A DNA stretch of 64,000 bases from Haloarcula hispanica ATCC 33960 (GTDB lineage Archaea; Halobacteriota; Halobacteria; Halobacteriales; Haloarculaceae). Within the stretch, counting starts at the first letter, position 1. Each line of letters begins with the position of its first letter. The DNA lies in assembly GCF_000223905.1 (NCBI RefSeq), contig NC_015944.1, positions 186,001-250,000 on the forward strand. Direction: 5' to 3'. The position numbers were made by a program, and so were the translations under genes. Positions 1 through 64,000 of this stretch are shown here, piece by piece. The notes under the pieces were generated by a model. The model was not told the DNA's origin and made no database searches. It was given only the letters and a program-made list of their open reading frames with translations.

Positions 1-717
1 GCGTGCTCAAAAGTGCTGTGTGTGAGTGATGCACTCGCTGATACCGCTCGCTCCCACGTCTCTTCAGAGAAAGTCGAGACCGTCCCTATCGGCGCAACCC
101 CTGAGCGCTATCCCACTGACCAGGAGTCACAGCTCCGCAGGGAACTGGGCATCGATGCTGACGCCACCGTGGCACTGTTCGTCGGCGAGTTCTGCGAACG
201 AAAGGGTATCCCGGAGGTAACGACTGTCCTCCCGGAACTGTCGCTTCCTGATACCGAGTTTGTCTTCATCGGCCACGGTGGGGCACAGCGCTCGGAACTT
301 CAAGCGGCGCTGGCAGAGAGTGATTTCAGTGGCCGCCACGTCTATACGGGCATCACATCGCTGGCGCTTCGCCGGTGGCTGACCGTCGCTGACCTGTTAG
401 TGTTACCCAGTCGCGCAGAAGGCCGACCGACAGTTATCTACGAGGCAATGGCGGCTGAAACCGCCGTGTTAGGGACGGATATCGGTGGTGTTTCCGAGCA
501 AGTCGTCGACGGAGAGACCGGCGTACTCATCCAGCCTCGCGATGCGACCGCGCTTGCCGATGCACTGGAGTCGCTTACCACCGATTCTGACCGGTTAGCA
601 GAACTGGGGTCGAACGGCCACCAGCGACTCGTCAATCAGGGCTGGACCTGGGACGGGTACGCTACCCGCGTTCGGGAACTGTACGCGGAGTTCGAAGGCA
701 AGGGCCTGCAGACATAA
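1..717 (+). CDS. Glycosyltransferase family 4, C-terminal part (5' end outside window)
   Basis: The frame is open to the left edge (codons 1-12 read A-C-S-K and fit the protein), so the GTG at 13 is almost certainly internal and the gene starts upstream. What remains is the GT-B nucleotide-sugar-binding half: a VPIGATPERY segment, the FVGEFCERKG strand-loop that opens this domain, a GHG turn, and the E-x7-E-type region RPTVIYEAMAAETAVL followed by GGVSEQV. It should transfer a sugar from a nucleotide donor to a surface glycan or glycolipid at the inner membrane face. The gene converges on the heparinase-like gene. Donor and acceptor cannot be read from sequence. Confidence 0.85.
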   Translation, partial: ACSKVLCVSDALADTARSHVSSEKVETVPIGATPERYPTDQESQLRRELGIDADATVALFVGEFCERKGIPEVTTVLPELSLPDTEFVFIGHGGAQRSELQAALAESDFSGRHVYTGITSLALRRWLTVADLLVLPSRAEGRPTVIYEAMAAETAVLGTDIGGVSEQVVDGETGVLIQPRDATALADALESLTTDSDRLAELGSNGHQRLVNQGWTWDGYATRVRELYAEFEGKGLQT

Positions 718-795
718 GAGCGACCCAGACGACCATACTGGAAACTCGGACGCGAAGAGCGAAACGAATTACAGAGGTGTGAACACCGGACGGTG

Positions 796-2718
796 TCAGT
801 CCTCGATAGATGTGAGTGGCTGAAACACGGTCCCCACCTGAACCCCCGTTGCCTCGTCTCCGTCACGGGTTACGTCTACCGTATCAATATCGTCCGTGCT
901 CAAGAGAAATCCAAACGAAACGTCCGAGCCATCCGTCCGAAGGGTTATGCCCGTCCGTGGCATCGAGCGTCCAAACTCGGGATAGTACGGACGCTGGTCG
1001 CGGATAATTCGGTCTGTATCCAGCGGGTAAATATGTGCGATTCCGGTCTCTGAACCGCCCTCTAGGGAACTGACGACCAGATGCTGCTGACCGTCGGACG
1101 GTGTCGACCGGACAGTGACGGCCGGGTCTAGGTGCAATCGACTCCGTATCGGAGCGGATTTTTCGGCCGAGACAGTGTCCCAGACGAGCCACCACGTGTC
1201 AGATCCGTAGATGTGCCGGCGGTGACTGTACTGTGGCTGTGACGAGGACTCGGTTCGATAGTGGCCATCAAAGCACGTCAGACCATCGCGGTGCTCGTAC
1301 GCGACTTCCGGTTCGATTCGACGGCCGAACAAGTAGCTTCCCCCAGTCTGAATGGGCTCTACGTCGTCGTATTGAACCGTATTATGCGCTTCGACACTCC
1401 GTGAGTACTGGCGCTCCGTCGTTGGCAGGTACTCGAATACTCCCGTGTCCGTGAGGATCCGCTGCCCGTCGGCCCACCAGAGGACAGCGAAGTGGTCGTT
1501 GTGCGAATGGGCGGGGAGATGCGGCGGGCCGATTGCACCACCGTCGACGAGGAGGCGGCTCCGACCGGTTCCGAGCCAGTAGTACCCCGATGCAGTGGGC
1601 GCGTTCTGCGCGGATGTGGTCTCATCGGTCGGTTCAATGCCCACTGCACGGGCATACGCGAGACAGCTCTGCAGAGGCAAGGCAAGACCGAACACCGAGT
1701 CGTTCAGGAGTGGTAGGCGTCCGTCGGGTGGCTCCATGTCACGGAGGAACCGAACGCCCGCAGTCGCGACCCGCTGAACCTCCGGAGGGATTTCCCGACC
1801 GACTCGTTTCAGGAGGTCGATGACAGTCAGATACCGCGTCACCGTCACAGCGTGGTACATCGGACTGCGCTCGAAGTGGCCGCCGTCCGCACGGAACTGT
1901 TCGGCCGTTTCGACGAGCACATCTAGCCCCTGTTTGACCCACTGCTGGCCGGACTCGGGGAAAAAAAGACCGGCCATGACCAGCGCCGCACCGTTCTCGA
2001 TGAGGTGGTTCCCGCCGATATCGTGTTCGACGTGATTCGAGAGGAACGCGGCGTTTTTGTAAACGAGCTTTCGGAGCCGTGCCGAGTGAGGCGGTTCAAG
2101 CACGTCCTCAGCCCAGGCATAGAATCTGACCAGATTGAGGATCCGAAGCGAAACCGCGTGGGGCGTCCACGAGCGACGCAAATACGCCGGCTGACCGATC
2201 CGGTTTGACCCCGATCTGTCCCAATCACGAAGCCATTGTTCGAGGGTTTCTTCGACTGCGGTGCAGTCAGTTGGCGACTGATACCCCAACACTGGCCACA
2301 TGAGGAACGCGAATCCATGAAACTGGAGCCCCCACAGCGTCGACGGTTCGGGCACACCAGCCCCCACCCAGTCGACGCCGGACGCGGACTCGACTGTCAC
2401 TGTCCGATTTCTGAACGTCACTTCGCCGGCAGCGATGCCCTGTGACAACTCGCGGAAATCGGTTTGTCCTGACGAGGGTAATGCGTCACGGAGCAAAGCA
2501 GTGTTTCTCGCAACGGGATCGGGTGCGCCGGACAGTGATGCCGGAACCGACCCCTCGTAGCGAGCGTCGAAATCGACTGGAACCGCTGGCACGATGAGAT
2601 GACGGAGCTTTCGCTCCGCTATCCCGGCCAGTTGCCGGGGCTGCATGTTTCGTGCAGTGTGATACAGCAACGGCACTCGGTCGCGGTCCAACAGCGCGGT
2701 GAGCGTCGTATCACTCAT
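796..2718 (-). CDS. Heparinase II/III family protein
   Basis: A 640-residue protein with an all-alpha toroid-type N-terminal half (for example GGNHLIENGAALVMAGL, HFERSPMYHAVTVTRYL) and a beta-rich C-terminal half with the family hallmark HSHNDHFAVLWWADG and ILTDTGVFEY. Such proteins are polysaccharide lyases or relatives that cut uronic-acid-containing glycans; haloarchaeal and bacterial copies often sit in exopolysaccharide loci. The frame stays open further upstream to 3177, but the ATG at 2718 is chosen because it overlaps the stop of the preceding glycosyltransferase by 8 bp (ATGAGTGA), typical of translational coupling. No signal peptide is seen. Substrate unknown. Confidence 0.85.
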   Translation of the reverse strand: MSDTTLTALLDRDRVPLLYHTARNMQPRQLAGIAERKLRHLIVPAVPVDFDARYEGSVPASLSGAPDPVARNTALLRDALPSSGQTDFRELSQGIAAGEVTFRNRTVTVESASGVDWVGAGVPEPSTLWGLQFHGFAFLMWPVLGYQSPTDCTAVEETLEQWLRDWDRSGSNRIGQPAYLRRSWTPHAVSLRILNLVRFYAWAEDVLEPPHSARLRKLVYKNAAFLSNHVEHDIGGNHLIENGAALVMAGLFFPESGQQWVKQGLDVLVETAEQFRADGGHFERSPMYHAVTVTRYLTVIDLLKRVGREIPPEVQRVATAGVRFLRDMEPPDGRLPLLNDSVFGLALPLQSCLAYARAVGIEPTDETTSAQNAPTASGYYWLGTGRSRLLVDGGAIGPPHLPAHSHNDHFAVLWWADGQRILTDTGVFEYLPTTERQYSRSVEAHNTVQYDDVEPIQTGGSYLFGRRIEPEVAYEHRDGLTCFDGHYRTESSSQPQYSHRRHIYGSDTWWLVWDTVSAEKSAPIRSRLHLDPAVTVRSTPSDGQQHLVVSSLEGGSETGIAHIYPLDTDRIIRDQRPYYPEFGRSMPRTGITLRTDGSDVSFGFLLSTDDIDTVDVTRDGDEATGVQVGTVFQPLTSIED

Positions 2719-4027
2719 TCCGTGGTCCGGCGTCGGTTGTCGTTCCGTGGTCAAGCGCGATGTCCGTTCGGTTCGATTCTCCAGCTGGAGCCGTCGACGT
2801 ACCGTCCATAAGCTGACGTATCTGGTCATCGAAACGGACGGCGATATGGCTCCGGTCGTAGGTCGGACTGACGTAGTCTTGCCCGGATTGCCCCCGTTCG
2901 CGGCGCTTGGCTTCTGAGGCGAGTAAGCTGTCAAACGCAGTTGCGATACCGCCGGGATCAGGCGTAGTGTGAATACCACCGCCGGACTGCTCGATGAACC
3001 GTTCGAGCTCACCCTGTCCAGTCGTAACGACTGGTAGTCCAGCGCCCATGTACTCGTACACCTTCGTCGGCATGGCGTAGTCGAGTTCCGAGTCGTCGAG
3101 TAGCGGCGCGATACCGATGGCGGCGTCGTCGAGTGCTGCTGGAACCGCTTCGTGAGGTATCGGGCCGGTGAACTCAACGGCGTCTTCGACGCCTCCCTCC
3201 GTGACGACCTCCCGCAGGTGCGGGACTGCGTCGCCGCTGCCGATCAAATAGAGTTCCGCATCGTTGTTGAGCCGCCCCATCGCTCGGATACACTCATCGA
3301 GCGCCTGTGCGTGGCCGATATTACCGACGTAGACGATAGCCGGGTCGTCGCTGTCCACCACCGAATCGCCCGATTTGGTCGAAGCGAAGCGGTCCATGTC
3401 GACGCCGTTTGGAACCAACAGGAGCTTTTCAGACAGCGCGGCACCGTACTGCTCACAGAGATGGTCGCCTAATGTCTCCGTCGTCACTGCTATCGCATCC
3501 GACGTATGGAGGACCTGTCGCTGGAAATACCGGCTGCCGTGCTCTATGATCCCATCTTCGGGAATGAATCCCAGCGACACTGACGCATCGATCCAGAGAT
3601 CGCGGACATCTACCACCCAGAGGGAGTTCGTAAGCACCGTGACAAAACCCGCAAGCCCGGTCGAAATCGGCGGCGTCGTCGTCATAACGACATCGTACCG
3701 TCGCCGAGTTATCAAGAGCCACAGGAACGCATGGAGTGCAAAGGTGACATAGTAGGCGAGCCTAGACACGATTCCCGGGTTCGGTTCGGTCGGTTGCCAG
3801 GCCCAGAGCCGGCGCACTGTCACGTCCTGTTGTCGAATCTCTTTCGACCGGTACCAGTCCCGGTCGAACGAACCGTGTGGGAAACACGGCGGTGGTGCAA
3901 CCACCTCAACGTCCCATCCCCGGGAATCGAGGTTGGTCGCCATGTTCTGGATCCGTGAAGCATGGCCGCTCTTGTCGGGGGGATACTGCTGGGAAATAAT
4001 TCCGATCTGCCGTGTTCTCTCTGACAT
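2711..4027 (-). CDS. Glycosyltransferase family 4 (WbuB-like)
   Basis: A 438-residue GT-B enzyme. The N-terminal domain begins IGIISQQYPPDKSGHASRI, and a hydrophobic stretch near residues 95-115 may attach it to the membrane. The C-terminal donor-binding domain carries LLVPNGVDMDRF, IVYVGNIGHAQ and MPTKVYEYMGAGLPVV, the classic GT4 pattern. It probably adds a sugar to a lipid-linked or extracellular polysaccharide precursor. It is first in a two-gene leftward operon with the heparinase-like protein (8-bp overlap). The hydrophilic C-terminal tail of about 30 residues is unconserved in character. Donor sugar not deducible. Confidence 0.88.
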   Translation of the reverse strand: MSERTRQIGIISQQYPPDKSGHASRIQNMATNLDSRGWDVEVVAPPPCFPHGSFDRDWYRSKEIRQQDVTVRRLWAWQPTEPNPGIVSRLAYYVTFALHAFLWLLITRRRYDVVMTTTPPISTGLAGFVTVLTNSLWVVDVRDLWIDASVSLGFIPEDGIIEHGSRYFQRQVLHTSDAIAVTTETLGDHLCEQYGAALSEKLLLVPNGVDMDRFASTKSGDSVVDSDDPAIVYVGNIGHAQALDECIRAMGRLNNDAELYLIGSGDAVPHLREVVTEGGVEDAVEFTGPIPHEAVPAALDDAAIGIAPLLDDSELDYAMPTKVYEYMGAGLPVVTTGQGELERFIEQSGGGIHTTPDPGGIATAFDSLLASEAKRRERGQSGQDYVSPTYDRSHIAVRFDDQIRQLMDGTSTAPAGESNRTDIALDHGTTTDAGPRNE

Positions 4028-4345
4028 CTGGACTACCTCCGAGAAAGCGTCTCGACGGTGATTTGGACGGCTCGATGCGTCACATTACCATCAGCTCTCT
4101 CTCCTCGGGAATCCCTCTGGCCGGGAGTTCGCTTTGGCGTTTGATGGCGGAAAAATCGTTGCAGACGGCACCGGCCGGGACGATACGTAAACATCTGTCA
4201 GTATCCTCTCAATGAACTGAATTTGTTAGTTACGGCCTACAGTTCGAGACGACGGTCAGCACAGATTTCATCCACTCCCTAAATATCATCCATTCAGCCT
4301 GCCGATGTATTTAGAGTCGCTAACCAAGGTATTGGATATACAAGT
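4028..4345. other. Intergenic region between divergent glycosyltransferase genes
   Basis: 318 bp without a supported gene. It holds the control regions for the leftward GT4/heparinase operon and the rightward GT2 gene. A TATA-like TATTTAGA lies at 4308-4315, 38-47 bp before the two candidate starts of the GT2 gene. A short imperfect hairpin (CGAGAAAGCGTCTCG) lies just upstream of the GT4 start. No repeat or RNA gene was recognised. Confidence 0.5.
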
Positions 4346-5116
4346 GTGTCAAAAATGCCGGAACTATCTATCATCATCCCTACGCTGGACCCCAACATAG
4401 AGTTCAGTTGGGAAGAGAAGTTGGTGGACGCCGCTGTCGAGGGCGAGATCCTCGTCTGTACCGAAGGCAGTGCTGCAGCAGCGAGAAACAAGGGGATCCG
4501 TGAGGCGAACGGGGAGAAACTAGTCTTTCTCGACGACGACTCAGTCCCGAAAGGCGAGTACTTCGACCGCGTTTCCGAGCTGTTGGACGAATATCCGGCT
4601 GTTACCGGTCGTATCCACGACACCGGATCCCCATACACACGCGGCCTGTCTGGCCAATACGATCAGGGAGATAATGGACACGTTACTGACACAGTCGTCG
4701 GCTGTAATATGGCGATTCGCCGCGATGTGCTGGAAGATGTCGGTGGGTTTGACGAACGTCTCCCGTACGGGCATGAAGAGGTTGAACTGATAGATCGTGT
4801 TTTCGAATCCTACACCGTGTGGTACTCGCCCGATCTGCTGGTCGAACACCCGTTCGCCGAATCCATTCCGGACTATTTAGAAAAACAATACCGGCACGGT
4901 AAAGAGTCCATTCCGTACTACAAGATCAGAGGCGAAAACGTTCCGAGGCGGATTATGAGATTCATACTGATACCGACATATTATCTCGACTCAACCGTGT
5001 CGAAATCGATTATCAGCACCGTCGGACAGGTCGTGAGCAATATCGGGATGCTCCACGGTTACCTGACGTATGAACTGGCGAGTTCGGACCACCTGACTAC
5101 AGCGGAGACCGATTAG
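4346..5116 (+). CDS. Glycosyltransferase family 2 (GT-A fold)
   Basis: A 256-residue protein with a GT-A domain: LSIIIPTLDPN at the N terminus, the metal-binding LVFLDDDSVP (DxD), then VVGCNMAIRRDVLEDVGGFDE and GHEEVELIDRV, where the acidic residues correspond to the catalytic-base region of GT2 enzymes. The last 60 residues are moderately hydrophobic and could bind the membrane, but no clear transmembrane bundle is visible. The start is GTG 4346 or ATG 4355. It transfers a sugar from a nucleotide donor, probably to a polyprenyl-linked glycan. It belongs by position with the glycan genes to its left. Confidence 0.85.
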   Translation: MSKMPELSIIIPTLDPNIEFSWEEKLVDAAVEGEILVCTEGSAAAARNKGIREANGEKLVFLDDDSVPKGEYFDRVSELLDEYPAVTGRIHDTGSPYTRGLSGQYDQGDNGHVTDTVVGCNMAIRRDVLEDVGGFDERLPYGHEEVELIDRVFESYTVWYSPDLLVEHPFAESIPDYLEKQYRHGKESIPYYKIRGENVPRRIMRFILIPTYYLDSTVSKSIISTVGQVVSNIGMLHGYLTYELASSDHLTTAETD

Positions 5117-5169
5117 ATCGGGGACGTGCGACCGGAACCAACCACGATAGAGACGACAGTGGGACCGTC

Positions 5170-5604
5170 TCAACTGAACAGTCGCTTCAGCCGAGCGACG
5201 AGGCTCTTCGAGCGGTCACCGCCGCGGCGGCGCTGCTGGTCGGACCCCGTCTCCGTGGACTCGGTCCCGTCGGAGTCGACTTCGGTGTCCGGCACGTCGC
5301 CGTCGGCGGCCTCGATGGCGTCAGCGATCATCCCTTCGGCGTCGTTAACGGCGTCTTTAACAGTGCCTTTGATCAGCGGAATATTGCTGAACCGGTCCTG
5401 GCTGACCGATGTGTCCGAGGCGATGATGGCGGCGTCGGCGGACTCGATGTCCGCTTCGGAGAGCTCGTTTTCAGCCCCCATCGCGCCCTGGACTTCCACT
5501 TTGATTTCGTGGCCCAGTTCTTCGGCTGTCTGTTCGAGGTTCTCGGCTGCCATCTGACTGTGTGCGATCCCAGTCGGGCAGGAGGTGACTGCGACGAGTT
5601 TCAT
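5170..5604 (-). CDS. ptfB: PTS fructose-type EIIB component
   Basis: A 144-residue cytoplasmic EIIB of the fructose family. It starts MKLVAVTSCPTGIAHSQMAA, the phospho-cysteine loop with Cys9 as the phosphorylated residue. The domain covers about residues 1-105; the rest is an acidic then basic tail ending in RLKRLF. It takes phosphate from EIIA and passes it to the sugar bound by EIIC. The frame extends upstream to 5802, but the ATG at 5604 overlaps the ptsI stop (ATGA) and begins exactly at the conserved domain. It is the last gene of the leftward PTS operon. Confidence 0.93.
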   Translation of the reverse strand: MKLVAVTSCPTGIAHSQMAAENLEQTAEELGHEIKVEVQGAMGAENELSEADIESADAAIIASDTSVSQDRFSNIPLIKGTVKDAVNDAEGMIADAIEAADGDVPDTEVDSDGTESTETGSDQQRRRGGDRSKSLVARLKRLFS

Positions 5605-7286
5605 AGTTCTAGTGTGTCGTGAACTTCGCTGCGCGTTGCGGCGAGTCGGGCGCGGTCTGCGCGCTCGCTCGCGGCACTGTGCTCGGTTTCGCTGACGGCC
5701 GTCTTGACTTCCGGAATCGTCACGGCGCTCATGCTGAGTTCGTCCAGGCCGAGGCCGACGAGCAGTTCCGTCAGGTCCGGGTCGCCGGCCATCTCGCCGC
5801 ACATCCCGACCCAGGCGTCCTCGTCGTGGGCCGACTTGACTGTTTGACGAATTGCGCGGAGGACGCCCGGATGCGTGGGGTCGTGCAGGTCGCCGACGCG
5901 CTCGTTCTCGCGGTCGGCGGCCATGACGTACTGCGTGAGGTCGTTCGTCCCGATGGAGAGGAAATCGACGCGTGCGGCGAGTTCCTCGGCCATGAACACG
6001 GCGCTTGGCGTCTCGATCATCACGCCGACTTCGGGGTCAGCGACCTCGGTTTCACGGCCTTCGAGGTCGGCCGCCGCTGCGTCCAGCGCATCGAGTGCCC
6101 CGTCGAGTTCCTCGACGGTGGCGACCAGCGGGAACATGATGGCGAGGTCTCCAGCCCCGTCCGCAGCGGCGCGCAGCAGCGCACGGAGCTGTGTGGCGAA
6201 CAGATCCGAGTCGGGGTCGAGCGAGCGCCGGATGCCGCGCTCCCCGAGGAAGGGGTTTTCCTCCGCCGGCAGGTCGAGGTAGGGGATTCGCTTGTCGCCG
6301 CCGATGTCCAGCGTCCGGACGACGACGCGGCCGTCCGGAAACGTGTCGAGCACCTCGCGGACGGCCTCGTACTGCTCGTCTTCGGACGGCGGCGTCTCCC
6401 GGTCGAGGAAGAGGAACTCAGTGCGGTAGAGGCCAACGCCGTCGGCACCCCGTTGTGCTGCGGGGTCCAGTTCCGCTGGCTGTCCGATGTTCGCCGCGAC
6501 CTCGATGTGTTTCCCGTCGGTGGTTTCGACGGACTCGTCGACGATAGCTGCCCCAGACCCGCTCGCTGCGGCCTCTCGCTCGTCGTCGTCGGGACCGACC
6601 AACAGCGTCCCGTCGTCGCCGTCGACCACGACTTCTGTCCCTCCCTCGACGGATTCGAGCGTCTCGCCGATACCGACGACCGCCGGCAGGGCCAGCGAAC
6701 GGGCGAAAATCGCCGCATGGGATGTTCGGCCGCCGGTGACCGTGGCGAATCCGGCGACGCGTTCCGGGTCGAGCTGTGCCGTGTCGCTGGGCGTCAACCG
6801 CTCGGCGAGGACGACGCTGCCCTCGGGGAGGTCGCCGAGGTCGACCCGCTCCCCGTCCGTCAGCAGACGGAGGAGCCGATCACGCACGTCACGGAGGTCG
6901 TCCGCGCGCTCGGCCATCCGGCCGTCCATCCCTTCGAACTGCTCGATGTGTTCGCCGAAGGCGGCATCGACGGCGTTCGGTGCGGGAAGCCCCTCGCCGA
7001 TCATCGTCTCGACGGCGTCCTCGATGGTCGGGTCTTCGAGGAACTGGATGTGCGCGTCGAACACCGCGGCTTCCTGTTCCCCGACGCGTTCGGCGGTCGC
7101 CTCGCGCTCGGACTCCAGTTCGGTTCGGGCGGTGTCGACGGCGTCGGCGAACCGCTCGCCCTCCATTTCGGGATCGACTTCCACGCCGTCCGGGTCCAGG
7201 AGCGAGATGTCTCGGCCGTACCAGACAACCGACCCGACGCCGGAGCGCGGTGTCGCACCGGTACCGTGAAGCGTGCGTTCAGCCAT
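5601..7286 (-). CDS. ptsI: PTS enzyme I (phosphoenolpyruvate-protein phosphotransferase)
   Basis: A 561-residue enzyme I that autophosphorylates from PEP and phosphorylates HPr. Visible landmarks are the phosphohistidine loop ATVTGGRTSHAAIFARS (His190), the PEP-binding barrel with FLFLDRETPP and GGDKRIPYL, FLSIGTNDLTQY, and the C-terminal active-site segment WVGMCGEMAGDP with its catalytic Cys. Length and domain order match full-size enzyme I. It sits between ptsH (8-bp overlap) and ptfB (4-bp overlap), so the general and sugar-specific PTS parts are translated together. A long open frame on the opposite strand here is a GC-rich shadow. Confidence 0.96.
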   Translation of the reverse strand: MAERTLHGTGATPRSGVGSVVWYGRDISLLDPDGVEVDPEMEGERFADAVDTARTELESEREATAERVGEQEAAVFDAHIQFLEDPTIEDAVETMIGEGLPAPNAVDAAFGEHIEQFEGMDGRMAERADDLRDVRDRLLRLLTDGERVDLGDLPEGSVVLAERLTPSDTAQLDPERVAGFATVTGGRTSHAAIFARSLALPAVVGIGETLESVEGGTEVVVDGDDGTLLVGPDDDEREAAASGSGAAIVDESVETTDGKHIEVAANIGQPAELDPAAQRGADGVGLYRTEFLFLDRETPPSEDEQYEAVREVLDTFPDGRVVVRTLDIGGDKRIPYLDLPAEENPFLGERGIRRSLDPDSDLFATQLRALLRAAADGAGDLAIMFPLVATVEELDGALDALDAAAADLEGRETEVADPEVGVMIETPSAVFMAEELAARVDFLSIGTNDLTQYVMAADRENERVGDLHDPTHPGVLRAIRQTVKSAHDEDAWVGMCGEMAGDPDLTELLVGLGLDELSMSAVTIPEVKTAVSETEHSAASERADRARLAATRSEVHDTLEL

Positions 7287-7566
7287 CGTCAGTGTCCAGT
7301 TCCGCCTCTGGCGTTGTCAGTATCCGCTCCAGTTCGTCGAGCACTGCTTCTGCATCCGGCCCGTCGGCGACCAGTTTGATGTCGTCGTCCTGTCCGACGC
7401 CGAGGCTGGTGACTGCGATCATACTCGCCGCCTGGACGAGGTCACCGTCCGGACGACCGGCCGAGACCTCGGCCTCGTGGTCGTTGACCGCCTGGACGAA
7501 CGCCGACGCCGGCCGAGCGTGCAGGCCAGCCTCCGGAACAATCGTCACAGTGCGCTCGACCGTCAT
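7279..7566 (-). CDS. ptsH: PTS phosphocarrier protein HPr
   Basis: A 95-residue HPr. GLHARPASAFVQ carries the phosphohistidine at His16. The second signature region, AASMIAVTSLGVG, has a serine (Ser48) at the position of the regulatory Ser46 of Gram-positive HPr. The C terminus is an acidic tail. HPr relays phosphate from enzyme I to EIIA. The gene overlaps ptfA by 4 bp and ptsI by 8 bp. No HPr kinase/phosphatase gene is present in this window, so any role of Ser48 is unproven. Confidence 0.95.
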   Translation of the reverse strand: MTVERTVTIVPEAGLHARPASAFVQAVNDHEAEVSAGRPDGDLVQAASMIAVTSLGVGQDDDIKLVADGPDAEAVLDELERILTTPEAELDTDDG

Positions 7567-8039
7567 GCGATTGCCTCCCGGAGTGCGTCCTGAACGGTCG
7601 TCTCGTCCTCTGCCTCGTGGAGTCGGTCCCGAACGTCGTCATGCATCAGGGCCCGCGAGAGGGAACTGAGAATGTTGAGGTGCTCCTCGCCGCCGGCCTC
7701 CGGGACGAGAATCATGAAGATGAGCGTCGCCGGCTCGCCGTCCATCGAGCCGAAGTCGACGCCTTCTTCGGAGTGAGCAAATGCCAGTGACGGGCGGTTC
7801 ACAGCGTCAGTCTTCGCGTGTGGAATCCCGATCCCCATGCCGACGCCCGTAGTGGTCTCCGATTCGCGTTCCAGCAGCGCGTCGAGTGCGCGGTCGCGGT
7901 CCTCGACCTTGCCGCCGTCGACTAGTAGGTCGAGCAAGAACTCGATACACGCTTCCTTTTCGGCTGGTGGCTCGGACAGCGAAATGTGGCTGGCCGGAAT
8001 CAGTTCTTCGATGTCGTCCGCTGCGATTGCGTCTGTCAT
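7563..8039 (-). CDS. ptfA: PTS fructose/mannitol-type EIIA component
   Basis: A 158-residue EIIA of the fructose-mannitol (PTS_EIIA_2) type. The phosphorylation site is GMGIGIPHAKTDAV with His74; the later region LIFMILVPEAGGEEHLNILSSLSRAL is typical of the fold. It accepts phosphate from HPr and passes it to EIIB (PtfB). The gene is separated from ptfC by 14 nt and overlaps ptsH by 4 bp, so it lies in the middle of the operon. The start is ATG 8039. Confidence 0.95.
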   Translation of the reverse strand: MTDAIAADDIEELIPASHISLSEPPAEKEACIEFLLDLLVDGGKVEDRDRALDALLERESETTTGVGMGIGIPHAKTDAVNRPSLAFAHSEEGVDFGSMDGEPATLIFMILVPEAGGEEHLNILSSLSRALMHDDVRDRLHEAEDETTVQDALREAIA

Positions 8040-8053
8040 TGTAGTCTCCGTAG

Positions 8054-9193
8054 TTAGTCGTCCGTCGGTTGCGTGGTGCTCGTCTCCGCCCCGGCGTCGA
8101 TACGGTCTTCGAAGTCCGGTTTGATCACCGTCGCGACGACGGCCGTCACGAGTGAGCCCAGAAGGATGCTGCCCAGGAATGCGAGTGGCTGGTTCGAAAG
8201 CAGGACCACGAAGATACCGCCGTGGGGTGCGGGCATCGTGACGCCGAGGGCCATCGAGGTCGCGCCGCCGACAGCGCTACCGGCCACAATAGCCGGGATG
8301 ACGCGCAGCGGGTCCGCGGCTGCGTACGGAATCGCGCCCTCGGTGATGAACGACAGGCCGAGCACGACACCGCTTTTTCCGTTCTCGTACATCTCGGCCG
8401 CGTACTTGTGCGGTGCAATAAAGTTTGAGAGCGCGAGGCCGATCGGCGGAACCATCCCGCCGATCATCACCGCGGCCATCGGTGCGTAGATCTCCTCCGT
8501 GATGAGCCCAGTCGCGAACACGTAAGCGACCTTGTTAACGGGACCACCCATGTCGAAGGCCATCATCCCGCCGAGGATGAGGCCGACGACGATAGCCTGG
8601 CCGCCCTGCATCGACTGCAGGAAAGAGGTCAGGGCTTCGTTGGCGAGTGCGACAGGGACGCCCAGCACGAACAGCATGATGGGCGTTAGAACCGCCATTG
8701 TCGCGACAGGGATCAGCAGTACCGGCATCATCGGCTGGATGAACTCGGGGACGTCGAGGTTCTTGAAGAAACGCGCGACGTACCCGGCCAGCAGCCCAGC
8801 GACGATTGCGCCGAGATAGCCGGCACCGGCTTCGCCGCCGGAGATACCGATTACTGTCGCCGCTTCGGCGACGACGTTCCCTTGCTGGAGAATGTATGCC
8901 AGCAGGAATCCCGGGGCGAGTCCCGGACGGTCGGCGATGGCATACGCGATGTATCCGCCGAGAATCGGAACCATAATCGTCAGCCCGGCAGTACCGACCT
9001 GTGCTAGGAACCAGCCTGCCGAGCCGGTGTTCTCGAACACTGTCTGTGTGTCCCCTATCGCGTACGCGACGGCGAGGAAGATACCCCCGATAGTCACGAA
9101 GGGGATCATGAACGATACGCCCGTCATCAGGTCCTCCTTGACGGAGGTTACGTGGGCGCGAAGCGCACTCTCGGCCCGGTCTTGATCTGTCAT
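8054..9193 (-). CDS. ptfC: PTS fructose-type EIIC membrane permease
   Basis: A 379-residue polytopic membrane protein with about nine hydrophobic segments (first at SFMIPFVTIGGIFLAVAYAI). It shows the fructose-family EIIC motifs DMGGPVNKVAYVF and SFITEGAIPYAAADPLR, the latter thought to line the substrate site. It moves the sugar, probably fructose by analogy with characterised haloarchaeal PTS systems, while EIIB phosphorylates it. A GTG at 9205 in frame would add four residues; ATG 9193 is preferred. It is the first gene of the operon, with a TATA-like box 34-42 bp upstream. Confidence 0.94.
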   Translation of the reverse strand: MTDQDRAESALRAHVTSVKEDLMTGVSFMIPFVTIGGIFLAVAYAIGDTQTVFENTGSAGWFLAQVGTAGLTIMVPILGGYIAYAIADRPGLAPGFLLAYILQQGNVVAEAATVIGISGGEAGAGYLGAIVAGLLAGYVARFFKNLDVPEFIQPMMPVLLIPVATMAVLTPIMLFVLGVPVALANEALTSFLQSMQGGQAIVVGLILGGMMAFDMGGPVNKVAYVFATGLITEEIYAPMAAVMIGGMVPPIGLALSNFIAPHKYAAEMYENGKSGVVLGLSFITEGAIPYAAADPLRVIPAIVAGSAVGGATSMALGVTMPAPHGGIFVVLLSNQPLAFLGSILLGSLVTAVVATVIKPDFEDRIDAGAETSTTQPTDD

Positions 9194-9226
9194 GGTCAAC
9201 GACACCGACAGCTACGCCCATTGTGT

Positions 9227-9235
9227 AATATAAAG
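9227..9235 (-). promoter_or_regulatory. Putative promoter (TATA box) of the PTS operon
   Basis: On the minus strand this reads CTTTATATT, a good haloarchaeal TATA element 34-42 bp before the ptfC ATG. The surrounding DNA up to 9400 is AT-rich and divergent, so it may also hold sugar-responsive operator sites; none is recognisable. Confidence 0.55.
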
Positions 9236-9406
9236 GTACACGTTTGAGAGTGTTATTTACCGAAATTGTTTGCTATCTGGATTTAGGCGATTGTTTCTGC
9301 ACGGAACTAGATCCGCGAATCCGTTGGAATAACAGACATATGCTTGTTAGCCGCAGGCAACTACTGGGATAGAAATCGGAATGTGTGGTGCCACACGCGC
9401 CATAGT

Positions 9407-9416
9407 GCTTATATCC
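9407..9416 (+). promoter_or_regulatory. Putative TATA box, leaderless promoter of the SMC-like gene
   Basis: GCTTATATCC ends about 22 bp before ATG 9438. This spacing fits a leaderless transcript and decides the start over the in-frame upstream start at 9381, which lies before the box. Confidence 0.6.
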
Positions 9417-9437
9417 GTCACTCGCACACACCGAAAT

Positions 9438-11396
9438 ATGGGTTCACTCTCGGTATCTGGGGAGGTGGCTACGTTCACCGTCGAAAAAATCGGGGGGATC
9501 GACGAGACGACAGTCGAGGTCCCACCAGGGGTGACTGTGCTCCGAGGCCGGAACGCGACTAATCGGACATCGTTTCTACAGGCGGTGATGTCCGCTCACG
9601 GGAGCGAGTGGGCGAGCATCAAAGGTGACGCCGACCAGGGGCACGTCGAACTCTCACTGGGGGAGGAGACGTACACCCAAACACTGACCAGAACGGACAA
9701 CGGGGTTACCGGGTCGGGCCTCGGCCTGCTCACTGACCCGACGGTTGCGGATCTGTTCGCGTTCCTGCTCGAAGACAACGAGGCCAGACGAGCCGTCGAG
9801 CGGGGTGAGGACCTTCGCGAGATCATTATGCGGCCCGTCGACGTGGCGTCGATCCACCGACAGATACGTGCGGCCGAACAGCGCAAGGAAGAGATCGATG
9901 CGGAACTCGATCGTATCGCGTCGCTCAAGCGTGACCTCCCGGATCTCGAACGGCAACAGGCAACTCTGCGCGACGAGATCACTGAGACCAGAGACAAACT
10001 CCAGCGCGTGGAGGACCGAATCGACGAGCGGGACGTGGATTTCCAGACGACCCAGGAAAACAGGGACGAACTCGAAACGGCCCTCGATGAACTCCAGGCG
10101 ACTCGATCCGAACTGAAACGTGTGCGAAACGATATCCAGTCAGAACAGGAGAGTATCGCGGCACTGCGCGACGAGCGAGGGAGCCTCGCGGTCGAACGAT
10201 CCGGGCTTCCGGAATCGCCGGACGAGCGACTCGAAGCGCTCGAATCGGACATCGACCGGCTTCGAGAGCGCAAACGAGAGCTCTCAGAGTACACCACCCG
10301 ACTGCAGAACGTCGTCGGGTTCAACGAGGAACTGCTGTCCGGCGAGCACCGGGAGATAACCGACGCTATCGACGCAAAGCCAGAAAGTGTGGGTGACATC
10401 ACGGACCAGCTGTATAAGGGGTCAAAGACGACCTGCTGGACCTGTGGCTCGCGAGTGAAACCGGACCGTATCGAGTCGACGCTCCAGAGTATGCGTGACC
10501 ACCTTCAGGAGACGGTCACGGAGATCGACGATATCGACGATGAACTCGACGAACTGACCGACCGACGTGACGAAATTGCGGAGACGCGCACGCGAGCGCG
10601 AGAACTCACCGCCACGATTGAGGAGGTCGACGCCGAAATCGAGCGCCGGCAGACGACTGTTGTCGACCTCCGAGAGCGACGCAACAACCTCTCCGCCCGC
10701 GTCGAGGAACTCGAGGAGCGGGTCACCTCGCTCCGAACCGAAGAGTTCGACGAAGTGCTCGAACTCCATACGAAAGCGAACGAACTGGAGCTGGAACTGG
10801 ACCGGCTCGAATCCGAACGAGACGAGGTACGCGAGGAGATCGCCGACATCGAGTCGGACATCCGCCGAAACGACGAACTGGCTGCCCAACGGGAAGACGT
10901 GGTTGACGAGCTGATCGACCTCCGGTCACGTATCGACCGCCTCGAAGCCGAGGCGACCGACCAGTTCAACGAGAAGATGGACGACCTGCTCGATATTCTC
11001 GGCTACGGCAACATCGAACGGATCTGGCTCGAACGGACCGACACGCCCGATGACCCGGTCCATAACAGCGACGACAGCGTCACTGGATCGACGTTCACGC
11101 TCCACGTCGTCAGGAGTACCGACGGTGGAACTGTCTACGAAGACACTGTCGGCCATCTGAGCGAGAGTGAGCGGGAAGTGACCGGGCTCGTGTTCGCACT
11201 CGCCGGCTACCTCGTCCACGACGTGTACGAGGACGTCCCGTTCATGCTGCTTGACTCACTGGAAGCCATCGATGCGGAGCGCATCGCCTCGCTCGTCGAG
11301 TACTTCGCGGAGTACCCCACCTATCTCGTCGTCGCGTTGCTCCCCGAGGACGCGCAGGCGCTTCCGGATAGTTACAACCGGATTACGGATATCTGA
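9438..11396 (+). CDS. Archaea-specific SMC/Rad50-related coiled-coil protein with zinc hook
   Basis: A 652-residue protein with an SMC layout: an N-terminal head (1-150), two long coiled coils rich in Glu, Arg and Leu (about 150-310 and 345-530) and a C-terminal head half. The coils are joined by TTCWTCGSRVKP, a CxxC zinc hook (Cys333, Cys336) like that of Rad50. The ATPase motifs look degenerate: the P-loop position is LRGRNATNRTSF, with Arg instead of Lys, the signature region is HLSESEREV, and the Walker B-like stretch is PFMLLDSLEAID. It is convergent with rdfA, an arrangement I recall for this haloarchaeal family. It probably acts as a scaffold or regulator rather than a classic DNA-repair ATPase; that is inference. 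Confidence 0.8.
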   Translation: MGSLSVSGEVATFTVEKIGGIDETTVEVPPGVTVLRGRNATNRTSFLQAVMSAHGSEWASIKGDADQGHVELSLGEETYTQTLTRTDNGVTGSGLGLLTDPTVADLFAFLLEDNEARRAVERGEDLREIIMRPVDVASIHRQIRAAEQRKEEIDAELDRIASLKRDLPDLERQQATLRDEITETRDKLQRVEDRIDERDVDFQTTQENRDELETALDELQATRSELKRVRNDIQSEQESIAALRDERGSLAVERSGLPESPDERLEALESDIDRLRERKRELSEYTTRLQNVVGFNEELLSGEHREITDAIDAKPESVGDITDQLYKGSKTTCWTCGSRVKPDRIESTLQSMRDHLQETVTEIDDIDDELDELTDRRDEIAETRTRARELTATIEEVDAEIERRQTTVVDLRERRNNLSARVEELEERVTSLRTEEFDEVLELHTKANELELELDRLESERDEVREEIADIESDIRRNDELAAQREDVVDELIDLRSRIDRLEAEATDQFNEKMDDLLDILGYGNIERIWLERTDTPDDPVHNSDDSVTGSTFTLHVVRSTDGGTVYEDTVGHLSESEREVTGLVFALAGYLVHDVYEDVPFMLLDSLEAIDAERIASLVEYFAEYPTYLVVALLPEDAQALPDSYNRITDI

Positions 11397-11436
11397 TCCT
11401 GTTGTGGTCCCCCCAAAGACCGAATCTACTGAGCGC

Positions 11437-12033
11437 TCACTCACAGTCACAGCCGCCGCGGTCGAGAAGGTCACTGATGCCGTAGCGTGTCCCGCAGTCC
11501 TGACAGCGAATATCGATGCTCACGAACACTCGGTACTCGCCGACAGTGAGTTTGTCAGCGGTGTTCAGTCGGTCGACCGTGTCCCGGACGATTGTCTCGA
11601 CGCGGCTGCGGAGGCGGTCTATTGTCCCGCGTTCCTGCTCGACCTGTTCAGTTTCGGATTCAGGCTCGTAGCTCACATCACGAACCTCTGTGAGATAGTA
11701 CCGAATCGCCTGATACGTGACGAACTGGCTTTCCAGCGTATCGACGTCGATACCTGCCCGTTCGAGTCGGTTCCGCGCTTCGATCCGTTTGCCCGCACTG
11801 ACGTCGTCGTCCGTCAGGAGTCGATAGAAGTTCGCCGGTTCGCCGTCGATGACGTCCATGCCCGAATTGCGGATTGCAGCCACAAGCAGCGCTTGATTGA
11901 ACCGATCAGCGAGGTCACGGAGACTCTGCCGTTCCCTATTCTTCCCGAGCCACGCGTGCTCCAGTTCCGTTCCCATCGACGTCAGTCCATACGTTTCGAT
12001 CAACTGTGCGACTTTCGACTGCGCTGACCCCAT
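11437..12033 (-). CDS. rdfA: Rod-determining factor RdfA family protein
   Basis: A 198-residue haloarchaeal protein. The N-terminal part (GSAQSKVAQLIETYGLTSMGTELEHAWLG) resembles the family now named RdfA, described as a rod-shape determinant in Haloferax. The middle is charged and helical. The C terminus has a likely zinc-binding group: CQDCGTRYGISDLLDRGGCDC. ATG 12033 is taken as the start because it opens the conserved region; an in-frame start at 12096 would add 21 basic residues. It faces the SMC-like gene with a 40-bp gap. The family name is from memory and was not confirmed by a search. Confidence 0.7.
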   Translation of the reverse strand: MGSAQSKVAQLIETYGLTSMGTELEHAWLGKNRERQSLRDLADRFNQALLVAAIRNSGMDVIDGEPANFYRLLTDDDVSAGKRIEARNRLERAGIDVDTLESQFVTYQAIRYYLTEVRDVSYEPESETEQVEQERGTIDRLRSRVETIVRDTVDRLNTADKLTVGEYRVFVSIDIRCQDCGTRYGISDLLDRGGCDCE

Positions 12034-12342
12034 TATCGCCAGAACGCGTCGATCCGGTTTAGCCGTTTTGTTGCGATATCTGCGTCTCTCCACCACTTAG
12101 CAGCCATACTTCTTGGTTCCAGAAGACATCACTCACAGGGATGTATTTGACCGCGGATGTGTATAATATAAGCCAATAGAGCCGAATATAGTTACATAAG
12201 GCCTGAATTCGCAGATATACAAGTACCGAATACGATAGAAAGTCGCTCCTCGATCTATTCTTCGGGATATCTGGTACGCTCTCGGTAACGTCCATCTACC
12301 ACGAGAATTTTATACCTGACATTACAAGCGGGAAATTACACG
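12034..12342. other. AT-rich divergent intergenic region
   Basis: 309 bp lie between rdfA and the first lipoprotein gene. It is clearly more AT-rich than the flanking genes, with several TATA-like strings (ATAATATAAG near 12165, ACATAAGG near 12195). It should hold promoters for both divergent units. No gene, RNA or repeat was recognised. Confidence 0.5.
12308..12315 (+). promoter_or_regulatory. Putative TATA box of the lipoprotein pair
   Basis: TTTATACC lies 28-35 bp before ATG 12343, consistent with a leaderless mRNA for the two-gene lipoprotein operon. Confidence 0.6.
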
Positions 12343-13035
12343 ATGGTCCCCTCCACTCGACGTACCCTCCTCCACAGCGCATGCGGGCTAGCGACGATGC
12401 TGGCCGGCTGTAGTGGAATGTTCGAGGGCAGCGACGAATCAACACGCACCGCTTCCGAAAACGATGGCTCGACCGCTCCGAGAGCTGGCATGGAGTCCGA
12501 CCCGGCGGCAGTTGTCACACGCGTTGACGCCGACCGGCAGCCTGTCTGGCTCGACGATGGAGACGGTCGGCCAACCGAAAGCCAGCATTCCCATCGATTG
12601 GAGTCCAAGATTATCGATACGGAATCTAAAGCGGACCGGCTCGCCGTCGCCGGAGACGTGGACAGTTCGCTGGTCGAAACCTTCCTCGACGAGACTGACT
12701 TCGACACGGAAACCGTCTACGTCCAGAACGTGATGATCGAGGAGTGCTTTCGACTAACGCTCTGTCAGGTCAGCTGGACGACGAACAGCGTCTCGACCGA
12801 CTACGGCCGAGTGAGTCGCCCCTACGACGAACCCTGCACAGCAGGCAACAAGGTGTACGCGGTGTGGTTCATCCGGATTCCCGATACAGTCAACGCCGAC
12901 GACATCTCCAGTTACTCCTCCTCCATCGGTGGGAGCGCCTGTGACAGCCAGCGAGTCGATGCCGAGGGCGAGGGCGGGGGCGGGTCAGCCTCGGATAGCG
13001 ACCGCCGAACCCAGACTGGTGGTGAGCAGGCATGA
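12343..13035 (+). CDS. Predicted Tat lipoprotein of unknown function (I)
   Basis: A 230-residue protein not recognised as a known family. The N terminus is a twin-arginine lipoprotein signal: RRTLLHSACGLATMLAGC, with Cys24 the expected lipidated residue. An acidic linker follows, then a domain of about 150 residues with several cysteines (IEECFRLTLCQVSW, EPCTAGNKVYAVWFIRIPD, GGSACDSQ), and finally a Gly/Ser-rich tail. It should be exported folded and anchored outside the cell. It overlaps the next lipoprotein gene by 4 bp (ATGA), so the two are coexpressed and may form a complex. Confidence 0.75.
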   Translation: MVPSTRRTLLHSACGLATMLAGCSGMFEGSDESTRTASENDGSTAPRAGMESDPAAVVTRVDADRQPVWLDDGDGRPTESQHSHRLESKIIDTESKADRLAVAGDVDSSLVETFLDETDFDTETVYVQNVMIEECFRLTLCQVSWTTNSVSTDYGRVSRPYDEPCTAGNKVYAVWFIRIPDTVNADDISSYSSSIGGSACDSQRVDAEGEGGGGSASDSDRRTQTGGEQA

Positions 13036-14342
13036 CCGACGACACGTCCGCGACGGGCGGGGAGTCCGGTCGGATGACCCGCCGTGGTGTGCTCGCCCTG
13101 GTTGGGGCCAGTGCTATCGCTGGTTGTAGCAGTATCGACAGTCTGGGTGGGGAACGCGAGGCAACTATCGATGCCTACAATCTGCCCGATGTCCCGCGCG
13201 ACGAAGAGCGAGAATCCCCTGTCTCTCCTTCGATCCCGGTCGACATCACAGCGGAGCATTTCGACGCCGCGAGGGAGCGGATACGCTCGCTGCTAGCGAC
13301 GCTTCCCACACCGTTGGGCCCCGAAGAAATCCCGAACGGTCACATCCGACAGCACCTGACAGATGCCGCCAGTGACGCCTCAGACGGCCTCGACGATGCG
13401 CGGACGGCCCGAACCGGGTTGATGGCGCTCCGGTCGTTGCGTCGCGCTCGCGAAAACGCCCGCTACGCCGCTGCGGGGTGGAGTGTTGTCGAGAGTGGCC
13501 GTACCGCTGCTCCGCTCCGAAACGAGCACGAAAGGACCGTGTCTGCGGCCCACGAAACCCGGCAGAAGCATGACTACATCGGGATTGACCCGGTGCGCGC
13601 GGCGCTAGTCCACGCCCGTATCGAGACGGGACTGGAGCGGGCCAGTGACATGGACGTCCTACCCAGAGAAGAGTCGGAGTTACTGTCGGTCGCCGAATGG
13701 GGTGAGACGGCCGAGTCGGCACAGGCGTATCTCGACGACGCTCGCCACCTGCGGGCGCGGTTCGCTGCTTCGCTTCCATCCGATGCTGGGACAGTCAGGC
13801 CGACGCTGACAGATGCAGCAGAAACACTGCTTGTGGACATCCGCGACAGGCAGGCGGACCTGCCGCCGGAAACGGCCGCTGACGAGCGATCTCCGGGACA
13901 GATGGTTGTGGACGAACTCCGCTGGGAGGTGGAGAGCGGTCTCAGCCGCCTCACTGATGCCGTCGGACCCGCGAGCGCTGTTGTCGATGCGAACAGCCAG
14001 ATCGCCCGGTTCCGAGCGCTTGACCGCATTCAGTCACGTCGGGAGGCGGACGAACTCGCTCGGCCATCGGATGCGAAAACGGTTCGAGACATCAGACAGA
14101 CCGCGTACGGTGCACTCACCGCGGCCCTTGAATCGACTTCACGGTCAGCACTGGCCCGGACAGTTCTCGTCGACGCCGGCCACAAGGTCATGGCCGCTGA
14201 CCGTGAGTTAACACATCATCAAGGAGAGATATCGGCCACCACGCTCGATAGAAGCGTTGCGGACTACTGGCACGCGACGGCACTCGCCCGTTCAGTGTCG
14301 GCAGCGACGCACCAAACAGTCCGGGCGCTGCAGGCCGACTGA
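13032..14342 (+). CDS. Predicted Tat lipoprotein of unknown function (II)
   Basis: A 436-residue protein with a Tat lipoprotein signal TRRGVLALVGASAIAGC. ATG 13074 is an alternative start right at the signal, but ATG 13032 overlaps the previous stop. The mature part is mostly helical, rich in Ala, Arg, Asp and Glu, without predicted membrane segments, and resembles a bundle of long helices (for example AARERIRSLLATLPTPLG, ESGLSRLTDAVGPASAVV). I do not recognise the family. Being translationally coupled to lipoprotein I suggests a shared surface function. Confidence 0.75.
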   Translation: MTDDTSATGGESGRMTRRGVLALVGASAIAGCSSIDSLGGEREATIDAYNLPDVPRDEERESPVSPSIPVDITAEHFDAARERIRSLLATLPTPLGPEEIPNGHIRQHLTDAASDASDGLDDARTARTGLMALRSLRRARENARYAAAGWSVVESGRTAAPLRNEHERTVSAAHETRQKHDYIGIDPVRAALVHARIETGLERASDMDVLPREESELLSVAEWGETAESAQAYLDDARHLRARFAASLPSDAGTVRPTLTDAAETLLVDIRDRQADLPPETAADERSPGQMVVDELRWEVESGLSRLTDAVGPASAVVDANSQIARFRALDRIQSRREADELARPSDAKTVRDIRQTAYGALTAALESTSRSALARTVLVDAGHKVMAADRELTHHQGEISATTLDRSVADYWHATALARSVSAATHQTVRALQAD

Positions 14343-14796
14343 AACGGCACGACAACAGCGCCACAACTGCTTCGGCGATCGTCGACCACGCGCCGCCACA
14401 CTGTTATGTAGTTCCTTCTTCACAATATCCCTCTGATACTGATAGGCTCTGTGAGCTAATGTTGGTACGATTGTTATTCTCGGCCCCGTGGACGGCCAGC
14501 CCGACATCGAATGGGCTGTCGCTCTTCCTGAACTGCACCGCCCTATAGAAATCGGGACCGAAGCAGCACCCACCGCTATCAGCGCGAGTGATGTCGGGAG
14601 ACCGGTGACAGAGCGGACTCTCAAGGTTCAGGCAATGACTTCGGCCTGCTCTCTTGGTATTACTCAGCGGGTATAATACACGACAGTAACAGTCGGTGAT
14701 CTCTCTTGGCGTGAAATCATGACGTTACCGTTGTCATTCGAGCACGGGGTAGTGAGGACAGCGGCGTGGTACGTCACGTCATCCCGTTTGGCTGTA

Positions 14797-15075
14797 ATGG
14801 ATTCCCGGGAACAGGAGCCTGCACATCAATACGATACTGCGACCCAACTGACGGAGGACTCTCAGGCCGGGTCGAAACCGGTCATGCGTACCTTCGATCC
14901 GGAGACCGAGACGACGACCAGAGAGCGCGTCGGAACCATTCCAACGGACGGCACAAAACTCATACCATTGGTTTTTTTACAGAATGAGTATTCTGCCCGT
15001 CCCTCCGACTCTGAAACGTCAGCGTGGCCCCGTCGACGCGACTACCGAACAGAAACAGGGGTTTGTAGCTGCTGA
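14797..15075 (+). CDS. Doubtful small reading frame
   Basis: A 92-codon frame starting MDSREQEPAHQYDTATQL. The first 60 residues are acidic and polar, as in haloarchaeal proteins, but the rest (after about 14970, across a poly-T tract) loses this character. It may be the front of a decayed or frameshifted gene. No family was recognised and no promoter is clear. Confidence 0.2.
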   Translation: MDSREQEPAHQYDTATQLTEDSQAGSKPVMRTFDPETETTTRERVGTIPTDGTKLIPLVFLQNEYSARPSDSETSAWPRRRDYRTETGVCSC

Positions 15076-15118
15076 CTCCCTGAACAACGAACGATTTCCG
15101 GCGGTCTTCGTCCCAGTG

Positions 15119-15129
15119 GTATATAAATC
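15119..15129 (+). promoter_or_regulatory. Putative promoter of the dehydrogenase-etfBA operon
   Basis: GTATATAAATC is a strong TATA-like box about 125 bp before ATG 15255, implying an untranslated leader of roughly 100 nt, unusual here where many transcripts look leaderless. GGGTGAG at 15242-15248 could serve as a ribosome binding site. Confidence 0.5.
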
Positions 15130-15254
15130 GCCGCAGAACTGTGGTCCTTGCTTCTTTCCGGAAAGGGGCCACGCTCAAAACGGATGATGTTGAGAGCTAT
15201 CACCACGAGCGGCGAGAGTACAGTTCGGTCCGCCAGCATACGGGTGAGACCGCG

Positions 15255-17789
15255 ATGAGTTCGAACTCGCTGCCGTCAGCGGCGAAGACAGTACTCATCG
15301 GTGGCGGTATCGTCGGAAACAGTCTCGCGTACCATCTCGCCCGGATGGGGCGAGAAGACATCTCGATTCTGGACAAGGGGCCGTTTCCCGACCCCGGTGG
15401 GTCGACGGGTCACGCCTCGAACTTCCTGATGCCGGTGGAACACTCGAAGGAGATGACCCACCTCACCCGACGGAGCATTGAGCAGTACAAGGACATGGAC
15501 ACGTTCACCAACAGCGGCGGTATCGAAGTGGCACGCACCGAGGCACGGGTCGAGGAACTGAAACGCCGAATCCAGTCGGCGAAGGCGTGGGGCGAACCGG
15601 CGGAGCTGTTGACCCCCGAGGAAGTCGAAGCGCTCGTACCCTACGTCAACACTGACCTCGTCAAGGCGGGGTTCTACAGCACGGGGGCGGGCACGTGTGA
15701 CCCGCTTCGGGCCGGTGAAGTGATGCGAGCGCGGGCCGACGAGTACACTGATGGCGGCCTGCACGTCTCGCCCAACACCGAAGTGCTCGACCTTCACGTC
15801 GAAGACGGGTCGATAGCGGCCGTCGAGACCGACCGCGGGACCGTCACGGCCGACGAGGTGGTCATCGCGGCCGGGCTCTGGAGCCCGAAGTTAGCCGAGA
15901 TGGCCGGCGTCGAGATCCCGCTGACACCGGCGGTTCACCAGATGGTCAGCGTCGGCCCGATTTCCTTCTTCGAGGATTACGAGGGCGAAATCTCGTTCCC
16001 GGTCGTCCGCGACATGGACACCCAGATGTACGAGCGCCAGCACGGGAACGACCTCGAAGTCGGGTCGTATCAACACCGGCCGATACTCTGGGACGTCGAG
16101 GACATCCCGTCCATCGACGAAGCGCCGCTGTCGCCGACGCAGCCACCGCTGACCGACGACGCCTTCGAGCAGTCGATGGCCGACGCGCTGGAGATCGTCC
16201 CGGAACTCCTCGACGACCCCGAAGCCGGCATCCGCCACGAGATCGACGGCCTGCTCTCGCAGACGCCGGACGGTGCGCCACTGCTGGGCCCGCTGCAGGA
16301 CGTCGACGGGCTCTGGTCGTGTGCCGCGATCTGGATCAAGGAGGCCCCGGCCATCGGCGAGGCGGTTGCCCAGTGGATGACGCGTGGCTGGTCGGATATC
16401 GACCTCCACGGGGCCGACGTGAACCGCTTTTACGAGTACGGGAACTCCCGCTCGTTCGTCAAAGACCGGGCCAGCGAAGGGTTCCAGAAGATATACGACA
16501 TCGTCCACCCGGCCGAGCAGTATCAGTCGGCGCGGGAACTCCGGACGAGCCCGTTCTACGAGAAGCAGGCCGACCTCGACGCGGAGTTCTTCGAGGCCGC
16601 GGGCTGGGAACGGCCCCAGTGGTACGAGTCGAACAGCGACCTGCTGGACCGGTACGAGGACGAACTCGCCGAGTTCCGACGGCCGAACGAGTGGGACTCG
16701 CGGTGGTGGTCGCCAAACATCCTCGCGGAACACCTCCACACCCGCGAGCACGTGTCGATGATCGGTGACATGGGCTTCAGCATCTTCGACTTCCGCGGGT
16801 CGGACGTCGTCGACTACCTCGAACGGATGGCCGTGGGCCGCATCGACGTCGACGTCGGCAAGACCGTGTACACGCCGATTCTCGCCGAAAACGGCGGCTT
16901 CGTTTCGGACCTGACAATCGCCCGACTCGGCCCCAAGCACTACCGAGTCGTCACCGGCGGCGCGGCGGGCGGGTCCGACCGGTCCTGGTTCGGCGGCCAC
17001 ATCCCAGACGACGCCGACGTGACGATGATCGACCGCTCCGAGTCGCTGTGCACGCTGGGCGTCTGGGGACCGAACGCCCGCGATATGGTGGAGGGCGTCA
17101 CCGAGGAAGACATGTCCCACGACGCGTTCGAGCCGTACACGGCACAGGAAATCACGGTCGGCGAGGTCGACGCGTGGGCGATGCGGCTCTCCTACATCGG
17201 CGAGCAGGGCTGGGAGATCTACGCCCCGATGGGTCAGGGCCGCCGGCTCTGGGACGTGCTCTGGGAGGCCGGCCAGGACCACAATGTCCGGCCGGCCGGC
17301 ATGGGTGTCTACGGGACGACCGGCCGCCTGGAGAAGGGGTACCGGCTGTTCGGGCACGAACTCGAACTGGAGTACAACCCGGCGGAAGCGGGGCTGACCT
17401 TCCACGGTGTCAAGGACGCCGATTTCATCGGGAAGGAAGCCTACGCAGAGGCTATCGACGAGGAGAATACGGCCACGCTATGTACGCTGTCCGTTGACGA
17501 CCACGCGCCAGAGGGCGGCGAGCGCCGCTTCATGCTCGGGAACGAACCGGTCCTCGATGAGAACGGGGACGTTCTGGTCGACGACGAGGGTCGTCGGTCG
17601 TACGTCACCAGCGCCGGGACCGGCCCGAGCGTTGGCAAGCACCTCCTCATGGCGTACCTCCCGCAGTCCCACGCCGAGGAAGGGCGGAGCCTCCAGGTCG
17701 AGTACATGGGCCAGCAGTATCCGGTGACGGTCGAAGTCGTCGGGAGCCGGCCGCTGTTCGACCCGGAGAACGAGCGCATCAGGAGCTAG
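15255..17789 (+). CDS. FAD-dependent oxidoreductase / GcvT fusion (dimethylglycine or sarcosine dehydrogenase type), copy 1
   Basis: An 844-residue fusion. Residues 1-390 are a DAO-type FAD domain (VLIGGGIVGNSLAYHL) with GGSTGHASN, where His53 matches the histidine that binds FAD covalently in dimethylglycine dehydrogenase. A linker domain follows, then from about 495 a GcvT folate-binding domain (AENGGFVSDLTIARL, RLSYIGEQGWEIY) and the GcvT C-terminal barrel. Expected reaction: oxidative N-demethylation with the C1 unit passed to tetrahydrofolate, giving methylene-THF. It is followed at once by etfB and etfA, the natural electron acceptors. Of the three copies it is the most divergent. Exact substrate unknown. 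Confidence 0.88.
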   Translation: MSSNSLPSAAKTVLIGGGIVGNSLAYHLARMGREDISILDKGPFPDPGGSTGHASNFLMPVEHSKEMTHLTRRSIEQYKDMDTFTNSGGIEVARTEARVEELKRRIQSAKAWGEPAELLTPEEVEALVPYVNTDLVKAGFYSTGAGTCDPLRAGEVMRARADEYTDGGLHVSPNTEVLDLHVEDGSIAAVETDRGTVTADEVVIAAGLWSPKLAEMAGVEIPLTPAVHQMVSVGPISFFEDYEGEISFPVVRDMDTQMYERQHGNDLEVGSYQHRPILWDVEDIPSIDEAPLSPTQPPLTDDAFEQSMADALEIVPELLDDPEAGIRHEIDGLLSQTPDGAPLLGPLQDVDGLWSCAAIWIKEAPAIGEAVAQWMTRGWSDIDLHGADVNRFYEYGNSRSFVKDRASEGFQKIYDIVHPAEQYQSARELRTSPFYEKQADLDAEFFEAAGWERPQWYESNSDLLDRYEDELAEFRRPNEWDSRWWSPNILAEHLHTREHVSMIGDMGFSIFDFRGSDVVDYLERMAVGRIDVDVGKTVYTPILAENGGFVSDLTIARLGPKHYRVVTGGAAGGSDRSWFGGHIPDDADVTMIDRSESLCTLGVWGPNARDMVEGVTEEDMSHDAFEPYTAQEITVGEVDAWAMRLSYIGEQGWEIYAPMGQGRRLWDVLWEAGQDHNVRPAGMGVYGTTGRLEKGYRLFGHELELEYNPAEAGLTFHGVKDADFIGKEAYAEAIDEENTATLCTLSVDDHAPEGGERRFMLGNEPVLDENGDVLVDDEGRRSYVTSAGTGPSVGKHLLMAYLPQSHAEEGRSLQVEYMGQQYPVTVEVVGSRPLFDPENERIRS

Positions 17790-17832
17790 CACAGCCAGTG
17801 AACCGAACGCAATCGAACGAGGGAGACACGAC

Positions 17833-18606
17833 ATGGACACCGTAGCCTGCATCAAACGCGTGCCGGACACCGGCGCGAAAATCACACTGACCGACGACGA
17901 ACAGCGAATAGACACGAGCCATCTGGGGTTCACGATATCGCCCCACGAGGAGTGCGCCGTCGAGGAGGCCATTCAGGTGGCCGACGACCACGACGGGACG
18001 GCCACCGTGATGTCGCTCGGATCGGTGGACGCCGACGAACAGCTCCGGACCGGGCTCGCGATGACGGCCGACGAGGCGACGCTGCTGGAAACTGACGGGG
18101 AAGAGTGGCGGCCCCGCGAAACGGCGGCCGCCCTCGCAGACGCTCTGAGCGGCGACGCCGGCACCGATCCGGAGTTCGACCTCCTCCTGTTCGGGAACGA
18201 ATCGGCCGACGTGGCGAACCACCAGGTCGGGGTTCGCGTCGCCGAGCGGCTGGACGTGCCGTTCGTCGCGGGCGTGTCAGACCTGACGATTGAGGACGGG
18301 ACGGCCGTCGCCGAGCGCGACGTGACTGGTGGGACCGAGGTGTACGAACTCGACCTGCCAGCGGCCGTCGGCGTGAGGGAGGGGCTCAACACGCCCCGCT
18401 ACGCCTCGATGCGCGCCAAGATGCAGGCGCGCAAACAGTCGATCGGGCGGCAGGACCCAGTCGCCAGCGAGTTCGACGGGGGTATCGAGAAAGTCCGGTT
18501 GGAAGCGCCGGAGAGCACGGAGGGCTCGGCCGAGGTGCTCGGCGATGGATCGGACGCCGTACCCGCAGTCGTCGACCTGCTCCGCGACGACCTGGAGGTG
18601 ATCTGA
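17833..18606 (+). CDS. etfB: Electron transfer flavoprotein beta subunit
   Basis: A 257-residue ETF beta subunit. It begins MDTVACIKRVPDTGAKI, and the family signature region REGLNTPRYASMRAKMQARK is intact near residues 180-200. With EtfA it forms the FAD/AMP heterodimer that carries electrons from flavin dehydrogenases to the respiratory quinone pool. It starts 43 bp after the upstream FAD/GcvT fusion gene and ends 2 bp before etfA, so this is a dedicated dehydrogenase-ETF operon. It is not fused to a ferredoxin-type module, which argues against a bifurcating complex within this locus. Confidence 0.93.
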   Translation: MDTVACIKRVPDTGAKITLTDDEQRIDTSHLGFTISPHEECAVEEAIQVADDHDGTATVMSLGSVDADEQLRTGLAMTADEATLLETDGEEWRPRETAAALADALSGDAGTDPEFDLLLFGNESADVANHQVGVRVAERLDVPFVAGVSDLTIEDGTAVAERDVTGGTEVYELDLPAAVGVREGLNTPRYASMRAKMQARKQSIGRQDPVASEFDGGIEKVRLEAPESTEGSAEVLGDGSDAVPAVVDLLRDDLEVI

Positions 18607-18608
18607 CT

Positions 18609-19577
18609 GTGATACTGAGCCTCGTCGAACATGCGGGCGGAAGTCCCGAAGAGCCCTCGCTGGAGGCGCTCACGCTGGCCCGTGAACTGGCGACGGCGAC
18701 CGACGCGGCGCTCGAAGCCGTCGCGTTCGGCGCAGAATCGGCGGCGCTCGGGGAGAAACTCGGTGACTACGGCGTAGAGACGCTCCACCACGTCGGTGAC
18801 GAGCGGCTTGACACGTACGCACCCGAGGCCTGGGCGGAGAGTATCGCGCAGTTGCTCGACGCCACGGACCCGGACGCAGTCGTCGCCCCGGGGACTGACC
18901 GCGGACAGGAGGTGCTAGCCCACGTCGGTGCCAGGCGCGACCTGCCGATGGCGGCCAACTGTCTCGACGTCGAGGCCGGCGACGTGTACGAACTGTCGCG
19001 CCAGCGATGGGGTGGTAGCCTCGTCGAACACACACGCCTTGACAGTGACACGAAACTGGTGACTGCGGCGGAACACGAGTTTTCGCCGGAGACGGCGACA
19101 GAGACAGTTGAGTCGACGGTCCAGCCGTTCGAGCCGTCGCTCGACGAGAGCGCGTTCCGGGTCAGTGTCGACCGAGTCGAGGAGTCCGACGAGACCGGTG
19201 TGTCGCTCGGCGAGGCCCGCGTCGTCGTCGGCGGCGGGCGCGGTGTCGGTGGTCCGGAGGATTACGACAAACTGGAGACGCTGGCCGATAGCCTCGGCGG
19301 AACCGTCGGCGCGTCGCGGGCCGCCGTCAACGAGGGCTGGCGACCGCACAACGACCAGATCGGACAGACGGGCACGAAGATCAGCCCGGACCTCTACGTC
19401 GCCTGCGGTATCAGCGGTGCGGTGCAGCACATGGTGGGCTGTAAGGGTGCGGACAACATCCTGGCGATCAACACCGACCCGGAGGCGGCCATCATGCAGA
19501 AGGCCGACTACGCCGTCGTCGGCGACCTCCACGAGGTCGTGCCGGAGTTGAACGACGCGCTGGGAGACGGGGGCTGA
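18609..19577 (+). CDS. etfA: Electron transfer flavoprotein alpha subunit
   Basis: A 322-residue ETF alpha subunit with GTG start. The C-terminal FAD-binding domain is well conserved: VVVGGGRGVGGPEDYDKLE, GASRAAVNEGW, GQTGTKISPDLYVACGISG, NTDPEAAIMQKADYAVVGD. The N-terminal domain pairs with EtfB. It should accept electrons from the neighbouring dehydrogenase and probably from the two related fusions further right, then pass them to an ETF:quinone oxidoreductase, which is not encoded in this window. It is the last gene of the operon. Confidence 0.94.
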   Translation: MILSLVEHAGGSPEEPSLEALTLARELATATDAALEAVAFGAESAALGEKLGDYGVETLHHVGDERLDTYAPEAWAESIAQLLDATDPDAVVAPGTDRGQEVLAHVGARRDLPMAANCLDVEAGDVYELSRQRWGGSLVEHTRLDSDTKLVTAAEHEFSPETATETVESTVQPFEPSLDESAFRVSVDRVEESDETGVSLGEARVVVGGGRGVGGPEDYDKLETLADSLGGTVGASRAAVNEGWRPHNDQIGQTGTKISPDLYVACGISGAVQHMVGCKGADNILAINTDPEAAIMQKADYAVVGDLHEVVPELNDALGDGG

Positions 19578-19629
19578 GACGGGCAGCCGTTCCGTGTGCG
19601 GACTTGGTTGACGGGCTGGCCGCCTCGGC

Positions 19630-20010
19630 TCATTCTTTGACGACGTAGTCCCCGAAGTTCTCGACAGTTCCCACGGGCGGCGCGCCGAAAGCGAGCCAGA
19701 CGTGCGTCTCTTCAATATGGTTACAGAGATTCCGGACCGTGTCCGGGTGGACGCGGACGACCCCGCCCTCGGGGACATCGTGGACGTCACCCTCGACGGC
19801 TATCTGGCCGCCGGTCGTCGCGACGAACACCTCCTCCTGGCCGTCGTGTGTATGCGGTGTCGTCACGGAGTCCGGTTCGACGATGACCTGATTCACCCGC
19901 ATCTCCGTACAGCCGAGCGGGTCCGTGAGCTTCCGGACCTCTGTCTCACAGGTGTTGAACTGCTCCGTCGGTACCGTCGCTGGCTGGACGATTTCGTACG
20001 AGGACGCCAT
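19630..20010 (-). CDS. Cupin-domain protein
   Basis: A 126-residue single cupin barrel. Motif 1 is TTPHTHDGQEEVFVATTGG, with two His and a Glu placed to bind a metal; motif 2 is EGGVVRVHPDTVRNLCN, with a final His. The start at ATG 20010 is preferred over 20025 because the upstream codons are not cupin-like. It may be a small-molecule dioxygenase, isomerase or metabolite sensor. It lies between etfA (convergent, 52 bp) and the cyclohydrolase gene (divergent), but its link to C1 metabolism is only positional. Confidence 0.75.
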   Translation of the reverse strand: MASSYEIVQPATVPTEQFNTCETEVRKLTDPLGCTEMRVNQVIVEPDSVTTPHTHDGQEEVFVATTGGQIAVEGDVHDVPEGGVVRVHPDTVRNLCNHIEETHVWLAFGAPPVGTVENFGDYVVKE

Positions 20011-20160
20011 AATCCGTCTTGACACAGTCCGGACATAGCCTTTGTGTCAGGATGGCCCACGCGGACCGAATACCGTCGGGGAAATCATTAGGCGAGTGGG
20101 CCGAGAGTGCCGTGGTATGGACAGTCGATCAGCAGAGACGGCCGGCGTTGAACCCGACAG

Positions 20161-20754
20161 ATGACGTTCGCGGACCAGCCTATCAGTGAGTTTCTCGACG
20201 ACGTCGCGTCGGGCCAGGTGACCCCGAGCGGCGGTGCGGTCGCGGCCGTCGGCGGCGCGATGGGCGCGGCGCTCTGTGAGATGGTCTGTATCCACACTGT
20301 CGGCACAGATGGGTCCGAGGCAGCGGCTGATGAACTAAGCGAGGTTGGTGACACGCTGGCCGACCGGCGAGAACGGCTGCTTGCCCTCGCCGACGAGGAC
20401 GCAGCCACGGTCGACGCGGTCGGGGCCGCAATCGAGTCCGGGGACGACGACCGGATGCAGGCGGCTTCGAAACGTTCGACGGAAGTGCCACTGGAGACGG
20501 CCGAGGTCTGTCTCGACGTCGTTGAGCACGCCCGCACGGTGACTGCGAAGGGGACGCCGGTCGCTGTCCCGGACGCGGCCGTCGGGGCGCTGCTCGCGGC
20601 GGCGGCGCTACAGGCGTCCGTCGCGACTGTCCGGGCCAATCTCGACATGATCGACGACGAATCATTCGTGGCAGCGATGAAACAGCGGGCAGACGAGGCA
20701 GAAGCGGCCGGCAAAGCGGCGCTCGACGAAGCGGTCGCAAACGCGGAGCGGTGA
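20161..20754 (+). CDS. fchA: Methenyl-THF cyclohydrolase / cyclodeaminase family (FTCD_C)
   Basis: A 197-residue, mostly helical protein matching the formiminotransferase-cyclodeaminase C-terminal family: FADQPISEFLDDVASGQVTPSGGAVAAVGGAMGAAL at the N terminus has the glycine-rich PSGGAVAA signature. Stand-alone members act as FchA, interconverting methenyl-THF and formyl-THF. It sits beside the formate-THF ligase gene (convergent, 85 bp), which uses formyl-THF, so this role is preferred over histidine breakdown; no FTCD N-terminal domain is attached. FolD at the right edge may share the activity. Confidence 0.82.
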   Translation: MTFADQPISEFLDDVASGQVTPSGGAVAAVGGAMGAALCEMVCIHTVGTDGSEAAADELSEVGDTLADRRERLLALADEDAATVDAVGAAIESGDDDRMQAASKRSTEVPLETAEVCLDVVEHARTVTAKGTPVAVPDAAVGALLAAAALQASVATVRANLDMIDDESFVAAMKQRADEAEAAGKAALDEAVANAER

Positions 20755-20839
20755 GCGTCGTCACCTCGTCGAACGCCGAGCGGCATCCGTTAAAAATCGA
20801 GCGGACGAGCCACAGGAGCTGGGACGCGAGGCCGGTTCG

Positions 20840-22585
20840 TCAGAACAGCCCCGAAATGTTACCGTCTTCGTCGATGTCCATGTCGGCGGCAGCCGGTCGG
20901 GCCGGCAGGCCAGGCATCGTGAGCGCGTCGGCCGTGAGAGCGACCAGGAAGCCAGCTCCGGCAGACGGGTACACTTCGCTGATTTCGAGTTCCCAGCCCT
21001 CCGGCGCGCCCTTCTGGCTCGCGTCGTCGCTCAGCGAGTGGAACGTCTTGGACATGACGACCGGGTAGTCGTCGAAATCGAGCTCGTTCATCTGCTCGAT
21101 GTCGTCGAGCGCGCCGCCGGTGTATTTCACGTCGTCAGCGCCGTAAATCTCGGTCGCGACGGTGTGGATCTTCTCCTTGATGCTGTCCTCGTCGTCGTAC
21201 AGCATCCGGAAGTCCTCCTCGTTGCTCTCCTCGGTTGCCTCGATGACGTTCTCCGCGAGGTCGACGCCGCCCTCGCTGCCGTCGGAGAACACGTTCGACT
21301 CAGCCGCTCTGACCCCGAGGTCCTCACGGCAGTGGTCCAAGATGGCCTGAATCTCCTCGTCGGTGTCGTCCGGGAAGCGGTTGACGGAGACGACGACCGG
21401 GACGCCGAACTTCTGGAGGTTCGTCGCGTGCTTGTCGAGGTTCGAGAAGCCCGCTTCGACGGCTTCGACGCCGGCCTCGTCGATCTCGTCGTAGTCGACC
21501 GGCCACTGGTCGAGGCCGTGGTATTTGAGCGCGCGGACCGACGCCACCAGCACGACGGCGTTCGGCGTCATATCGCCCTTGCGACAGACCACGTCCATGA
21601 ACTTCTCGGCCCCGAGGTCGGAGCCGAAACCAGCCTCGGTGACGAGGTAGTCGCCCATGCCGAAGGCAGTCTTGTCGGCGACGAGCGAGTTCGTCCCGTG
21701 GGCGATGTTCGCGAACGGCCCGCCGTGGACCAGCGCCGGCGTCCCCTCGATGGTCTGGACGACGTTCGGCTTGATCGCGTCCCGGAGTAGCATGGTTGCT
21801 GGGCCGGTCGCTTCGATATCTTCGACCGTGACCGGGTCGCCGTCCTCGTCGTAGGCGACGATGATGCGACTGACTCGCTCTTTGAGGTCGCCCAGGTCAC
21901 TCGCCAGGCACAGCACCGCCATCAGTTCTGAGGCGGCGGTAAGGAGGAAGCTGTCCTCCCGTGGCGTCCCGCCGGTTTTCCCGCCCAGGCCCACAACCGT
22001 CTCCCGGAGCGCGCGGTCGTTCATGTCGATAGCGCGCGGCCAGGAGACGTTGTTGATGTCGATGTTCAGGTCGTCACCCTGCGAGATCTTCGCGTCGAGC
22101 ATCGCGGCGATGAGGTTGTGTGCAGAGGTGAGCGCGTGGAGGTCGCCGGTGAAGTGGAGGTTGATGTCCTCCATCGGAAGGACCTGCGACCGGCCGCCGC
22201 CTGCTGCGCCGCCTTTGACGCCGAACACCGGGCCAAGCGACGGTTCCCGGATGGCGATCATCGCTTCCTCGCCGACGTGGTTGAGCGTCTGTCCGAGGCC
22301 GACGGTCGTTACCGTCTTCCCCTCGCCTTTCGGCGTCGGGGTCATCCCGGTTACCAGGACGAGGTTCTGCTCCTTGTCTTCCGCCTGTTCACGGAGGCGC
22401 TCGATGGCGTGTTGTTTGACTTTCGCGGTGTATTCGCCGAAGTACTGGAGGTCGTCGAGGCCGAGTCCCCACGGCTCTACCAGTTCCCAGATCGGTTCCA
22501 TCTCGGTCGACTGGGCGATATCGTAGTCCGTAGGAATCGGCTCCTGCGTCTCTTCGGTCGCGGATTGCTCATCCTGTGAAGACAT
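20840..22585 (-). CDS. fhs: Formate-tetrahydrofolate ligase
   Basis: A 581-residue enzyme, close to the usual family length. The ATP site is MTPTPKGEGKTVTT (residues 81-94); further signatures are GPVFGVKGGAAGGGRSQV, LHFTGDLHA and FANIAHGTNS. It joins formate, ATP and THF to formyl-THF; in catabolism the reverse direction gives ATP and formate. ATG 22585 is chosen because a TATA-like box lies 26-35 bp before it and the residues encoded upstream do not fit the family. In this region, full of C1-releasing dehydrogenases, reverse use for energy gain is plausible. Confidence 0.95.
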   Translation of the reverse strand: MSSQDEQSATEETQEPIPTDYDIAQSTEMEPIWELVEPWGLGLDDLQYFGEYTAKVKQHAIERLREQAEDKEQNLVLVTGMTPTPKGEGKTVTTVGLGQTLNHVGEEAMIAIREPSLGPVFGVKGGAAGGGRSQVLPMEDINLHFTGDLHALTSAHNLIAAMLDAKISQGDDLNIDINNVSWPRAIDMNDRALRETVVGLGGKTGGTPREDSFLLTAASELMAVLCLASDLGDLKERVSRIIVAYDEDGDPVTVEDIEATGPATMLLRDAIKPNVVQTIEGTPALVHGGPFANIAHGTNSLVADKTAFGMGDYLVTEAGFGSDLGAEKFMDVVCRKGDMTPNAVVLVASVRALKYHGLDQWPVDYDEIDEAGVEAVEAGFSNLDKHATNLQKFGVPVVVSVNRFPDDTDEEIQAILDHCREDLGVRAAESNVFSDGSEGGVDLAENVIEATEESNEEDFRMLYDDEDSIKEKIHTVATEIYGADDVKYTGGALDDIEQMNELDFDDYPVVMSKTFHSLSDDASQKGAPEGWELEISEVYPSAGAGFLVALTADALTMPGLPARPAAADMDIDEDGNISGLF

Positions 22586-22610
22586 CTCGACTAGCCCTTC
22601 CCTACACCGT

Positions 22611-22620
22611 CGTAATAATG
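22611..22620 (-). promoter_or_regulatory. Putative TATA box of fhs
   Basis: Minus strand CATTATTACG, 26-35 bp before ATG 22585. The spacing fits a leaderless transcript and supports the chosen start. Confidence 0.5.
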
Positions 22621-22875
22621 TTAGTGAACCTGATACTATCGGGATAGGATGTGTTCGAGACGCCGTTACGGACCGCGTAAGCCACATCATGTATCTCGGC
22701 TTACGAGATTGGTTCCGTGGCCCAGCAGCAGTCCGGACGGCAGCGGCAGCGACGTCGGGATCTACGAAATGACTCGATCACGGTTTCCGGGCCGCCATTG
22801 AGGAGTTTCTCGTGGGTTTCGGCCTGAAGAGGGTGCTCCACCTCGTTACGTGCTATCGACGCAGAACCCTCTGGC

Positions 22876-22886
22876 GATAAATTAAT
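22876..22886 (+). promoter_or_regulatory. Putative TATA box of the folC-folP fusion
   Basis: GATAAATTAAT ends about 26 bp before ATG 22912, the spacing expected for a leaderless haloarchaeal transcript. Confidence 0.55.
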
Positions 22887-22911
22887 CAGGCCGCCGCCGC
22901 CCAATTATGGT

Positions 22912-25311
22912 ATGGAGTACCACGAGTCGGCGGACTACCTGCAGTCGCTACAACGCCGTCGGCCCAAGTTGGGGACCGATACGACGGCGCGGATGCTCGC
23001 ACATCTCGGTGACCCGGACAACAGTTTCGACAGCGTGCAGATCGCCGGGTCGAACGGAAAGGGAAGCACCGCCCAGATGACCGAGAGCGTGATCAGAGCC
23101 GCCGGGCTGGACGTCGGCCTGTTCACTTCGCCGGGATTGAACGGCTTTCGGGAGCAAGTCACGGTCAACGGCGGCCGGATACCCAAAGAGCGGGTGACGG
23201 AGTTCGTCGAACAGATCGAGCCATGTATCGACCGCCTGGCCGCCGAGGACGACAAGCCGACGCATTTCGAGGTACTCACCGCGCTTGCGCTCTATCATTT
23301 CGATGTCGAAGACGTCGATGTGGCAGTTCTGGAAGTCGGTATCGGCGGCCGGTACGACGCCACGAGCGCGGTCGATCCCGTCGCAAGCGCCGTCACCAGT
23401 ATCAGTTTAGAACACACCGACCTGCTCGGCGACACGGTCGAGAAGATCGCCCGCGACAAAGCACAGGTCGCGCCGCGGGACGCCCCACTCGTGACGGGAA
23501 CGACCGGCGCTGCCCTTGATGCGATCCAGGGGATTACCGACACCATCACCGTCGGTGGTGAGGGGGCTGACGTCACCGCCGTCGAAAACGGCATGCGCTC
23601 GGCCGTCGAGAACCGCATCTCCCTCACGGGGCCGGACTGGGCGCTCGAATCGAACCTCAAACTGCTCGGACAGCATCAGGCGGAGAACGCCGGCGTCGCC
23701 GCGACGCTGGCCCGACAACTCATCGACGAGGACACCGAAACCATATCCGAGGGGCTGCGGGCCGCGACGCTGCCGGGGCGGTTCGAGATCCGGTCGACCG
23801 ACCCGATGGTGGTTCTCGATGGCTCACACAACCCCGGCGCGATGGAGACGCTGACAACACTCATAGAGCGATACGAGTACGACGACCTCCACGTAGTCTT
23901 CGCCGCGATGCAGGACAAGGAGTACGAACGAATGATTGCGACGCTTCCGGCCGTCGAGACGGCGTTCGCCGCGCGACCGGAAGTCGACCGAGCCGCGAGC
24001 ACTGGATCGCTCGCTGCCGCGTTCGAGGGGCAGGCAGCCCAGGTACAGCAGGTCGAGTCCGTTCCGGAAGCCACCGAACGAGCGGTAGCCACGGCCGGCG
24101 CGGACGACTTCGTACTCGTGGCCGGGTCTCTCTACGCAGTTGCCGAGGCTCGGGACCGCTGGAGTCGGCTGGTCGTTCCGACAGAGACGCTCCAGCAGCC
24201 GTCGGCGGGCGGGACCGCTGGATCAGGAAGTGAACCAGAAATCCACCAGCAGATGCTTTCGGTCACGCTGCGGCGCGACCAGGCAGGCGTCGTCAAACAG
24301 GCGTTCGAGGACTGCGGCGGCACCTGTACCCGTTCGGCTGTCGGGATGCCGGAGAAGCTCGTCGACACGACGCTGTCGGGAACGCCGCGACAGTTTCAAC
24401 AGCTCACTGACAGACTGGCTTCGACAGGGCTGGGGCTCGGTCGGCTCGCCACGCAACTCGAAGGCACGCTGTCTGACAGGTCGTTCCCGCCGCCGTTCGA
24501 CAGGGAAGAGGCGGCCGTGATGGGTATTCTCAACGTCACGCCGGACAGTTTCTACGACGGCGGCGAGTACAACCGTCGCGACCTCGCGGTCAGTCACGCG
24601 GAACAGATGATCGAGTCCGGGGCGGACATCGTCGACATCGGCGGCGAGAGCACGCGTCCCGGGGCTGACCCCGTGGCCGTCGAAACAGAGATCGACCGCG
24701 TAGTACCCGTTATCGAGGCCGTGTCCTCGCTCAATACCACCGTCTCCGTAGATACCCGAAAAGCCGCGGTCGCTGACGCGGCGCTGGACGCCGGTGCCGA
24801 CATCGTCAACGACGTGTCGGGACTGTCGGACCCCGAGATGCGGTTCGTGGTTGCCGACCACGACGCGTCCGTCATCCTGATGCATAGCCTGTCCGCGCCA
24901 GTGGACCCAGGTCGAACTGTGACCTACGACGACGTCGTCGACGACGTGCTTCGAGACCTCACAGAACAGATCCTGCTCGCCGAGCAAGCCGGCATCGACC
25001 GCGAGCAGATTATCGTCGACCCCGGCTGTGGTTTCGGGAAGAACGCCGCCGAATCGTTCGAACTCGTCGACCGACTCCACGAGTTCCACGCGCTCGGCTG
25101 TCCGGTGCTGGTCGGGCACTCCCGGAAGTCGATGTTTGCCGACATGAGCGACGCCGGTGCGGACAGGCTGCCACCGACTCTGGCCACGACAGCGCTGGCC
25201 GCCGAACGTGGGGCTGACGCAGTCAGGGTCCACGACGTCTCCGAGAACAACGCCGTGCTCAAGACGGTCTCAGCGACGGCGTCGCGACCGTCTCAGATGC
25301 GACAACAGTGA
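22912..25311 (+). CDS. folCP: Folylpolyglutamate synthase / dihydropteroate synthase fusion (FolC-FolP)
   Basis: A 799-residue fusion. Residues 1-425 are a Mur-ligase-type FolC with the ATP loop IAGSNGKGSTAQMT (44-56) and VLDGSHNPGAMETL. Residues about 440-525 are an extra linker module (SVTLRRDQAGVVKQAF onward). Residues 530-795 are dihydropteroate synthase: VMGILNVTPDSFYDGG, DIVDIGGESTRPGAD, DIVNDVSGLSD, VDPGCGFGKN and GHSRKSMF. It makes dihydropteroate from a pterin pyrophosphate and para-aminobenzoate, and adds glutamates to folate. The fusion is known from haloarchaea. It shows the organism uses true folates. Confidence 0.94.
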   Translation: MEYHESADYLQSLQRRRPKLGTDTTARMLAHLGDPDNSFDSVQIAGSNGKGSTAQMTESVIRAAGLDVGLFTSPGLNGFREQVTVNGGRIPKERVTEFVEQIEPCIDRLAAEDDKPTHFEVLTALALYHFDVEDVDVAVLEVGIGGRYDATSAVDPVASAVTSISLEHTDLLGDTVEKIARDKAQVAPRDAPLVTGTTGAALDAIQGITDTITVGGEGADVTAVENGMRSAVENRISLTGPDWALESNLKLLGQHQAENAGVAATLARQLIDEDTETISEGLRAATLPGRFEIRSTDPMVVLDGSHNPGAMETLTTLIERYEYDDLHVVFAAMQDKEYERMIATLPAVETAFAARPEVDRAASTGSLAAAFEGQAAQVQQVESVPEATERAVATAGADDFVLVAGSLYAVAEARDRWSRLVVPTETLQQPSAGGTAGSGSEPEIHQQMLSVTLRRDQAGVVKQAFEDCGGTCTRSAVGMPEKLVDTTLSGTPRQFQQLTDRLASTGLGLGRLATQLEGTLSDRSFPPPFDREEAAVMGILNVTPDSFYDGGEYNRRDLAVSHAEQMIESGADIVDIGGESTRPGADPVAVETEIDRVVPVIEAVSSLNTTVSVDTRKAAVADAALDAGADIVNDVSGLSDPEMRFVVADHDASVILMHSLSAPVDPGRTVTYDDVVDDVLRDLTEQILLAEQAGIDREQIIVDPGCGFGKNAAESFELVDRLHEFHALGCPVLVGHSRKSMFADMSDAGADRLPPTLATTALAAERGADAVRVHDVSENNAVLKTVSATASRPSQMRQQ

Positions 25312-25336
25312 TACCTGTGCAGCCCGAACAGTATGT

Positions 25337-25570
25337 ATGCTACAGTTTCCAGTTCAGCTCGGTTCGGGCCTGCTCGAATCCGTCGGGCAGGTGGCAGCAG
25401 TCGCTGGCACCGTCGTTCTTCTGCTGATGCTCGTCGGTCTGGGTGCCTTCGCGTACAAGAGCCTCATCGGAGACGGTATCCGCTGGCCCGATGAGCGAGA
25501 AGAGGCGGACAGTGAGGAGGACGACGGCGTCGTGCAAGGGAGCCGTGAGGACGACTGGAAGTATTACTGA
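25337..25570 (+). CDS. Small single-span membrane protein
   Basis: A 77-residue protein: a short amphipathic N terminus, one transmembrane helix (VAAVAGTVVLLLMLVGLGAFAY, residues about 19-40), then an acidic cytoplasmic tail ending in SREDDWKYY. The composition is typical of conserved haloarchaeal small membrane proteins, but I do not recognise a family. It starts 26 bp after the folC-folP fusion and may be cotranscribed. The frame is open further left but lies there inside the fusion gene. Confidence 0.65.
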   Translation: MLQFPVQLGSGLLESVGQVAAVAGTVVLLLMLVGLGAFAYKSLIGDGIRWPDEREEADSEEDDGVVQGSREDDWKYY

Positions 25571-25685
25571 CGGCAGAATCCCACTCGCGTGTTGGAACTG
25601 GGCATCACCCTGCTTTTGATCTCGTAGCCGTTTCGAAGCAACGCATACCGGCCAAACGGCAGCAGTGATCAGTGTACCCATCGTC

Positions 25686-26009
25686 TCAATCAGTACTGCG
25701 GTCGTAGGAGTGTTCGAACTCCCAGTGGTACCGACAGTCCGTGCAGGTCGCCCACTCGGGGATGTCGAACCGCTCGGGGTGGCGTTGCCCGTGCTCCATC
25801 CGGCTCCGACAGACCGGGCAGGTGAGATACAGGAGCTGCAGGTCGGCGAACTCGTCGTGGCTGTATTCGCCGACACACCGCGGACAGTCGATGCTGTCAC
25901 GCGCGTTGTGCTGGAAGATTTCCGACTCGCATCGCGGACATTCGACCGTCGCTGGCGGCCGTCTCGCCCACCCAATGTCACCGTCGTACGTCGTCGTTGC
26001 CGTGTCCAT
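25686..26009 (-). CDS. Small multi-zinc-ribbon protein
   Basis: A 107-residue cysteine-rich protein with four CxxC knuckles: CPRCES, CPRCVG, CPVCRS and CTDCRY, enough for two zinc ribbons. The first pair surrounds a histidine-containing loop (FQHNARDSID). No catalytic domain is visible. Proteins like this commonly bind nucleic acid or partner proteins. ATG 26009 is the likely start; the frame is open upstream but those residues are basic and do not resemble the rest. No operon partner on this strand. Confidence 0.65.
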   Translation of the reverse strand: MDTATTTYDGDIGWARRPPATVECPRCESEIFQHNARDSIDCPRCVGEYSHDEFADLQLLYLTCPVCRSRMEHGQRHPERFDIPEWATCTDCRYHWEFEHSYDRSTD

Positions 26010-26223
26010 GCTCGACAGCCTGAACTTGTTCGGCCCGTCACTCCGCTGGAGTGGCGCGGCCACTCGCTTGCCGACCCAGACAAGCTTCGAGAGCAGAGCT
26101 GCGAGCCATCCAGACACTGTGACATGGTATGTATTCTGACGGCTTAAATTTCCGGGCAGTACGAACGCTGACCCGGTGATGAGCGGTCGATAGGTTTTCA
26201 CGGCGACCCGCGGTATGTGGCAT

Positions 26224-26832
26224 ATGAGTGTTGACGCGGCTGTCGGTGTTGCGCCGACCGTCCCGGGACTGGCGGCAACTGTTGTGAATCCCGTCGTGGG
26301 ACAATTGATGCCCGGCGTTGGCACCGAACTGTCCAGACCGCTCCGCGGGCTCGTCTCGTTCGTTCTCGTGCTCGTGGCCGGCGCATTGGTGCTCCGGCTG
26401 CGGCGGAACTACGTCGACGAGTCGATTGACGCGATTTCGGACAGCCCGGCGATGGCCGTCCTCTACGGCATCGCTGGGTACGTGATCGTCGGCATCGTCG
26501 GCCTCTACGGGGCAACAACGCTGGCCCGCCTCAGCGTCGCTGGCGGGGTATTCGTCCGTGTCGCGATTCTCATCAGTAGTGCGTTCGTCCTGGTACTCAC
26601 AAGCTTCGGCTTTCTCGTGGTCGGCACACTCCTCACTGATATCTTTGGCAGCCGCCGACCAACATACGGGCTCCTCATCGGAGCGTTTCTCAGCGCTGTC
26701 TCGTGGGTTCTGCTTTCACCCGCCGGCAGTATCGTGTCCAGCCTCGCCATCGCCGCGTTCGGAATCGGCGGCTCTGCCCGGATTTGGATACACTCTGAAC
26801 GGACGGTCGAAACAGAACTGGGCGGCCGGTAG
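26224..26832 (+). CDS. Multi-pass membrane protein of unknown function
   Basis: A 202-residue protein with about five hydrophobic helices (LRGLVSFVLVLVAGALVL; VLYGIAGYVIVGIVGLYGA; VFVRVAILISSAFVLVL; and two more toward the C terminus). The loop NYVDESIDAISDSP between helices 1 and 2 is charged. I do not recognise the family. An in-frame ATG at 26215 would add three residues; 26224 is preferred. It is transcribed away from the zinc-ribbon gene and converges on the BCCT transporter gene. Confidence 0.6.
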   Translation: MSVDAAVGVAPTVPGLAATVVNPVVGQLMPGVGTELSRPLRGLVSFVLVLVAGALVLRLRRNYVDESIDAISDSPAMAVLYGIAGYVIVGIVGLYGATTLARLSVAGGVFVRVAILISSAFVLVLTSFGFLVVGTLLTDIFGSRRPTYGLLIGAFLSAVSWVLLSPAGSIVSSLAIAAFGIGGSARIWIHSERTVETELGGR

Positions 26833-26908
26833 CGTGAACGGTTTCGGCCGCTGTTGGCTATAGCATCTGACACGACCGGTCGCGTCGGAAAACGCAAAAC
26901 GAGAGGTT

Positions 26909-28669
26909 TCAGTCGGTACCCGTCGCCGTGTCGTCTCCCGGGTCAGAGATATCTGTCACCATTTCGTCGCCGGCGGTCACGACGTCGACGTCATCCCGTT
27001 CAGAGAGGTCCTGAATCGTTTCTGCGAACTCTTCCGATTCGAGTATCTGGTACTCGTTGTCGAGCCCAAGATACACCGTATAGCACATCAGACACAGGAT
27101 GAACGCGAACGGGAGTCCTGTGGTGATTGCGGCCGTCTGGAGCGCCGTCAGCCCGCCGCCGATGAGCAGGATAGACGCGACAAGGCCCTCGGTAAGGGCC
27201 CAGAATATCCGCTGTGTTCGCGGCACGTCGTGCTTCCCGCCCGAAGTCAGATGGTCGATGACCAGTGACCCGGAGTCAGACGACGTGACGAAGAACGTGA
27301 TGACCAGCAGCGTCGCGATCAGTCCACTGACCACGCCAAGCGGGAACTGCTCCAGCAGGGCGAACATCGCGACGGTCTGGCCGACCTCGTTGTACGTCGC
27401 CAGCGCCTGTCCGTTCCCCAGCAGGGAGTTGAACATCGCGCTGCCGCCGAACACCGAGAGCCAGAGCGTCGAGAACATCGATGGAAGGAACAGCACGCCC
27501 AGTACAAACTCCCGGACGGACCGACCCTTCGAAATGCGCGCGATGAACATCCCGACGAACGGCGACCACGCGATCCACCAGCCCCAGTAGAACACGGTCC
27601 AGGCGGTGGGGGTCCCGTTCGCCGCTTCGTTGAGCGTCCCGGTAAAGAACCCGAGTGCGAGGATGTTGCCGAAGTACGCGCCGAGGCCCTCTGCCCACGT
27701 CCCGAAGATGTACACCGTCGGACCCACGATGACGAGGAACCCGAGTAGTGCGAACATCAGATAGAGATTGAGCGTACTCAGCCGCTTGACGCCGCCGTCG
27801 AGCCCCGCTGCGACCGAGAGGGTCGCGATGAGCGTGATCCCGGCGATGAGCGCGACTTGCGGCCAGGTCCCTGTCGGGACACTCACCGCACCGAGCATGT
27901 CGCCGCCCACGTAGGAGAGCCCCGTGTTGACCTGTGCAACACCGAGTCCCAGTGAGGTTGACAGCCCGAACAGCGTCGCGAACACCGTCACCAGGTCGAT
28001 AATGTGGCCCGGCCAGCCGTAAATCCGCTCGCCGAGCAGGGGCCAGAATATCGACCGGAAGGTGAGCGGGAGCCCGCGGTTGAACGAGAAGAACGCGAGG
28101 CCGAGTCCCACGAGGCCGTACACCGCCCACGGGTGAAAGCCCCAGTGGAAGAACGTCTGCGCCATCGCGGCGGACGCCGCTGCGCCGGTCCCCGCTTCGG
28201 CCCCGAAGAAGCTCGGGGGGTTCTGGAAGTAGTACAGCGGTTCCGAGACGCTGAAGAACATGAGGCCGATACCCATGCCGGCGCTGAACAGCATCGCCAT
28301 CCAGGAGAAGTCGCTGAACTCCTTTTCGGCCTCGACGCCGCCGATTCTGATATTGCCGTACTTGCTGAACGCGAAGTAAAGCAGTGTGATGATGAACACG
28401 TTCACCGCCAGCAGGTAGAACCAGCCGAAAGTGTCCCCGATGGTATTGAACAGCCATGTGTACGCCGAGGCTGCGGTGTCACCGAGCAGTATCGTCACTG
28501 CGATGAACAGCGCAATAATCGCCAGCGCCACCGGGAATACTACTGGATGGATGTCGAATCCAGCCGCCTGAATGTTCGTATCACCGGGTTCGCGGTCGGA
28601 CTCCGGATGGAACAACTCGACCTGAAGCCCGTCAGACATTTCCCCGGTTTGCTCGTCACTGTTTGCCAT
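26909..28669 (-). CDS. BCCT-family betaine/choline/carnitine-type transporter
   Basis: A 586-residue secondary transporter with 12 expected membrane segments. Family signatures are present: AGMGIGLMFFSVSEPLYYF, FFHWGFHPWAVYGLVGL and VFYWGWWIAWSPFVGMFIA. The glycine-rich GMGIG helix matches sodium-coupled betaine carriers such as BetP better than proton-coupled choline carriers, which have Asp there. It should import glycine betaine or a related osmolyte. N- and C-terminal tails are acidic and could sense osmolarity. It stands alone, but its neighbourhood is full of demethylation enzymes, suggesting catabolic as well as osmotic use. Confidence 0.9.
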   Translation of the reverse strand: MANSDEQTGEMSDGLQVELFHPESDREPGDTNIQAAGFDIHPVVFPVALAIIALFIAVTILLGDTAASAYTWLFNTIGDTFGWFYLLAVNVFIITLLYFAFSKYGNIRIGGVEAEKEFSDFSWMAMLFSAGMGIGLMFFSVSEPLYYFQNPPSFFGAEAGTGAAASAAMAQTFFHWGFHPWAVYGLVGLGLAFFSFNRGLPLTFRSIFWPLLGERIYGWPGHIIDLVTVFATLFGLSTSLGLGVAQVNTGLSYVGGDMLGAVSVPTGTWPQVALIAGITLIATLSVAAGLDGGVKRLSTLNLYLMFALLGFLVIVGPTVYIFGTWAEGLGAYFGNILALGFFTGTLNEAANGTPTAWTVFYWGWWIAWSPFVGMFIARISKGRSVREFVLGVLFLPSMFSTLWLSVFGGSAMFNSLLGNGQALATYNEVGQTVAMFALLEQFPLGVVSGLIATLLVITFFVTSSDSGSLVIDHLTSGGKHDVPRTQRIFWALTEGLVASILLIGGGLTALQTAAITTGLPFAFILCLMCYTVYLGLDNEYQILESEEFAETIQDLSERDDVDVVTAGDEMVTDISDPGDDTATGTD

Positions 28670-29083
28670 ACGTTACCCCTCTCGAACGCGGTACTGGTCT
28701 GTGGTGTCTCATTGTCGTAGTCGCGGTCGTCCTCTGTCGTAGTCCGTTGCCACCGTCATGGTAACGACATCCCGGCGTAGCGCGCCTACAGCAGTCGCAT
28801 CCTGTTTGTCTTACTGTACTCGCTCGGGCGGACACGACGTGCCCGCAGGGCTATTGTCGGCGTGTTTTGTGTGCTACACAGTCTCATACTTATGCACTGA
28901 TGCAACTGTAATAAAACTTCACCTTAGACACCAATATATCACGGACTGAAGCACTGTACGGCTGTGACTCGGCAGACATTTCTCCTATCTAGTACATTGA
29001 GGTTTGCTGGCTGTCGACGAGTCTTCGATTGTCTCACCGCTTGATGGGTGCGTATTTATTTCGGACTCCCACTTAGCATCAGT
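28670..29083. other. Intergenic region upstream of the BCCT gene
   Basis: 414 bp with no convincing gene. The right half (28860-29050) is AT-rich and carries the TATA box of the next small gene at 29053. An open frame at 28758-28949 is cysteine-rich, has no acidic bias and is rejected. Confidence 0.45.
29053..29061 (+). promoter_or_regulatory. Putative TATA box of a small membrane protein gene
   Basis: TATTTATTT lies 23-31 bp before ATG 29084 and decides for that start over the in-frame one at 29048, which lies before the box. Confidence 0.55.
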
Positions 29084-29245
29084 ATGGCACGACTTCTGGC
29101 AACAGGGGCAGCCGCGGTGGCAGCACTGCTGATGGGCGTCGGCCTCGTCGGGATGACAGTCGGCGACTTCCGACTCGCAGGATTCAGTTTCCTCAGCGCC
29201 AGCCTGGTGATCTACATACGTGAGACGCGACTGATAGACGCGTAG
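29084..29245 (+). CDS. Small two-span membrane protein
   Basis: A 53-residue protein, nearly all hydrophobic, with two helices (LLATGAAAVAALLMGVGLVG and LAGFSFLSASLVIYI) and a short polar end RETRLIDA. A promoter at the right distance supports it as a gene. No family recognised; it is like the many small conserved haloarchaeal membrane proteins. It converges on the UspA gene with 6 bp between stops. Confidence 0.55.
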   Translation: MARLLATGAAAVAALLMGVGLVGMTVGDFRLAGFSFLSASLVIYIRETRLIDA

Positions 29246-29251
29246 CTGGTG

Positions 29252-29695
29252 TCAAATGTCGTTGACACTCATCCGCTGACTGATGACTGGAATGCTCGAC
29301 GTCCGGACCACTTTATCGGTTGTCCCACCGAGCAGGTTCCCGAGCTTTCCACGGAACGCCGAGCCCAGGACAATCGCGTCCATGTCTTCGTTTTCAGCGA
29401 ACTCGACGATTTCCTCGCTGGGTGCGCCGGTTTTGAAATGCGTCTTGTAATCGACGCCGTGCTCTTGGGCGACGTTCCCGAGATTCGCCAGAACCTCTTC
29501 CCCGTAGTTTCGATACTCCTCGCGCATCTCCTCTTCGTCATCTCTGAGCGCAAGCGCACGCGGCGTGCCCGGCAGGTCAATGACGTACAATGCATGGACT
29601 GTCGCGCCGAGTGCAGCGGCGAGTTCGATGCCGTGTTCTGCCCCTCTCCGGGCCTCATCACTGCCGTCATACGGGACGAGTATGTGGTCGTACAT
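29252..29695 (-). CDS. Universal stress protein (UspA family)
   Basis: A 147-residue UspA-fold protein: MYDHILVPYDGSDEARRGAEHGIELA at the N terminus and the nucleotide-binding loop VLGSAFRGKLGNLLGGTTDKVVRTSSIPV at the C terminus, which fits the G-2x-G-9x-G-S/T ATP-binding pattern only roughly. It is a cytoplasmic stress or nucleotide-sensing protein. ATG 29695 is chosen; upstream codons are not conserved in character. A minus-strand TATA-like CCTATAAC lies at 29731-29738. It is next to ilvA but has its own promoter. Confidence 0.85.
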   Translation of the reverse strand: MYDHILVPYDGSDEARRGAEHGIELAAALGATVHALYVIDLPGTPRALALRDDEEEMREEYRNYGEEVLANLGNVAQEHGVDYKTHFKTGAPSEEIVEFAENEDMDAIVLGSAFRGKLGNLLGGTTDKVVRTSSIPVISQRMSVNDI

Positions 29696-29786
29696 GGTGC
29701 CTGACTCATGTGTAATTCCCCCACACACCTGTTATAGGTTTCCCCGCTCGTGGCGTCGATCCGTCGATCTGAATGCCGATTCCGGC

Positions 29787-31049
29787 TCACAGTGCGCCGT
29801 TTTGGGCCTTCCGTGCGACGTTGTCGACGGGGTAGCCCGCGTCGCGTATCGCCGTAATGATGGTCTGTGCATGCTCGGCACCGCTCGTCTCGACGTTGAA
29901 GACGAGGTACGCCTCCCCGATTTCGAGGTTCTCGACGGACCGCTCGTGGCGAACGTCGTGGATGTTAGCTCCCTGCCGGGCGATGACCCCCGAGATCTCC
30001 TCCATCACACCCGGCTGGTCGTCGATGCGAACCCGAAGCTGAAGGAGCTGCTGGCGCTCCGTGAGCGCGTGGATGAGAACCTCACGCATTTGTGTCATGT
30101 CGAGGTTCCCGCCACAGAGCAGCGGCATCACCGTTTCACCCGACACGTCGAGGCTGTCACTCAGTACGGCAGCCACGGAGGCGGCCCCGGCACCTTCCAC
30201 GACCTGCTTGGCCCGTTCCATCAACAGGAGAATCGCCTGTGCGATATCGGTGTCCGAAACAGTCACGACCTCGTCGACGTTCGCCTCGATGATGTTGAGT
30301 GTCGTCTCCGAGATACCGCCGGTGGCGATGCCGTCAGCGATTGTGTCAACCTCGTCGAGCACGACCGGAATCCCTTTGTCGAGACTTTCGTGGACCGTCT
30401 CCGCGCCGGTCGCCTGAACGCCGACGACGCGCGTCTCGGGCGAGAGGTGCTTGACTGCGGTCGAGACACCGCTGATAAGTCCGCCGCCGCCGATGGGGAC
30501 GATGACTGTGTCGACGTCGGGGCAGTCGTGGTACATTTCCGTACCGAGGGTCCCCTGTCCGGCAATGATGTCCAAATCGTCGTAGGCGTGAACGAACTCG
30601 GCGTCAGTCTCCTCAACGACGGCTTTGGCGTGGGACATCGTCTCCTGAAAGTCGTTGCCGACCAGTTCGACGCTCCCCCCGTAGCCTCTGGTGGCGTCGA
30701 TTTTGGCCTGTGGCGCGTTCTCCGGCATGAAAATCGTCGACTCCGCCCCACATTTCGTCGCGGCGAGGGCGACGCCCTGTGCGTGATTGCCGGCGCTGGC
30801 GGCGACAAACGACTCCACGCCATCGGCGACGTCCTGTGAGATCTTGTTGAACGCGCCTCTAGTCTTGAACGAGCCTGTCCACTGGAGGTGTTCCATCTTC
30901 AGGTGGACCTCGGCGTCGACGAATTCACCGAGAGACGTACTCCGTTCGACTGGCGTCTTCTTGACGACTGTGTCGTCGTCAAGGCGTTCGCGGGCTCGTT
31001 CGATGTCCGCGTATGTGACGGGCAGGGTGTCCGATTCGGTTTGTGTCAT
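29787..31049 (-). CDS. ilvA: Threonine/serine ammonia-lyase with ACT domain
   Basis: A 420-residue PLP enzyme. The PLP lysine is in GSFKTRGAF (Lys62), followed by SAGNHAQGVALAA and the phosphate-binding glycine loop PIGGGGLISG. A C-terminal ACT domain (about 330-405, LRVRIDDQPGVMEEISGVI) suggests allosteric control by an amino acid. It deaminates threonine to 2-oxobutyrate and often serine to pyruvate. The single ACT domain and length fit the catabolic-type family more than the two-ACT biosynthetic form. Beside C1/glycine enzymes, serine could be the relevant substrate; that is inference. Confidence 0.9.
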   Translation of the reverse strand: MTQTESDTLPVTYADIERARERLDDDTVVKKTPVERSTSLGEFVDAEVHLKMEHLQWTGSFKTRGAFNKISQDVADGVESFVAASAGNHAQGVALAATKCGAESTIFMPENAPQAKIDATRGYGGSVELVGNDFQETMSHAKAVVEETDAEFVHAYDDLDIIAGQGTLGTEMYHDCPDVDTVIVPIGGGGLISGVSTAVKHLSPETRVVGVQATGAETVHESLDKGIPVVLDEVDTIADGIATGGISETTLNIIEANVDEVVTVSDTDIAQAILLLMERAKQVVEGAGAASVAAVLSDSLDVSGETVMPLLCGGNLDMTQMREVLIHALTERQQLLQLRVRIDDQPGVMEEISGVIARQGANIHDVRHERSVENLEIGEAYLVFNVETSGAEHAQTIITAIRDAGYPVDNVARKAQNGAL

Positions 31050-31105
31050 GTGTTCGTATCGTCGTGGGCCTTATGTCAAAGTTGGTGGGTCGGTGCGCTG
31101 GCCTG

Positions 31106-33658
31106 TCATCTGGTGATGCGCTCCCGAGCCGGATCGAACAGCGGCTCGTCCCGCACCGTCGCGTCGTAGGTCTCACCCTCACACTGGATCTGGACTGATG
31201 TGCCGGCCTCGGCGTATTCGGTCGGAACGTACGTGTACGCGATTGATTCGTCAATGCTGTAGCCGTAGTTTCCGGCTTGCACGTAGCCGATGGCCTCGCC
31301 GTCTTTCAGCACCGGCCGCCCACTCAGCATGATGTCCGTCGAGTCGTCGAGCGTGACCGGCGTGATTTTGCTGTCGATACCTGCCTTGCGTGCGGCCTCC
31401 AGAGCTTCTTTGCCGATGAAGTCTGTGTCCATGTCGACAGCGAAGGGGAGTCCAGCTTCGAAGGGGTTCGAGTCCGTGTCGATGTCCGTCCCCCAGAGGC
31501 GGTAGCCTTTCTCTAACCGCATTGAACTGAGTGCACCGCCGCCCATCGGCCGGACACCGAGGTCCTCTCCGGCGTCCTGCAGCGTCTCCCAGAGCCGCTG
31601 GCCGTATTCCGTGGGTACCCACAGCTCCCAGCCGAGTTCACCCACGTACGAGACCCGGAGCGCGATGACCGGCACGTCGTCGACGTACATCTGCTTGGCG
31701 CTGAAGTACGGGAACCCTTCGTTGGTCACGTCCGTGTCGGTACACCGCTGGAGGAGGAGCCGCGAATTCGGCCCCCAGAGGCCGATTGTGGATTTCGCGC
31801 CTTCCTCGACGTGGACCGACACCGTCTCGGGGGCCTCGTCTTCCAGGTGACCGCCGTGGATGCCGGGGGAGTTCCCGCCGCCGGTCGTCACCATGAACTC
31901 CTCGTCGTCGAGTTTGACGACCGTGATGTCCGCGAGAATGCCACCGCCCTCGTTCAACAGCAGCGAGTAGCGGACCTGCCCGACGTCGAGATCCATGTCG
32001 TTGCTACAGACCCGCTGGAGGAACGCCTGGCTCCCCTCGCCTTCGACCATGATCGAGCTGAACGTCGTCATGTCGAACATCGACACCTTGTCGCGGGTGT
32101 GGAGATGCTCGGCGGCCTCGATTTTCGAACGGTTGATGCCCTGCCAACCGTCCTGGGCGGGAATCCGGTCGTCGTACTTCTCGACCAAGTCGGCGTTCGA
32201 CTCGTACCACTGTGGCGTCTCCCAGCCGCCGCTCTGGTAGAACTCCGCGCCGAGTTCCTTTTGCTGGTGGTAGAACGGACTCGTCCGGAGCCCCCGGTGG
32301 TCGTCGGGCTGCCACCGCGGCTCGACGATACTATACACCTGCTCGTACCGCTTGGCCCCGCGGTCCACGAAGTAGTCCTTCTCGCCCGCGTGCGGTTCGA
32401 ACCGTCGGACGTGAATGCCGCCGGTGTCGACCGGGCCGGACGGCAGTCTGGGAACGCCGTTTTCCATCCACTCGGCAAGGATGCGGCCGTAGCCCCCGGA
32501 GTGGGTCCACCAGATAGCCAGTCCGGTCCAGAGGCCGTCGACCTGCGCCGTCTCGCCGACGGCCGGCATCCCGTCGGGCGTGAATACGAAGATACCGTTC
32601 TCGGTGGCCTCGTATTCCACGTCCTGTGTCGCCGGCAGCAGTTCGTCGAAGGCCTGCTTGGCGGATTTGTCCCGACCGCGGTGGGTCGGCGTCTCCCAGT
32701 GCTCCTTCGTGAACCCTCTGACTGACGCCTGGTGCTCCTCGGAGTTCTTCCCCATCGCCTCGGGGTCGACCGAAAGCGTCTCGTGGTTGTACGAGCCCAT
32801 CCCGAGCGCGTCGCCGTGGGTCCGGAAGTACAGCGAGTGGTCCTGGTCGCGGCCGACTGGCTGGTGTGGCCCTTCGCTCATGTACTCAGCGATAGAGCGG
32901 TCGCCCGGCACGTCCAGCCCGGTCGTGTTGTCGCCGACCGAGGATTCGGCGTCGGCGAGTTCGTCCATCGGTTCGGTGACGACGTACTGGTGCTCCACTG
33001 GCGCAATCGGGAGGTCGAGCCCGGCCAGCTGGCCGGTCTGGTAGCCCCAGTTGTTCGTCGCGATGACCGCTCGCTCGCAGTCGATGCGGCCCTGATCGGT
33101 CTCGACCGCGTTGATTTCACCCCCCGAAACATCCAGATCCGTGACCTCCGTGTTCCCGTAGAACGACGCCGAAGAGTTTTCCATATACCACTGGAGCGCG
33201 CCGATGCCGTCGACGCGTCCATCAGTCGGCGAGTAGTAGCCACCGAGGATTTCGTCCTCGTCGACCATCGGAAGGTGCTCGGTGACTTCCTCGGGCGAGA
33301 GCAACTGCGGTTCCGGCAGCCCATAGGAAGTCGCCCACTCGACGCGCCGACGGAGGAAGTCCATGCGCTCCTCGCTCCGGGCCACTTCGATGCCACCGAC
33401 CTCGTCGTAGACGTCGGCATCAGAGAGGAGCCGACTGGTGTAGTAGGCTGTCTTCGTCTGTATCTTCGACGGCGACGTCTGGAACATGATGCCGGGTGCG
33501 TGGACTGACGACCCGCCAGTGACGGGCAGCGGCCCCTGATCGATGACTGCGACGTCTTCCGCGCCGAGTTCCGTCAGGTGATACGCGACGCTACACCCAA
33601 CGGCCCCGGCACCGATAACAACAGTATCCGCCCGAGACGGGGGAGTCTCTGTGCTCAT
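31106..33658 (-). CDS. FAD-dependent oxidoreductase / GcvT fusion (dimethylglycine or sarcosine dehydrogenase type), copy 2
   Basis: An 850-residue protein with the same order as copy 1: DAO-type FAD domain (VVIGAGAVGCSVAYHL) with GGSSVHAPGIMFQ, where His53 is the likely covalent FAD anchor, a linker domain, then a GcvT domain (LLNEGGGILADITVVKL, RVSYVGELGWELW, RLEKGYRLWGTDIDTDSNP) and C-terminal barrel. It should oxidise an N-methyl glycine derivative and make methylene-THF. It is much closer to copy 3 than to copy 1. It lies 56 bp downstream of the ilvA start, so the two read in the same direction, and has its own TATA box. Confidence 0.9.
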   Translation of the reverse strand: MSTETPPSRADTVVIGAGAVGCSVAYHLTELGAEDVAVIDQGPLPVTGGSSVHAPGIMFQTSPSKIQTKTAYYTSRLLSDADVYDEVGGIEVARSEERMDFLRRRVEWATSYGLPEPQLLSPEEVTEHLPMVDEDEILGGYYSPTDGRVDGIGALQWYMENSSASFYGNTEVTDLDVSGGEINAVETDQGRIDCERAVIATNNWGYQTGQLAGLDLPIAPVEHQYVVTEPMDELADAESSVGDNTTGLDVPGDRSIAEYMSEGPHQPVGRDQDHSLYFRTHGDALGMGSYNHETLSVDPEAMGKNSEEHQASVRGFTKEHWETPTHRGRDKSAKQAFDELLPATQDVEYEATENGIFVFTPDGMPAVGETAQVDGLWTGLAIWWTHSGGYGRILAEWMENGVPRLPSGPVDTGGIHVRRFEPHAGEKDYFVDRGAKRYEQVYSIVEPRWQPDDHRGLRTSPFYHQQKELGAEFYQSGGWETPQWYESNADLVEKYDDRIPAQDGWQGINRSKIEAAEHLHTRDKVSMFDMTTFSSIMVEGEGSQAFLQRVCSNDMDLDVGQVRYSLLLNEGGGILADITVVKLDDEEFMVTTGGGNSPGIHGGHLEDEAPETVSVHVEEGAKSTIGLWGPNSRLLLQRCTDTDVTNEGFPYFSAKQMYVDDVPVIALRVSYVGELGWELWVPTEYGQRLWETLQDAGEDLGVRPMGGGALSSMRLEKGYRLWGTDIDTDSNPFEAGLPFAVDMDTDFIGKEALEAARKAGIDSKITPVTLDDSTDIMLSGRPVLKDGEAIGYVQAGNYGYSIDESIAYTYVPTEYAEAGTSVQIQCEGETYDATVRDEPLFDPARERITR

Positions 33659-33690
33659 GTATCTCGTTTGTGACTGTCTCTGTCATATTC

Positions 33691-33698
33691 TTAAATAC
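33691..33698 (-). promoter_or_regulatory. Putative TATA box of fusion copy 2
   Basis: Minus strand GTATTTAA, 33-40 bp before ATG 33658. It shows copy 2 can be transcribed separately from copy 3 upstream. Confidence 0.5.
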
Positions 33699-33874
33699 AC
33701 CGGTGGCCGGAACCCACGCAAAAAGAGAACGTCGGGTAGAGGAGTCACAGAGAGGTATTTCGACCAGTGTCGAGCCGTCGGGTATCAGTAGGTAGCGAGA
33801 AGAAACCGCAGTGCGGGACTGAACCACAGCGTGTTACAATCCCGATAGAACCAGCGGCTGGTCACAGACCGCTC

Positions 33875-36445
33875 TCAGACGAGCGGTTCCTCGCGGACGG
33901 TTGCGTCGTACCGCTCACCCTCGTAGAGGATTTCGACGCTAGTTCCGGGTTCGGCGTACTCGGGCGGCAGGTACGTGTAGGCGACGCAAGCGCCTTCGGT
34001 GTAGCCGTACTCGGCGCTGTGGAGGTAGCCGATAGTCTCGTCGCCGTCGAGGACTGGCTTGTTGTCCAGCACGACGGCATCCTCGTCGTCGAGCGTCAGG
34101 CACGCGACCTTGTGGTCGATGTTGTCGCCGTCGGCGGCCGCGGCGACGGCCTCCTTGCCGATGAAGTCGGTTTCGAGGTCGACGGCCCACCCGAGGCCGG
34201 CCTCGTACGGGTTGTGCTCCGTGTGGAGGTCCTTCCCCCAGAGGCGGAAGCCTTTCTCGATACGGAGGGAGTTCAGCGCGCCGTTGCCATAGGGCCGGAT
34301 ACCGTACTCCTCGCCGGCCTCCATGATGTGCTCCCAGAGGCGCTCGCCGTACTCCGAGGGCGTGTAGAACTCCCAGCCGAGTTCGCCCGCGTAGGAGACG
34401 CGGAGCGCGGTGACGGGAATGTTCTTCACGAAGAACTGCTGGCTCGTGAAGAACGGGAAGGCGTCGTCGGAGAGGTCGACGTCGGTGATCTTCGAGAGGA
34501 CCTTCCGGGCGTTCGGGCCGGTACAGACCATCGCCGCCAGGCTGGAGGTCACGTCGTTGACGACCACGTCGTCGGGGGACTGCTCGCGCACCCACGCGAC
34601 ATGGTTGTTCCCGACTTCGCGGCCGGTCGTCAACAGGAGGTAGCGGTCCTCGTCGGTTCGCGTGACCGTGATGTCCGCTCGTACGCCGCCGGCCTCGTTA
34701 CACATCAGCGTGTACTTCACGTCGCCCACATCGATATCCATGTCATTCGTACAGAGGTACTGGACGAACTCGCCGGCGTCGCCCCCGATGACCTCCATCT
34801 TGTTGAAGGATGTCATGTCGTGGAGGCCGACGTTCTCCCGGACGTTCAGCGCCTCAGCGCCTTCGATGGGGGACCAGTACTTCGCTTCCCAGCCCTCGCG
34901 GTCGGGGATCTGGTCACCGTACTCCGCCAGCAGGTCGGCATTTGAGTCGAACCAGTGGGGTTCCTCCCAGCCGGCCTCGGCCCACAGTTCGGCGTCGTAC
35001 TTCTTGTGGGTGTGGTACATCGGAGTCCGACGGATGTCCCGCTGTTTGTCGGTCCAGACCCACTTGGGGTGCATGATGTTGTAGACGATGCGGTACTCCT
35101 CGCCGCCGATGTCCCGGGCGAAGTCCCAACTACCCTCGTGCTCGTCGAAGCGGTTCACGTCGCAGTGGGCGAGGTCGATGGGTCCTTCCGGCAGTCGTGG
35201 TACGCCGTGTTCCATCCACTCGGCGAGCGCTTTGCCGGCACCGCCGGCGTGGGTGACCCAGATGGCCGCCGCCGTCCAGAGGCCGTCGTACTCCTGGACG
35301 GGCCCCATCACGGGGAGTCCGTTGGGCGACTCCGCGAACATGCCGTTGTACTTGTGTTCGAGTTCCTTGCCGGCCGTCGCGGGCAACAGCTCGTCGCTGG
35401 CCTGTCGCGGGGCCTTGTCCGGCCGGTCCGGATGTGTCGCGTTGTCCATGTGGTAGTCCGTGAACTCGTGGACCGAGCCCTGCTCGCCGTCGGGGTCGTT
35501 GCCGCCGAGGTCCTGTGGATCGGGCACGATTGGCTCGTGGTTGTACGAGCCGATACCGTAGGAGTCCCCGTGGTTCCGGTAGTACATCGCGTTGTCCTGG
35601 TCGCGGAGAATCGGCCGGTCCGGACCCACGAGGAGCCGTTTTGCCTTCTCCCCGGAGACGTTCTCGTAGTTCTCGAACAGCGGGTGGTCCGTGATGTCGA
35701 CCGCGCTGTCGGCCAGTTCGTCGAGGGACTCCGTCATCGTGTACTGGTGTTCGACCGGCGTCACTGGCAGGTGCACGTCGAGTTTCTCGCCGAGTTGACG
35801 GGCCCAGATGTTCGTCGCGACGACGACCTCGTTACACTCGATACTACCGTTCTCCGTGACGACGGCCTGGACCTCGCCGTCCGCTGTTTCGACGTCCTCG
35901 GTGCGCGTGTGCGGCACGAACTTCGCGCCCCCGTCCATCGCTTCCCTGGCCAGTGCGTCACACGCGACGACGCCCGAGACCTGCCCGTCCGTCGGGGAGT
36001 AGTAGCCGCCCTTGATCTGGTCGGCGTCGACCAGCGGGAGGTGCTCGGTGACTTCTTCGGGCGAGAGCAACTGCGGGTCCTCGATGCCCCAGGCCTTGGC
36101 GTATTCGACGCGACGCTGGAGGAAGTCCATGCGTTCCTCGCTGCGCGCGACTTCGATGCCGCCTGTTTCGTTGTAGGCCTGCTGCCCATCCGCGCCCTCG
36201 AGGTCCGAGTACAGCCGACGGCTGTAGTCCGCAAACTGGCTGAGGACTTTCGGCTCCGCGGTCTGGAACATGATTCCGGGAGCGTGGGTGGATGATCCAC
36301 CAGTGGTTGGCATCGGCCCCTGGTCGACTACGACCACGTCCTCACGGCCGAGCGCTGTCAGCTGGTAGGCGATGTTGCAGCCGACGATTCCGGCACCGAC
36401 GATGACGGTATCGGCCTGGGTCGGCAGGCTATCGGTAGGCTCCAT
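33875..36445 (-). CDS. FAD-dependent oxidoreductase / GcvT fusion (dimethylglycine or sarcosine dehydrogenase type), copy 3
   Basis: An 856-residue protein: FAD domain (VIVGAGIVGCNIAYQL) with GGSSTHAPGIMFQ (His54 as likely covalent FAD site), linker domain, GcvT domain (MCNEAGGVRADITVTRT, RVSYAGELGWEFY, RIEKGFRLWGKDLHTEHNP) and C-terminal barrel. Expected role as for copy 2; different residues in the substrate half (for example ALAREAMDGGAKFVPHTRT) suggest a different methylated amine. It reads in the same direction as copy 2 with a 216-bp gap. Electrons probably go to the ETF encoded near 18 kb. Confidence 0.9.
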   Translation of the reverse strand: MEPTDSLPTQADTVIVGAGIVGCNIAYQLTALGREDVVVVDQGPMPTTGGSSTHAPGIMFQTAEPKVLSQFADYSRRLYSDLEGADGQQAYNETGGIEVARSEERMDFLQRRVEYAKAWGIEDPQLLSPEEVTEHLPLVDADQIKGGYYSPTDGQVSGVVACDALAREAMDGGAKFVPHTRTEDVETADGEVQAVVTENGSIECNEVVVATNIWARQLGEKLDVHLPVTPVEHQYTMTESLDELADSAVDITDHPLFENYENVSGEKAKRLLVGPDRPILRDQDNAMYYRNHGDSYGIGSYNHEPIVPDPQDLGGNDPDGEQGSVHEFTDYHMDNATHPDRPDKAPRQASDELLPATAGKELEHKYNGMFAESPNGLPVMGPVQEYDGLWTAAAIWVTHAGGAGKALAEWMEHGVPRLPEGPIDLAHCDVNRFDEHEGSWDFARDIGGEEYRIVYNIMHPKWVWTDKQRDIRRTPMYHTHKKYDAELWAEAGWEEPHWFDSNADLLAEYGDQIPDREGWEAKYWSPIEGAEALNVRENVGLHDMTSFNKMEVIGGDAGEFVQYLCTNDMDIDVGDVKYTLMCNEAGGVRADITVTRTDEDRYLLLTTGREVGNNHVAWVREQSPDDVVVNDVTSSLAAMVCTGPNARKVLSKITDVDLSDDAFPFFTSQQFFVKNIPVTALRVSYAGELGWEFYTPSEYGERLWEHIMEAGEEYGIRPYGNGALNSLRIEKGFRLWGKDLHTEHNPYEAGLGWAVDLETDFIGKEAVAAAADGDNIDHKVACLTLDDEDAVVLDNKPVLDGDETIGYLHSAEYGYTEGACVAYTYLPPEYAEPGTSVEILYEGERYDATVREEPLV

Positions 36446-36812
36446 AACTCTGGGTAGAACGTGCTATGGCGTGGCAATATAGTTACCGCCTGGTCCACCT
36501 CCTTTGCAAACTGACATCGCATTATCACGTAGTGTTTCAGAATAACAGGAGTACCATTGTTAATAGATTTGGGTCCCCTGTGGTGATTGTCGCTTCCGGT
36601 CAGAAACTCCGAGCAGTGTCCAACACGCTATTGTACTGTCAAGTTATATGTTAACAGCCCTCTGTGATTTTTATGATACGGGGTTTCACACCGGCGACAG
36701 CCGCTCTACCGGTCAGTGGTTCTGTTCCGAGGGAGTATCACAGCATCGCTCCGTGTGGCCCAGCGACGCTCCTACTCCCAGCGCTTTTGCCTGCGCGCCG
36801 CCGGGCATCGAT
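36446..36812. other. Divergent intergenic region
   Basis: 367 bp between fusion copy 3 and the deacylase gene. The left 220 bp are AT-rich. GTACCATTGTTAAT at 36551-36564 resembles the motif at 14456 and 61730. No gene recognised; the deacylase frame is open into this region but those codons look non-coding. Confidence 0.45.
36475..36484 (-). promoter_or_regulatory. Putative TATA box of fusion copy 3
   Basis: Minus strand AACTATATTG, 30-39 bp before ATG 36445. Confidence 0.4.
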
Positions 36813-37769
36813 ATGGACTACACCGCCGTCACGCACACGACGACTGACCGACGGCTCGGGAGACTCCCGTCAGGACGAGCCGTGTCCGTGACTGTCCACC
36901 GGTACGTCGGCAGCCCCGGGCCGACAGTGTATATTCAGGCGGCGCAACACGGCATCGAACTCAACGGCCCAGCCGCGTTACGGCGACTGCACGACCGCCT
37001 GACCGACGCGGCTATCGCCGGGACAGTACTTGTCATCCCAGTCGTGAACCAGCTCGCGTTCGATCACCGGTCGTACATGACCCCCGGCGAGTACGACGTG
37101 ATGAACCCGAACCTGAACCGCGTGTGGCCGGGAGACGAGTCCGGAAGCCTACAGGAACAGTTTGCCGCTCGGCTGTGGGAACTCGTGAAAGACGCGGACG
37201 CCGCGGTCGATCTCCACACCGGCACGGCAGATATGCTGGAACACGTCAGATGCCGGGCGGGCGACCCGGCCGCCGAGCGCCTCGCCGAAGCGTTCGGTAC
37301 TTCCTACAGAATCACCGACGAGTCCGAGGACACCGGCGACGACGGCTCTGGCGGGACGTTCCGCGCTGCGGCTGCGGCAGCCGGCATTCCGGTTATCACG
37401 GCGGAGCTATCGAACAGTCGCCGGATAGCACAGGACGCGGTTGCGGCTGGTGTCGACGGGATACAGAATCTCCTGCGCGAGCGGGCAGTCCTCCCGGCAG
37501 AGCCGGAGCCCCACGCCGGGCAGACGGTGCTTCGAAACGACGCGGAGCCGGTCACCGCGTCGGAATCGGGATTGTTCGAATGTCGGCCGGACATCGCCGT
37601 CGGTGACACTGTCGACGCCGGGGAGCGACTGGGGGCTGTCTACGAACCCTCCTCGTTCGAGCAACAACAGGTCGTCTCAGCGACAGAACGAGGAGTGATA
37701 TTCTCGCTTGCCAGGGAGTCTGTCGTCGTGAAAGGGGAACGCCTCGCAGGCATCGCGACACCGCGATAA
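36813..37769 (+). CDS. Succinylglutamate desuccinylase/aspartoacylase family deacylase (M14-like)
   Basis: A 318-residue zinc hydrolase. Metal ligands are visible as QHGIELNG (His46, Glu49) and DLHTGT (His near 135), with NPNLNRVWPGD between, as in this family. The C-terminal third is a beta-rich domain (GLFECRPDIAVGDTVDAGERLG) that resembles a lipoyl-like or barrel extension. Members remove acyl groups from amino acids (aspartoacylase, succinylglutamate desuccinylase, and DoeB in ectoine breakdown). Among osmolyte genes an N-acyl amino acid from an osmolyte is a reasonable guess. ATG 36813 is selected because the upstream codons are uncharacteristic. Confidence 0.8.
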   Translation: MDYTAVTHTTTDRRLGRLPSGRAVSVTVHRYVGSPGPTVYIQAAQHGIELNGPAALRRLHDRLTDAAIAGTVLVIPVVNQLAFDHRSYMTPGEYDVMNPNLNRVWPGDESGSLQEQFAARLWELVKDADAAVDLHTGTADMLEHVRCRAGDPAAERLAEAFGTSYRITDESEDTGDDGSGGTFRAAAAAAGIPVITAELSNSRRIAQDAVAAGVDGIQNLLRERAVLPAEPEPHAGQTVLRNDAEPVTASESGLFECRPDIAVGDTVDAGERLGAVYEPSSFEQQQVVSATERGVIFSLARESVVVKGERLAGIATPR

Positions 37770-37842
37770 CCGAGACGTATCCGAGGAGCCGCCTGCGGGC
37801 ACTGTTTCAGACGTGTGTTGCTAGCCGTAGTTTTGGGGAAGT

Positions 37843-37857
37843 TTATAAATGGGTTCG
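37843..37857 (+). promoter_or_regulatory. Promoter box shared with the MetF-like gene (copy 1)
   Basis: TTATAAATGGGTTCG contains a TATA element and is identical over 15 bp to 39112-39126. Both copies start exactly 65 nt before the ATG of the following gene, suggesting common regulation. Confidence 0.6.
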
Positions 37858-37907
37858 GTATTCCACACCTATCTCTACAGCATAACGTGTCATAGTCACT
37901 CAATGAC

Positions 37908-39098
37908 ATGGGACTTCACACCACATTCACGGCGCTCGCGGAGGTCATCGATGCGTACGAATCCCGCGGCCGGTCCATCAAGACCGTCGAAGCATCGCCG
38001 GCCGACACCGGTGATGCAGTCCTCGATGTGACGGTGGCGATGCCGGTCTCGCTGCGTTCCGGCGGCGGCGCTGACGAGGGTCTCACGCCGGAGACGGCGA
38101 GTCTAACCGACAGTGGTGACCTCGAAGTCACGTTCTCACCGGCGGCCACTGAACTTCCGTCGACCGCTGGGGCCTCACTATCGACAGGCGACGCCTCAGC
38201 TACGGTCACCGATGACGGCTTGCTTCTGACGGTAGACCTGACAATTGATGCCACGGGCGCGCCAGACGAGGCAGCCAGCGTCGACTGTGGGCCTGACCAG
38301 GCTAGCCCCGCCGACGCGACGACGGTCCGCGCAGTGAATTCGTCTGGCACCGACGGTGGTACCTCACTCGCTGATTCTGCTATCTCTGATGCAGAATCTG
38401 TCAGTGAGGGAGGCGACGGTACACGGGAAAGCCCACAGTCGGACGGCGCGGCTACAGCGGCTCCCCAGTCTGGTGGCGAGAACGACTCTGAATCCGGCCC
38501 GTTCGCCGCCGTCCGCGACGACTCCGTCCCACCGTACGAGGACACCGACTACCTGCAAGCACTGTACGACGAGTGTGACAACTTCAGGGAGATCGCCGAG
38601 CAGATACAGATGGATGTCTCCTCCGAGACGGTCCGCCGGTACATGATAGAAGCGGACATCCACGTCCCGAACACGTACAACACCTCCAGCGACGAGGAAG
38701 AAGAAGCGGCCGAATCAGGGCAGTCTGACAACGGCGCGAGCCAGGGTGAAGTCGATGCCGGGGGCGGACAGGTCAGTGTGGCCGAACCCGTTTCGGCCGA
38801 GTCAGTTGGTTCCGAGAGTTCGGTCGGAGAACTTCCAGACGAGCAACTGGTCACTGACGGGATCGGACTCCCAGCCGATGTCCAACTGCGTGACGTCGCG
38901 GACGCGGTCGTCGATTCCGACACGGTATACGAGGTACAGCGATGCCTGAGTCTCGACCGTGGCCAGACCCGGGACCTGCTGGCGGAACTCAATCTGTTAG
39001 ATCTCGTCCTGTGCCGGCTCGCGGACGAACCGGACCACGCTGTCTCCTACGGGACTGTGGCCAGTCGGATCCGGCAGTGTGCGCCTCATAGCGCGTGA
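37908..39098 (+). CDS. Putative haloarchaeal HTH-containing regulator
   Basis: A 396-residue, very acidic protein. Residues 1-115 form a conserved-looking N-terminal domain (LHTTFTALAEVIDAYESRG). Low-complexity Asp/Ser/Ala linkers follow. Residues about 212-250 (YLQALYDECDNFREIAEQIQ then VSSETVRRYMIEADIHVP) form a helix-turn-helix. After a second linker, the C-terminal 80 residues are helical (ADAVVDSDTVYEVQRCLSLD). It is likely a DNA-binding regulator, but its target is unknown. It shares a promoter box with the MetF-like gene just downstream, so the two may be coexpressed. No enzyme motif is seen. Confidence 0.65.
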   Translation: MGLHTTFTALAEVIDAYESRGRSIKTVEASPADTGDAVLDVTVAMPVSLRSGGGADEGLTPETASLTDSGDLEVTFSPAATELPSTAGASLSTGDASATVTDDGLLLTVDLTIDATGAPDEAASVDCGPDQASPADATTVRAVNSSGTDGGTSLADSAISDAESVSEGGDGTRESPQSDGAATAAPQSGGENDSESGPFAAVRDDSVPPYEDTDYLQALYDECDNFREIAEQIQMDVSSETVRRYMIEADIHVPNTYNTSSDEEEEAAESGQSDNGASQGEVDAGGGQVSVAEPVSAESVGSESSVGELPDEQLVTDGIGLPADVQLRDVADAVVDSDTVYEVQRCLSLDRGQTRDLLAELNLLDLVLCRLADEPDHAVSYGTVASRIRQCAPHSA

Positions 39099-39111
39099 TA
39101 GAAGCGATTTC

Positions 39112-39126
39112 TTATAAATGGGTTCG
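39112..39126 (+). promoter_or_regulatory. Promoter box shared with the HTH gene (copy 2)
   Basis: TTATAAATGGGTTCG, identical to 37843-37857 and again starting 65 nt before the ATG (39177). The flanking leader sequences differ, so the identity is confined to this box. Confidence 0.6.
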
Positions 39127-39176
39127 ATGCCCCACCCACAGAGAAAAGTACGGGTGCGCCTTATCTCTGGCAACTC

Positions 39177-40037
39177 ATGGCCCTCGGAACACGCGCTGTC
39201 TCAGACAGTCAGGGTGTCCGGACGCTGCTGACGAGCGCCCGGTTCGAACTGATGCCGTTCGAGAGCTTCGACGAGGAGATTACCCACCTCCCCGACAATG
39301 CGACTATCGCAATCACGACCTCACCACAACTCGGCATCGAGAAAACCGTCGAAAAGACGGAGGAAGCTGCCGAAATGGGGTACGATGTCGTGCCACACAT
39401 CGCGGCCCGGTATGTGGAAGACCAGGAGCAACTCGAAGCGATTGCAGAGCGACTTGAGCAGGCAGGCATCACGGACATCTTCGTCCCAGGAGGTGACCGC
39501 GAGGAACCGGCCGGTGAGTACGAGTCGGCGCACGGCCTGCTCGAAGCGCTCGCAGAGACCGAATACTCCTTCGAGGAAGTCGGAATCACGGGCTACCCCG
39601 AGGGCCACGACTTCATCGACGACGAGACGCTGGCGGAGTCGATGGCACAGAAAGAGCCGTACGCGACGTACATCGTCACCCAGCTCTGTTACGACCCGGA
39701 GACCGTGGTAGAGTGGGTCGAAGACATCCGTGCTCGCGGTATCGAACTCCCGGTCGAAGTCGGTATCCCGGGCGTGATGAACTACCAGCGCCTGATGCAA
39801 ATCTCTCAAAAGGTCGGTGTCGGTGATTCGATCAAGTTCCTCAGGAAGACGACGGGCATTCTCGGGTTCGTCAAGCAACTGGTCGGCTCCCGCGGGACCT
39901 ACGAACCCGACGAACTCATCGACGGCCTCGCGCCCTACGTCGGAGACGACGAGTACAACATCCGCGGCGTCCACATCTACACGTTCAATCAGACGCCTGA
40001 TACGGAAAAATGGCGGCACAACCGTCTCGACTCCTGA
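39177..40037 (+). CDS. Methylenetetrahydrofolate reductase (MetF-like)
   Basis: A 286-residue TIM-barrel protein of the MTHFR family: TIAITTSPQLGIEKTVEKTE, YDVVPHIAARYVEDQEQLEAI, ITDIFVPGGDREEPAGEY, EVGITGYPEGH and VEVGIPGVMNY follow the order of MetF strands. It is about the length of bacterial MetF. It interconverts methylene-THF and methyl-THF using FAD. No cobalamin-dependent methionine synthase is next to it; the neighbour is a DmdA-like methyltransferase that would produce methyl-THF. So it may run in the oxidative direction here. That direction is inference. Confidence 0.82.
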   Translation: MALGTRAVSDSQGVRTLLTSARFELMPFESFDEEITHLPDNATIAITTSPQLGIEKTVEKTEEAAEMGYDVVPHIAARYVEDQEQLEAIAERLEQAGITDIFVPGGDREEPAGEYESAHGLLEALAETEYSFEEVGITGYPEGHDFIDDETLAESMAQKEPYATYIVTQLCYDPETVVEWVEDIRARGIELPVEVGIPGVMNYQRLMQISQKVGVGDSIKFLRKTTGILGFVKQLVGSRGTYEPDELIDGLAPYVGDDEYNIRGVHIYTFNQTPDTEKWRHNRLDS

Positions 40038-40100
40038 AACCGATCTACTTACTGTCCGTCCTCGGGCCACCCAGCTACAAGTACCTGTTTTCGACCGTCT

Positions 40101-40121
40101 CGCTGGCAGAGACTGCCAGCG
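40101..40121. terminator. Hairpin between convergent genes
   Basis: CGCTGGCA and TGCCAGCG form an 8-bp perfect stem with a 5-nt loop, between the 3' ends of the MetF-like gene and the DmdA-like gene. No T-tract follows, so a termination role is only positional. Confidence 0.3.
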
Positions 40122-40331
40122 TGTCATGCCGTGGCCAGCGTATCCCCGACGCAGTCCAGCAAGAAACGTGAAGTGAGATTTTCCGGGTAGCATCTATACG
40201 GCCGCGGAACTGCAGGAGAGTGGGCGGAGGGCTACAACGGTATCAGTGAAAACCGGGCGCGGCAGTCGGGAGGTAAAACAGCGGCGGACGACAGGTGGGT
40301 GTGCGGACTGCTGGGACAGACGGAGTGGGGA

Positions 40332-41708
40332 TTAGTCGTCGCTTTCGGCCTCTTTCCGGGCGTTGAGCTTCGCCTGCTCACGGGCGCTCGGGTTGACAGA
40401 CTCCTTGAACGGCACTTTCGCGGCGGTCGCGAACACCGGCTCACCGGGCTCGTCGGCGTACTCGTCGGGGAGATGGACCTGGAACTCCAGATCAAGTTCC
40501 TCGTCGTAGATCTCGTCGTTGAGCGGCGTGTCGGTGACTTCCTGAATCTTCTCGGCCGGGACGAATCCCATCCCGATGTTGGTTTCGAGATCCGGGTTCC
40601 ACCACGGCGAGGTGAGGTAGCCACACTCTTCGCCCGTGTCCGGGTCGGAGATGAGCCAGAAGTCGGGGGCGTAGTCACGGATCGGCTCGCCAGCGATCTT
40701 CAGGCCGATGAGCTTGTGCTCGAACGGGTAGTTGCCGTTCTCGATCTGGTCTTTCTGCTCTTCGAGGACCTCTTTGCCGATGTAGTCGGCCTCCTTGTCG
40801 TCGGGAACGTGGTAGCCCAGGTTGACCTGGAACGGCGAGGTCTCGTGGTCGAGGTCCTGGCCCCAGGACATGATACCGGCGGCGATCCGGCGGTGGTGTC
40901 CCGGTGCGATCTGGCGACCGTCGTGGTCTTTGACGGACTCCATGACGGGGTCCCAGACCTGTTCGGCGTTTTCCATCGCGTCTTTGACGTAGACCTCGAA
41001 GCCTTTCTCACCCGAGAAGCCGGTCTGGCTGATCAACACATCACAGCCGTTGATTTCGGCGTCCATCAGGCCGTAGTACGGGACGTCTTTGACCTTGTCG
41101 CCGACGACGTCGACCATCACGTCGAGCGCCCTCGGGCCCTGGATCTGCATCGGAGCCACATCGATCTCATCGATTTCGACGTCGAAGTCGTTGTCGACGT
41201 TGACGCCCTGCAGCCACTGCATCAGCGTCGAGTCCGAGATGGAGAACCAGAACTCGTCTTCCTCGGGGCGCAGGAGAACGGGGTCGTTCAGGACGCCGCC
41301 GTCCTCGTTACAGAGGATGACGTACTTTCCGTCCATGGCGTCCATACCTGTCACGTCGCGGGTGACGACGTAGTTCGTCAGCGCCTCGGCGTCGGGCCCT
41401 TTGACCCGAATCTGTCGCTCTACGGCGACGTCCCAGAGGGTGACAGTGTTGGTCAGTGCGTCGTACTCCTTCATCACGCCGCCGTCCTCGGGCTCGATGA
41501 GACCGCGCGGGTGATAGAGGCGGTTGTAGACGGTCGCCCGCCAGGCACCCTCCTCGTTGAACGACTTGTGGAAGAACGGGGACTTTCGAACGCGCGTTGA
41601 CACCAACATCTCGATGTTGGGGTCACCAGTCTGGCGGAGGTTACGGGGGACAGTCCGATCTGACTGGTCGACACTGGGATGGTTAGGATGTTCCTCGTTA
41701 CCGGTCAT
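40332..41708 (-). CDS. DmdA-like / GcvT-family folate-dependent demethylase
   Basis: A 458-residue aminomethyltransferase-fold protein without an FAD domain. The stretch NTVTLWDVAVERQIRVKGPD and LCNEDGGVLNDPVLL are close to dimethylsulfoniopropionate demethylase DmdA (which moves a methyl from DMSP to THF). Other marks: SQTGFSGEKGFEVYV and the GcvT C-terminal barrel with GYLTSPWWNP. The N-terminal 60 residues and acidic C-terminal 40 residues are extra. It should transfer a methyl or methylene unit to THF; a quaternary compound such as betaine or DMSP is plausible. It converges on the MetF-like gene and has its own promoter. Confidence 0.82.
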   Translation of the reverse strand: MTGNEEHPNHPSVDQSDRTVPRNLRQTGDPNIEMLVSTRVRKSPFFHKSFNEEGAWRATVYNRLYHPRGLIEPEDGGVMKEYDALTNTVTLWDVAVERQIRVKGPDAEALTNYVVTRDVTGMDAMDGKYVILCNEDGGVLNDPVLLRPEEDEFWFSISDSTLMQWLQGVNVDNDFDVEIDEIDVAPMQIQGPRALDVMVDVVGDKVKDVPYYGLMDAEINGCDVLISQTGFSGEKGFEVYVKDAMENAEQVWDPVMESVKDHDGRQIAPGHHRRIAAGIMSWGQDLDHETSPFQVNLGYHVPDDKEADYIGKEVLEEQKDQIENGNYPFEHKLIGLKIAGEPIRDYAPDFWLISDPDTGEECGYLTSPWWNPDLETNIGMGFVPAEKIQEVTDTPLNDEIYDEELDLEFQVHLPDEYADEPGEPVFATAAKVPFKESVNPSAREQAKLNARKEAESDD

Positions 41709-41730
41709 GCCTATGAAAGAAGATGTGAAA

Positions 41731-41742
41731 TACTAATAAAGG
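41731..41742 (-). promoter_or_regulatory. Putative TATA box of the DmdA-like gene
   Basis: Minus strand CCTTTATTAGTA, 23-34 bp before ATG 41708, in an AT-rich upstream region. Confidence 0.55.
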
Positions 41743-41945
41743 ATATTGTTACTTGCTTCTGGGGTTTATATGCGGGAGGGACTTTGCGGGCAATTTCGAC
41801 ACTCAAAACCGTTGTTTAACAGCCCCAGAACATGAATATTCAACAGTATCTGGTATCTCGCTACTCGGCTGAAACTGGTAGCTGTAGTACGAAACGACCG
41901 GCACGGAACACGACCGAGCGGTTGGTGTGACTGTTCGGACAGATA

Positions 41946-42443
41946 TCAGTCCGAGTCACTGCTGGCTCGGGTGTATTTGACGATGTCGAAGTCGCTGTGT
42001 GTCGTTCGTTCCGTCTCGGACCAGCACGACCAATCGACGGTCGGGAAGACCGTATCGCCGTCGAATGTTGCCGTTAGTTCGGTGAGGATTAGCTCGTCGG
42101 CCTTTGGGAGAAACTGCTCGTACACAGTAGCGCCGCCAATGACATACGTCGTAGATGCGCCGCTGTTGGCCGCTTCGGTCAACGCCGCCGTCGTCGAGGT
42201 GACAGCCGTGACACTGTCAGGAAGGTGACGCGGCGTCGTAGTCAGAACAATGTTCAATCGCTCCGGGAGTGGGCCGTCGAGATCACGGCGGATGCTCTCA
42301 AAGGTACGCCGGCCCATAATCACCGGATGACCGATAGTCGTCTGTTTGAAATGTATCAGATCCTCGGGATACTGCCACGGAATGTCGCCGCCGGCACCGA
42401 TCACGCCGTTAGTCGCAACAGCGGCGATCAGCGAGAGTTTCAT
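41946..42443 (-). CDS. folA: Dihydrofolate reductase
   Basis: A 165-residue DHFR of normal length: [20 protein letters not shown] at the N terminus, [15 protein letters not shown] with Asp28 at the position of the catalytic acid, [11 protein letters not shown] for NADPH binding, and [13 protein letters not shown]. It reduces dihydrofolate to THF with NADPH. ATG 42443 is chosen because a TATA-like box lies 26-34 bp upstream. It belongs with the C1-folate genes to its left. An 84-bp palindromic element lies about 95 bp before the start, outside the core promoter. Confidence 0.95.
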
Positions 42444-42468
42444 ACGTACCTCTTTGTCGGGCTGCTGG

Positions 42469-42477
42469 TAATAAGTC
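42469..42477 (-). promoter_or_regulatory. Putative TATA box of folA
   Basis: Minus strand ACTTATTAC, 26-34 bp before ATG 42443, the spacing of a leaderless transcript. Confidence 0.5.
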
Positions 42478-42537
42478 CGTCCCACCGACGAGCGAGGCCA
42501 CCGCTCGAAACCGACGCATCAAATCCGCTGCCCGAGC

Positions 42538-42621
42538 TATAGTAACAATTGAAACGGTGTACACACTGATCGCACTGCCGCCGTGCGATCAGGTGTGCAT
42601 TGATTTTCAATGGCTACTATA
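42538..42621 (+). mobile_element. 84-bp palindromic MITE-like element, copy A
   Basis: It begins TATAGTAACAATTGAAAC and ends in the imperfect inverse CATTGAAA...TAGTATA read from the other strand, so the whole unit folds into one long hairpin. Compared with copy C on the opposite strand it differs at one base, and with copy B at two. It is too short to encode a protein, so it would depend on an outside transposase. Confidence 0.75.
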
Positions 42622-42777
42622 CGGACATTGTTTCAAGTGACAGCAAGTCGTATTCTGGAACTGGAATCCTGCCGTTTGGATCTGAATCAGTTGGATGTCG
42701 CCACACCAATGCTAGCCCGGACCTTGATAGCGTATCTCGCGCGCGACTTATGAGGTACCAGCCATATAAAACGCCGT

Positions 42778-43053
42778 ATGGATACGATTCACCTGTCGCC
42801 CGGTCCCGCCGCTGCTCAGGCGTTTCGCCTGGGAATTATCGCGAGCGCGGTCGGTGGACTCGCCGGGATTGCGACACTGTACTGGCTAGACGTCCTGACA
42901 CCGGTGTTTGCTGGATACGCACTTGTTCTCTTGTTCCCCGTGTATCTTGTCTTCGCCGCAACAGCGTTGAGCGTGTGGTTGGGATACAACAAAGACGCGA
43001 AAGCATTGCGACCGGTCTACCGTCAAAAGGATTCGAGCGGGCGATCCGAGTAA
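42778..43053 (+). CDS. Small two-span membrane protein
   Basis: A 91-residue protein with two hydrophobic helices (FRLGIIASAVGGLAGIATLYW and FAGYALVLLFPVYLVFAATAL) and a basic-polar tail YNKDAKALRPVYRQKDSS. It has the look of the DUF-type small haloarchaeal membrane proteins, but I cannot name it. A TATA-like CCATATAAAA lies only about 10 bp before the ATG, too close for this start, while CGACTTATG near 42745 fits better. It is between two 84-bp elements. Confidence 0.5.
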   Translation: MDTIHLSPGPAAAQAFRLGIIASAVGGLAGIATLYWLDVLTPVFAGYALVLLFPVYLVFAATALSVWLGYNKDAKALRPVYRQKDSSGRSE

Positions 43054-43224
43054 ACACCACGGTTAGATAGGTCCAGTATCTGCATCAATGACTCTATTTT
43101 CGATATTTTTGTTCACATACACCAGGATACAGTTTCAAATGCGGTTCGATGTCACGAGAGTTGGTTTAAATCGGTAAAACGATTGGAACGCCTTCCGAGC
43201 GCTCCCAGTGGCGGAACTGTGGAC

Positions 43225-43878
43225 TCACTCCTTTCTGTCGATTATTGTTGCTGCAATGAGGTTCCGCATACCCCGCCGGAGACGGCCGCTCATCGCTGTC
43301 GAGGACAATCCGATTTCGTCTGCGACTTCGTTCAAGGAGATATCCCTGGGTTCTCCGAAATAACCGTTTTCGTATGCGGTTGTCAGCGCGGTCCGCTGTT
43401 CATCGGTCAATCCGTATGACGACTCACCGCCAGTGTCCGTGTTTCCGTAGATTTCGATGATATCGAGCGAGATGTCGTTCTCGTTGGCATATTCCCAGAT
43501 CGTGTTGAGTGCCTCTCGGTCGGGGAGGAGGAGTCGGACGAGCCATCCGTTGCCCTTCGTTTCGGTATGGACGAGAAATCCATTGACATCCGTGACGACT
43601 GAGCTGATGAGTTTCGTTTCGGGGGTGTGTTCGATGTAGTATATGCCGGTCTGGTCGGTCCAGTCGACGAGTTCGTAGCTCTGGACTGTCGGATCGGCAT
43701 CGAGCATCTCTTCGAGTCGGTCTCTGTCACGATACTCGATGAGGAACGGAAACACAGTGGAGCCCGGATCGGTATTCCCCTGTGTGATGACACGTATCGC
43801 TATGTCTTCGAGGTTCTGTAACGTTGGAACCAGAGCGAGGCGTTCGTGTTCAATGTGTATTTTCGTCGTTATTGACAT
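43225..43878 (-). CDS. Bacterio-opsin activator (HTH_10) family regulator
   Basis: A 217-residue haloarchaeal regulator. The N-terminal 150 residues form a sensory-type domain (VQSYELVDWTDQTGIYYIEH, GWLVRLLLPDREALNTIWEY). The C-terminal LTDEQRTALTTAYENGYF...EVADEIGLSSTAMSGRLRRGM is the HTH_10 DNA-binding domain first seen in Bat. Such proteins regulate nearby genes in response to unknown signals; the divergent small gene and the nitrilase/MFS pair are candidate targets. No phosphoacceptor domain is present. The upstream 400 bp are AT-rich. Confidence 0.88.
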   Translation of the reverse strand: MSITTKIHIEHERLALVPTLQNLEDIAIRVITQGNTDPGSTVFPFLIEYRDRDRLEEMLDADPTVQSYELVDWTDQTGIYYIEHTPETKLISSVVTDVNGFLVHTETKGNGWLVRLLLPDREALNTIWEYANENDISLDIIEIYGNTDTGGESSYGLTDEQRTALTTAYENGYFGEPRDISLNEVADEIGLSSTAMSGRLRRGMRNLIAATIIDRKE

Positions 43879-44286
43879 TTTAGGTACGGAGATTACAATC
43901 GAAGCGTCAAAGACGAATACCAGTTCGACAACGGAGTGGCATCATCTGTGAACTGCTGTATGTACGCGGGGTCTCCACGTCAATGTTTACATGCACAGGT
44001 GCACACACGAGGGCAAAAATAAAAAGCTGACTGCCGTCCCAAATGGCCCCGATCGTGTTAGCGAGACTGTGTTTTCACCAATGAGAACGAGTCTCCGGAC
44101 GCAGTCTAAGCGACGAAGTAACGAGAAACAACTCAGAAGACATGTGTCATTGAACCAGCCAATTCGGCGAGTAGCACACGTCTCTATCGGAATGTGTATT
44201 AACAATCGTTTATAATTGTGCGTAATAAATACCCGTAATTATCCTACAATGAGCTTAGAAGGCTGTACCCAGTATATTGTATTGAC
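43879..44286. other. AT-rich divergent intergenic region
   Basis: 408 bp between the HTH_10 regulator and a tiny reading frame. It is markedly AT-rich (for example AAAAATAAAAAG at 44024, TTTATAATTG at 44211), unlike the core genes, which suggests acquired or decaying DNA. Its TATA-like strings could drive both directions. No gene or RNA recognised. Confidence 0.45.
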
Positions 44287-44454
44287 ATGAGTGAACCACA
44301 AAACCAATCCACCGCGGATAGCGAGTTCTCAAACGACGATTTCTATCTACCGGCAGTCGCGCTACCGCCGAACTTCGGTCGTATCGAGGCGGCTGTTTCC
44401 GACCTCTTCGACTTCCACGGCGTCGTGCTGATTCCGGACAGTTACAATAAGTAA
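44287..44454 (+). CDS. Orphan 55-residue reading frame, possibly an N-terminal remnant
   Basis: ATG 44287 opens a 55-codon frame with haloarchaeal codon use: acidic start MSEPQNQSTADSEFSNDD, then FYLPAVALPPNFGRIEAAVSDL and a TAA. A TATA-like GCTTAGAAGG lies about 28 bp upstream. The text reads like the start of a longer enzyme that was cut off; an 84-bp element sits 38 bp after the stop. No family recognised. It could also be a real small protein. Confidence 0.4.
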   Translation: MSEPQNQSTADSEFSNDDFYLPAVALPPNFGRIEAAVSDLFDFHGVVLIPDSYNK

Positions 44455-44492
44455 CTCAGCCGCGTAGCATGTGTGGTTTATTTGAGGGTACC

Positions 44493-44576
44493 TATAGTAA
44501 CAATTGAAACGATGTACACACTGATCGCACTGCCGCCGTGCAATCAGGTGTGCATTGATTTTCAATGGCTACTATA
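44493..44576 (+). mobile_element. 84-bp palindromic MITE-like element, copy B
   Basis: Same length and direction as copy A, with two base differences from it; one from copy C. It lies 11 bp after the end of the nitrilase C-terminal segment and 38 bp after the orphan frame. Its terminal TATAGTA is followed outside by ACTAATCG with no clear target duplication. Confidence 0.75.
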
Positions 44577-44587
44577 ACTAATCGTGG

Positions 44588-44827
44588 TCAGTCGGTCAGT
44601 TTATCAGCGACCGCTTCGACAGCCTCGACAGGAACGTCGTACTCGTCGGCGACCGCTTGTGCCTGTGCTGCCGAGAGTGAACTGGTTCCGGCGACCGGAT
44701 TTTTGCTTGGTTCTCGCGGCTGTGAGGGCGCCAACGTTTCGTCGTTGATAGACAGGCTCACTGCGTCCCAGCGGGTGTAGTGACCCATCGCATCGAAGTA
44801 CGCCTTTGTCGCCCGCCGTTCGTCGTC
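44588..44827 (-). pseudogene. Detached in-frame C-terminal segment of the nitrilase
   Basis: Directly after the nitrilase TAG (44828-44830) the same frame continues for 79 residues: DDERRATKAYFDAMGHYTRW, then DAVSLSINDETLAP and a helical end VPVEAVEAVADKLTD. The first part matches the usual nitrilase C terminus (tail region with GHYxRxDxxSL), so a single nonsense codon appears to separate it from the enzyme. A start at ATG 44788 is possible but would make only a 66-residue fragment. Whether the stop is read through is unknown. Confidence 0.7.
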
Positions 44828-45688
44828 CTAGAACTCGGCAGTCAGGAGCCCCTCCTCACCGACCAGCGGACCAGCCTTGACAATCCCCGCCGGGTTGATG
44901 AGCATACTCCCGCCCGCGGCGACGTTGAACCCGAGTTCGTCCTCAGAGAAACCGTCTGGAACAGCGTCGCTCATGTACGCCGAGCACGCAGCGACGAACG
45001 ACTGGGTTTCGAAGGCGTACTCCCGCATGGCGGGATAGATATCACAGGTATCCACGGCCTCGCTCGTCTCCGCTCGAGTCTTGTCCCCTGGATGACCGTG
45101 TTGTTCCCAGAAGCCGGGCCAGACGGCGGCGTGTATCTCCTCGCCCATTGCGGTCAGCGCCGCTTTCGAGAGCGTCATGTGGTTCTCGTAGCAGATGAGA
45201 CCGCCGAGCCAACCGACATCCGTCTCATACGTGGCCAGGCTGGATGGGTCGCCCCGGCCCCAGATGGCTCGCTCCTCGTGGGTCGGCATCAGTTTCCGGT
45301 GTCGACCCATCAGCTCCCCCGTACTGTCGAAGTAAAACAGCGAATTGTAGAGCGTCTCGCTTCCCTGCCGGTCACTGACTTCGTTCGTGCCCAGCACGAG
45401 TGTGAGGTCCGCCTCCGCGACTGCCTCACCGAGTACCTCGATAGCCTCGTCGTCGACGTGGAGACTGTTCTTCTGGAGGTCCACCATCAGGTCGGTCCAT
45501 CTGGAGATAGAGACGCTACCTCGCCAGTATGGGTACCCCGGGAAGTACGTCTCCGGGAAGACCACGATGTCTGCACCGTCCCGTCCCGCCTGCTCGATAT
45601 ACCGGCATGTCTTGTCCAGCGTTCCCTCCTTGTCGTGGTAGACTGGCTCTACCTGCGCGGCCGCGAGTGTGAACGATTCGGCTGGCAT
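44828..45688 (-). CDS. Nitrilase / carbon-nitrogen hydrolase, ended early by an amber codon
   Basis: A 286-residue nitrilase with the full catalytic set: Glu46 in VVFPETYFPGYP, Lys132 in GRHRKLMPT and Cys166 in GLICYENHM. CYENHM and the length with its tail fit true nitrilases (nitrile to carboxylate plus ammonia) rather than amidases. The frame stops at TAG after GEEGLLTAEF, yet continues in the same frame with the normal C terminus (see the segment on its 3' side). The C-terminal tail is needed for oligomer formation in many nitrilases, so the short form may be impaired. An MFS transporter gene lies upstream on the same strand. Confidence 0.85.
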   Translation of the reverse strand: MPAESFTLAAAQVEPVYHDKEGTLDKTCRYIEQAGRDGADIVVFPETYFPGYPYWRGSVSISRWTDLMVDLQKNSLHVDDEAIEVLGEAVAEADLTLVLGTNEVSDRQGSETLYNSLFYFDSTGELMGRHRKLMPTHEERAIWGRGDPSSLATYETDVGWLGGLICYENHMTLSKAALTAMGEEIHAAVWPGFWEQHGHPGDKTRAETSEAVDTCDIYPAMREYAFETQSFVAACSAYMSDAVPDGFSEDELGFNVAAGGSMLINPAGIVKAGPLVGEEGLLTAEF

Positions 45689-45791
45689 TCGTTCGCAATA
45701 TACAGACCATCATCAAATCAGTTTGTCCGAAGACGGTGCGAATCTGGGCTCAGCATTCCGTCGCCATAGTCTGAACTGCGTCCGTACTACC

Positions 45792-47030
45792 CTACTGGCG
45801 TTCCGGTTCTGGGGCCTGCCAGGCGACGATGATACCGGCGACAGCAACCGTGCCAGCCAATAAAAACGCCGGCTCAAATCCGACGCTGTTTACTACGGCT
45901 CCACCAGCGATCGGTGCAACAAATGCCCCTGCCAGGCCGATACTGGTCTGGAACGCGACCGCCGTCGCAGCGACGGGCGGATCAACGAGCTCTCGAACAT
46001 ACGTAAACGAGAGGCCAAGCGTCAGTTGGACCGCAAACCCGATCAGCAGGAGGACGGCAACAAGCAGTGGCAACGAGCGAAACTGCGTAAACCCGAGGAG
46101 AAGCGGCGCAGCAAGGCCGAAGGACGACAACACGACCGGTCGCCGTCTGCCGTTGAAGACCCGGTCCGAGATGAGCCCGCCGCTGATTCGAGAGACCACA
46201 CCAACGGCGGGGAACACGGCAACGACGAGTCCGCTTACGGCCAGGGAGAAGTCCAGTCCTTGCGTGAGGTACGACGAGCCCCAGCTATTCACGAACAGGT
46301 ACAGCGCGTAGCCGAGGAAGCCGAGGACACCGACGAGCCAGACGTTCCGGCTCCGGAGCACTGCCCCGAATTCCTGCAGGGACGGGGCATCGCCGCGGCT
46401 CCCGCCGTGCCCGCGGCTCGCCGGCCAGAAGACGGCCAAGCCCGCGAGGGCGGGGCCAATGAATGCCAGAAAGACAGCCGGCCAGCCGAACCGCTGGGCG
46501 ATGAGCGGCCCCGTTCCCTGTCCGAGTGCGAAGCCGACCGGCCCACTGGCAGTGAAGATGCCGACTGCTGTCGCACGGTTGGAGCCGTCGACGGCCCGGC
46601 TCACCATGTCGATACCGGCGTTCCAGACGATGACATACGCAGCTCCTCCCAGTGCACGCGACGCGAGGATTGATTGGTACTGGCCACGCCGACCGGCTAG
46701 CCAGCCCCACGTCCCGGCGATGACTAACGTGCCCACCGCAAGTGCCATCGCGGTCCTCGAATCGGTCCGGTCCAGCACAGCCCCGACAGGGAGACTGACG
46801 ACGACAGCGGTGCCGAACATGACCCCGACCAGGAGGCCGGCGGCTGTCGGCCCGACCTGTAGTGACTCCTGAATGAGTGGTGTCACGCTTGCAGGGACGA
46901 TCTCGTAGGCAGCCAGTCCCAACGAGATGAGGCTTGCACCCGCTACAAGCCACCACGTCGAATCGGCTGTTCGAACAGGTGTCTCAGCAGCGGTGTCCGA
47001 AATATCGGAATCAGTAGCCTGTGGTGTCAT
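45792..47030 (-). CDS. MFS transporter
   Basis: A 412-residue protein with about 12 membrane helices in two halves. TM1 is WWLVAGASLISLGLAAYEIV; the loop between TM2 and TM3 is GAVLDRTDSRTAM, a form of the MFS GxxxDRxGRR signature. It is likely a permease for a small organic anion or nitrile-derived acid, but substrate is not readable. It is 103 bp upstream of the nitrilase on the same strand, so both may serve one compound. Copy C of the 84-bp element starts 53 bp before its ATG and might affect its promoter. Confidence 0.85.
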   Translation of the reverse strand: MTPQATDSDISDTAAETPVRTADSTWWLVAGASLISLGLAAYEIVPASVTPLIQESLQVGPTAAGLLVGVMFGTAVVVSLPVGAVLDRTDSRTAMALAVGTLVIAGTWGWLAGRRGQYQSILASRALGGAAYVIVWNAGIDMVSRAVDGSNRATAVGIFTASGPVGFALGQGTGPLIAQRFGWPAVFLAFIGPALAGLAVFWPASRGHGGSRGDAPSLQEFGAVLRSRNVWLVGVLGFLGYALYLFVNSWGSSYLTQGLDFSLAVSGLVVAVFPAVGVVSRISGGLISDRVFNGRRRPVVLSSFGLAAPLLLGFTQFRSLPLLVAVLLLIGFAVQLTLGLSFTYVRELVDPPVAATAVAFQTSIGLAGAFVAPIAGGAVVNSVGFEPAFLLAGTVAVAGIIVAWQAPEPERQ

Positions 47031-47082
47031 TCTGGCGGGGATGAGCGTTCGGTCATCGTACTGTCGTAGTCGGCACCGGAGC

Positions 47083-47166
47083 TATAGTAGCCATTGAAAA
47101 TCAATGCACACCTGATCGCACGGCGGCAGTGCGATCAGTGTGTACATCGTTTCAATTGTTACTATA
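47083..47166 (-). mobile_element. 84-bp palindromic MITE-like element, copy C
   Basis: Reverse orientation relative to copies A and B, with one base difference from each. Its outer ends read CTATAG on both sides. It lies upstream of the MFS gene and its terminal TATAGTA could act as a TATA box for that gene; this is untested. Confidence 0.75.
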
Positions 47167-47660
47167 GAAGTGAGAAGCTCAGTCAGTTCGAGTGGCGAGC
47201 GTCTGGCGAGCAGTTCCCGAACAACACCGAAAAAACTGCTTGGTGAGGTGCGGTGGCGACTGAGAGTCACTGTTTCCGAATGAGATAACAGAGCGTATTG
47301 AAACCATGGGGCCTGAAGCGGATGATACAACAGAGTGGTTGCCGAGTGCGGCGTAGCACGAGCGTGGAACCCGTGGCACGACACCCAAACAGAAGCAGGA
47401 AAGCAATCGGATATATAGACACTCACCCATAGTATAGGTACAAGCATAGAGGTATGGTCTGGTATTTCCCAATTTTCGTTCTATCTTTTCGTTTATACTA
47501 ACTACCAGTCTGAACTCAGTATTCGTTCGGAGCATATTCAGAAGAACTGTGCTGGATATGTTTATACTCGCAAGAGGTGATACGTAATTCAGTATTTGTA
47601 TTGAGCCTCCAGGATTGGCTATCAAATCAGAACAGTGTGTTTCATCGGGCAAGTCAAAGC
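47167..47660. other. Non-coding or decayed stretch
   Basis: About 490 bp, AT-rich to the right, with no frame of haloarchaeal character on either strand. It separates copy C of the 84-bp element from the dehydrogenase relic and is probably remnant DNA. Confidence 0.45.
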
Positions 47661-47897
47661 GGGGTCACCAAGCGTGAACGATTCAGCCCGGGTCATCAGT
47701 CGGTCGACGAACTCGTCGTGGATGTCTTCGTGGACGATGGCCCGCGACAATGCGTCACAGGTCTCACCGGTGCTGTAGTAGACGCCTGCCGTGGCCGCGT
47801 CGACTGCCGTTTCCACGTCCGCATCGGGAAAGACAACGAGCGGCGACTTCCCGCCCAGTTCGAGAGTAACGGGAGCGATGCGGGCGGCAGTGGTCTG
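47661..47897 (-). pseudogene. Aldehyde dehydrogenase internal fragment
   Basis: The minus strand encodes APVTLELGGKSPLVVFPDAD, then YYSTGETCDALSRAIVHEDI and RAESFTLGDP, a clear middle part of an ALDH: the Glu-Leu-Gly-Gly active-site region, and the segment where the catalytic Cys lies (GETCDA). Both the N-terminal NAD domain and the C-terminal part are missing. At the upstream end it joins an alcohol dehydrogenase fragment in another frame, the mark of a deletion. Not functional. Confidence 0.75.
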
Positions 47898-48022
47898 TAT
47901 ATGTAGTCGAACCAGTCCCAGTTACCGACCCAGCCCTGCCAGTCGCTCCGGCAGACTCCGCAGGAATTGACCTGAGCGACGACGCCATCCGGGTCCGGCT
48001 CCGGGCGGTCGACGTCTATCAA
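47898..48022 (-). pseudogene. Zinc alcohol dehydrogenase N-terminal fragment
   Basis: About 40 residues, RPEPDPDGVVAQVNSCGVCRSDWQGW, match the catalytic-zinc region at the N terminus of medium-chain alcohol dehydrogenases (Cys-Gly-Val-Cys-Arg-Ser-Asp). After WDWFDYI the frame breaks into the aldehyde dehydrogenase fragment. The relic begins 14 bp beyond the IclR stop, on the same strand. It indicates that an ADH-ALDH pair once stood here and lost most of both genes in one deletion. Confidence 0.65.
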
Positions 48023-48036
48023 CGTCGGCCATCCGT

Positions 48037-48819
48037 CTATCCGTCTATAGTACTGTATTCGTAGTACTGACTTCGAACTTCGATTTCGTTTTTCGTATAT
48101 CGAAGTATCTCTAACAGATTTGCCATATACCTAGAGGTGAATCTATCTCTGGGCCCAGTGATACCGAGGGAGACCATGACCTCCTGTTCGTCGTTGAATA
48201 TCGGCACGGCGACACCGCGAACGCCCCTGAGATGCTCCTCGTCGTCTATCGCGTAGCCCTGGTCACGGACTCGCTTGAGGGCCGCTTCGAGATCGGACCG
48301 GGATGACAGCGTGTTATCAGTCCCTTTCGGAAGTCCATGGTCGGCAACGATTTCGTTTCGTTTTTCGACCGGAAGATGCGCCAGAATAACTTTGCCCAGC
48401 GATGTCCAGTGCATCTCGGTGTGATTCCCGATAGGGATTTCGTCGCCCGCAGCCTTTCCGCCTGAACTCCTGTAGAGGATGACCCGCTGGCCGTTCTCTT
48501 CGATGCCGGCACCAGCAATCTCACCGGTCTCTCTGCTGAGTTCCTCAACTTTATTGCGAAGCAGTCGACCGATGTCTAGTCTCTGCCGAACGCTGCCCCC
48601 CAGCTCCAGAAAGCGGAAAGACCGGCGATACTGCCCGGATTCCTTGACGACGTAGTCACGCTGGACGAGTGTGTTGAGGTGAATAAACACAGTGCTTGTG
48701 GGTATATCCAGATGAGACGCGAGATCGGAAAGACCGACCGGTTCACGTTTTTCGAGCGCGGCGAGAATATCCAGCGTTGTCTCAACCGCACTGATCGTTT
48801 TGTTGTTTTGCGAGGCCAT
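48037..48819 (-). CDS. IclR-family transcriptional regulator
   Basis: A 260-residue IclR protein. Residues 10-65 are the winged HTH (TTLDILAALEKREPVGLSDL, IPTSTVFIHLNTLVQRDYVV). Residues about 75-255 are the ligand-binding domain with MHWTSLGKVILAHLP and GVRGVAVPIFNDEQEVMVSL. It probably senses a pathway intermediate and controls the divergent ABC operon; this is the usual arrangement. ATG 48819 is chosen; the in-frame start at 48879 would read through a poly-lysine run encoded by a 10-base homopolymer. Its former downstream neighbour is the ADH/ALDH relic. Confidence 0.9.
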   Translation of the reverse strand: MASQNNKTISAVETTLDILAALEKREPVGLSDLASHLDIPTSTVFIHLNTLVQRDYVVKESGQYRRSFRFLELGGSVRQRLDIGRLLRNKVEELSRETGEIAGAGIEENGQRVILYRSSGGKAAGDEIPIGNHTEMHWTSLGKVILAHLPVEKRNEIVADHGLPKGTDNTLSSRSDLEAALKRVRDQGYAIDDEEHLRGVRGVAVPIFNDEQEVMVSLGITGPRDRFTSRYMANLLEILRYTKNEIEVRSQYYEYSTIDG

Positions 48820-49350
48820 GGATGCGCTTTTTTTTTTGCAGAGTGAAATAGATTCCGCCGAGAGCCAAAATGTTTCCAATCACGTTGGAAAGTGGTACTA
48901 TCCACCGATGTTGTCTATTCTAACATGAGTACGGATGTTATTTTCTTCGGCCTTGTCACTCGCGAAGAGTGACAACATACCACACGAGCATGTGGGACGT
49001 AAGATCCAGTCCCTAATTCAGCAGTTACAGTTACTCTAACGTCGCTTTGTGACATTCGTCTGTTCCACACGAGCGCAACAAGTGGCTTTCAATCTGGTTG
49101 AAAGGAATTGGAACCGCTCTGAGATCCCATTTTCCGCGAAGTAGTAGTTCTCTGCTCCGTCTTCTGTATCACGGAATGAGGTCGTACGTACGGGTGTGAC
49201 GTTTGGGCCTCGGTTCAGAACCGCCGGCTACGCAGTCATACCGGGCGTTGCTCCGCAAGGCGCTGCCGGTTTCGATGTGATCGGTCTGCCTGACTGTGCC
49301 GGCACTACCAACATTTATTAATGATGATTGCGATGCTTCTTCTACTCGGT
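48820..49350. other. Divergent control region between iclR and the ABC operon
   Basis: 531 bp with no supported gene. A run of ten T at 48828-48837 lies just before the IclR start (ten A in its mRNA sense). A TATA-like box for the ABC operon is at 49313. IclR operators would be expected here, but I could not define a palindrome with confidence. Confidence 0.5.
49313..49321 (+). promoter_or_regulatory. Putative TATA box of the ABC/catabolic operon
   Basis: ATTTATTAA lies 30-38 bp before ATG 49351. It decides against the in-frame ATG at 49321, which directly follows the box. Confidence 0.55.
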
Positions 49351-50448
49351 ATGAGCGAAGTTACACTATCAAATGTCAGCAAGGTATACGACGACAACGT
49401 CCTTGCAGTTGAGGACCTCTCTCTGGCCGTCGAGGATGGAGAGTTTGTCGTCGTTGTCGGACCATCCGGGTGTGGCAAGTCAACCACACTTCGGATGATC
49501 GCCGGCCTCGAAACAGTCACCGACGGTGAGATTGCTATCGGCGGGGACGTAGTCAACGACGTTCGTCCACAGGACCGGAACATTGCGATGGTGTTCCAGA
49601 GCTACGCGCTGTACCCACACATGACCGTGCGCGATAACATGTCCTTCGGGCTTCGGCTGTCAGGCGAGTACGATGATCAGATCGAGCAACGGGTAACCGA
49701 GGCCGCCGAGCTACTGGAGATTTCGGATCTCATGGACGACCTACCGAAGCAACTCTCGGGTGGCCAGCAACAGCGCGTCGCGCTTGGGCGGGCTATCGTC
49801 CGCGACCCAGAGGTGTTTCTGATGGACGAGCCGCTGTCGAATCTCGATGCGAAGCTTCGGACCCAGATGCGTACGGAGATCCAGCGGATTCAGGAAGAGC
49901 TTGACGTGACGACAATTTACGTCACACACGATCAGACGGAAGCGATGACGATGGCCGACCGGATCGTGATTCTCAATCAGGGTGAACTCCAGCAGGTCGC
50001 ACCGCCGGAACGCTGTTACGACGAGCCCAACAACAAATTTGTCGCGGGATTCATCGGGTCGCCGTCGATGAACTTCTTCGAGGTGAGCGTGACAAATAGC
50101 GGTGGACGTACGGCGGTCCACTCAGCAGGTGTGGAGTTTACGCTCAACGTCGATATTCCGGATGGGGAGTACACGCTAGGCGTCCGTCCGGAGGATTTCG
50201 TCGCCGAGGACGCCGGGTCGTACATCGATACGGTCGTGGACGTCGTAGAACCCATGGGTTCGGACAATTTCCTCTATCTGGAGACAGCAGACGGGTCGAA
50301 AGAAGTCGTAGCCCGAGTCGATAGCGAGTACCGCCCGGAACGGGGCGACGAAATCGCGTTAGGATTTCATACGGAAGATATGCATCTGTTCGGTCCCGAC
50401 GGCGAGCGAGTGGAACTGAACCAGCTACAGCGGACAGAATCAGCGTAA
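49351..50448 (+). CDS. Carbohydrate-type ABC transporter ATP-binding protein (MalK/UgpC-like)
   Basis: A 365-residue ATPase. Walker A is GPSGCGKST (37-45), the signature is LSGGQQQRVALGRAI, Walker B is VFLMDEPLSNLD. The last 130 residues are the OB-fold regulatory domain of the CUT1 type (LGVRPEDFVAEDAG). It powers sugar or sugar-acid import through the two permeases further down. It is first in an operon that runs to at least 54454; the next gene starts 1 bp after its stop. Confidence 0.93.
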   Translation: MSEVTLSNVSKVYDDNVLAVEDLSLAVEDGEFVVVVGPSGCGKSTTLRMIAGLETVTDGEIAIGGDVVNDVRPQDRNIAMVFQSYALYPHMTVRDNMSFGLRLSGEYDDQIEQRVTEAAELLEISDLMDDLPKQLSGGQQQRVALGRAIVRDPEVFLMDEPLSNLDAKLRTQMRTEIQRIQEELDVTTIYVTHDQTEAMTMADRIVILNQGELQQVAPPERCYDEPNNKFVAGFIGSPSMNFFEVSVTNSGGRTAVHSAGVEFTLNVDIPDGEYTLGVRPEDFVAEDAGSYIDTVVDVVEPMGSDNFLYLETADGSKEVVARVDSEYRPERGDEIALGFHTEDMHLFGPDGERVELNQLQRTESA

Positions 50449-50449
50449 C

Positions 50450-51250
50450 ATGTTGTACGATACTATCGGTCGGAAAGAGAGCGAGTGGGCTGGAATGACG
50501 GCGAGTCAGATCCGAGGTGTCGGCGAACAGCCGGGCTCTGTTCTCGTTATTCCCGTCGGAAGCGTCGAACAGCACGGGAACCACCTCCCGGTCGTCACCG
50601 ACACACTCCTGGTCGAGGCGATGGTCGACACTGCTGTCGAGCGTCTGGACGACGTGCCTGTCGTCGTGACGCCGCCGATCTGGAGCGGGTTCTCGCCACA
50701 CCATCTGTCGTTCGGTGGGACCCTGTCGCTCGAATTCGCACACTTACGAGCAACGCTTGAGGATATCGCACACGCTGGCATCCAGAACGGATTCGACGCG
50801 GTGCTGTTCGTCAATGGCCACGGCGGGAACAGTTCGCTCATCGACGCCGTCGTGAGTACAGTGGGCGTCGACACCGATGCGGAAGTACTCGGAACGACGT
50901 ACTTCCACCTGGCGTCGGATCGAATCGAGGAACTCCGAACGACGGAGACGGGGGGGATGGCCCACGGCGGCGAGTTCGAGACGTCCCTCATGCTTGCGCT
51001 CCGACCGGACCTCGTGGGCGACCCGGAGGTCCGCGACGGGGAACCGATGGACGAACACTACAGATGGGGTGGACAGGACCTGCTCGACGGGGGCAACGTC
51101 GCCGTTTATCGTTCCTTCGACGAGTATTCCACGTCCGGTGCCATCGGAACGCCGAAGCAGGCGACTGCCGAGACAGGCGAACGAATCCGCTCGGTCATCG
51201 GCGACGAACTTGCGGCCCTCATGACCGCGATTCACGAGAGCAATTCCTGA
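50450..51250 (+). CDS. Creatininase-family amidohydrolase
   Basis: A 266-residue protein with the family signature IPVGSVEQHGNHLPVVTD (Glu40, His42 and Asp51 as metal ligands), FVNGHGGN (His124) and HGGEFETSLML (Glu175). The family hydrolyses cyclic amides or formamides (creatinine, formamidopyrimidines) and also includes a mycofactocin-maturation peptidase. Placed between the importer ATPase and its binding protein, it presumably acts on the imported compound, suggesting an amide or lactam bond in the substrate. No mycofactocin genes are present. Exact substrate unknown. Confidence 0.88.
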   Translation: MLYDTIGRKESEWAGMTASQIRGVGEQPGSVLVIPVGSVEQHGNHLPVVTDTLLVEAMVDTAVERLDDVPVVVTPPIWSGFSPHHLSFGGTLSLEFAHLRATLEDIAHAGIQNGFDAVLFVNGHGGNSSLIDAVVSTVGVDTDAEVLGTTYFHLASDRIEELRTTETGGMAHGGEFETSLMLALRPDLVGDPEVRDGEPMDEHYRWGGQDLLDGGNVAVYRSFDEYSTSGAIGTPKQATAETGERIRSVIGDELAALMTAIHESNS

Positions 51251-51302
51251 CCAATGAGCCACAGAACACAAAGAATTATGTACATGGAAGTAGGTGACAT
51301 TA

Positions 51303-52664
51303 ATGATGCAGCCCGATAACAACGACAGGTCTGTCGAGGACAGTATCGACCGCCGACAGCTTCTCCAAGCACTCGGCGCAGGCGGTGCCATCGCCATCGC
51401 CGGGTGTAGCGGCGACGGTGGGAGCGGCAGTGACGGTGGTGACGGCGACAGTGGGAGCGGCGGTGACGGGGGCGACGGCAGTACGCAGAGCGTGCAGTTC
51501 CTCACGATGGGCGTTGGAGACAACATCAAGCAGTTCTTCGAGGAGAACAACGCGGCCTTCGAGGACGAACACGACGTCGACGTAGAGTTCACCAGCGTGA
51601 CGTGGGACAACGCACGCCAGACCGTGAACAACCGTGTCGACGGCGGCGAGGCGCCCGACGTCAGTCGGTGGCCGGCGCGCTGGATCCCACAGCTCGTAGG
51701 CAAGGACGCGCTCGAACCGCTCGACGACATGATGGACGGGGAGTTCGGTGAGCAGTTCTACGACGGCGTGGCCGAAGGAACGATGTACAACGGCTCTCAC
51801 TACGGCGTGCCGTGGGCCGCCTCGAACAAGTGCCTGTACTACAACAAAGACGTCTTCGAGACGGCTGGGCTCGACCCCGAAGACCCGTCGCTCGATTCGT
51901 GGCAGGATATGCTGGATGCCGCAACGCAGATCCGTGACAGTGATGCGAGCGTACCAGCGCTGGGACTTGCAGGGGCCGACGCAATCGAAACCGGGTCGCA
52001 GTACTACCACTACCACTGGTCACACGGCGCGGACCTCGTCGACGACGAAGGTATGCCAGTCGTGAACTCCAGTGGCGCTGTTGATGCCCTCTCGTTGTAC
52101 ACCGACCTTCATCTCGAACACAATGTCACGCAGTCATCGCCACTCTCCTCAACTCGGCAGGACATCCGACAGCTGTTCGAGAACGGTGACCTCGGGATGG
52201 TCATCGGGCACGTGTACACGGGACTCAACATCACCGCCGCGAAGGAAAACGGTGACGTCGACTTCGATTACGGTATCGTGCAGGTACCGCGTGGCCCTGA
52301 AGGTCGGTACAGCCTCTTCACTATCGACACGCTCGCCATCCTGAGTCAGAGCGAACACAAGGACCTCGCCCGGGACCTGATTCGGTTCTACTTCGACGAG
52401 GAGCGACGGTTCCAGTACTCGAAGCAAAAAGGGTTCCTCCCCGTCGTCGAAGCCGTCGGGGAGCGCTCGTACTTCTCGGAGTCGAAGAACTGGGGACCGT
52501 TCGTCGAGGCGGGGCAGTACGCCCGCGCCCGACCGAAGCTCGGTAACTTCAGCGAGTTCAACGACCGGATGGTCCAAGCCATTCAGGAAGCACTGGCGGA
52601 CCGGAAGTCACCGCAGAAGGCGCTCAACGATGCACAGAGTGATCTCGAAGATGCCATGGAGTGA
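51303..52664 (+). CDS. ABC transporter substrate-binding lipoprotein
   Basis: A 453-residue binding protein of the CUT1 (sugar) type. The Tat lipoprotein signal is IDRRQLLQALGAGGAIAIAGC with Cys35 lipidated, followed by a Gly/Asp/Ser linker of about 25 residues typical of haloarchaea. The mature part has FEDEHDVDVEFTSVTWDNA and VPWAASNKCLYYNKDVFETAG, usual in family-1 extracellular binding proteins. It captures the substrate at the cell surface for the permeases that follow. An upstream GTG at 51294 is possible; ATG 51303 is preferred. Confidence 0.92.
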   Translation: MMQPDNNDRSVEDSIDRRQLLQALGAGGAIAIAGCSGDGGSGSDGGDGDSGSGGDGGDGSTQSVQFLTMGVGDNIKQFFEENNAAFEDEHDVDVEFTSVTWDNARQTVNNRVDGGEAPDVSRWPARWIPQLVGKDALEPLDDMMDGEFGEQFYDGVAEGTMYNGSHYGVPWAASNKCLYYNKDVFETAGLDPEDPSLDSWQDMLDAATQIRDSDASVPALGLAGADAIETGSQYYHYHWSHGADLVDDEGMPVVNSSGAVDALSLYTDLHLEHNVTQSSPLSSTRQDIRQLFENGDLGMVIGHVYTGLNITAAKENGDVDFDYGIVQVPRGPEGRYSLFTIDTLAILSQSEHKDLARDLIRFYFDEERRFQYSKQKGFLPVVEAVGERSYFSESKNWGPFVEAGQYARARPKLGNFSEFNDRMVQAIQEALADRKSPQKALNDAQSDLEDAME

Positions 52665-52673
52665 CAGACAGGG

Positions 52674-53612
52674 ATGAGTCTGGCAGAGGAATACACCGAG
52701 ACGTCCGACGACTCACGTCTCGAACGAGGATTGGCGTACGTCCAGCGCAACAGCCGGGCGTACCTTCTCATCGCCCCCGCAGCGGTGTTCCTGCTGGCCG
52801 TCGTCGGGTACCCGATCATCGAGACGTTTCGGTTGTCACTGTACCAGTCGCCGGCCGACTCGAACATCGAGACGTTCGTGGGACTCCAGCATTACGTCGA
52901 AATATTCAACAGCGACATCTTCTACCGACTGCTCTGGCAGACCGGTCGCTGGGTCGTCGCCGGTGTCGCGGGCAAGACACTGCTGGGACTGCTCATCGCC
53001 GTTCACCTCAAGGGAGACATCCGCGGTCGGAAGTTCTTCCGCACGGCGTTTCTCATTCCGTGGGGGATTCCATACGCTATCTCCGCTGTAGTGTTCCGAT
53101 GGATAGAGCACCCGCAGTTCGGCTATCTCAACGCGATCCTGCTGAAACTCGGCATCATCGAGCAGGGAATCGGTATCCTCGGAAACCCGAGTATCGCGTG
53201 GCTCGGCGTCGTCGTAGCCGATATCTGGATCGGAACACCGTTCATGGCGATTATCTTCCTCGCGGGCCTGCAGTCGATACCCCAGGAACTGTACGAAGCA
53301 GCCGCCATCGACGGTGCCGAGAAGTGGCATCAGTTCCGGTACATCACGCTCCCGCAGCTGAAGAGCGTCGTCCTGATTGCCACGCTACTGTCGACGATAT
53401 GGACGTTCGTCAGTTTCGACGTCATCTGGACAATGACCGGCGGCGGCCCGATCAGTTCGACGGCGACGCTCGTCATCCACATCTATCAGGTGGGGCTCCA
53501 GAACGGGAACCTCGGGCGCGGAGCTGCCTACAGCGTCATCGGGTTCCTGTTCCTGTTCGTCTTCGCTATCATCTACCTGCGCATCTACACGCGAGGGGGT
53601 GACGAGCTATGA
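52674..53612 (+). CDS. ABC transporter permease (MalF/UgpA-like)
   Basis: A 312-residue inner-membrane protein with six expected helices (first AYLLIAPAAVFLLAVVGYPI). The cytoplasmic EAA loop that docks to the ATPase is ELYEAAAIDGAEKWHQFRYITLP. It starts 9 bp after the binding-protein stop and overlaps the second permease by 4 bp (ATGA). With its partner it forms the channel of the importer. Confidence 0.93.
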   Translation: MSLAEEYTETSDDSRLERGLAYVQRNSRAYLLIAPAAVFLLAVVGYPIIETFRLSLYQSPADSNIETFVGLQHYVEIFNSDIFYRLLWQTGRWVVAGVAGKTLLGLLIAVHLKGDIRGRKFFRTAFLIPWGIPYAISAVVFRWIEHPQFGYLNAILLKLGIIEQGIGILGNPSIAWLGVVVADIWIGTPFMAIIFLAGLQSIPQELYEAAAIDGAEKWHQFRYITLPQLKSVVLIATLLSTIWTFVSFDVIWTMTGGGPISSTATLVIHIYQVGLQNGNLGRGAAYSVIGFLFLFVFAIIYLRIYTRGGDEL

Positions 53613-54454
53613 CGATGGCAGGCCACGACCGGAGCAATCTCCGCAAAGTCCGGCTCTACGGCGTGCTGATCGGACTGCTCGGGCTCATGATGTTGCCGTT
53701 CTACGCGATGTTCTCAAGCACTCTCAAGCCAGAGTCGGAGATATTCGCTGCGCCAGCGACGCTGGTTCCCAGCGACCCCAGCATCCAGGCGTATCTGCAG
53801 GTCTGGACACAGACCGACGTGTTGCTCTGGGTCGGGAACAGCTTCATCATCTCAGTTGGGACGGTCGTGTTGACGCTCCTGTTAGCGATACCGGCCGCGT
53901 ACTCGTGTGCTCGGAACGACTTCGTGGGGAAACGGACCTTCCTCCTCGCCGTGCTGGTCGTCCAGATGTTCGCACCGGTCGTGTTAATCGTCGGTCTTTT
54001 CGACGTTATCACCCAGATGGGGCTGTTCAACACCTATCTCGCTGTGATCGTCCCGGCGGCGGCGTTCACGCTCCCGTTCAACGTCTGGATGCTGTACGGG
54101 TATTTCAAGACGATACCCGTCGCGCTCGAAGAATCTGCGCGTATCGACGGCGCGAGCCAACTGCAAATCCTCACGAAGATTGTGCTCCCGCTCACGAAGC
54201 CAGCGCTGGTCGCCAGTGTCACCTACACCTTCCTCTATGCCTGGAACCGGCTACTCTTCGTGCTCACCTTCCTCACTGACAGTGCGAAGTACAACATCCC
54301 GCGCGGGGTCTTCTCGATGGTCGGCGCGCTGCAGACCGACTGGCGGATGATGCTCACTGTGTCTGTTATCGGCATTATCCCACTCTTGATTTTGTTCGCC
54401 TTCTTGGAGGAGTATATCGTCGCAGGGATGACGGCTGGCGCGGTCAAAGAGTAG
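53609..54454 (+). CDS. ABC transporter permease (MalG/UgpE-like)
   Basis: A 281-residue inner-membrane protein with six expected helices. The EAA loop is ALEESARIDGASQLQILTKIVLP; the C terminus YIVAGMTAGAVKE is typical of MalG-type subunits. It completes the importer of ATPase, binding protein and two permeases. The start overlaps the first permease. Confidence 0.94.
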   Translation: MTMAGHDRSNLRKVRLYGVLIGLLGLMMLPFYAMFSSTLKPESEIFAAPATLVPSDPSIQAYLQVWTQTDVLLWVGNSFIISVGTVVLTLLLAIPAAYSCARNDFVGKRTFLLAVLVVQMFAPVVLIVGLFDVITQMGLFNTYLAVIVPAAAFTLPFNVWMLYGYFKTIPVALEESARIDGASQLQILTKIVLPLTKPALVASVTYTFLYAWNRLLFVLTFLTDSAKYNIPRGVFSMVGALQTDWRMMLTVSVIGIIPLLILFAFLEEYIVAGMTAGAVKE

Positions 54455-54463
54455 CTGCCTCTA

Positions 54464-54473
54464 CTTTTATTAT
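54464..54473 (+). promoter_or_regulatory. Putative TATA box before the downstream catabolic genes
   Basis: CTTTTATTAT lies 22-31 bp before ATG 54495, so the enzyme genes from 54495 onward can be transcribed separately from the transporter genes. Confidence 0.5.
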
Positions 54474-54494
54474 CGCCGCGATAGTTGGTCGCGT

Positions 54495-55646
54495 ATGGAA
54501 TTCGCGATGTGGGCGTACCCGTGGGACCTTCTGGACGAAGGGCCAGCGGAGGTGGAACGGCGACTGCGTGACATCGGCATCGACGAGCTGAACCTCGCGA
54601 CGAACTATCACACTGTGCAGGCGTTCACGCCGCACAGTCCGGAGCGACGGACGCTGTTTGCCCGCGCGAGTTCGTATTTCGAGCCCGGTCCGGAGTACGG
54701 CGACCTCGAACCAGTTCCGTACGAGAAGATGGACAGCGACTGGGTCGCCGACATCGCCGCCGACCTGTCGGAGCTTTCACTCAATTCCTGGACAGTCGGC
54801 TGCCACAACTCCCGGCTCGGGATGGCCAACCCCGAATACACGCTGGAATCGGCACACGGTGACGACCTGATCTTCGGCCTGTGTCCCTCCCAGCCCGCGG
54901 TCCAGACGTATCTCTCGGCGCTGGTCTCAGATCTGGCGGCCCGCGATGAGTTCGCTCGTATCGAACTGGAAACGTTCGATTACTTCTACGGAACGGGCTT
55001 TGGATGGCATCATCAGAAGATCCACGCGCAGTTGGGCACACTCGGCGAATTCTTGCTTGGGCTGTGCTTCTGCCCGCACTGTCGCGAGAATGCGAAGGCC
55101 GCGGGCGTCGATGCTGAACGGGCACGCGAAACGGTAGCCGGCGCGCTGGACGATATCGTCGCCGGGGACGTGGCACACGACCGTTCGCCGGAAGGCTGGC
55201 TCGCGGAGCACGAAACCGTCGCCGCATACGTCGATGTCCGCGAACAGACGCTGTCGTCACTGTACGCCAGACTGGCTGACGCCGCTGGAACGACGCCGCT
55301 TGGCTACTACGTCGGCGCACCGGAACCCGGCCGCGAATGGGTCGTCGGGGCCGACCTGCAGGCACTCTCGAACCATGTCGATTACTACTGCCTTCCGGCT
55401 TACGAGTCGACGAGCGAAGCGGTCATAGAGGCGTACGACGCCGTCGAGACAGTTGTCGATGACGTGCCACTCCACGTCGGTCTCCTGCCGGGCCATCCAG
55501 CCATCCACGACGAGGCGACCGTTGTCGATATCGTACAGACCCTCAACTCGAAGGGAGTGCCGCGGCTCTCGTTCTATAATTACGGACTGCTCCCGGAGCA
55601 GTCACTGGAGTGGGTCGGAACCGCCGTCGACGCGGTGCGCGGATAG
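54495..55646 (+). CDS. Unrecognised protein, possibly a TIM-barrel hydrolase
   Basis: A 383-residue soluble protein I cannot assign. It starts MEFAMWAYPWDLLDEGPAEV, and repeats of beta-strand then helix run through it (GIDELNLATNYHTVQAF, VGCHNSRLGMANPEYTL, ARIELETFDYFYGTGFGWHH). CFCPHCRENAKAAGVD is a CPxC-containing motif I associate with some putative glycosidases and might bind metal. Acidic residues in the RIELETF strand could be catalytic. Its position between the importer and an enolase-superfamily enzyme suggests a step in breaking down the imported compound, such as glycosidic or ring cleavage. That is inference. Confidence 0.6.
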   Translation: MEFAMWAYPWDLLDEGPAEVERRLRDIGIDELNLATNYHTVQAFTPHSPERRTLFARASSYFEPGPEYGDLEPVPYEKMDSDWVADIAADLSELSLNSWTVGCHNSRLGMANPEYTLESAHGDDLIFGLCPSQPAVQTYLSALVSDLAARDEFARIELETFDYFYGTGFGWHHQKIHAQLGTLGEFLLGLCFCPHCRENAKAAGVDAERARETVAGALDDIVAGDVAHDRSPEGWLAEHETVAAYVDVREQTLSSLYARLADAAGTTPLGYYVGAPEPGREWVVGADLQALSNHVDYYCLPAYESTSEAVIEAYDAVETVVDDVPLHVGLLPGHPAIHDEATVVDIVQTLNSKGVPRLSFYNYGLLPEQSLEWVGTAVDAVRG

Positions 55647-55690
55647 GGGCAAGCGGTACTTTGATATCGGTTCCCGAACGACAGGGATGC

Positions 55691-56860
55691 ATGGAGATAA
55701 CCGGCGTGTCAGCGGTCACTGTAGATGTACCGTTGGCCGACTTGGATGAACATCTCGGTATCGGGCCGTACGTGACAAATCACGGGAAACTACACTCGAT
55801 GGAACGCGTGCTCGTCCGTGTCGACACAGATGAGGGGATTAGCGGTTGGGGAGAGATGCGCGTCTTCCTGTCACCGGCGGCCACTGAATCCATTATCGAA
55901 GACGGCGTTGGCCCGATGATCGAGGGCCAGTCGCCGTTCGAAATCGAGCGGCTCCGACGACAGGTGTTCGTCGAGTACACGAACGTAGATATGTTCTTTG
56001 CGGCGGTCGAAACAGCCTGCTGGGACATCGTCGGCAAAGCCCTCGACAGACCGGTATACGAACTTCTCGGCGGGTGGACGGCACCGACACAGGGCACTCA
56101 GCAACACCGGCAAACAGTCGATGGCAACAGTACTGCACCGACGGCTGTCCCCGTTGCGTTCTGTCTTGGTATCCTCTCGCCCGAGGAGTCCCGTATCAAG
56201 GCCCGAGAAGCGCTCGAAGCCGGCTTCACTGTCCTCAAAACGAAGGCGGGTCGGGACTGGCGACAGGACGTCGAGCGAATCAAAGCGATGCACGATGAAG
56301 TCGACGGCCAGCTAGAGTTCCGGCTCGACCCGAACCAGGGCTGGACGCTCGACCAAGCAGTTCGGGTCGGCGCGATGCTCGAAGACGCTGGAATCTACCT
56401 GCAGTACATGGAGCAGCCGATTCGAGTCGACTCACACAGGTCGCTTGCCCGACTCCGGCAACGACTCCGCCAGCCTATCGCGCCGAACGAGGATACGTAC
56501 ATCTCGCATAATCTGCAATCGCTCGTCGAAGCCGGCGCGATGGACGTCGGCGTTATCGACCTGACTCCGGCCGGCGGCATCAGTGGTATTCGACAGCAGG
56601 CCGCCATCCTCGAAGACGCCGGTGTTCCCTTTACGCACCACTGTGCGTTCGATCTGGGGATTCGAACCGCGGCGATCCTCCACGCGTTCACCGGCATCCC
56701 GGGCTTTTCGTTGCCCCCGGATTCGACGTACTACGGCTGGGAGGCAGACGTCATCGAGGCTCCGTTCGAAGTCAGCGACGGCTGCCTCCCCGCCCCGGAG
56801 GGACCCGGTCTGGGCATCAGTATCGACGTGGACACCGTCGAGGAGTATCGAATCACATGA
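55691..56860 (+). CDS. Enolase-superfamily dehydratase/racemase (mandelate racemase-like)
   Basis: A 389-residue enzyme. The capping domain is at the N terminus; the barrel holds the KxK catalytic pair Lys183/Lys185 in VLKTKAGRDW, metal ligands Asp213 (FRLDPNQGW), Glu241 (YMEQPI) and Glu267 (APNEDTY), and His316-His317 in FTHHCAFDLG. These fit sugar-acid dehydratases or muconate-cycloisomerase-like members that remove a proton next to a carboxylate. A Gln/Thr-rich insertion at 133-152 may shape the substrate site. ATG 55691 is chosen because upstream codons are basic and unlike the protein. Substrate not deducible. Confidence 0.88.
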   Translation: MEITGVSAVTVDVPLADLDEHLGIGPYVTNHGKLHSMERVLVRVDTDEGISGWGEMRVFLSPAATESIIEDGVGPMIEGQSPFEIERLRRQVFVEYTNVDMFFAAVETACWDIVGKALDRPVYELLGGWTAPTQGTQQHRQTVDGNSTAPTAVPVAFCLGILSPEESRIKAREALEAGFTVLKTKAGRDWRQDVERIKAMHDEVDGQLEFRLDPNQGWTLDQAVRVGAMLEDAGIYLQYMEQPIRVDSHRSLARLRQRLRQPIAPNEDTYISHNLQSLVEAGAMDVGVIDLTPAGGISGIRQQAAILEDAGVPFTHHCAFDLGIRTAAILHAFTGIPGFSLPPDSTYYGWEADVIEAPFEVSDGCLPAPEGPGLGISIDVDTVEEYRIT

Positions 56861-56909
56861 GCGGCGGAGAGCAACTTTCAAGAGGGCAGCTTACGTGGGT
56901 GTCGGTGTC

Positions 56910-57752
56910 ATGGTAGAGTTATCATTAGCGGACCGGCCAGCCATTGTGACTGGAGCGTCGCGAGGTATCGGGCGCGAGATCGCGGCCCGGTTCGCCGAAG
57001 CGGGTGGCGACGTCGTCGTCTGCTCGCGCACTTACGAGGACGTCAAAGCGGTTGCGACGGAGTTGACCGACACACACGATGGCCGCGTTGTTCCGGTCGA
57101 ATGTGACGTCACAGACCGGGCGGCGGTACAGGACCTCGTCGACACGACCATCGAGGAGTTCGGGGACATTCGGGTGCTCGTGAACAACGCTGGCGGCGCA
57201 GACGAGTCCGCCAATCTGTTGCACCGGTGTGACGAGGACACCTTCGAGTCGATGCTCGACCTGAACCTGAAGAGCCAGTTTCTCCTGAGCAAAGAGGTAC
57301 TGCCGGCGATGGTCGCCGCTGGCGGCGGGTCGATAATCCACATGGGCTCGGTCAACGGCCTGTTCGGTATCGGGCTCTCCGGCTACTCCGAGGCGAAAAG
57401 TGGACTGCTGGCCCTCTCCCGGAACATTGCCGCCCACTACGGTCAGCACGGAATCCGCTCGAACGTTATTTCGGCGGCGACCATCGAAACAGCGAACAGG
57501 CGGGCAGAGATGGAAAACACGGAGGAACGGACCGGTGAGACGAGCGCACGGGAGCGCTGGCTCGACCAGTACCCACTCGGTCGGTTCGGCACACCGCGGG
57601 AAGTCGCAGATACGACCCTGTTCCTTGCCTCCGACCTGTCGAGTTTCGTTACCGGTGAGAATCTGGTGCTCGACGGCGGATTGACGACGAGCCTGCCGAC
57701 ATCGTTCATCAACGAAGTCTACGACGCAGACGACCAGCCGACAACCAATTGA
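56910..57752 (+). CDS. Short-chain dehydrogenase/reductase
   Basis: A 280-residue SDR. The NAD(P) loop is TGASRGIGREIA (14-25), followed by VNNAGG and the catalytic set Ser147, Tyr159 and Lys163 (GYSEAKSG). C-terminal FLASDLSSFVTGENLVLDGG is typical. It probably oxidises or reduces a hydroxyl or keto group of the imported compound or its dehydration product. It starts 49 bp after the enolase-type gene; the frame is open upstream into that gene but the fold begins at ATG 56910. Confidence 0.92.
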   Translation: MVELSLADRPAIVTGASRGIGREIAARFAEAGGDVVVCSRTYEDVKAVATELTDTHDGRVVPVECDVTDRAAVQDLVDTTIEEFGDIRVLVNNAGGADESANLLHRCDEDTFESMLDLNLKSQFLLSKEVLPAMVAAGGGSIIHMGSVNGLFGIGLSGYSEAKSGLLALSRNIAAHYGQHGIRSNVISAATIETANRRAEMENTEERTGETSARERWLDQYPLGRFGTPREVADTTLFLASDLSSFVTGENLVLDGGLTTSLPTSFINEVYDADDQPTTN

Positions 57753-57762
57753 CTCACGACCC

Positions 57763-58137
57763 ATGGAAGAACTAACAACTGACGACGCCCCCGATAGTAT
57801 CGGCCCGTACTCGCAAGGAATCGCTAGCGGTGACCGCATTTACGTTTCCGGTCAGGGACCGGTCGACCCGGATACCGGCGAGGTAATCCAGGGCACGCCC
57901 GCCGAACAGACTCGGCGCACACTCCGGAACGTAGCTGCTGTTCTGGATGCCGGTGACGCTTCACTCGACGATGTGGTGAAAGCGACGGTTTTCGTGAAGG
58001 ATATGCGGTACTACGACGAGGTGAACGAAGTGTACGGTGAGCTCATGTCACCCCCCTATCCCGCTCGCAGCGCTGTGGAGGTAGTTAAACTACCAGTGGA
58101 CATCGACGTCGAGATAGAAGTTATCGCGGAACGGTAG
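57763..58137 (+). CDS. ridA: RidA family enamine/imine deaminase
   Basis: A 124-residue RidA/YjgF protein of standard length: DSIGPYSQGIASGDRIYVSGQ, then VKATVFVKDMRYYDEVNEVY and PYPARSAVEVVKLP with the substrate-binding Arg102. It speeds hydrolysis of reactive enamines and imines to ketones plus ammonia. Within this operon it suggests that one step yields an enamine, for example from a dehydratase acting on an amino compound. It starts 10 bp after the SDR stop. Confidence 0.93.
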   Translation: MEELTTDDAPDSIGPYSQGIASGDRIYVSGQGPVDPDTGEVIQGTPAEQTRRTLRNVAAVLDAGDASLDDVVKATVFVKDMRYYDEVNEVYGELMSPPYPARSAVEVVKLPVDIDVEIEVIAER

Positions 58138-58138
58138 T

Positions 58139-58777
58139 ATGTCGCATCTAGTAGTGTTCGACCTCGATGGGACACTCACTCGACAGCGGGGTGGGTTCGA
58201 GCTGTTGCACACACTCTACGGAACGACACCCGCGGCCGATACACTGATGGAGCGGTTCGAGGCCGGTCAGATTACGTTCGCGGAGTGGTGTCGAGGCGCG
58301 GTCGACGTGTGGCGTGCGAACGATATCACCAGAGCAGATATCACCCGTGCGACCCGGGCCGTCAAGCCGAAAGCGGGTGCCGTCGACCTCCTCAACCACC
58401 TCCAGCATACGGATATCCGATTCGGCATTCTCAGCGCCGGCGTTGCAAACCTCGCGACGCAGTTCGAGCAGTACGAGCCAGCGTTCGTTCGCGGAAACTG
58501 GCTTCGGTTCGAAGATGGCCGGATTTCGGGTATCGATGTCGGTGTCGGGCCCGACCAGAAAGGAGAACTACTGAGAGAGATCCGAATCAAGCAGAACCCT
58601 TCGTCAATCACCTATATCGGCGATTCACACACTGATACGGAGGCGTTCGTCGAGGCAGATACCGCGGTGTTGTTCGACCCGGACGAACGCATTCCCGAGA
58701 CAGCAATCGACGAAGCGGATACAATCGTAGAGAGTGCGGACATACGAGAGGTTCAAAACCTCATCCCGAGAATTTAG
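58139..58777 (+). CDS. HAD-superfamily phosphatase (SerB-like)
   Basis: A 212-residue HAD hydrolase with motif I VVFDLDGTLT (Asp8, Asp10), motif II GILSAGVANL, a Lys in GPDQKGELL and motif IV YIGDSHTDTEAF. The cap insertion after motif I and overall size are SerB-like, so phosphoserine or another small phosphate ester is possible. It starts 1 bp after the ridA stop and closes the operon. Its role there may be dephosphorylation of a pathway intermediate. Confidence 0.85.
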   Translation: MSHLVVFDLDGTLTRQRGGFELLHTLYGTTPAADTLMERFEAGQITFAEWCRGAVDVWRANDITRADITRATRAVKPKAGAVDLLNHLQHTDIRFGILSAGVANLATQFEQYEPAFVRGNWLRFEDGRISGIDVGVGPDQKGELLREIRIKQNPSSITYIGDSHTDTEAFVEADTAVLFDPDERIPETAIDEADTIVESADIREVQNLIPRI

Positions 58778-59100
58778 CCTCGTAATCTCCAAATGAGGGT
58801 GTACATTTCCAAATGAGTGTTTTGTTCCAGTGTATTTACAATATATGCTTGCAAAATTATCTTTTCCTTGTTCAGATAGTAGAGAGTATATCCAGACACC
58901 CGTCCTCAAAGAGACGTAGCGTTCGGTGTGAGAGTTGGCTCACTGTCGAAGTAACGTTCTGACTCCGGCCGGTATTATCCAGGCAGATCCGATGTAGCCG
59001 TCAGCTCTGCGTCAAGTGTTCGCTGGCGCAGTGGCAACATCTAGCAATTTGCAACGGGCTTCGACGGCCCTTTTACCGTCGGGAGGTGACCGACAACTGA
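58778..59100. other. Intergenic region after the catabolic operon
   Basis: 323 bp, AT-rich on its left. Two copies of TCCAAATGAG lie at 58788-58797 and 58808-58817, 20 bp apart (two helical turns). TTTTACC at 59071-59077 is a TATA-like box for the next gene, and GGGAGGTGA at 59081-59089 is a strong ribosome binding site. No gene recognised. Confidence 0.5.
59071..59089 (+). promoter_or_regulatory. TATA-like box and ribosome binding site of the DMT transporter gene
   Basis: TTTTACC is followed by GGGAGGTGA about 11 bp before ATG 59101. A strong Shine-Dalgarno so close to the promoter is unusual among the mostly leaderless genes of this window. Confidence 0.45.
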
Positions 59101-60033
59101 ATGAGTCGCTATCGAACGACCGGTTGCTTTCTCCTCCTGGCTGCAATCTGGGGTACTGCCTTCATGGCGACAGACGTCGGCCTCGCCGACCTGCCGCCGG
59201 TACCGTTCGCCGCCGCCCGCTTCGACATCGCCTCCGTCCTCCTGTTCGCCGCGTTAGCCGTTACAGGGTCGCTAGAACGACCGCAAACGCGCGATGACTA
59301 CGTGTACGTCGTCGTCGGCGGTGCGCTTATGATCGGAGTCCACCACGTATTCTTGTTCACCGGGCAGCAGTACGTCACCGGGGCTGTCGCCGCCGTCCTG
59401 CTCGGTCTCGTCCCCGTCGTGACGCCCGCGCTGACGAAGCTCGCGTCCAGCGATGACACGTTCACCGCGAATACCGGTGTCGGCGTAGTACTCGGGTTCG
59501 TCGGCGTCATCGTCATCGCTGACCCCGACCCGGCGAATCTCCTCAGCAGCACTATCGGGATCGCGCTCGTGTTCGCGTCGGCGCTGGCGTTTGCTATCCC
59601 GGCCGTCGTCACGCACGACACCAGTCCGTCGATGTCGTTTCTGGCCACACAGGCGTGGTTGATGGCTATCGGGGCCGTTGTCCTCCATGTCACCGTGCTC
59701 GCGCTCCCCGGACAGTCGTTTGCAGACGCATCGTGGACGCTGTCCGCGTTTGCGGCGCTACTGTATTTGGCCGTCGTCGCCGGTATCGGCGGTTTCCTGC
59801 TGTACTTCCGGCTACTTGACCAGCTGGGTCCTATCGAGATGAGCTTCATCGAGTACGTGATTCCGCTGTTCGCCGCGCTCGCCGGCTGGCTCGTGCTTGA
59901 CCAGCAGGTCACACTCGCGACCGTTGGTGGGTTCGCATGCATCCTCATGGGATTCATCGCAGCGAAGTGGGCGACGTTGCGAGCGGAACTGCGTCGGGTC
60001 GTCGAACCGAAAACCAGCCCCCCGGCGGACTGA
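59101..60033 (+). CDS. DMT-superfamily (EamA) transporter
   Basis: A 310-residue membrane protein with ten expected helices in two EamA repeats (first LLAAIWGTAFMATDVGLADL; second around AFAIPAVVTHDTSPSM to the end). The family exports or imports small metabolites such as amino acids or sugars' breakdown products; no substrate motif is known. It is a stand-alone gene with its own promoter and ribosome binding site. The stop is followed at once by a short tandem repeat. Confidence 0.9.
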   Translation: MSRYRTTGCFLLLAAIWGTAFMATDVGLADLPPVPFAAARFDIASVLLFAALAVTGSLERPQTRDDYVYVVVGGALMIGVHHVFLFTGQQYVTGAVAAVLLGLVPVVTPALTKLASSDDTFTANTGVGVVLGFVGVIVIADPDPANLLSSTIGIALVFASALAFAIPAVVTHDTSPSMSFLATQAWLMAIGAVVLHVTVLALPGQSFADASWTLSAFAALLYLAVVAGIGGFLLYFRLLDQLGPIEMSFIEYVIPLFAALAGWLVLDQQVTLATVGGFACILMGFIAAKWATLRAELRRVVEPKTSPPAD

Positions 60034-60120
60034 ATGGAGTCAGGGGTCGCAGGCCGTCACTGCTTGAACGGAGTCCGAAGGCAGTCACTGCTTGAAAAGA
60101 GTCCGAAGGCAGTCACTGAG
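60029..60120 (+). repeat. 28-bp tandem repeat after the DMT gene
   Basis: Two 28-bp units (60056-60083 and 60084-60111) differ by two bases; each begins GTCACTGCTTGAA and contains GAGTCCGAAGGCA. A partial third unit follows and a more diverged one precedes and includes the DMT stop codon. There are no spacers, so it is not a CRISPR. Slippage or a transcription-end role is possible. Confidence 0.7.
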
Positions 60121-60393
60121 TGGGCCACCCTGATGGGTTCGAGAAAATAAACAGCGAAGCTGGAAACGGCAATAATGACCGTCAGGCAGGAGTGACAGCG
60201 GCCTCGGGTTTCTGAAAACAAGCGGACTACAGCCGCTATTTTGTTATCTTTTCAGTGGATCGGCGACAGGACTTGTTATGTACCGACAAATCCGTCTGCA
60301 AACGGGATCTTGTAAGCGAAGCCCGCATCATAGCCGCGTGCACATACTGGCGGGGCTGACGGGTTTTTATAAGACTACCCGTTGCTGTATACT
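60121..60393. other. Intergenic region upstream of the dicarboxylate/glutamate-type symporter gene
   Basis: With the tandem repeat, 360 bp between genes. It ends in the promoter of the symporter gene. No gene recognised. Confidence 0.45.
60364..60373 (+). promoter_or_regulatory. Putative TATA box of the symporter gene
   Basis: TTTTTATAAG lies 21-30 bp before ATG 60394 and supports that start over the in-frame ATG at 60382. Confidence 0.6.
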
Positions 60394-61698
60394 ATGCTAC
60401 AACCCATTCACACGCTATGGAGCCGGTATCGATCTATCCCACTCATCTGGCGTATCTTCGTCGCCTTCATACTGGGTGCAGGTGCCGGTATCGCGTTCGG
60501 GGAGCAGATGGCCGTGGTCAGACCAGTGGGCGACCTCTTCCTTCGGCTGCTCAATATGCTGGTCATCCCGATCATCGTCTTCACACTGCTGACCGGGATT
60601 CGACAGCTCTCCCCCGCGAAGCTTGGGAGGATCGGCGGTGCGACAGTCGGGCTCTACGCCCTGACGACGACCCTCGCAGGCATCATTGGCCTTGCGGTTG
60701 CGAACGTGCTTCAGCCGGGCCGTGGCCTCGAATTCGGCGGCGGTGAAGCGCAATCGAAAGCACCGCCGTCGTTGCTGGATGTCGTTCTCGGAATCGTGCC
60801 GAACAATCCGGTCGCGGCGCTCGCGGAGGGGAATCTGCTGGCGACGGTTTTCTTCGTCATCGTATTCGGAATCGCGCTGACGTACGTCCGCTCCCAGCAA
60901 GACGCGCTCGCGGATAGCGTCGATTCGGTGTTCGAAGCGTTTGAGGTTGGTGCTGAAGCGATGTTTGTCATCGTTCGGGGAGTCCTCGAATTCGGTGTGC
61001 TCGGCGTGTTCGCGCTGATGGCGTCCGGAATCGGCACTGAAGGGATCGGCCTGTTCTCCTCACTGGGCGAACTCGTGTTGGCAGTCACTATCGCAATCGT
61101 CATTCACATCGGCTTCACCTATCTCGTTCTCTTGATGGGCGTGGTTGCCGACGTGTCGCCGATTGCGTTCCTCAGCGGGGCGAAAGACGCGATGGTGACC
61201 GCGTTCGCGACTCGGTCCTCGAGCGGAACGCTCCCTGTCACGATGCGCAATGCGGACGAAGACCTGCAGATCGCCGAGCGGGTGTATTCGTTCACCCTCC
61301 CAGTCGGTGCGACGGCGAACATGGACGGGGCCGCCATCCGGCAGGCAGTCACCGTGATGTTCGCCGCGAACGTCGTCGGACAGCCACTGGTGCTCACTGA
61401 ACAGGTCTTCGTCTTGATAGTGGCCGTCCTCATCAGCATCGGAACCGCCGGCGTTCCGGGAGCGGGCATCGTCATGCTCACCGTGATTCTCACACAGGTC
61501 GGCCTCCCACTGGAGGTCGTCGGGTTCGTCGCTGGCGTCGACCCGATCCTCGGGCGGATTGCAACGATGAACAACGTCACCGGCGACCTCGCGGTTTCGA
61601 CCGTCGTCGGGAAGTGGAACGACGGACTCGACCTAAATGAGGGCGTCTGGTCACGAAATCTGAGCGGCGTCGCCGAGTTCGTTCCCGGTGACGACTAG
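60394..61698 (+). CDS. Dicarboxylate/amino acid:cation symporter (SDF/DAACS family)
   Basis: A 434-residue membrane transporter of the GltP/DctA family. Landmarks are the serine-rich hairpin FATRSSSGTLPVTMRNADED, the cation-binding ANMDGAAIRQAV (NMDGT motif with Ala for Thr), and GVPGAGIVMLTVILTQVGLP. Eight helices and two re-entrant loops are expected. It imports glutamate, aspartate or C4-dicarboxylates with sodium or protons. Single gene with a strong leaderless promoter. The Thr-to-Ala change in the NMDG(T) motif is worth noting for substrate or ion use. Confidence 0.93.
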   Translation: MLQPIHTLWSRYRSIPLIWRIFVAFILGAGAGIAFGEQMAVVRPVGDLFLRLLNMLVIPIIVFTLLTGIRQLSPAKLGRIGGATVGLYALTTTLAGIIGLAVANVLQPGRGLEFGGGEAQSKAPPSLLDVVLGIVPNNPVAALAEGNLLATVFFVIVFGIALTYVRSQQDALADSVDSVFEAFEVGAEAMFVIVRGVLEFGVLGVFALMASGIGTEGIGLFSSLGELVLAVTIAIVIHIGFTYLVLLMGVVADVSPIAFLSGAKDAMVTAFATRSSSGTLPVTMRNADEDLQIAERVYSFTLPVGATANMDGAAIRQAVTVMFAANVVGQPLVLTEQVFVLIVAVLISIGTAGVPGAGIVMLTVILTQVGLPLEVVGFVAGVDPILGRIATMNNVTGDLAVSTVVGKWNDGLDLNEGVWSRNLSGVAEFVPGDD

Positions 61699-61900
61699 AG
61701 GACCACGGCGGTAGAGATTGAAACAGAAACTAATGCTGGTACAGTTGTTATCTTAACCTATAAGAGCCGAAATACTTCTGGCGGCTGAACTGACAACAGC
61801 AGTGTGAGCGATTTCCGGGCCGGTGACACCAGTCAGGCCCGTTTGTCCGACGAGTAGTGTAGTTTTGCGGTTTCAGAAACCGTGCGGTACCGTCGCAGTG

Positions 61901-62764
61901 TTATTTGGTTCGTTTCCGTTCCTGTGTCGGGTGGTCAGTGACGTACACTTTCGTCTCGTCCGGAACGTCGTCGGTGACCCAGGAGTTCGCCCCGATGCTG
62001 ACGTGGTCGCCGACGGTGATAGCGCCCAGAACTTTCGTGCCCGCGCCGATGACGACATGGTCGCCGATGTCGGGGTGTCGTTTGTACCCCTTTTTCAGTC
62101 TGTGTTCGTCGCTCTCGTCGGCCTCGAAGTGGAGCGCGCCGAGCGTTACGTCCTGATAGAGGCGTACCCACTCGCCGACGGTCGTGGTTTCACCGATGAC
62201 GACACCGGTTCCGTGGTCGATGAAGAAGTAGTCGCCGATTTCAGCGCCGGGGTGGATGTCGATACCGGTCTCAGTCTTGGCGTATTCGGTGAGTTCGCGA
62301 GCGTACTCGGATGCCCCGGCCTCGTAGAGTGTGTGTGCGACCCGCTGTACGAGTATCGCCATGAAGCCCGGATAGGACCGGATTATCTCCATGTACGTCT
62401 TCGCCGCCGGATCGCCTTTGAACGCGGCCTCGACGTCTCTTTTGAGTCGCGTTCGAATTGCTGGGAGCCGATTGATGACGGCGTCGACCGTCTCAGCGGG
62501 GTCAGATCCGGCGTACGGTCTGATACCGGCAAAGAAGAGGCCACCAAGGGTGTCGAGACGGTCCAGCACGGCGAGTTCGTCCCGGACCAGTTCAGCGGCG
62601 TTCCAGCAGGTCGGGAAGAACAGTCGCTTGAGGATGTCGACTTCCGGCCGTCGGTGTTCCCGCCGCGGAAACTCCATCTGTGTCTGTGTGGGAAACGGCT
62701 CTTCGTCGGCCTGGTATGCCTCGAACAGTTTCTCGTGTGTGTCGCCCGTGTAACAGTAGTCCAT
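61901..62764 (-). CDS. cysE: Serine O-acetyltransferase
   Basis: A 287-residue enzyme of the EpsC/CysE type. The N-terminal half is helical (MEIIRSYPGFMAILVQRVAHTLYEAG). The C-terminal left-handed beta-helix has hexapeptide repeats: IHPGAEIGDYFFIDHGTGVVIGE with the catalytic His-Asp pair, then HPDIGDHVVIGAGTKVLGAI. It acetylates serine with acetyl-CoA as the first step to cysteine. The acidic N-terminal 40 residues are an extension typical of haloarchaea. It is monocistronic here; cysteine synthase is not in the window. Confidence 0.92.
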   Translation of the reverse strand: MDYCYTGDTHEKLFEAYQADEEPFPTQTQMEFPRREHRRPEVDILKRLFFPTCWNAAELVRDELAVLDRLDTLGGLFFAGIRPYAGSDPAETVDAVINRLPAIRTRLKRDVEAAFKGDPAAKTYMEIIRSYPGFMAILVQRVAHTLYEAGASEYARELTEYAKTETGIDIHPGAEIGDYFFIDHGTGVVIGETTTVGEWVRLYQDVTLGALHFEADESDEHRLKKGYKRHPDIGDHVVIGAGTKVLGAITVGDHVSIGANSWVTDDVPDETKVYVTDHPTQERKRTK

Positions 62765-62915
62765 ATCGGATGGTTGGGCTGAACCATCTTAGTTCTGAAA
62801 CAACAGTTCTCTCTTTGGCTATATGTTGTGTTCTCGCTGGCGCAGTAGAACTGCAAACGAGCAGCATCCCACACTGAGAGGTAGCTATTTGAGACTGGCT
62901 TGTCATCGAGTCTGT

Positions 62916-63116
62916 ATGAACGGCGAGTGCTACTTCTGTCACGGCATCGTCTCCCCACCGGAGGAGGGCCACATCTGGCTGCGTGAGCACGACAGCCACG
63001 AGGTGTATATGCACGAACAGTGTGCTAGCGGCCACAACGTCATCGAAGGGGGGCAGAACCCGGCCGGTGAACTCCTGATTACGTGCCCGGAATGTGGCGA
63101 AGTCGAAACCGTGTAG
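62916..63116 (+). CDS. Small zinc-binding protein
   Basis: A 66-residue protein with cysteine knuckles at both ends: CYFCHG near the start and CPECG near the end, plus His and Cys between (YMHEQCASGHNV), enough for one or two zinc sites. No further domain. A weak TATA-like CTATTTGAG lies about 24-30 bp before ATG 62916. Such small zinc proteins are common in haloarchaea and usually uncharacterised. It converges on folD with 42 bp between stops. Confidence 0.65.
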   Translation: MNGECYFCHGIVSPPEEGHIWLREHDSHEVYMHEQCASGHNVIEGGQNPAGELLITCPECGEVETV

Positions 63117-63158
63117 CAATCCACGCAGGTAGCCCGGCGGACTGCCAGCGCGCCCATC

Positions 63159-64000
63159 CTACGGGAGTGAAATATCGACGCCGGACTGCAGGCTGGCGGC
63201 TTTCACGGTGTTGTACATCAGCATCGCGATGGTGAGCGGGCCGACGCCGCCCGGGACCGGCGTGATGGCGTCTGCCTTCGCTTTCGCGCTCTCGAAGTCC
63301 ACGTCCCCGACGAGTTCGTACCCCTTCTCCGTGTCAGCATCAACCCGGTTGATGCCCACATCAATAACTGTCGTACCCGCCGAGAGCATCGATCCGTCTA
63401 TCATTTCCGGAACCCCGGCGGCGGCGATCACGATGTCGGCGTTGCGAGTCTTTTCGGCCAGGTCGTCAGTTCGGGAGTGACACACAGTTGTCGTCGCGTT
63501 TCCGCCCGGGCCGTACTGAATGAGCAGGTTCGCCATCGGCTTGCCGACGATGTCCGAGCGACCGACGACAACGGCGTCTTTCCCCTCCGTCTCCACACCA
63601 GTTTCGGCCAGTATCTTCTGTATTCCGTGGGGCGTACAGGGCTTGTATCGAGCATTGCCGGCGACGAGCCGGCCGACGTTTTCGGGATGGAACCCGTCGA
63701 CGTCTTTCATTGGATCGATCCGCTCCAAGACGTCGCGCTTGGGAACGTGGTCGGGGACCGGCATCTGGACGAGAATTCCGTGGACGGCCGGGTCCGCGTT
63801 CAGCTCGTCGATGGTCGAAAACAGCGTCTCAGCCGGTTCGTCCGCGCTAATTTCGTAATGGAACCCCTCGATGCCGATCTCCTCACAGGCCTGTTGTTTC
63901 ATCGAGACGTACGTTTCACTCGCGCCGTCGTCGCTCATCAACACCGTCGCCAGCCCCGGTGTGACAGCCTCGCCGACGAGCGTGTCCGTGCACGCCGCGA
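63159..64000 (-). CDS. folD: Methylenetetrahydrofolate dehydrogenase/cyclohydrolase, 5' end outside window
   Basis: The frame is open to the right edge, so the N terminus is missing; the first visible codons give CTDTLVGEAVTPGLATVL. The rest is typical FolD: SDDGASETYVSMKQQACEEI, GILVQMPVPDH, PCTPHGIQKIL, the nucleotide-binding VVVGRSDIVGKPMANLL and PVPGGVGPLTIAML at the end. It oxidises methylene-THF to methenyl-THF with NAD(P) and hydrolyses that to formyl-THF. It links the methylene-THF made by the FAD/GcvT fusions to formate-THF ligase. Confidence 0.95.
   Translation of the reverse strand, partial: AACTDTLVGEAVTPGLATVLMSDDGASETYVSMKQQACEEIGIEGFHYEISADEPAETLFSTIDELNADPAVHGILVQMPVPDHVPKRDVLERIDPMKDVDGFHPENVGRLVAGNARYKPCTPHGIQKILAETGVETEGKDAVVVGRSDIVGKPMANLLIQYGPGGNATTTVCHSRTDDLAEKTRNADIVIAAAGVPEMIDGSMLSAGTTVIDVGINRVDADTEKGYELVGDVDFESAKAKADAITPVPGGVGPLTIAMLMYNTVKAASLQSGVDISLP

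Follow-up and report, generated by a model that had tools for sequence, protein, structure and literature searches.

Three palindromes in a region of the Haloarcula hispanica genome

The window analysed here is a stretch of 64,000 nucleotides from Haloarcula hispanica ATCC 33960 (NC_015944.1, positions 186,001 to 250,000). Within 5 kb of it lie three palindromic sequences of 84 bp, copies A, B and C (Table 1). A sequence-only reading had described them as nearly identical long hairpins, and their positions and likeness were confirmed: copies A and B are 98% identical and share an orientation, and the inverted copy C is 99% identical to A and 98% identical to B and is the closest of the three to the family consensus. 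Folding with RNA parameters gives energies of -36 to -42 kcal/mol, where shuffled versions average -16 to -18 (z -6.4 to -8.5; 0 of 200 shuffles as stable), and each fold runs almost end to end. Terminal inverted repeats are present, the right end of copy A reading TAGTAGCCATTGAAA on the opposite strand compared with TAGTAACAATTGAAA on the left.

Copy A lies 95 bp upstream of the annotated start of a dihydrofolate reductase gene, copy B between two small genes that converge on it, and copy C 53 bp upstream of the start of an MFS transporter gene. The elements had also been linked to decayed genes. A nitrilase-like gene beside copy B, intact in eight relatives, is indeed split by an in-frame stop in H. 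hispanica, but copy B lies 11 bp beyond the natural end of the frame and did not cause the split. The link is incidental. All 10 plasmid copies, counting a 38-bp form described below, are intergenic by annotation, and a coding-like frame is overlapped by only 1 of 40 copies in the genome as opposed to 6 of 31 CTAG sites in the window.

Table 1. Coordinates of the palindromic elements and their parts, numbered from the first letter of the window
Feature	Position	Strand	Remark
Copy A	42538..42621	+	80-bp element 42540-42619 with TA duplications 42538-42539 and 42620-42621
Left TA of the copy A target duplication	42538..42539	.	Partner 42620-42621; single TA in the empty site
Left terminal repeat of copy A, TAGTAACAATTGAAA	42540..42554	+	Resembles haloarchaeal IS630-group ends
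Copy B	44493..44576	+	Element 44495-44574 with TA duplications
Copy C	47083..47166	-	Element 47085-47164 with TA duplications

A dispersed family on three replicons

We searched the whole genome sequence (three contigs of 2,995,271, 488,918 and 405,816 bases), leaving out the matches that a palindrome makes with its own complement, and found 40 distinct copies (best E ~1e-47) in both orientations. Further copies, whose absence the sequence-only reading would have taken as favouring a fixed hairpin, are thus plentiful. Fifteen are on the 489 kb replicon, nine on the 406 kb replicon that carries the window and 16 on the 2,995 kb chromosome, corresponding to about 31, 22 and 5 per Mb, so that the small replicons are 4-6 times denser. 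In addition to these 40, an internally deleted form of 38 bp that keeps both ends is present at C2:269357-269394. The family is short (80-84 bp), non-coding, multicopy and dispersed, properties by which non-autonomous DNA transposons of the MITE type are recognized.

Insertion into CTAG with duplication of TA

An alignment of the copies that includes their flanks gives C-TATAGTA...TACTATA-G. The left-flanking C occurs in 34 of 40 copies, the right-flanking G in 32 and both together in 27. CTAG accounts for only 34 of the window's 1624 TA sites (2.1%), and the binomial tail for 27 of 40 copies in CTAG is ~4e-36. Empty sites with one intact CTAG were recovered for three insertions: that of copy A is GAGCTAGGG in the closest relative, G001 (ungapped 500-bp alignment, 96% identity), that of copy C is AACTAGAAG in another Haloarcula, G013, and that of a third copy at C2:398482 (L010) is CCGCTAGAT in Natrinema zhouii. 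Copy C is also absent from G024, G029 and G007. Copy B is common to G001 and absent from the more distant species G024, G003, G007 and others, in which the flanks are too diverged for the exact target to be read.

Because the empty sites contain a single CTAG, the boundaries of the true element can be placed: it is 80 bp long, begins with TAGTA and duplicates the TA within CTAG. The apparent 84-bp CTATAG...CTATAG unit results from this duplication of TA on insertion. Of the TATAGTA ends proposed in the sequence-only reading, the outer TA accordingly belongs to the target duplication and the remaining TAGTA is the start of the terminal repeat. The comparison of related strains that it had suggested yielded precise CTAG sites, and the insertion positions are polymorphic rather than conserved in all strains. 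Target-site duplication with precise empty sites, seen here at three insertions, is a hallmark of MITEs, and insertion at TA, duplication of TA and the preference for CTAG (27 of 40) together match the IS630/Tc1-mariner type: according to PMC2170065, which cites Tenzen and Ohtsubo 1991, these transposons insert at TA and duplicate it, and IS630 prefers the TA of CTAG. The sequence that received the insertion at C2:398482 is related to a Haloprofundus gene for an IS5-family transposase.

A haloarchaeal IS630 group with related ends

The sequence-only reading had also called for an insertion sequence sharing the ends of the palindromes. A Pfam DDE_3 search of the genus, in which the MITE ends were not used as query, led to an IS630 group whose ends begin with TAGTA next to a TA and which has similar ends and the same target as the MITE. 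We took 80 relatives from named haloarchaeal genomes and aligned 59 bounded elements. Their modal length is 1055 bp, 39 of the 59 have C..G flanks, and two overlapping frames match the profiles HTH_33/HTH_32 (orfA) and DDE_3 (orfB). The ends are TAGTARNCRTTAGAA, with consensus ends TAGTAGCCGTTAGAA and TAGTAGACATTAGAA (TAGTAG[C/A]C[G/A]TTAGAA); because the TAGTA start helped to fix the right boundary, elements starting otherwise would be dropped from this set.

When the MITE ends were scored on the IS630 end profile, 16 shuffles out of 300,000 did as well as the right end and 204 as well as the left. With TAGTA held fixed the support is weaker, 2,927 (right) and 19,572 (left) of 300,000 shuffles being as good, so that the argument depends mainly on the TAGTA and the target common to both. 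The MITE ends are thus related to those of an autonomous transposon without being identical to them: no insertion sequence with exactly the 15-bp ends of the MITE was found, and even the closest IS ends depart from them at 2-3 of the 15 positions (..ATTGAAA in the MITE, ..ATTAGAA in the IS). In the search for a longer element with exactly MITE-type ends, a pattern of such ends followed by a start codon returned only MITEs from 392 genomes, as did TATAGTANNNNTTNNAA searched in the H. hispanica genome and an end-pattern search of MITE-rich genomes. TAGTA-group IS630 elements are absent from the H. hispanica genome, leaving the MITE there with no cognate resident IS. A resident IS630 relative, present as two identical 1072-bp copies, was rejected as mobiliser, its ends being different from and unrelated to those of the MITE, and in L299 an IS630 with MITE ends on either side was rejected as a parent element, being a nested insertion.

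Among the 392 genomes the IS group occurs in 79, the MITE in 125 and both in 43. This co-occurrence has an overall p of 3e-6 and, within one family (f7, Natrialbaceae by its named members), a p of 0.29; it is largely a family-level effect, and we dropped the presence-absence correlation as evidence on the mobiliser because family confounds it. The assignment of the MITE to IS630 rests on the target, the duplication and the similarity of the ends, and these point to the haloarchaeal TAGTA-group IS630 or a close relative as the probable mobiliser.

Symmetry of the arms

Complementarity between the arms behaves differently within and between genomes. In 34 distinct 84-bp copies from H. hispanica there are 993 Watson-Crick cells compared with 991 when one arm is shuffled, and no covariation. 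In 40 distinct elements from other genomes there are 1157 compared with 1083, no shuffle being as high, and covariation amounts to 12 covarying pairs as opposed to 9.0, and 57 cells as opposed to 23.7, in shuffles (0 of 300 as high); this control leaves the relatedness of the elements in, but comparing one set with the other is still informative. Because the arms are offset by one base in places, RNAalifold added little when run on the ungapped alignment, and the pairs were taken from a single-sequence fold. Mismatches between arms comprise 5 G-U and 13 A-C distinct events (5 and 22 before shared mutations were merged), with no significant wobble bias. L022 and L034 have an extra left-arm base that matches the right arm, and in L023 and L034 the core is inverted. 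Arm-to-arm copying, seen in these three elements, is one visible cause of the symmetry, and the contrast between the sets indicates that the arms regain their symmetry when a lineage founds a new family, and that resident copies do not maintain it.

A tentative extension of these results, to which we give perhaps a minor chance of being right, is that mobility itself depends on the full-length palindrome, active lineages keeping their arms complementary. The hairpin or cruciform may be the substrate of transposition, or template switching during replication may copy one arm onto the other and so found new symmetric masters. Were this the case, unrelated cores of the same 84-bp length would arise repeatedly from the same ends.

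Alternative explanations

A fixed hairpin RNA acting as a terminator, processing site or small RNA, duplicated and selected for gene control, would explain the very stable fold, the intergenic placement with copy C 53 bp upstream of a transporter start, and the covariation of pairing between lineages. The copies within the H. hispanica genome, however, do not covary, and mismatches on the strand modelled show no excess of G-U relative to A-C, which makes a resident regulatory RNA unlikely. The occurrence of both orientations and of polymorphic insertion positions among related species also speaks against it, and no Rfam covariance model matched the element at its gathering score or at E values up to 1. 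We regard a regulatory origin of the family as very improbable. The full-length hairpin could also recall REP/BIME-like or IS605/PATE-like palindromes, moved through a single-stranded hairpin by a Y1 transposase (RAYT/TnpA), and similar palindromic elements, the PATEs of Haloquadratum, are abundant in haloarchaea (PMC3119063). The element nevertheless has terminal inverted repeats and, at precise empty sites, duplicates a TA, whereas PATEs and IS605 show neither feature (PMC3119063), and its target is the symmetric CTAG instead of a fixed one-sided sequence. We rejected membership of the IS605/PATE and REP/RAYT classes on the first of these grounds, and regard mobilisation by a Y1 enzyme as exceedingly unlikely.

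The MITE might instead be moved by another TA-duplicating transposase, such as a TA-type IS5-family enzyme or one from an unseen IS630 subgroup with exactly matching ends, as the lack of a perfect end match in the sampled IS630 group and the existence of MITE-rich genomes with no DDE_3 match at all (G270, G335, G376, G015 and G122) would suggest. The sampled group, however, already has TAGTA, an ATT..GAA core and the same C-TA-G preference, and we consider a different enzyme rather unlikely.

Proposed mode of mobilisation

By far the most reasonable explanation of the hairpins is that they are copies of a MITE inserted at CTAG by an IS630/Tc1-mariner-type transposase acting in trans. The 40 dispersed copies, the CTAG target, the TA duplication with its precise empty sites and the spread through the order are direct observations, and a related IS630 group exists; the earlier suggestion of MITEs mobilised in trans fits them well. 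The transposase supplied in trans would excise the 80-bp near-perfect palindrome at both of its ends, TAGTA(A/G)C(A/C)ATTGAAA, and paste it into the TA of CTAG, which is duplicated. The mobiliser, we infer, is a TAGTA-end haloarchaeal IS630 or a close relative; as the genome currently lacks one, it would arrive occasionally, with a plasmid as one possible vehicle. Copies already in place would then decay neutrally, and the symmetry of the hairpin would be renewed in active lineages by arm-to-arm copying, by symmetric ends transposing best, or by both.

Relation to known elements

The closest known system is RUP of Streptococcus pneumoniae, for which mobilisation by IS630-Spn1 has been proposed (PMC2229807). 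Like the haloarchaeal MITE, RUP is a non-coding intergenic hairpin (~100 bp, ~100 copies) with TA termini and target and IS630-like terminal repeats (PMC2229807). It differs in being confined to one species, whereas the MITE occurs across an archaeal order, measures 80 bp plus TA, targets CTAG and has no matching IS630 resident in the H. hispanica genome. On anatomy rather than sequence, the MITE may be regarded as the archaeal counterpart of RUP/IS630-Spn1. Correia/NEMIS elements of Neisseria, also likened by anatomy, are abundant ~107-bp hairpin MITEs with TA ends, some carrying DNA motifs (PMC2229807), in a host of another domain. The TAGTA-group IS630 elements (~1055 bp) have similar ends and share the TA duplication and the C..G flanks, with an interior wholly unrelated to that of the MITE.

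The MITEs and the small mobile repeats (SMR-A and SMR-B) of Haloquadratum walsbyi are likewise short, with terminal inverted repeats and no transposase (PMC3119063), and some Haloquadratum MITEs, such as HqIRS39, can move although the genome offers them no functional partner (PMC3119063). SMRs lack a target duplication, their ends are unrelated to any transposon, and SMR-A prefers IS605-type targets (PMC3119063), in contrast to the TA duplication and CTAG target found here; with its ends related to the IS630 group as well, the MITE was not assigned to SMR-A/SMR-B. No published description of the family was found in the literature searched, most subscription journals lying outside that search, and we provisionally take the family to be new and its kind to be known.

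Spread among haloarchaea

The family is present in 24 of 32 Haloarcula genomes and, across the order, in the 125 of 392 genomes given above, which belong to 31 of 95 sampled genera and to several families. It occurs on 48 plasmid records from Haloarcula, Halomicrobium, Natrinema, Natronorubrum, Natrialba and others, and up to 191 first-look candidates were counted in a single genome. Phage records contain no match to the element, and carriage by viruses was discarded as an explanation: IMG/VR matches to the 17-bp end are single and apparently due to chance, with no partner end at 84 bp. Two closely related plasmids carry it at 9 places each, with no difference in copy number.

These data would add to the known MITEs an order-wide archaeal miniature family of IS630 type with tens to probably more than 100 copies per genome. 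The family accounts for many unannotated intergenic hairpins in haloarchaea that might be misread as terminators or small RNAs if the family were not recognised. It also offers a clean system for asking how mobility persists in an element whose transposase is not resident, and why these elements seek CTAG, scarce in the window (2% of TA sites) and avoided in Haloquadratum (PMC3119063). In other families most elements are exactly 84 bp including the TA duplications, and forms of 83, 85, 88, 112 and 121 bp exist; this near-constant length, kept while the core diverges with compensation, presents a testable puzzle in the upkeep of palindromes.

Variant and interrupted copies of the 84-bp element

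One copy of the 84-bp palindromic MITE in a Natrialba-like genome (G101) contains a 1055-bp IS630 element, which lies at a TA within an arm of the MITE; MITE ends are therefore found on both sides of an intact-looking IS. The element also varies in its core. A 38-bp form in the H. hispanica genome (G000) has both ends and is without the core, and in three loci from other haloarchaeal genomes (L250, L251 and L292) the ends are unchanged and the cores are wholly different yet palindromic, with element lengths that depart from 84 bp (85, 112 and 121 bp). These three loci suggest that MITE cores are exchanged or lengthened in palindromic form. The H. hispanica genome also carries a 1072-bp IS630 relative, whose ends are different, in two identical copies that are evidently recent.

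Positions of the features described (G000 coordinates include the contig; the G101 coordinates are those of the locus)
Feature	Location	Locus
MITE copy containing IS630 element	1364-2502 of locus, G101	L299
38-bp MITE form	G000:C2:269357-269394	L072
1072-bp IS630 relative, two copies	G000:C1:241350; G000:C3:516589	L047, L060
Nitrilase-like gene	window 44588-45688 (-)	
Direct repeats	window 31902-36176	

Other features of the window

An in-frame stop divides the carbon-nitrogen hydrolase (nitrilase-like) gene beside MITE copy B into two annotated pieces, a 286-aa protein and a remainder called hypothetical; the corresponding frame is unbroken in eight related Haloarcula genomes. Elsewhere, several direct repeats that are 71-77% identical lie evenly spaced, about 2.75 kb apart, and have the look of a block of genes duplicated in tandem.
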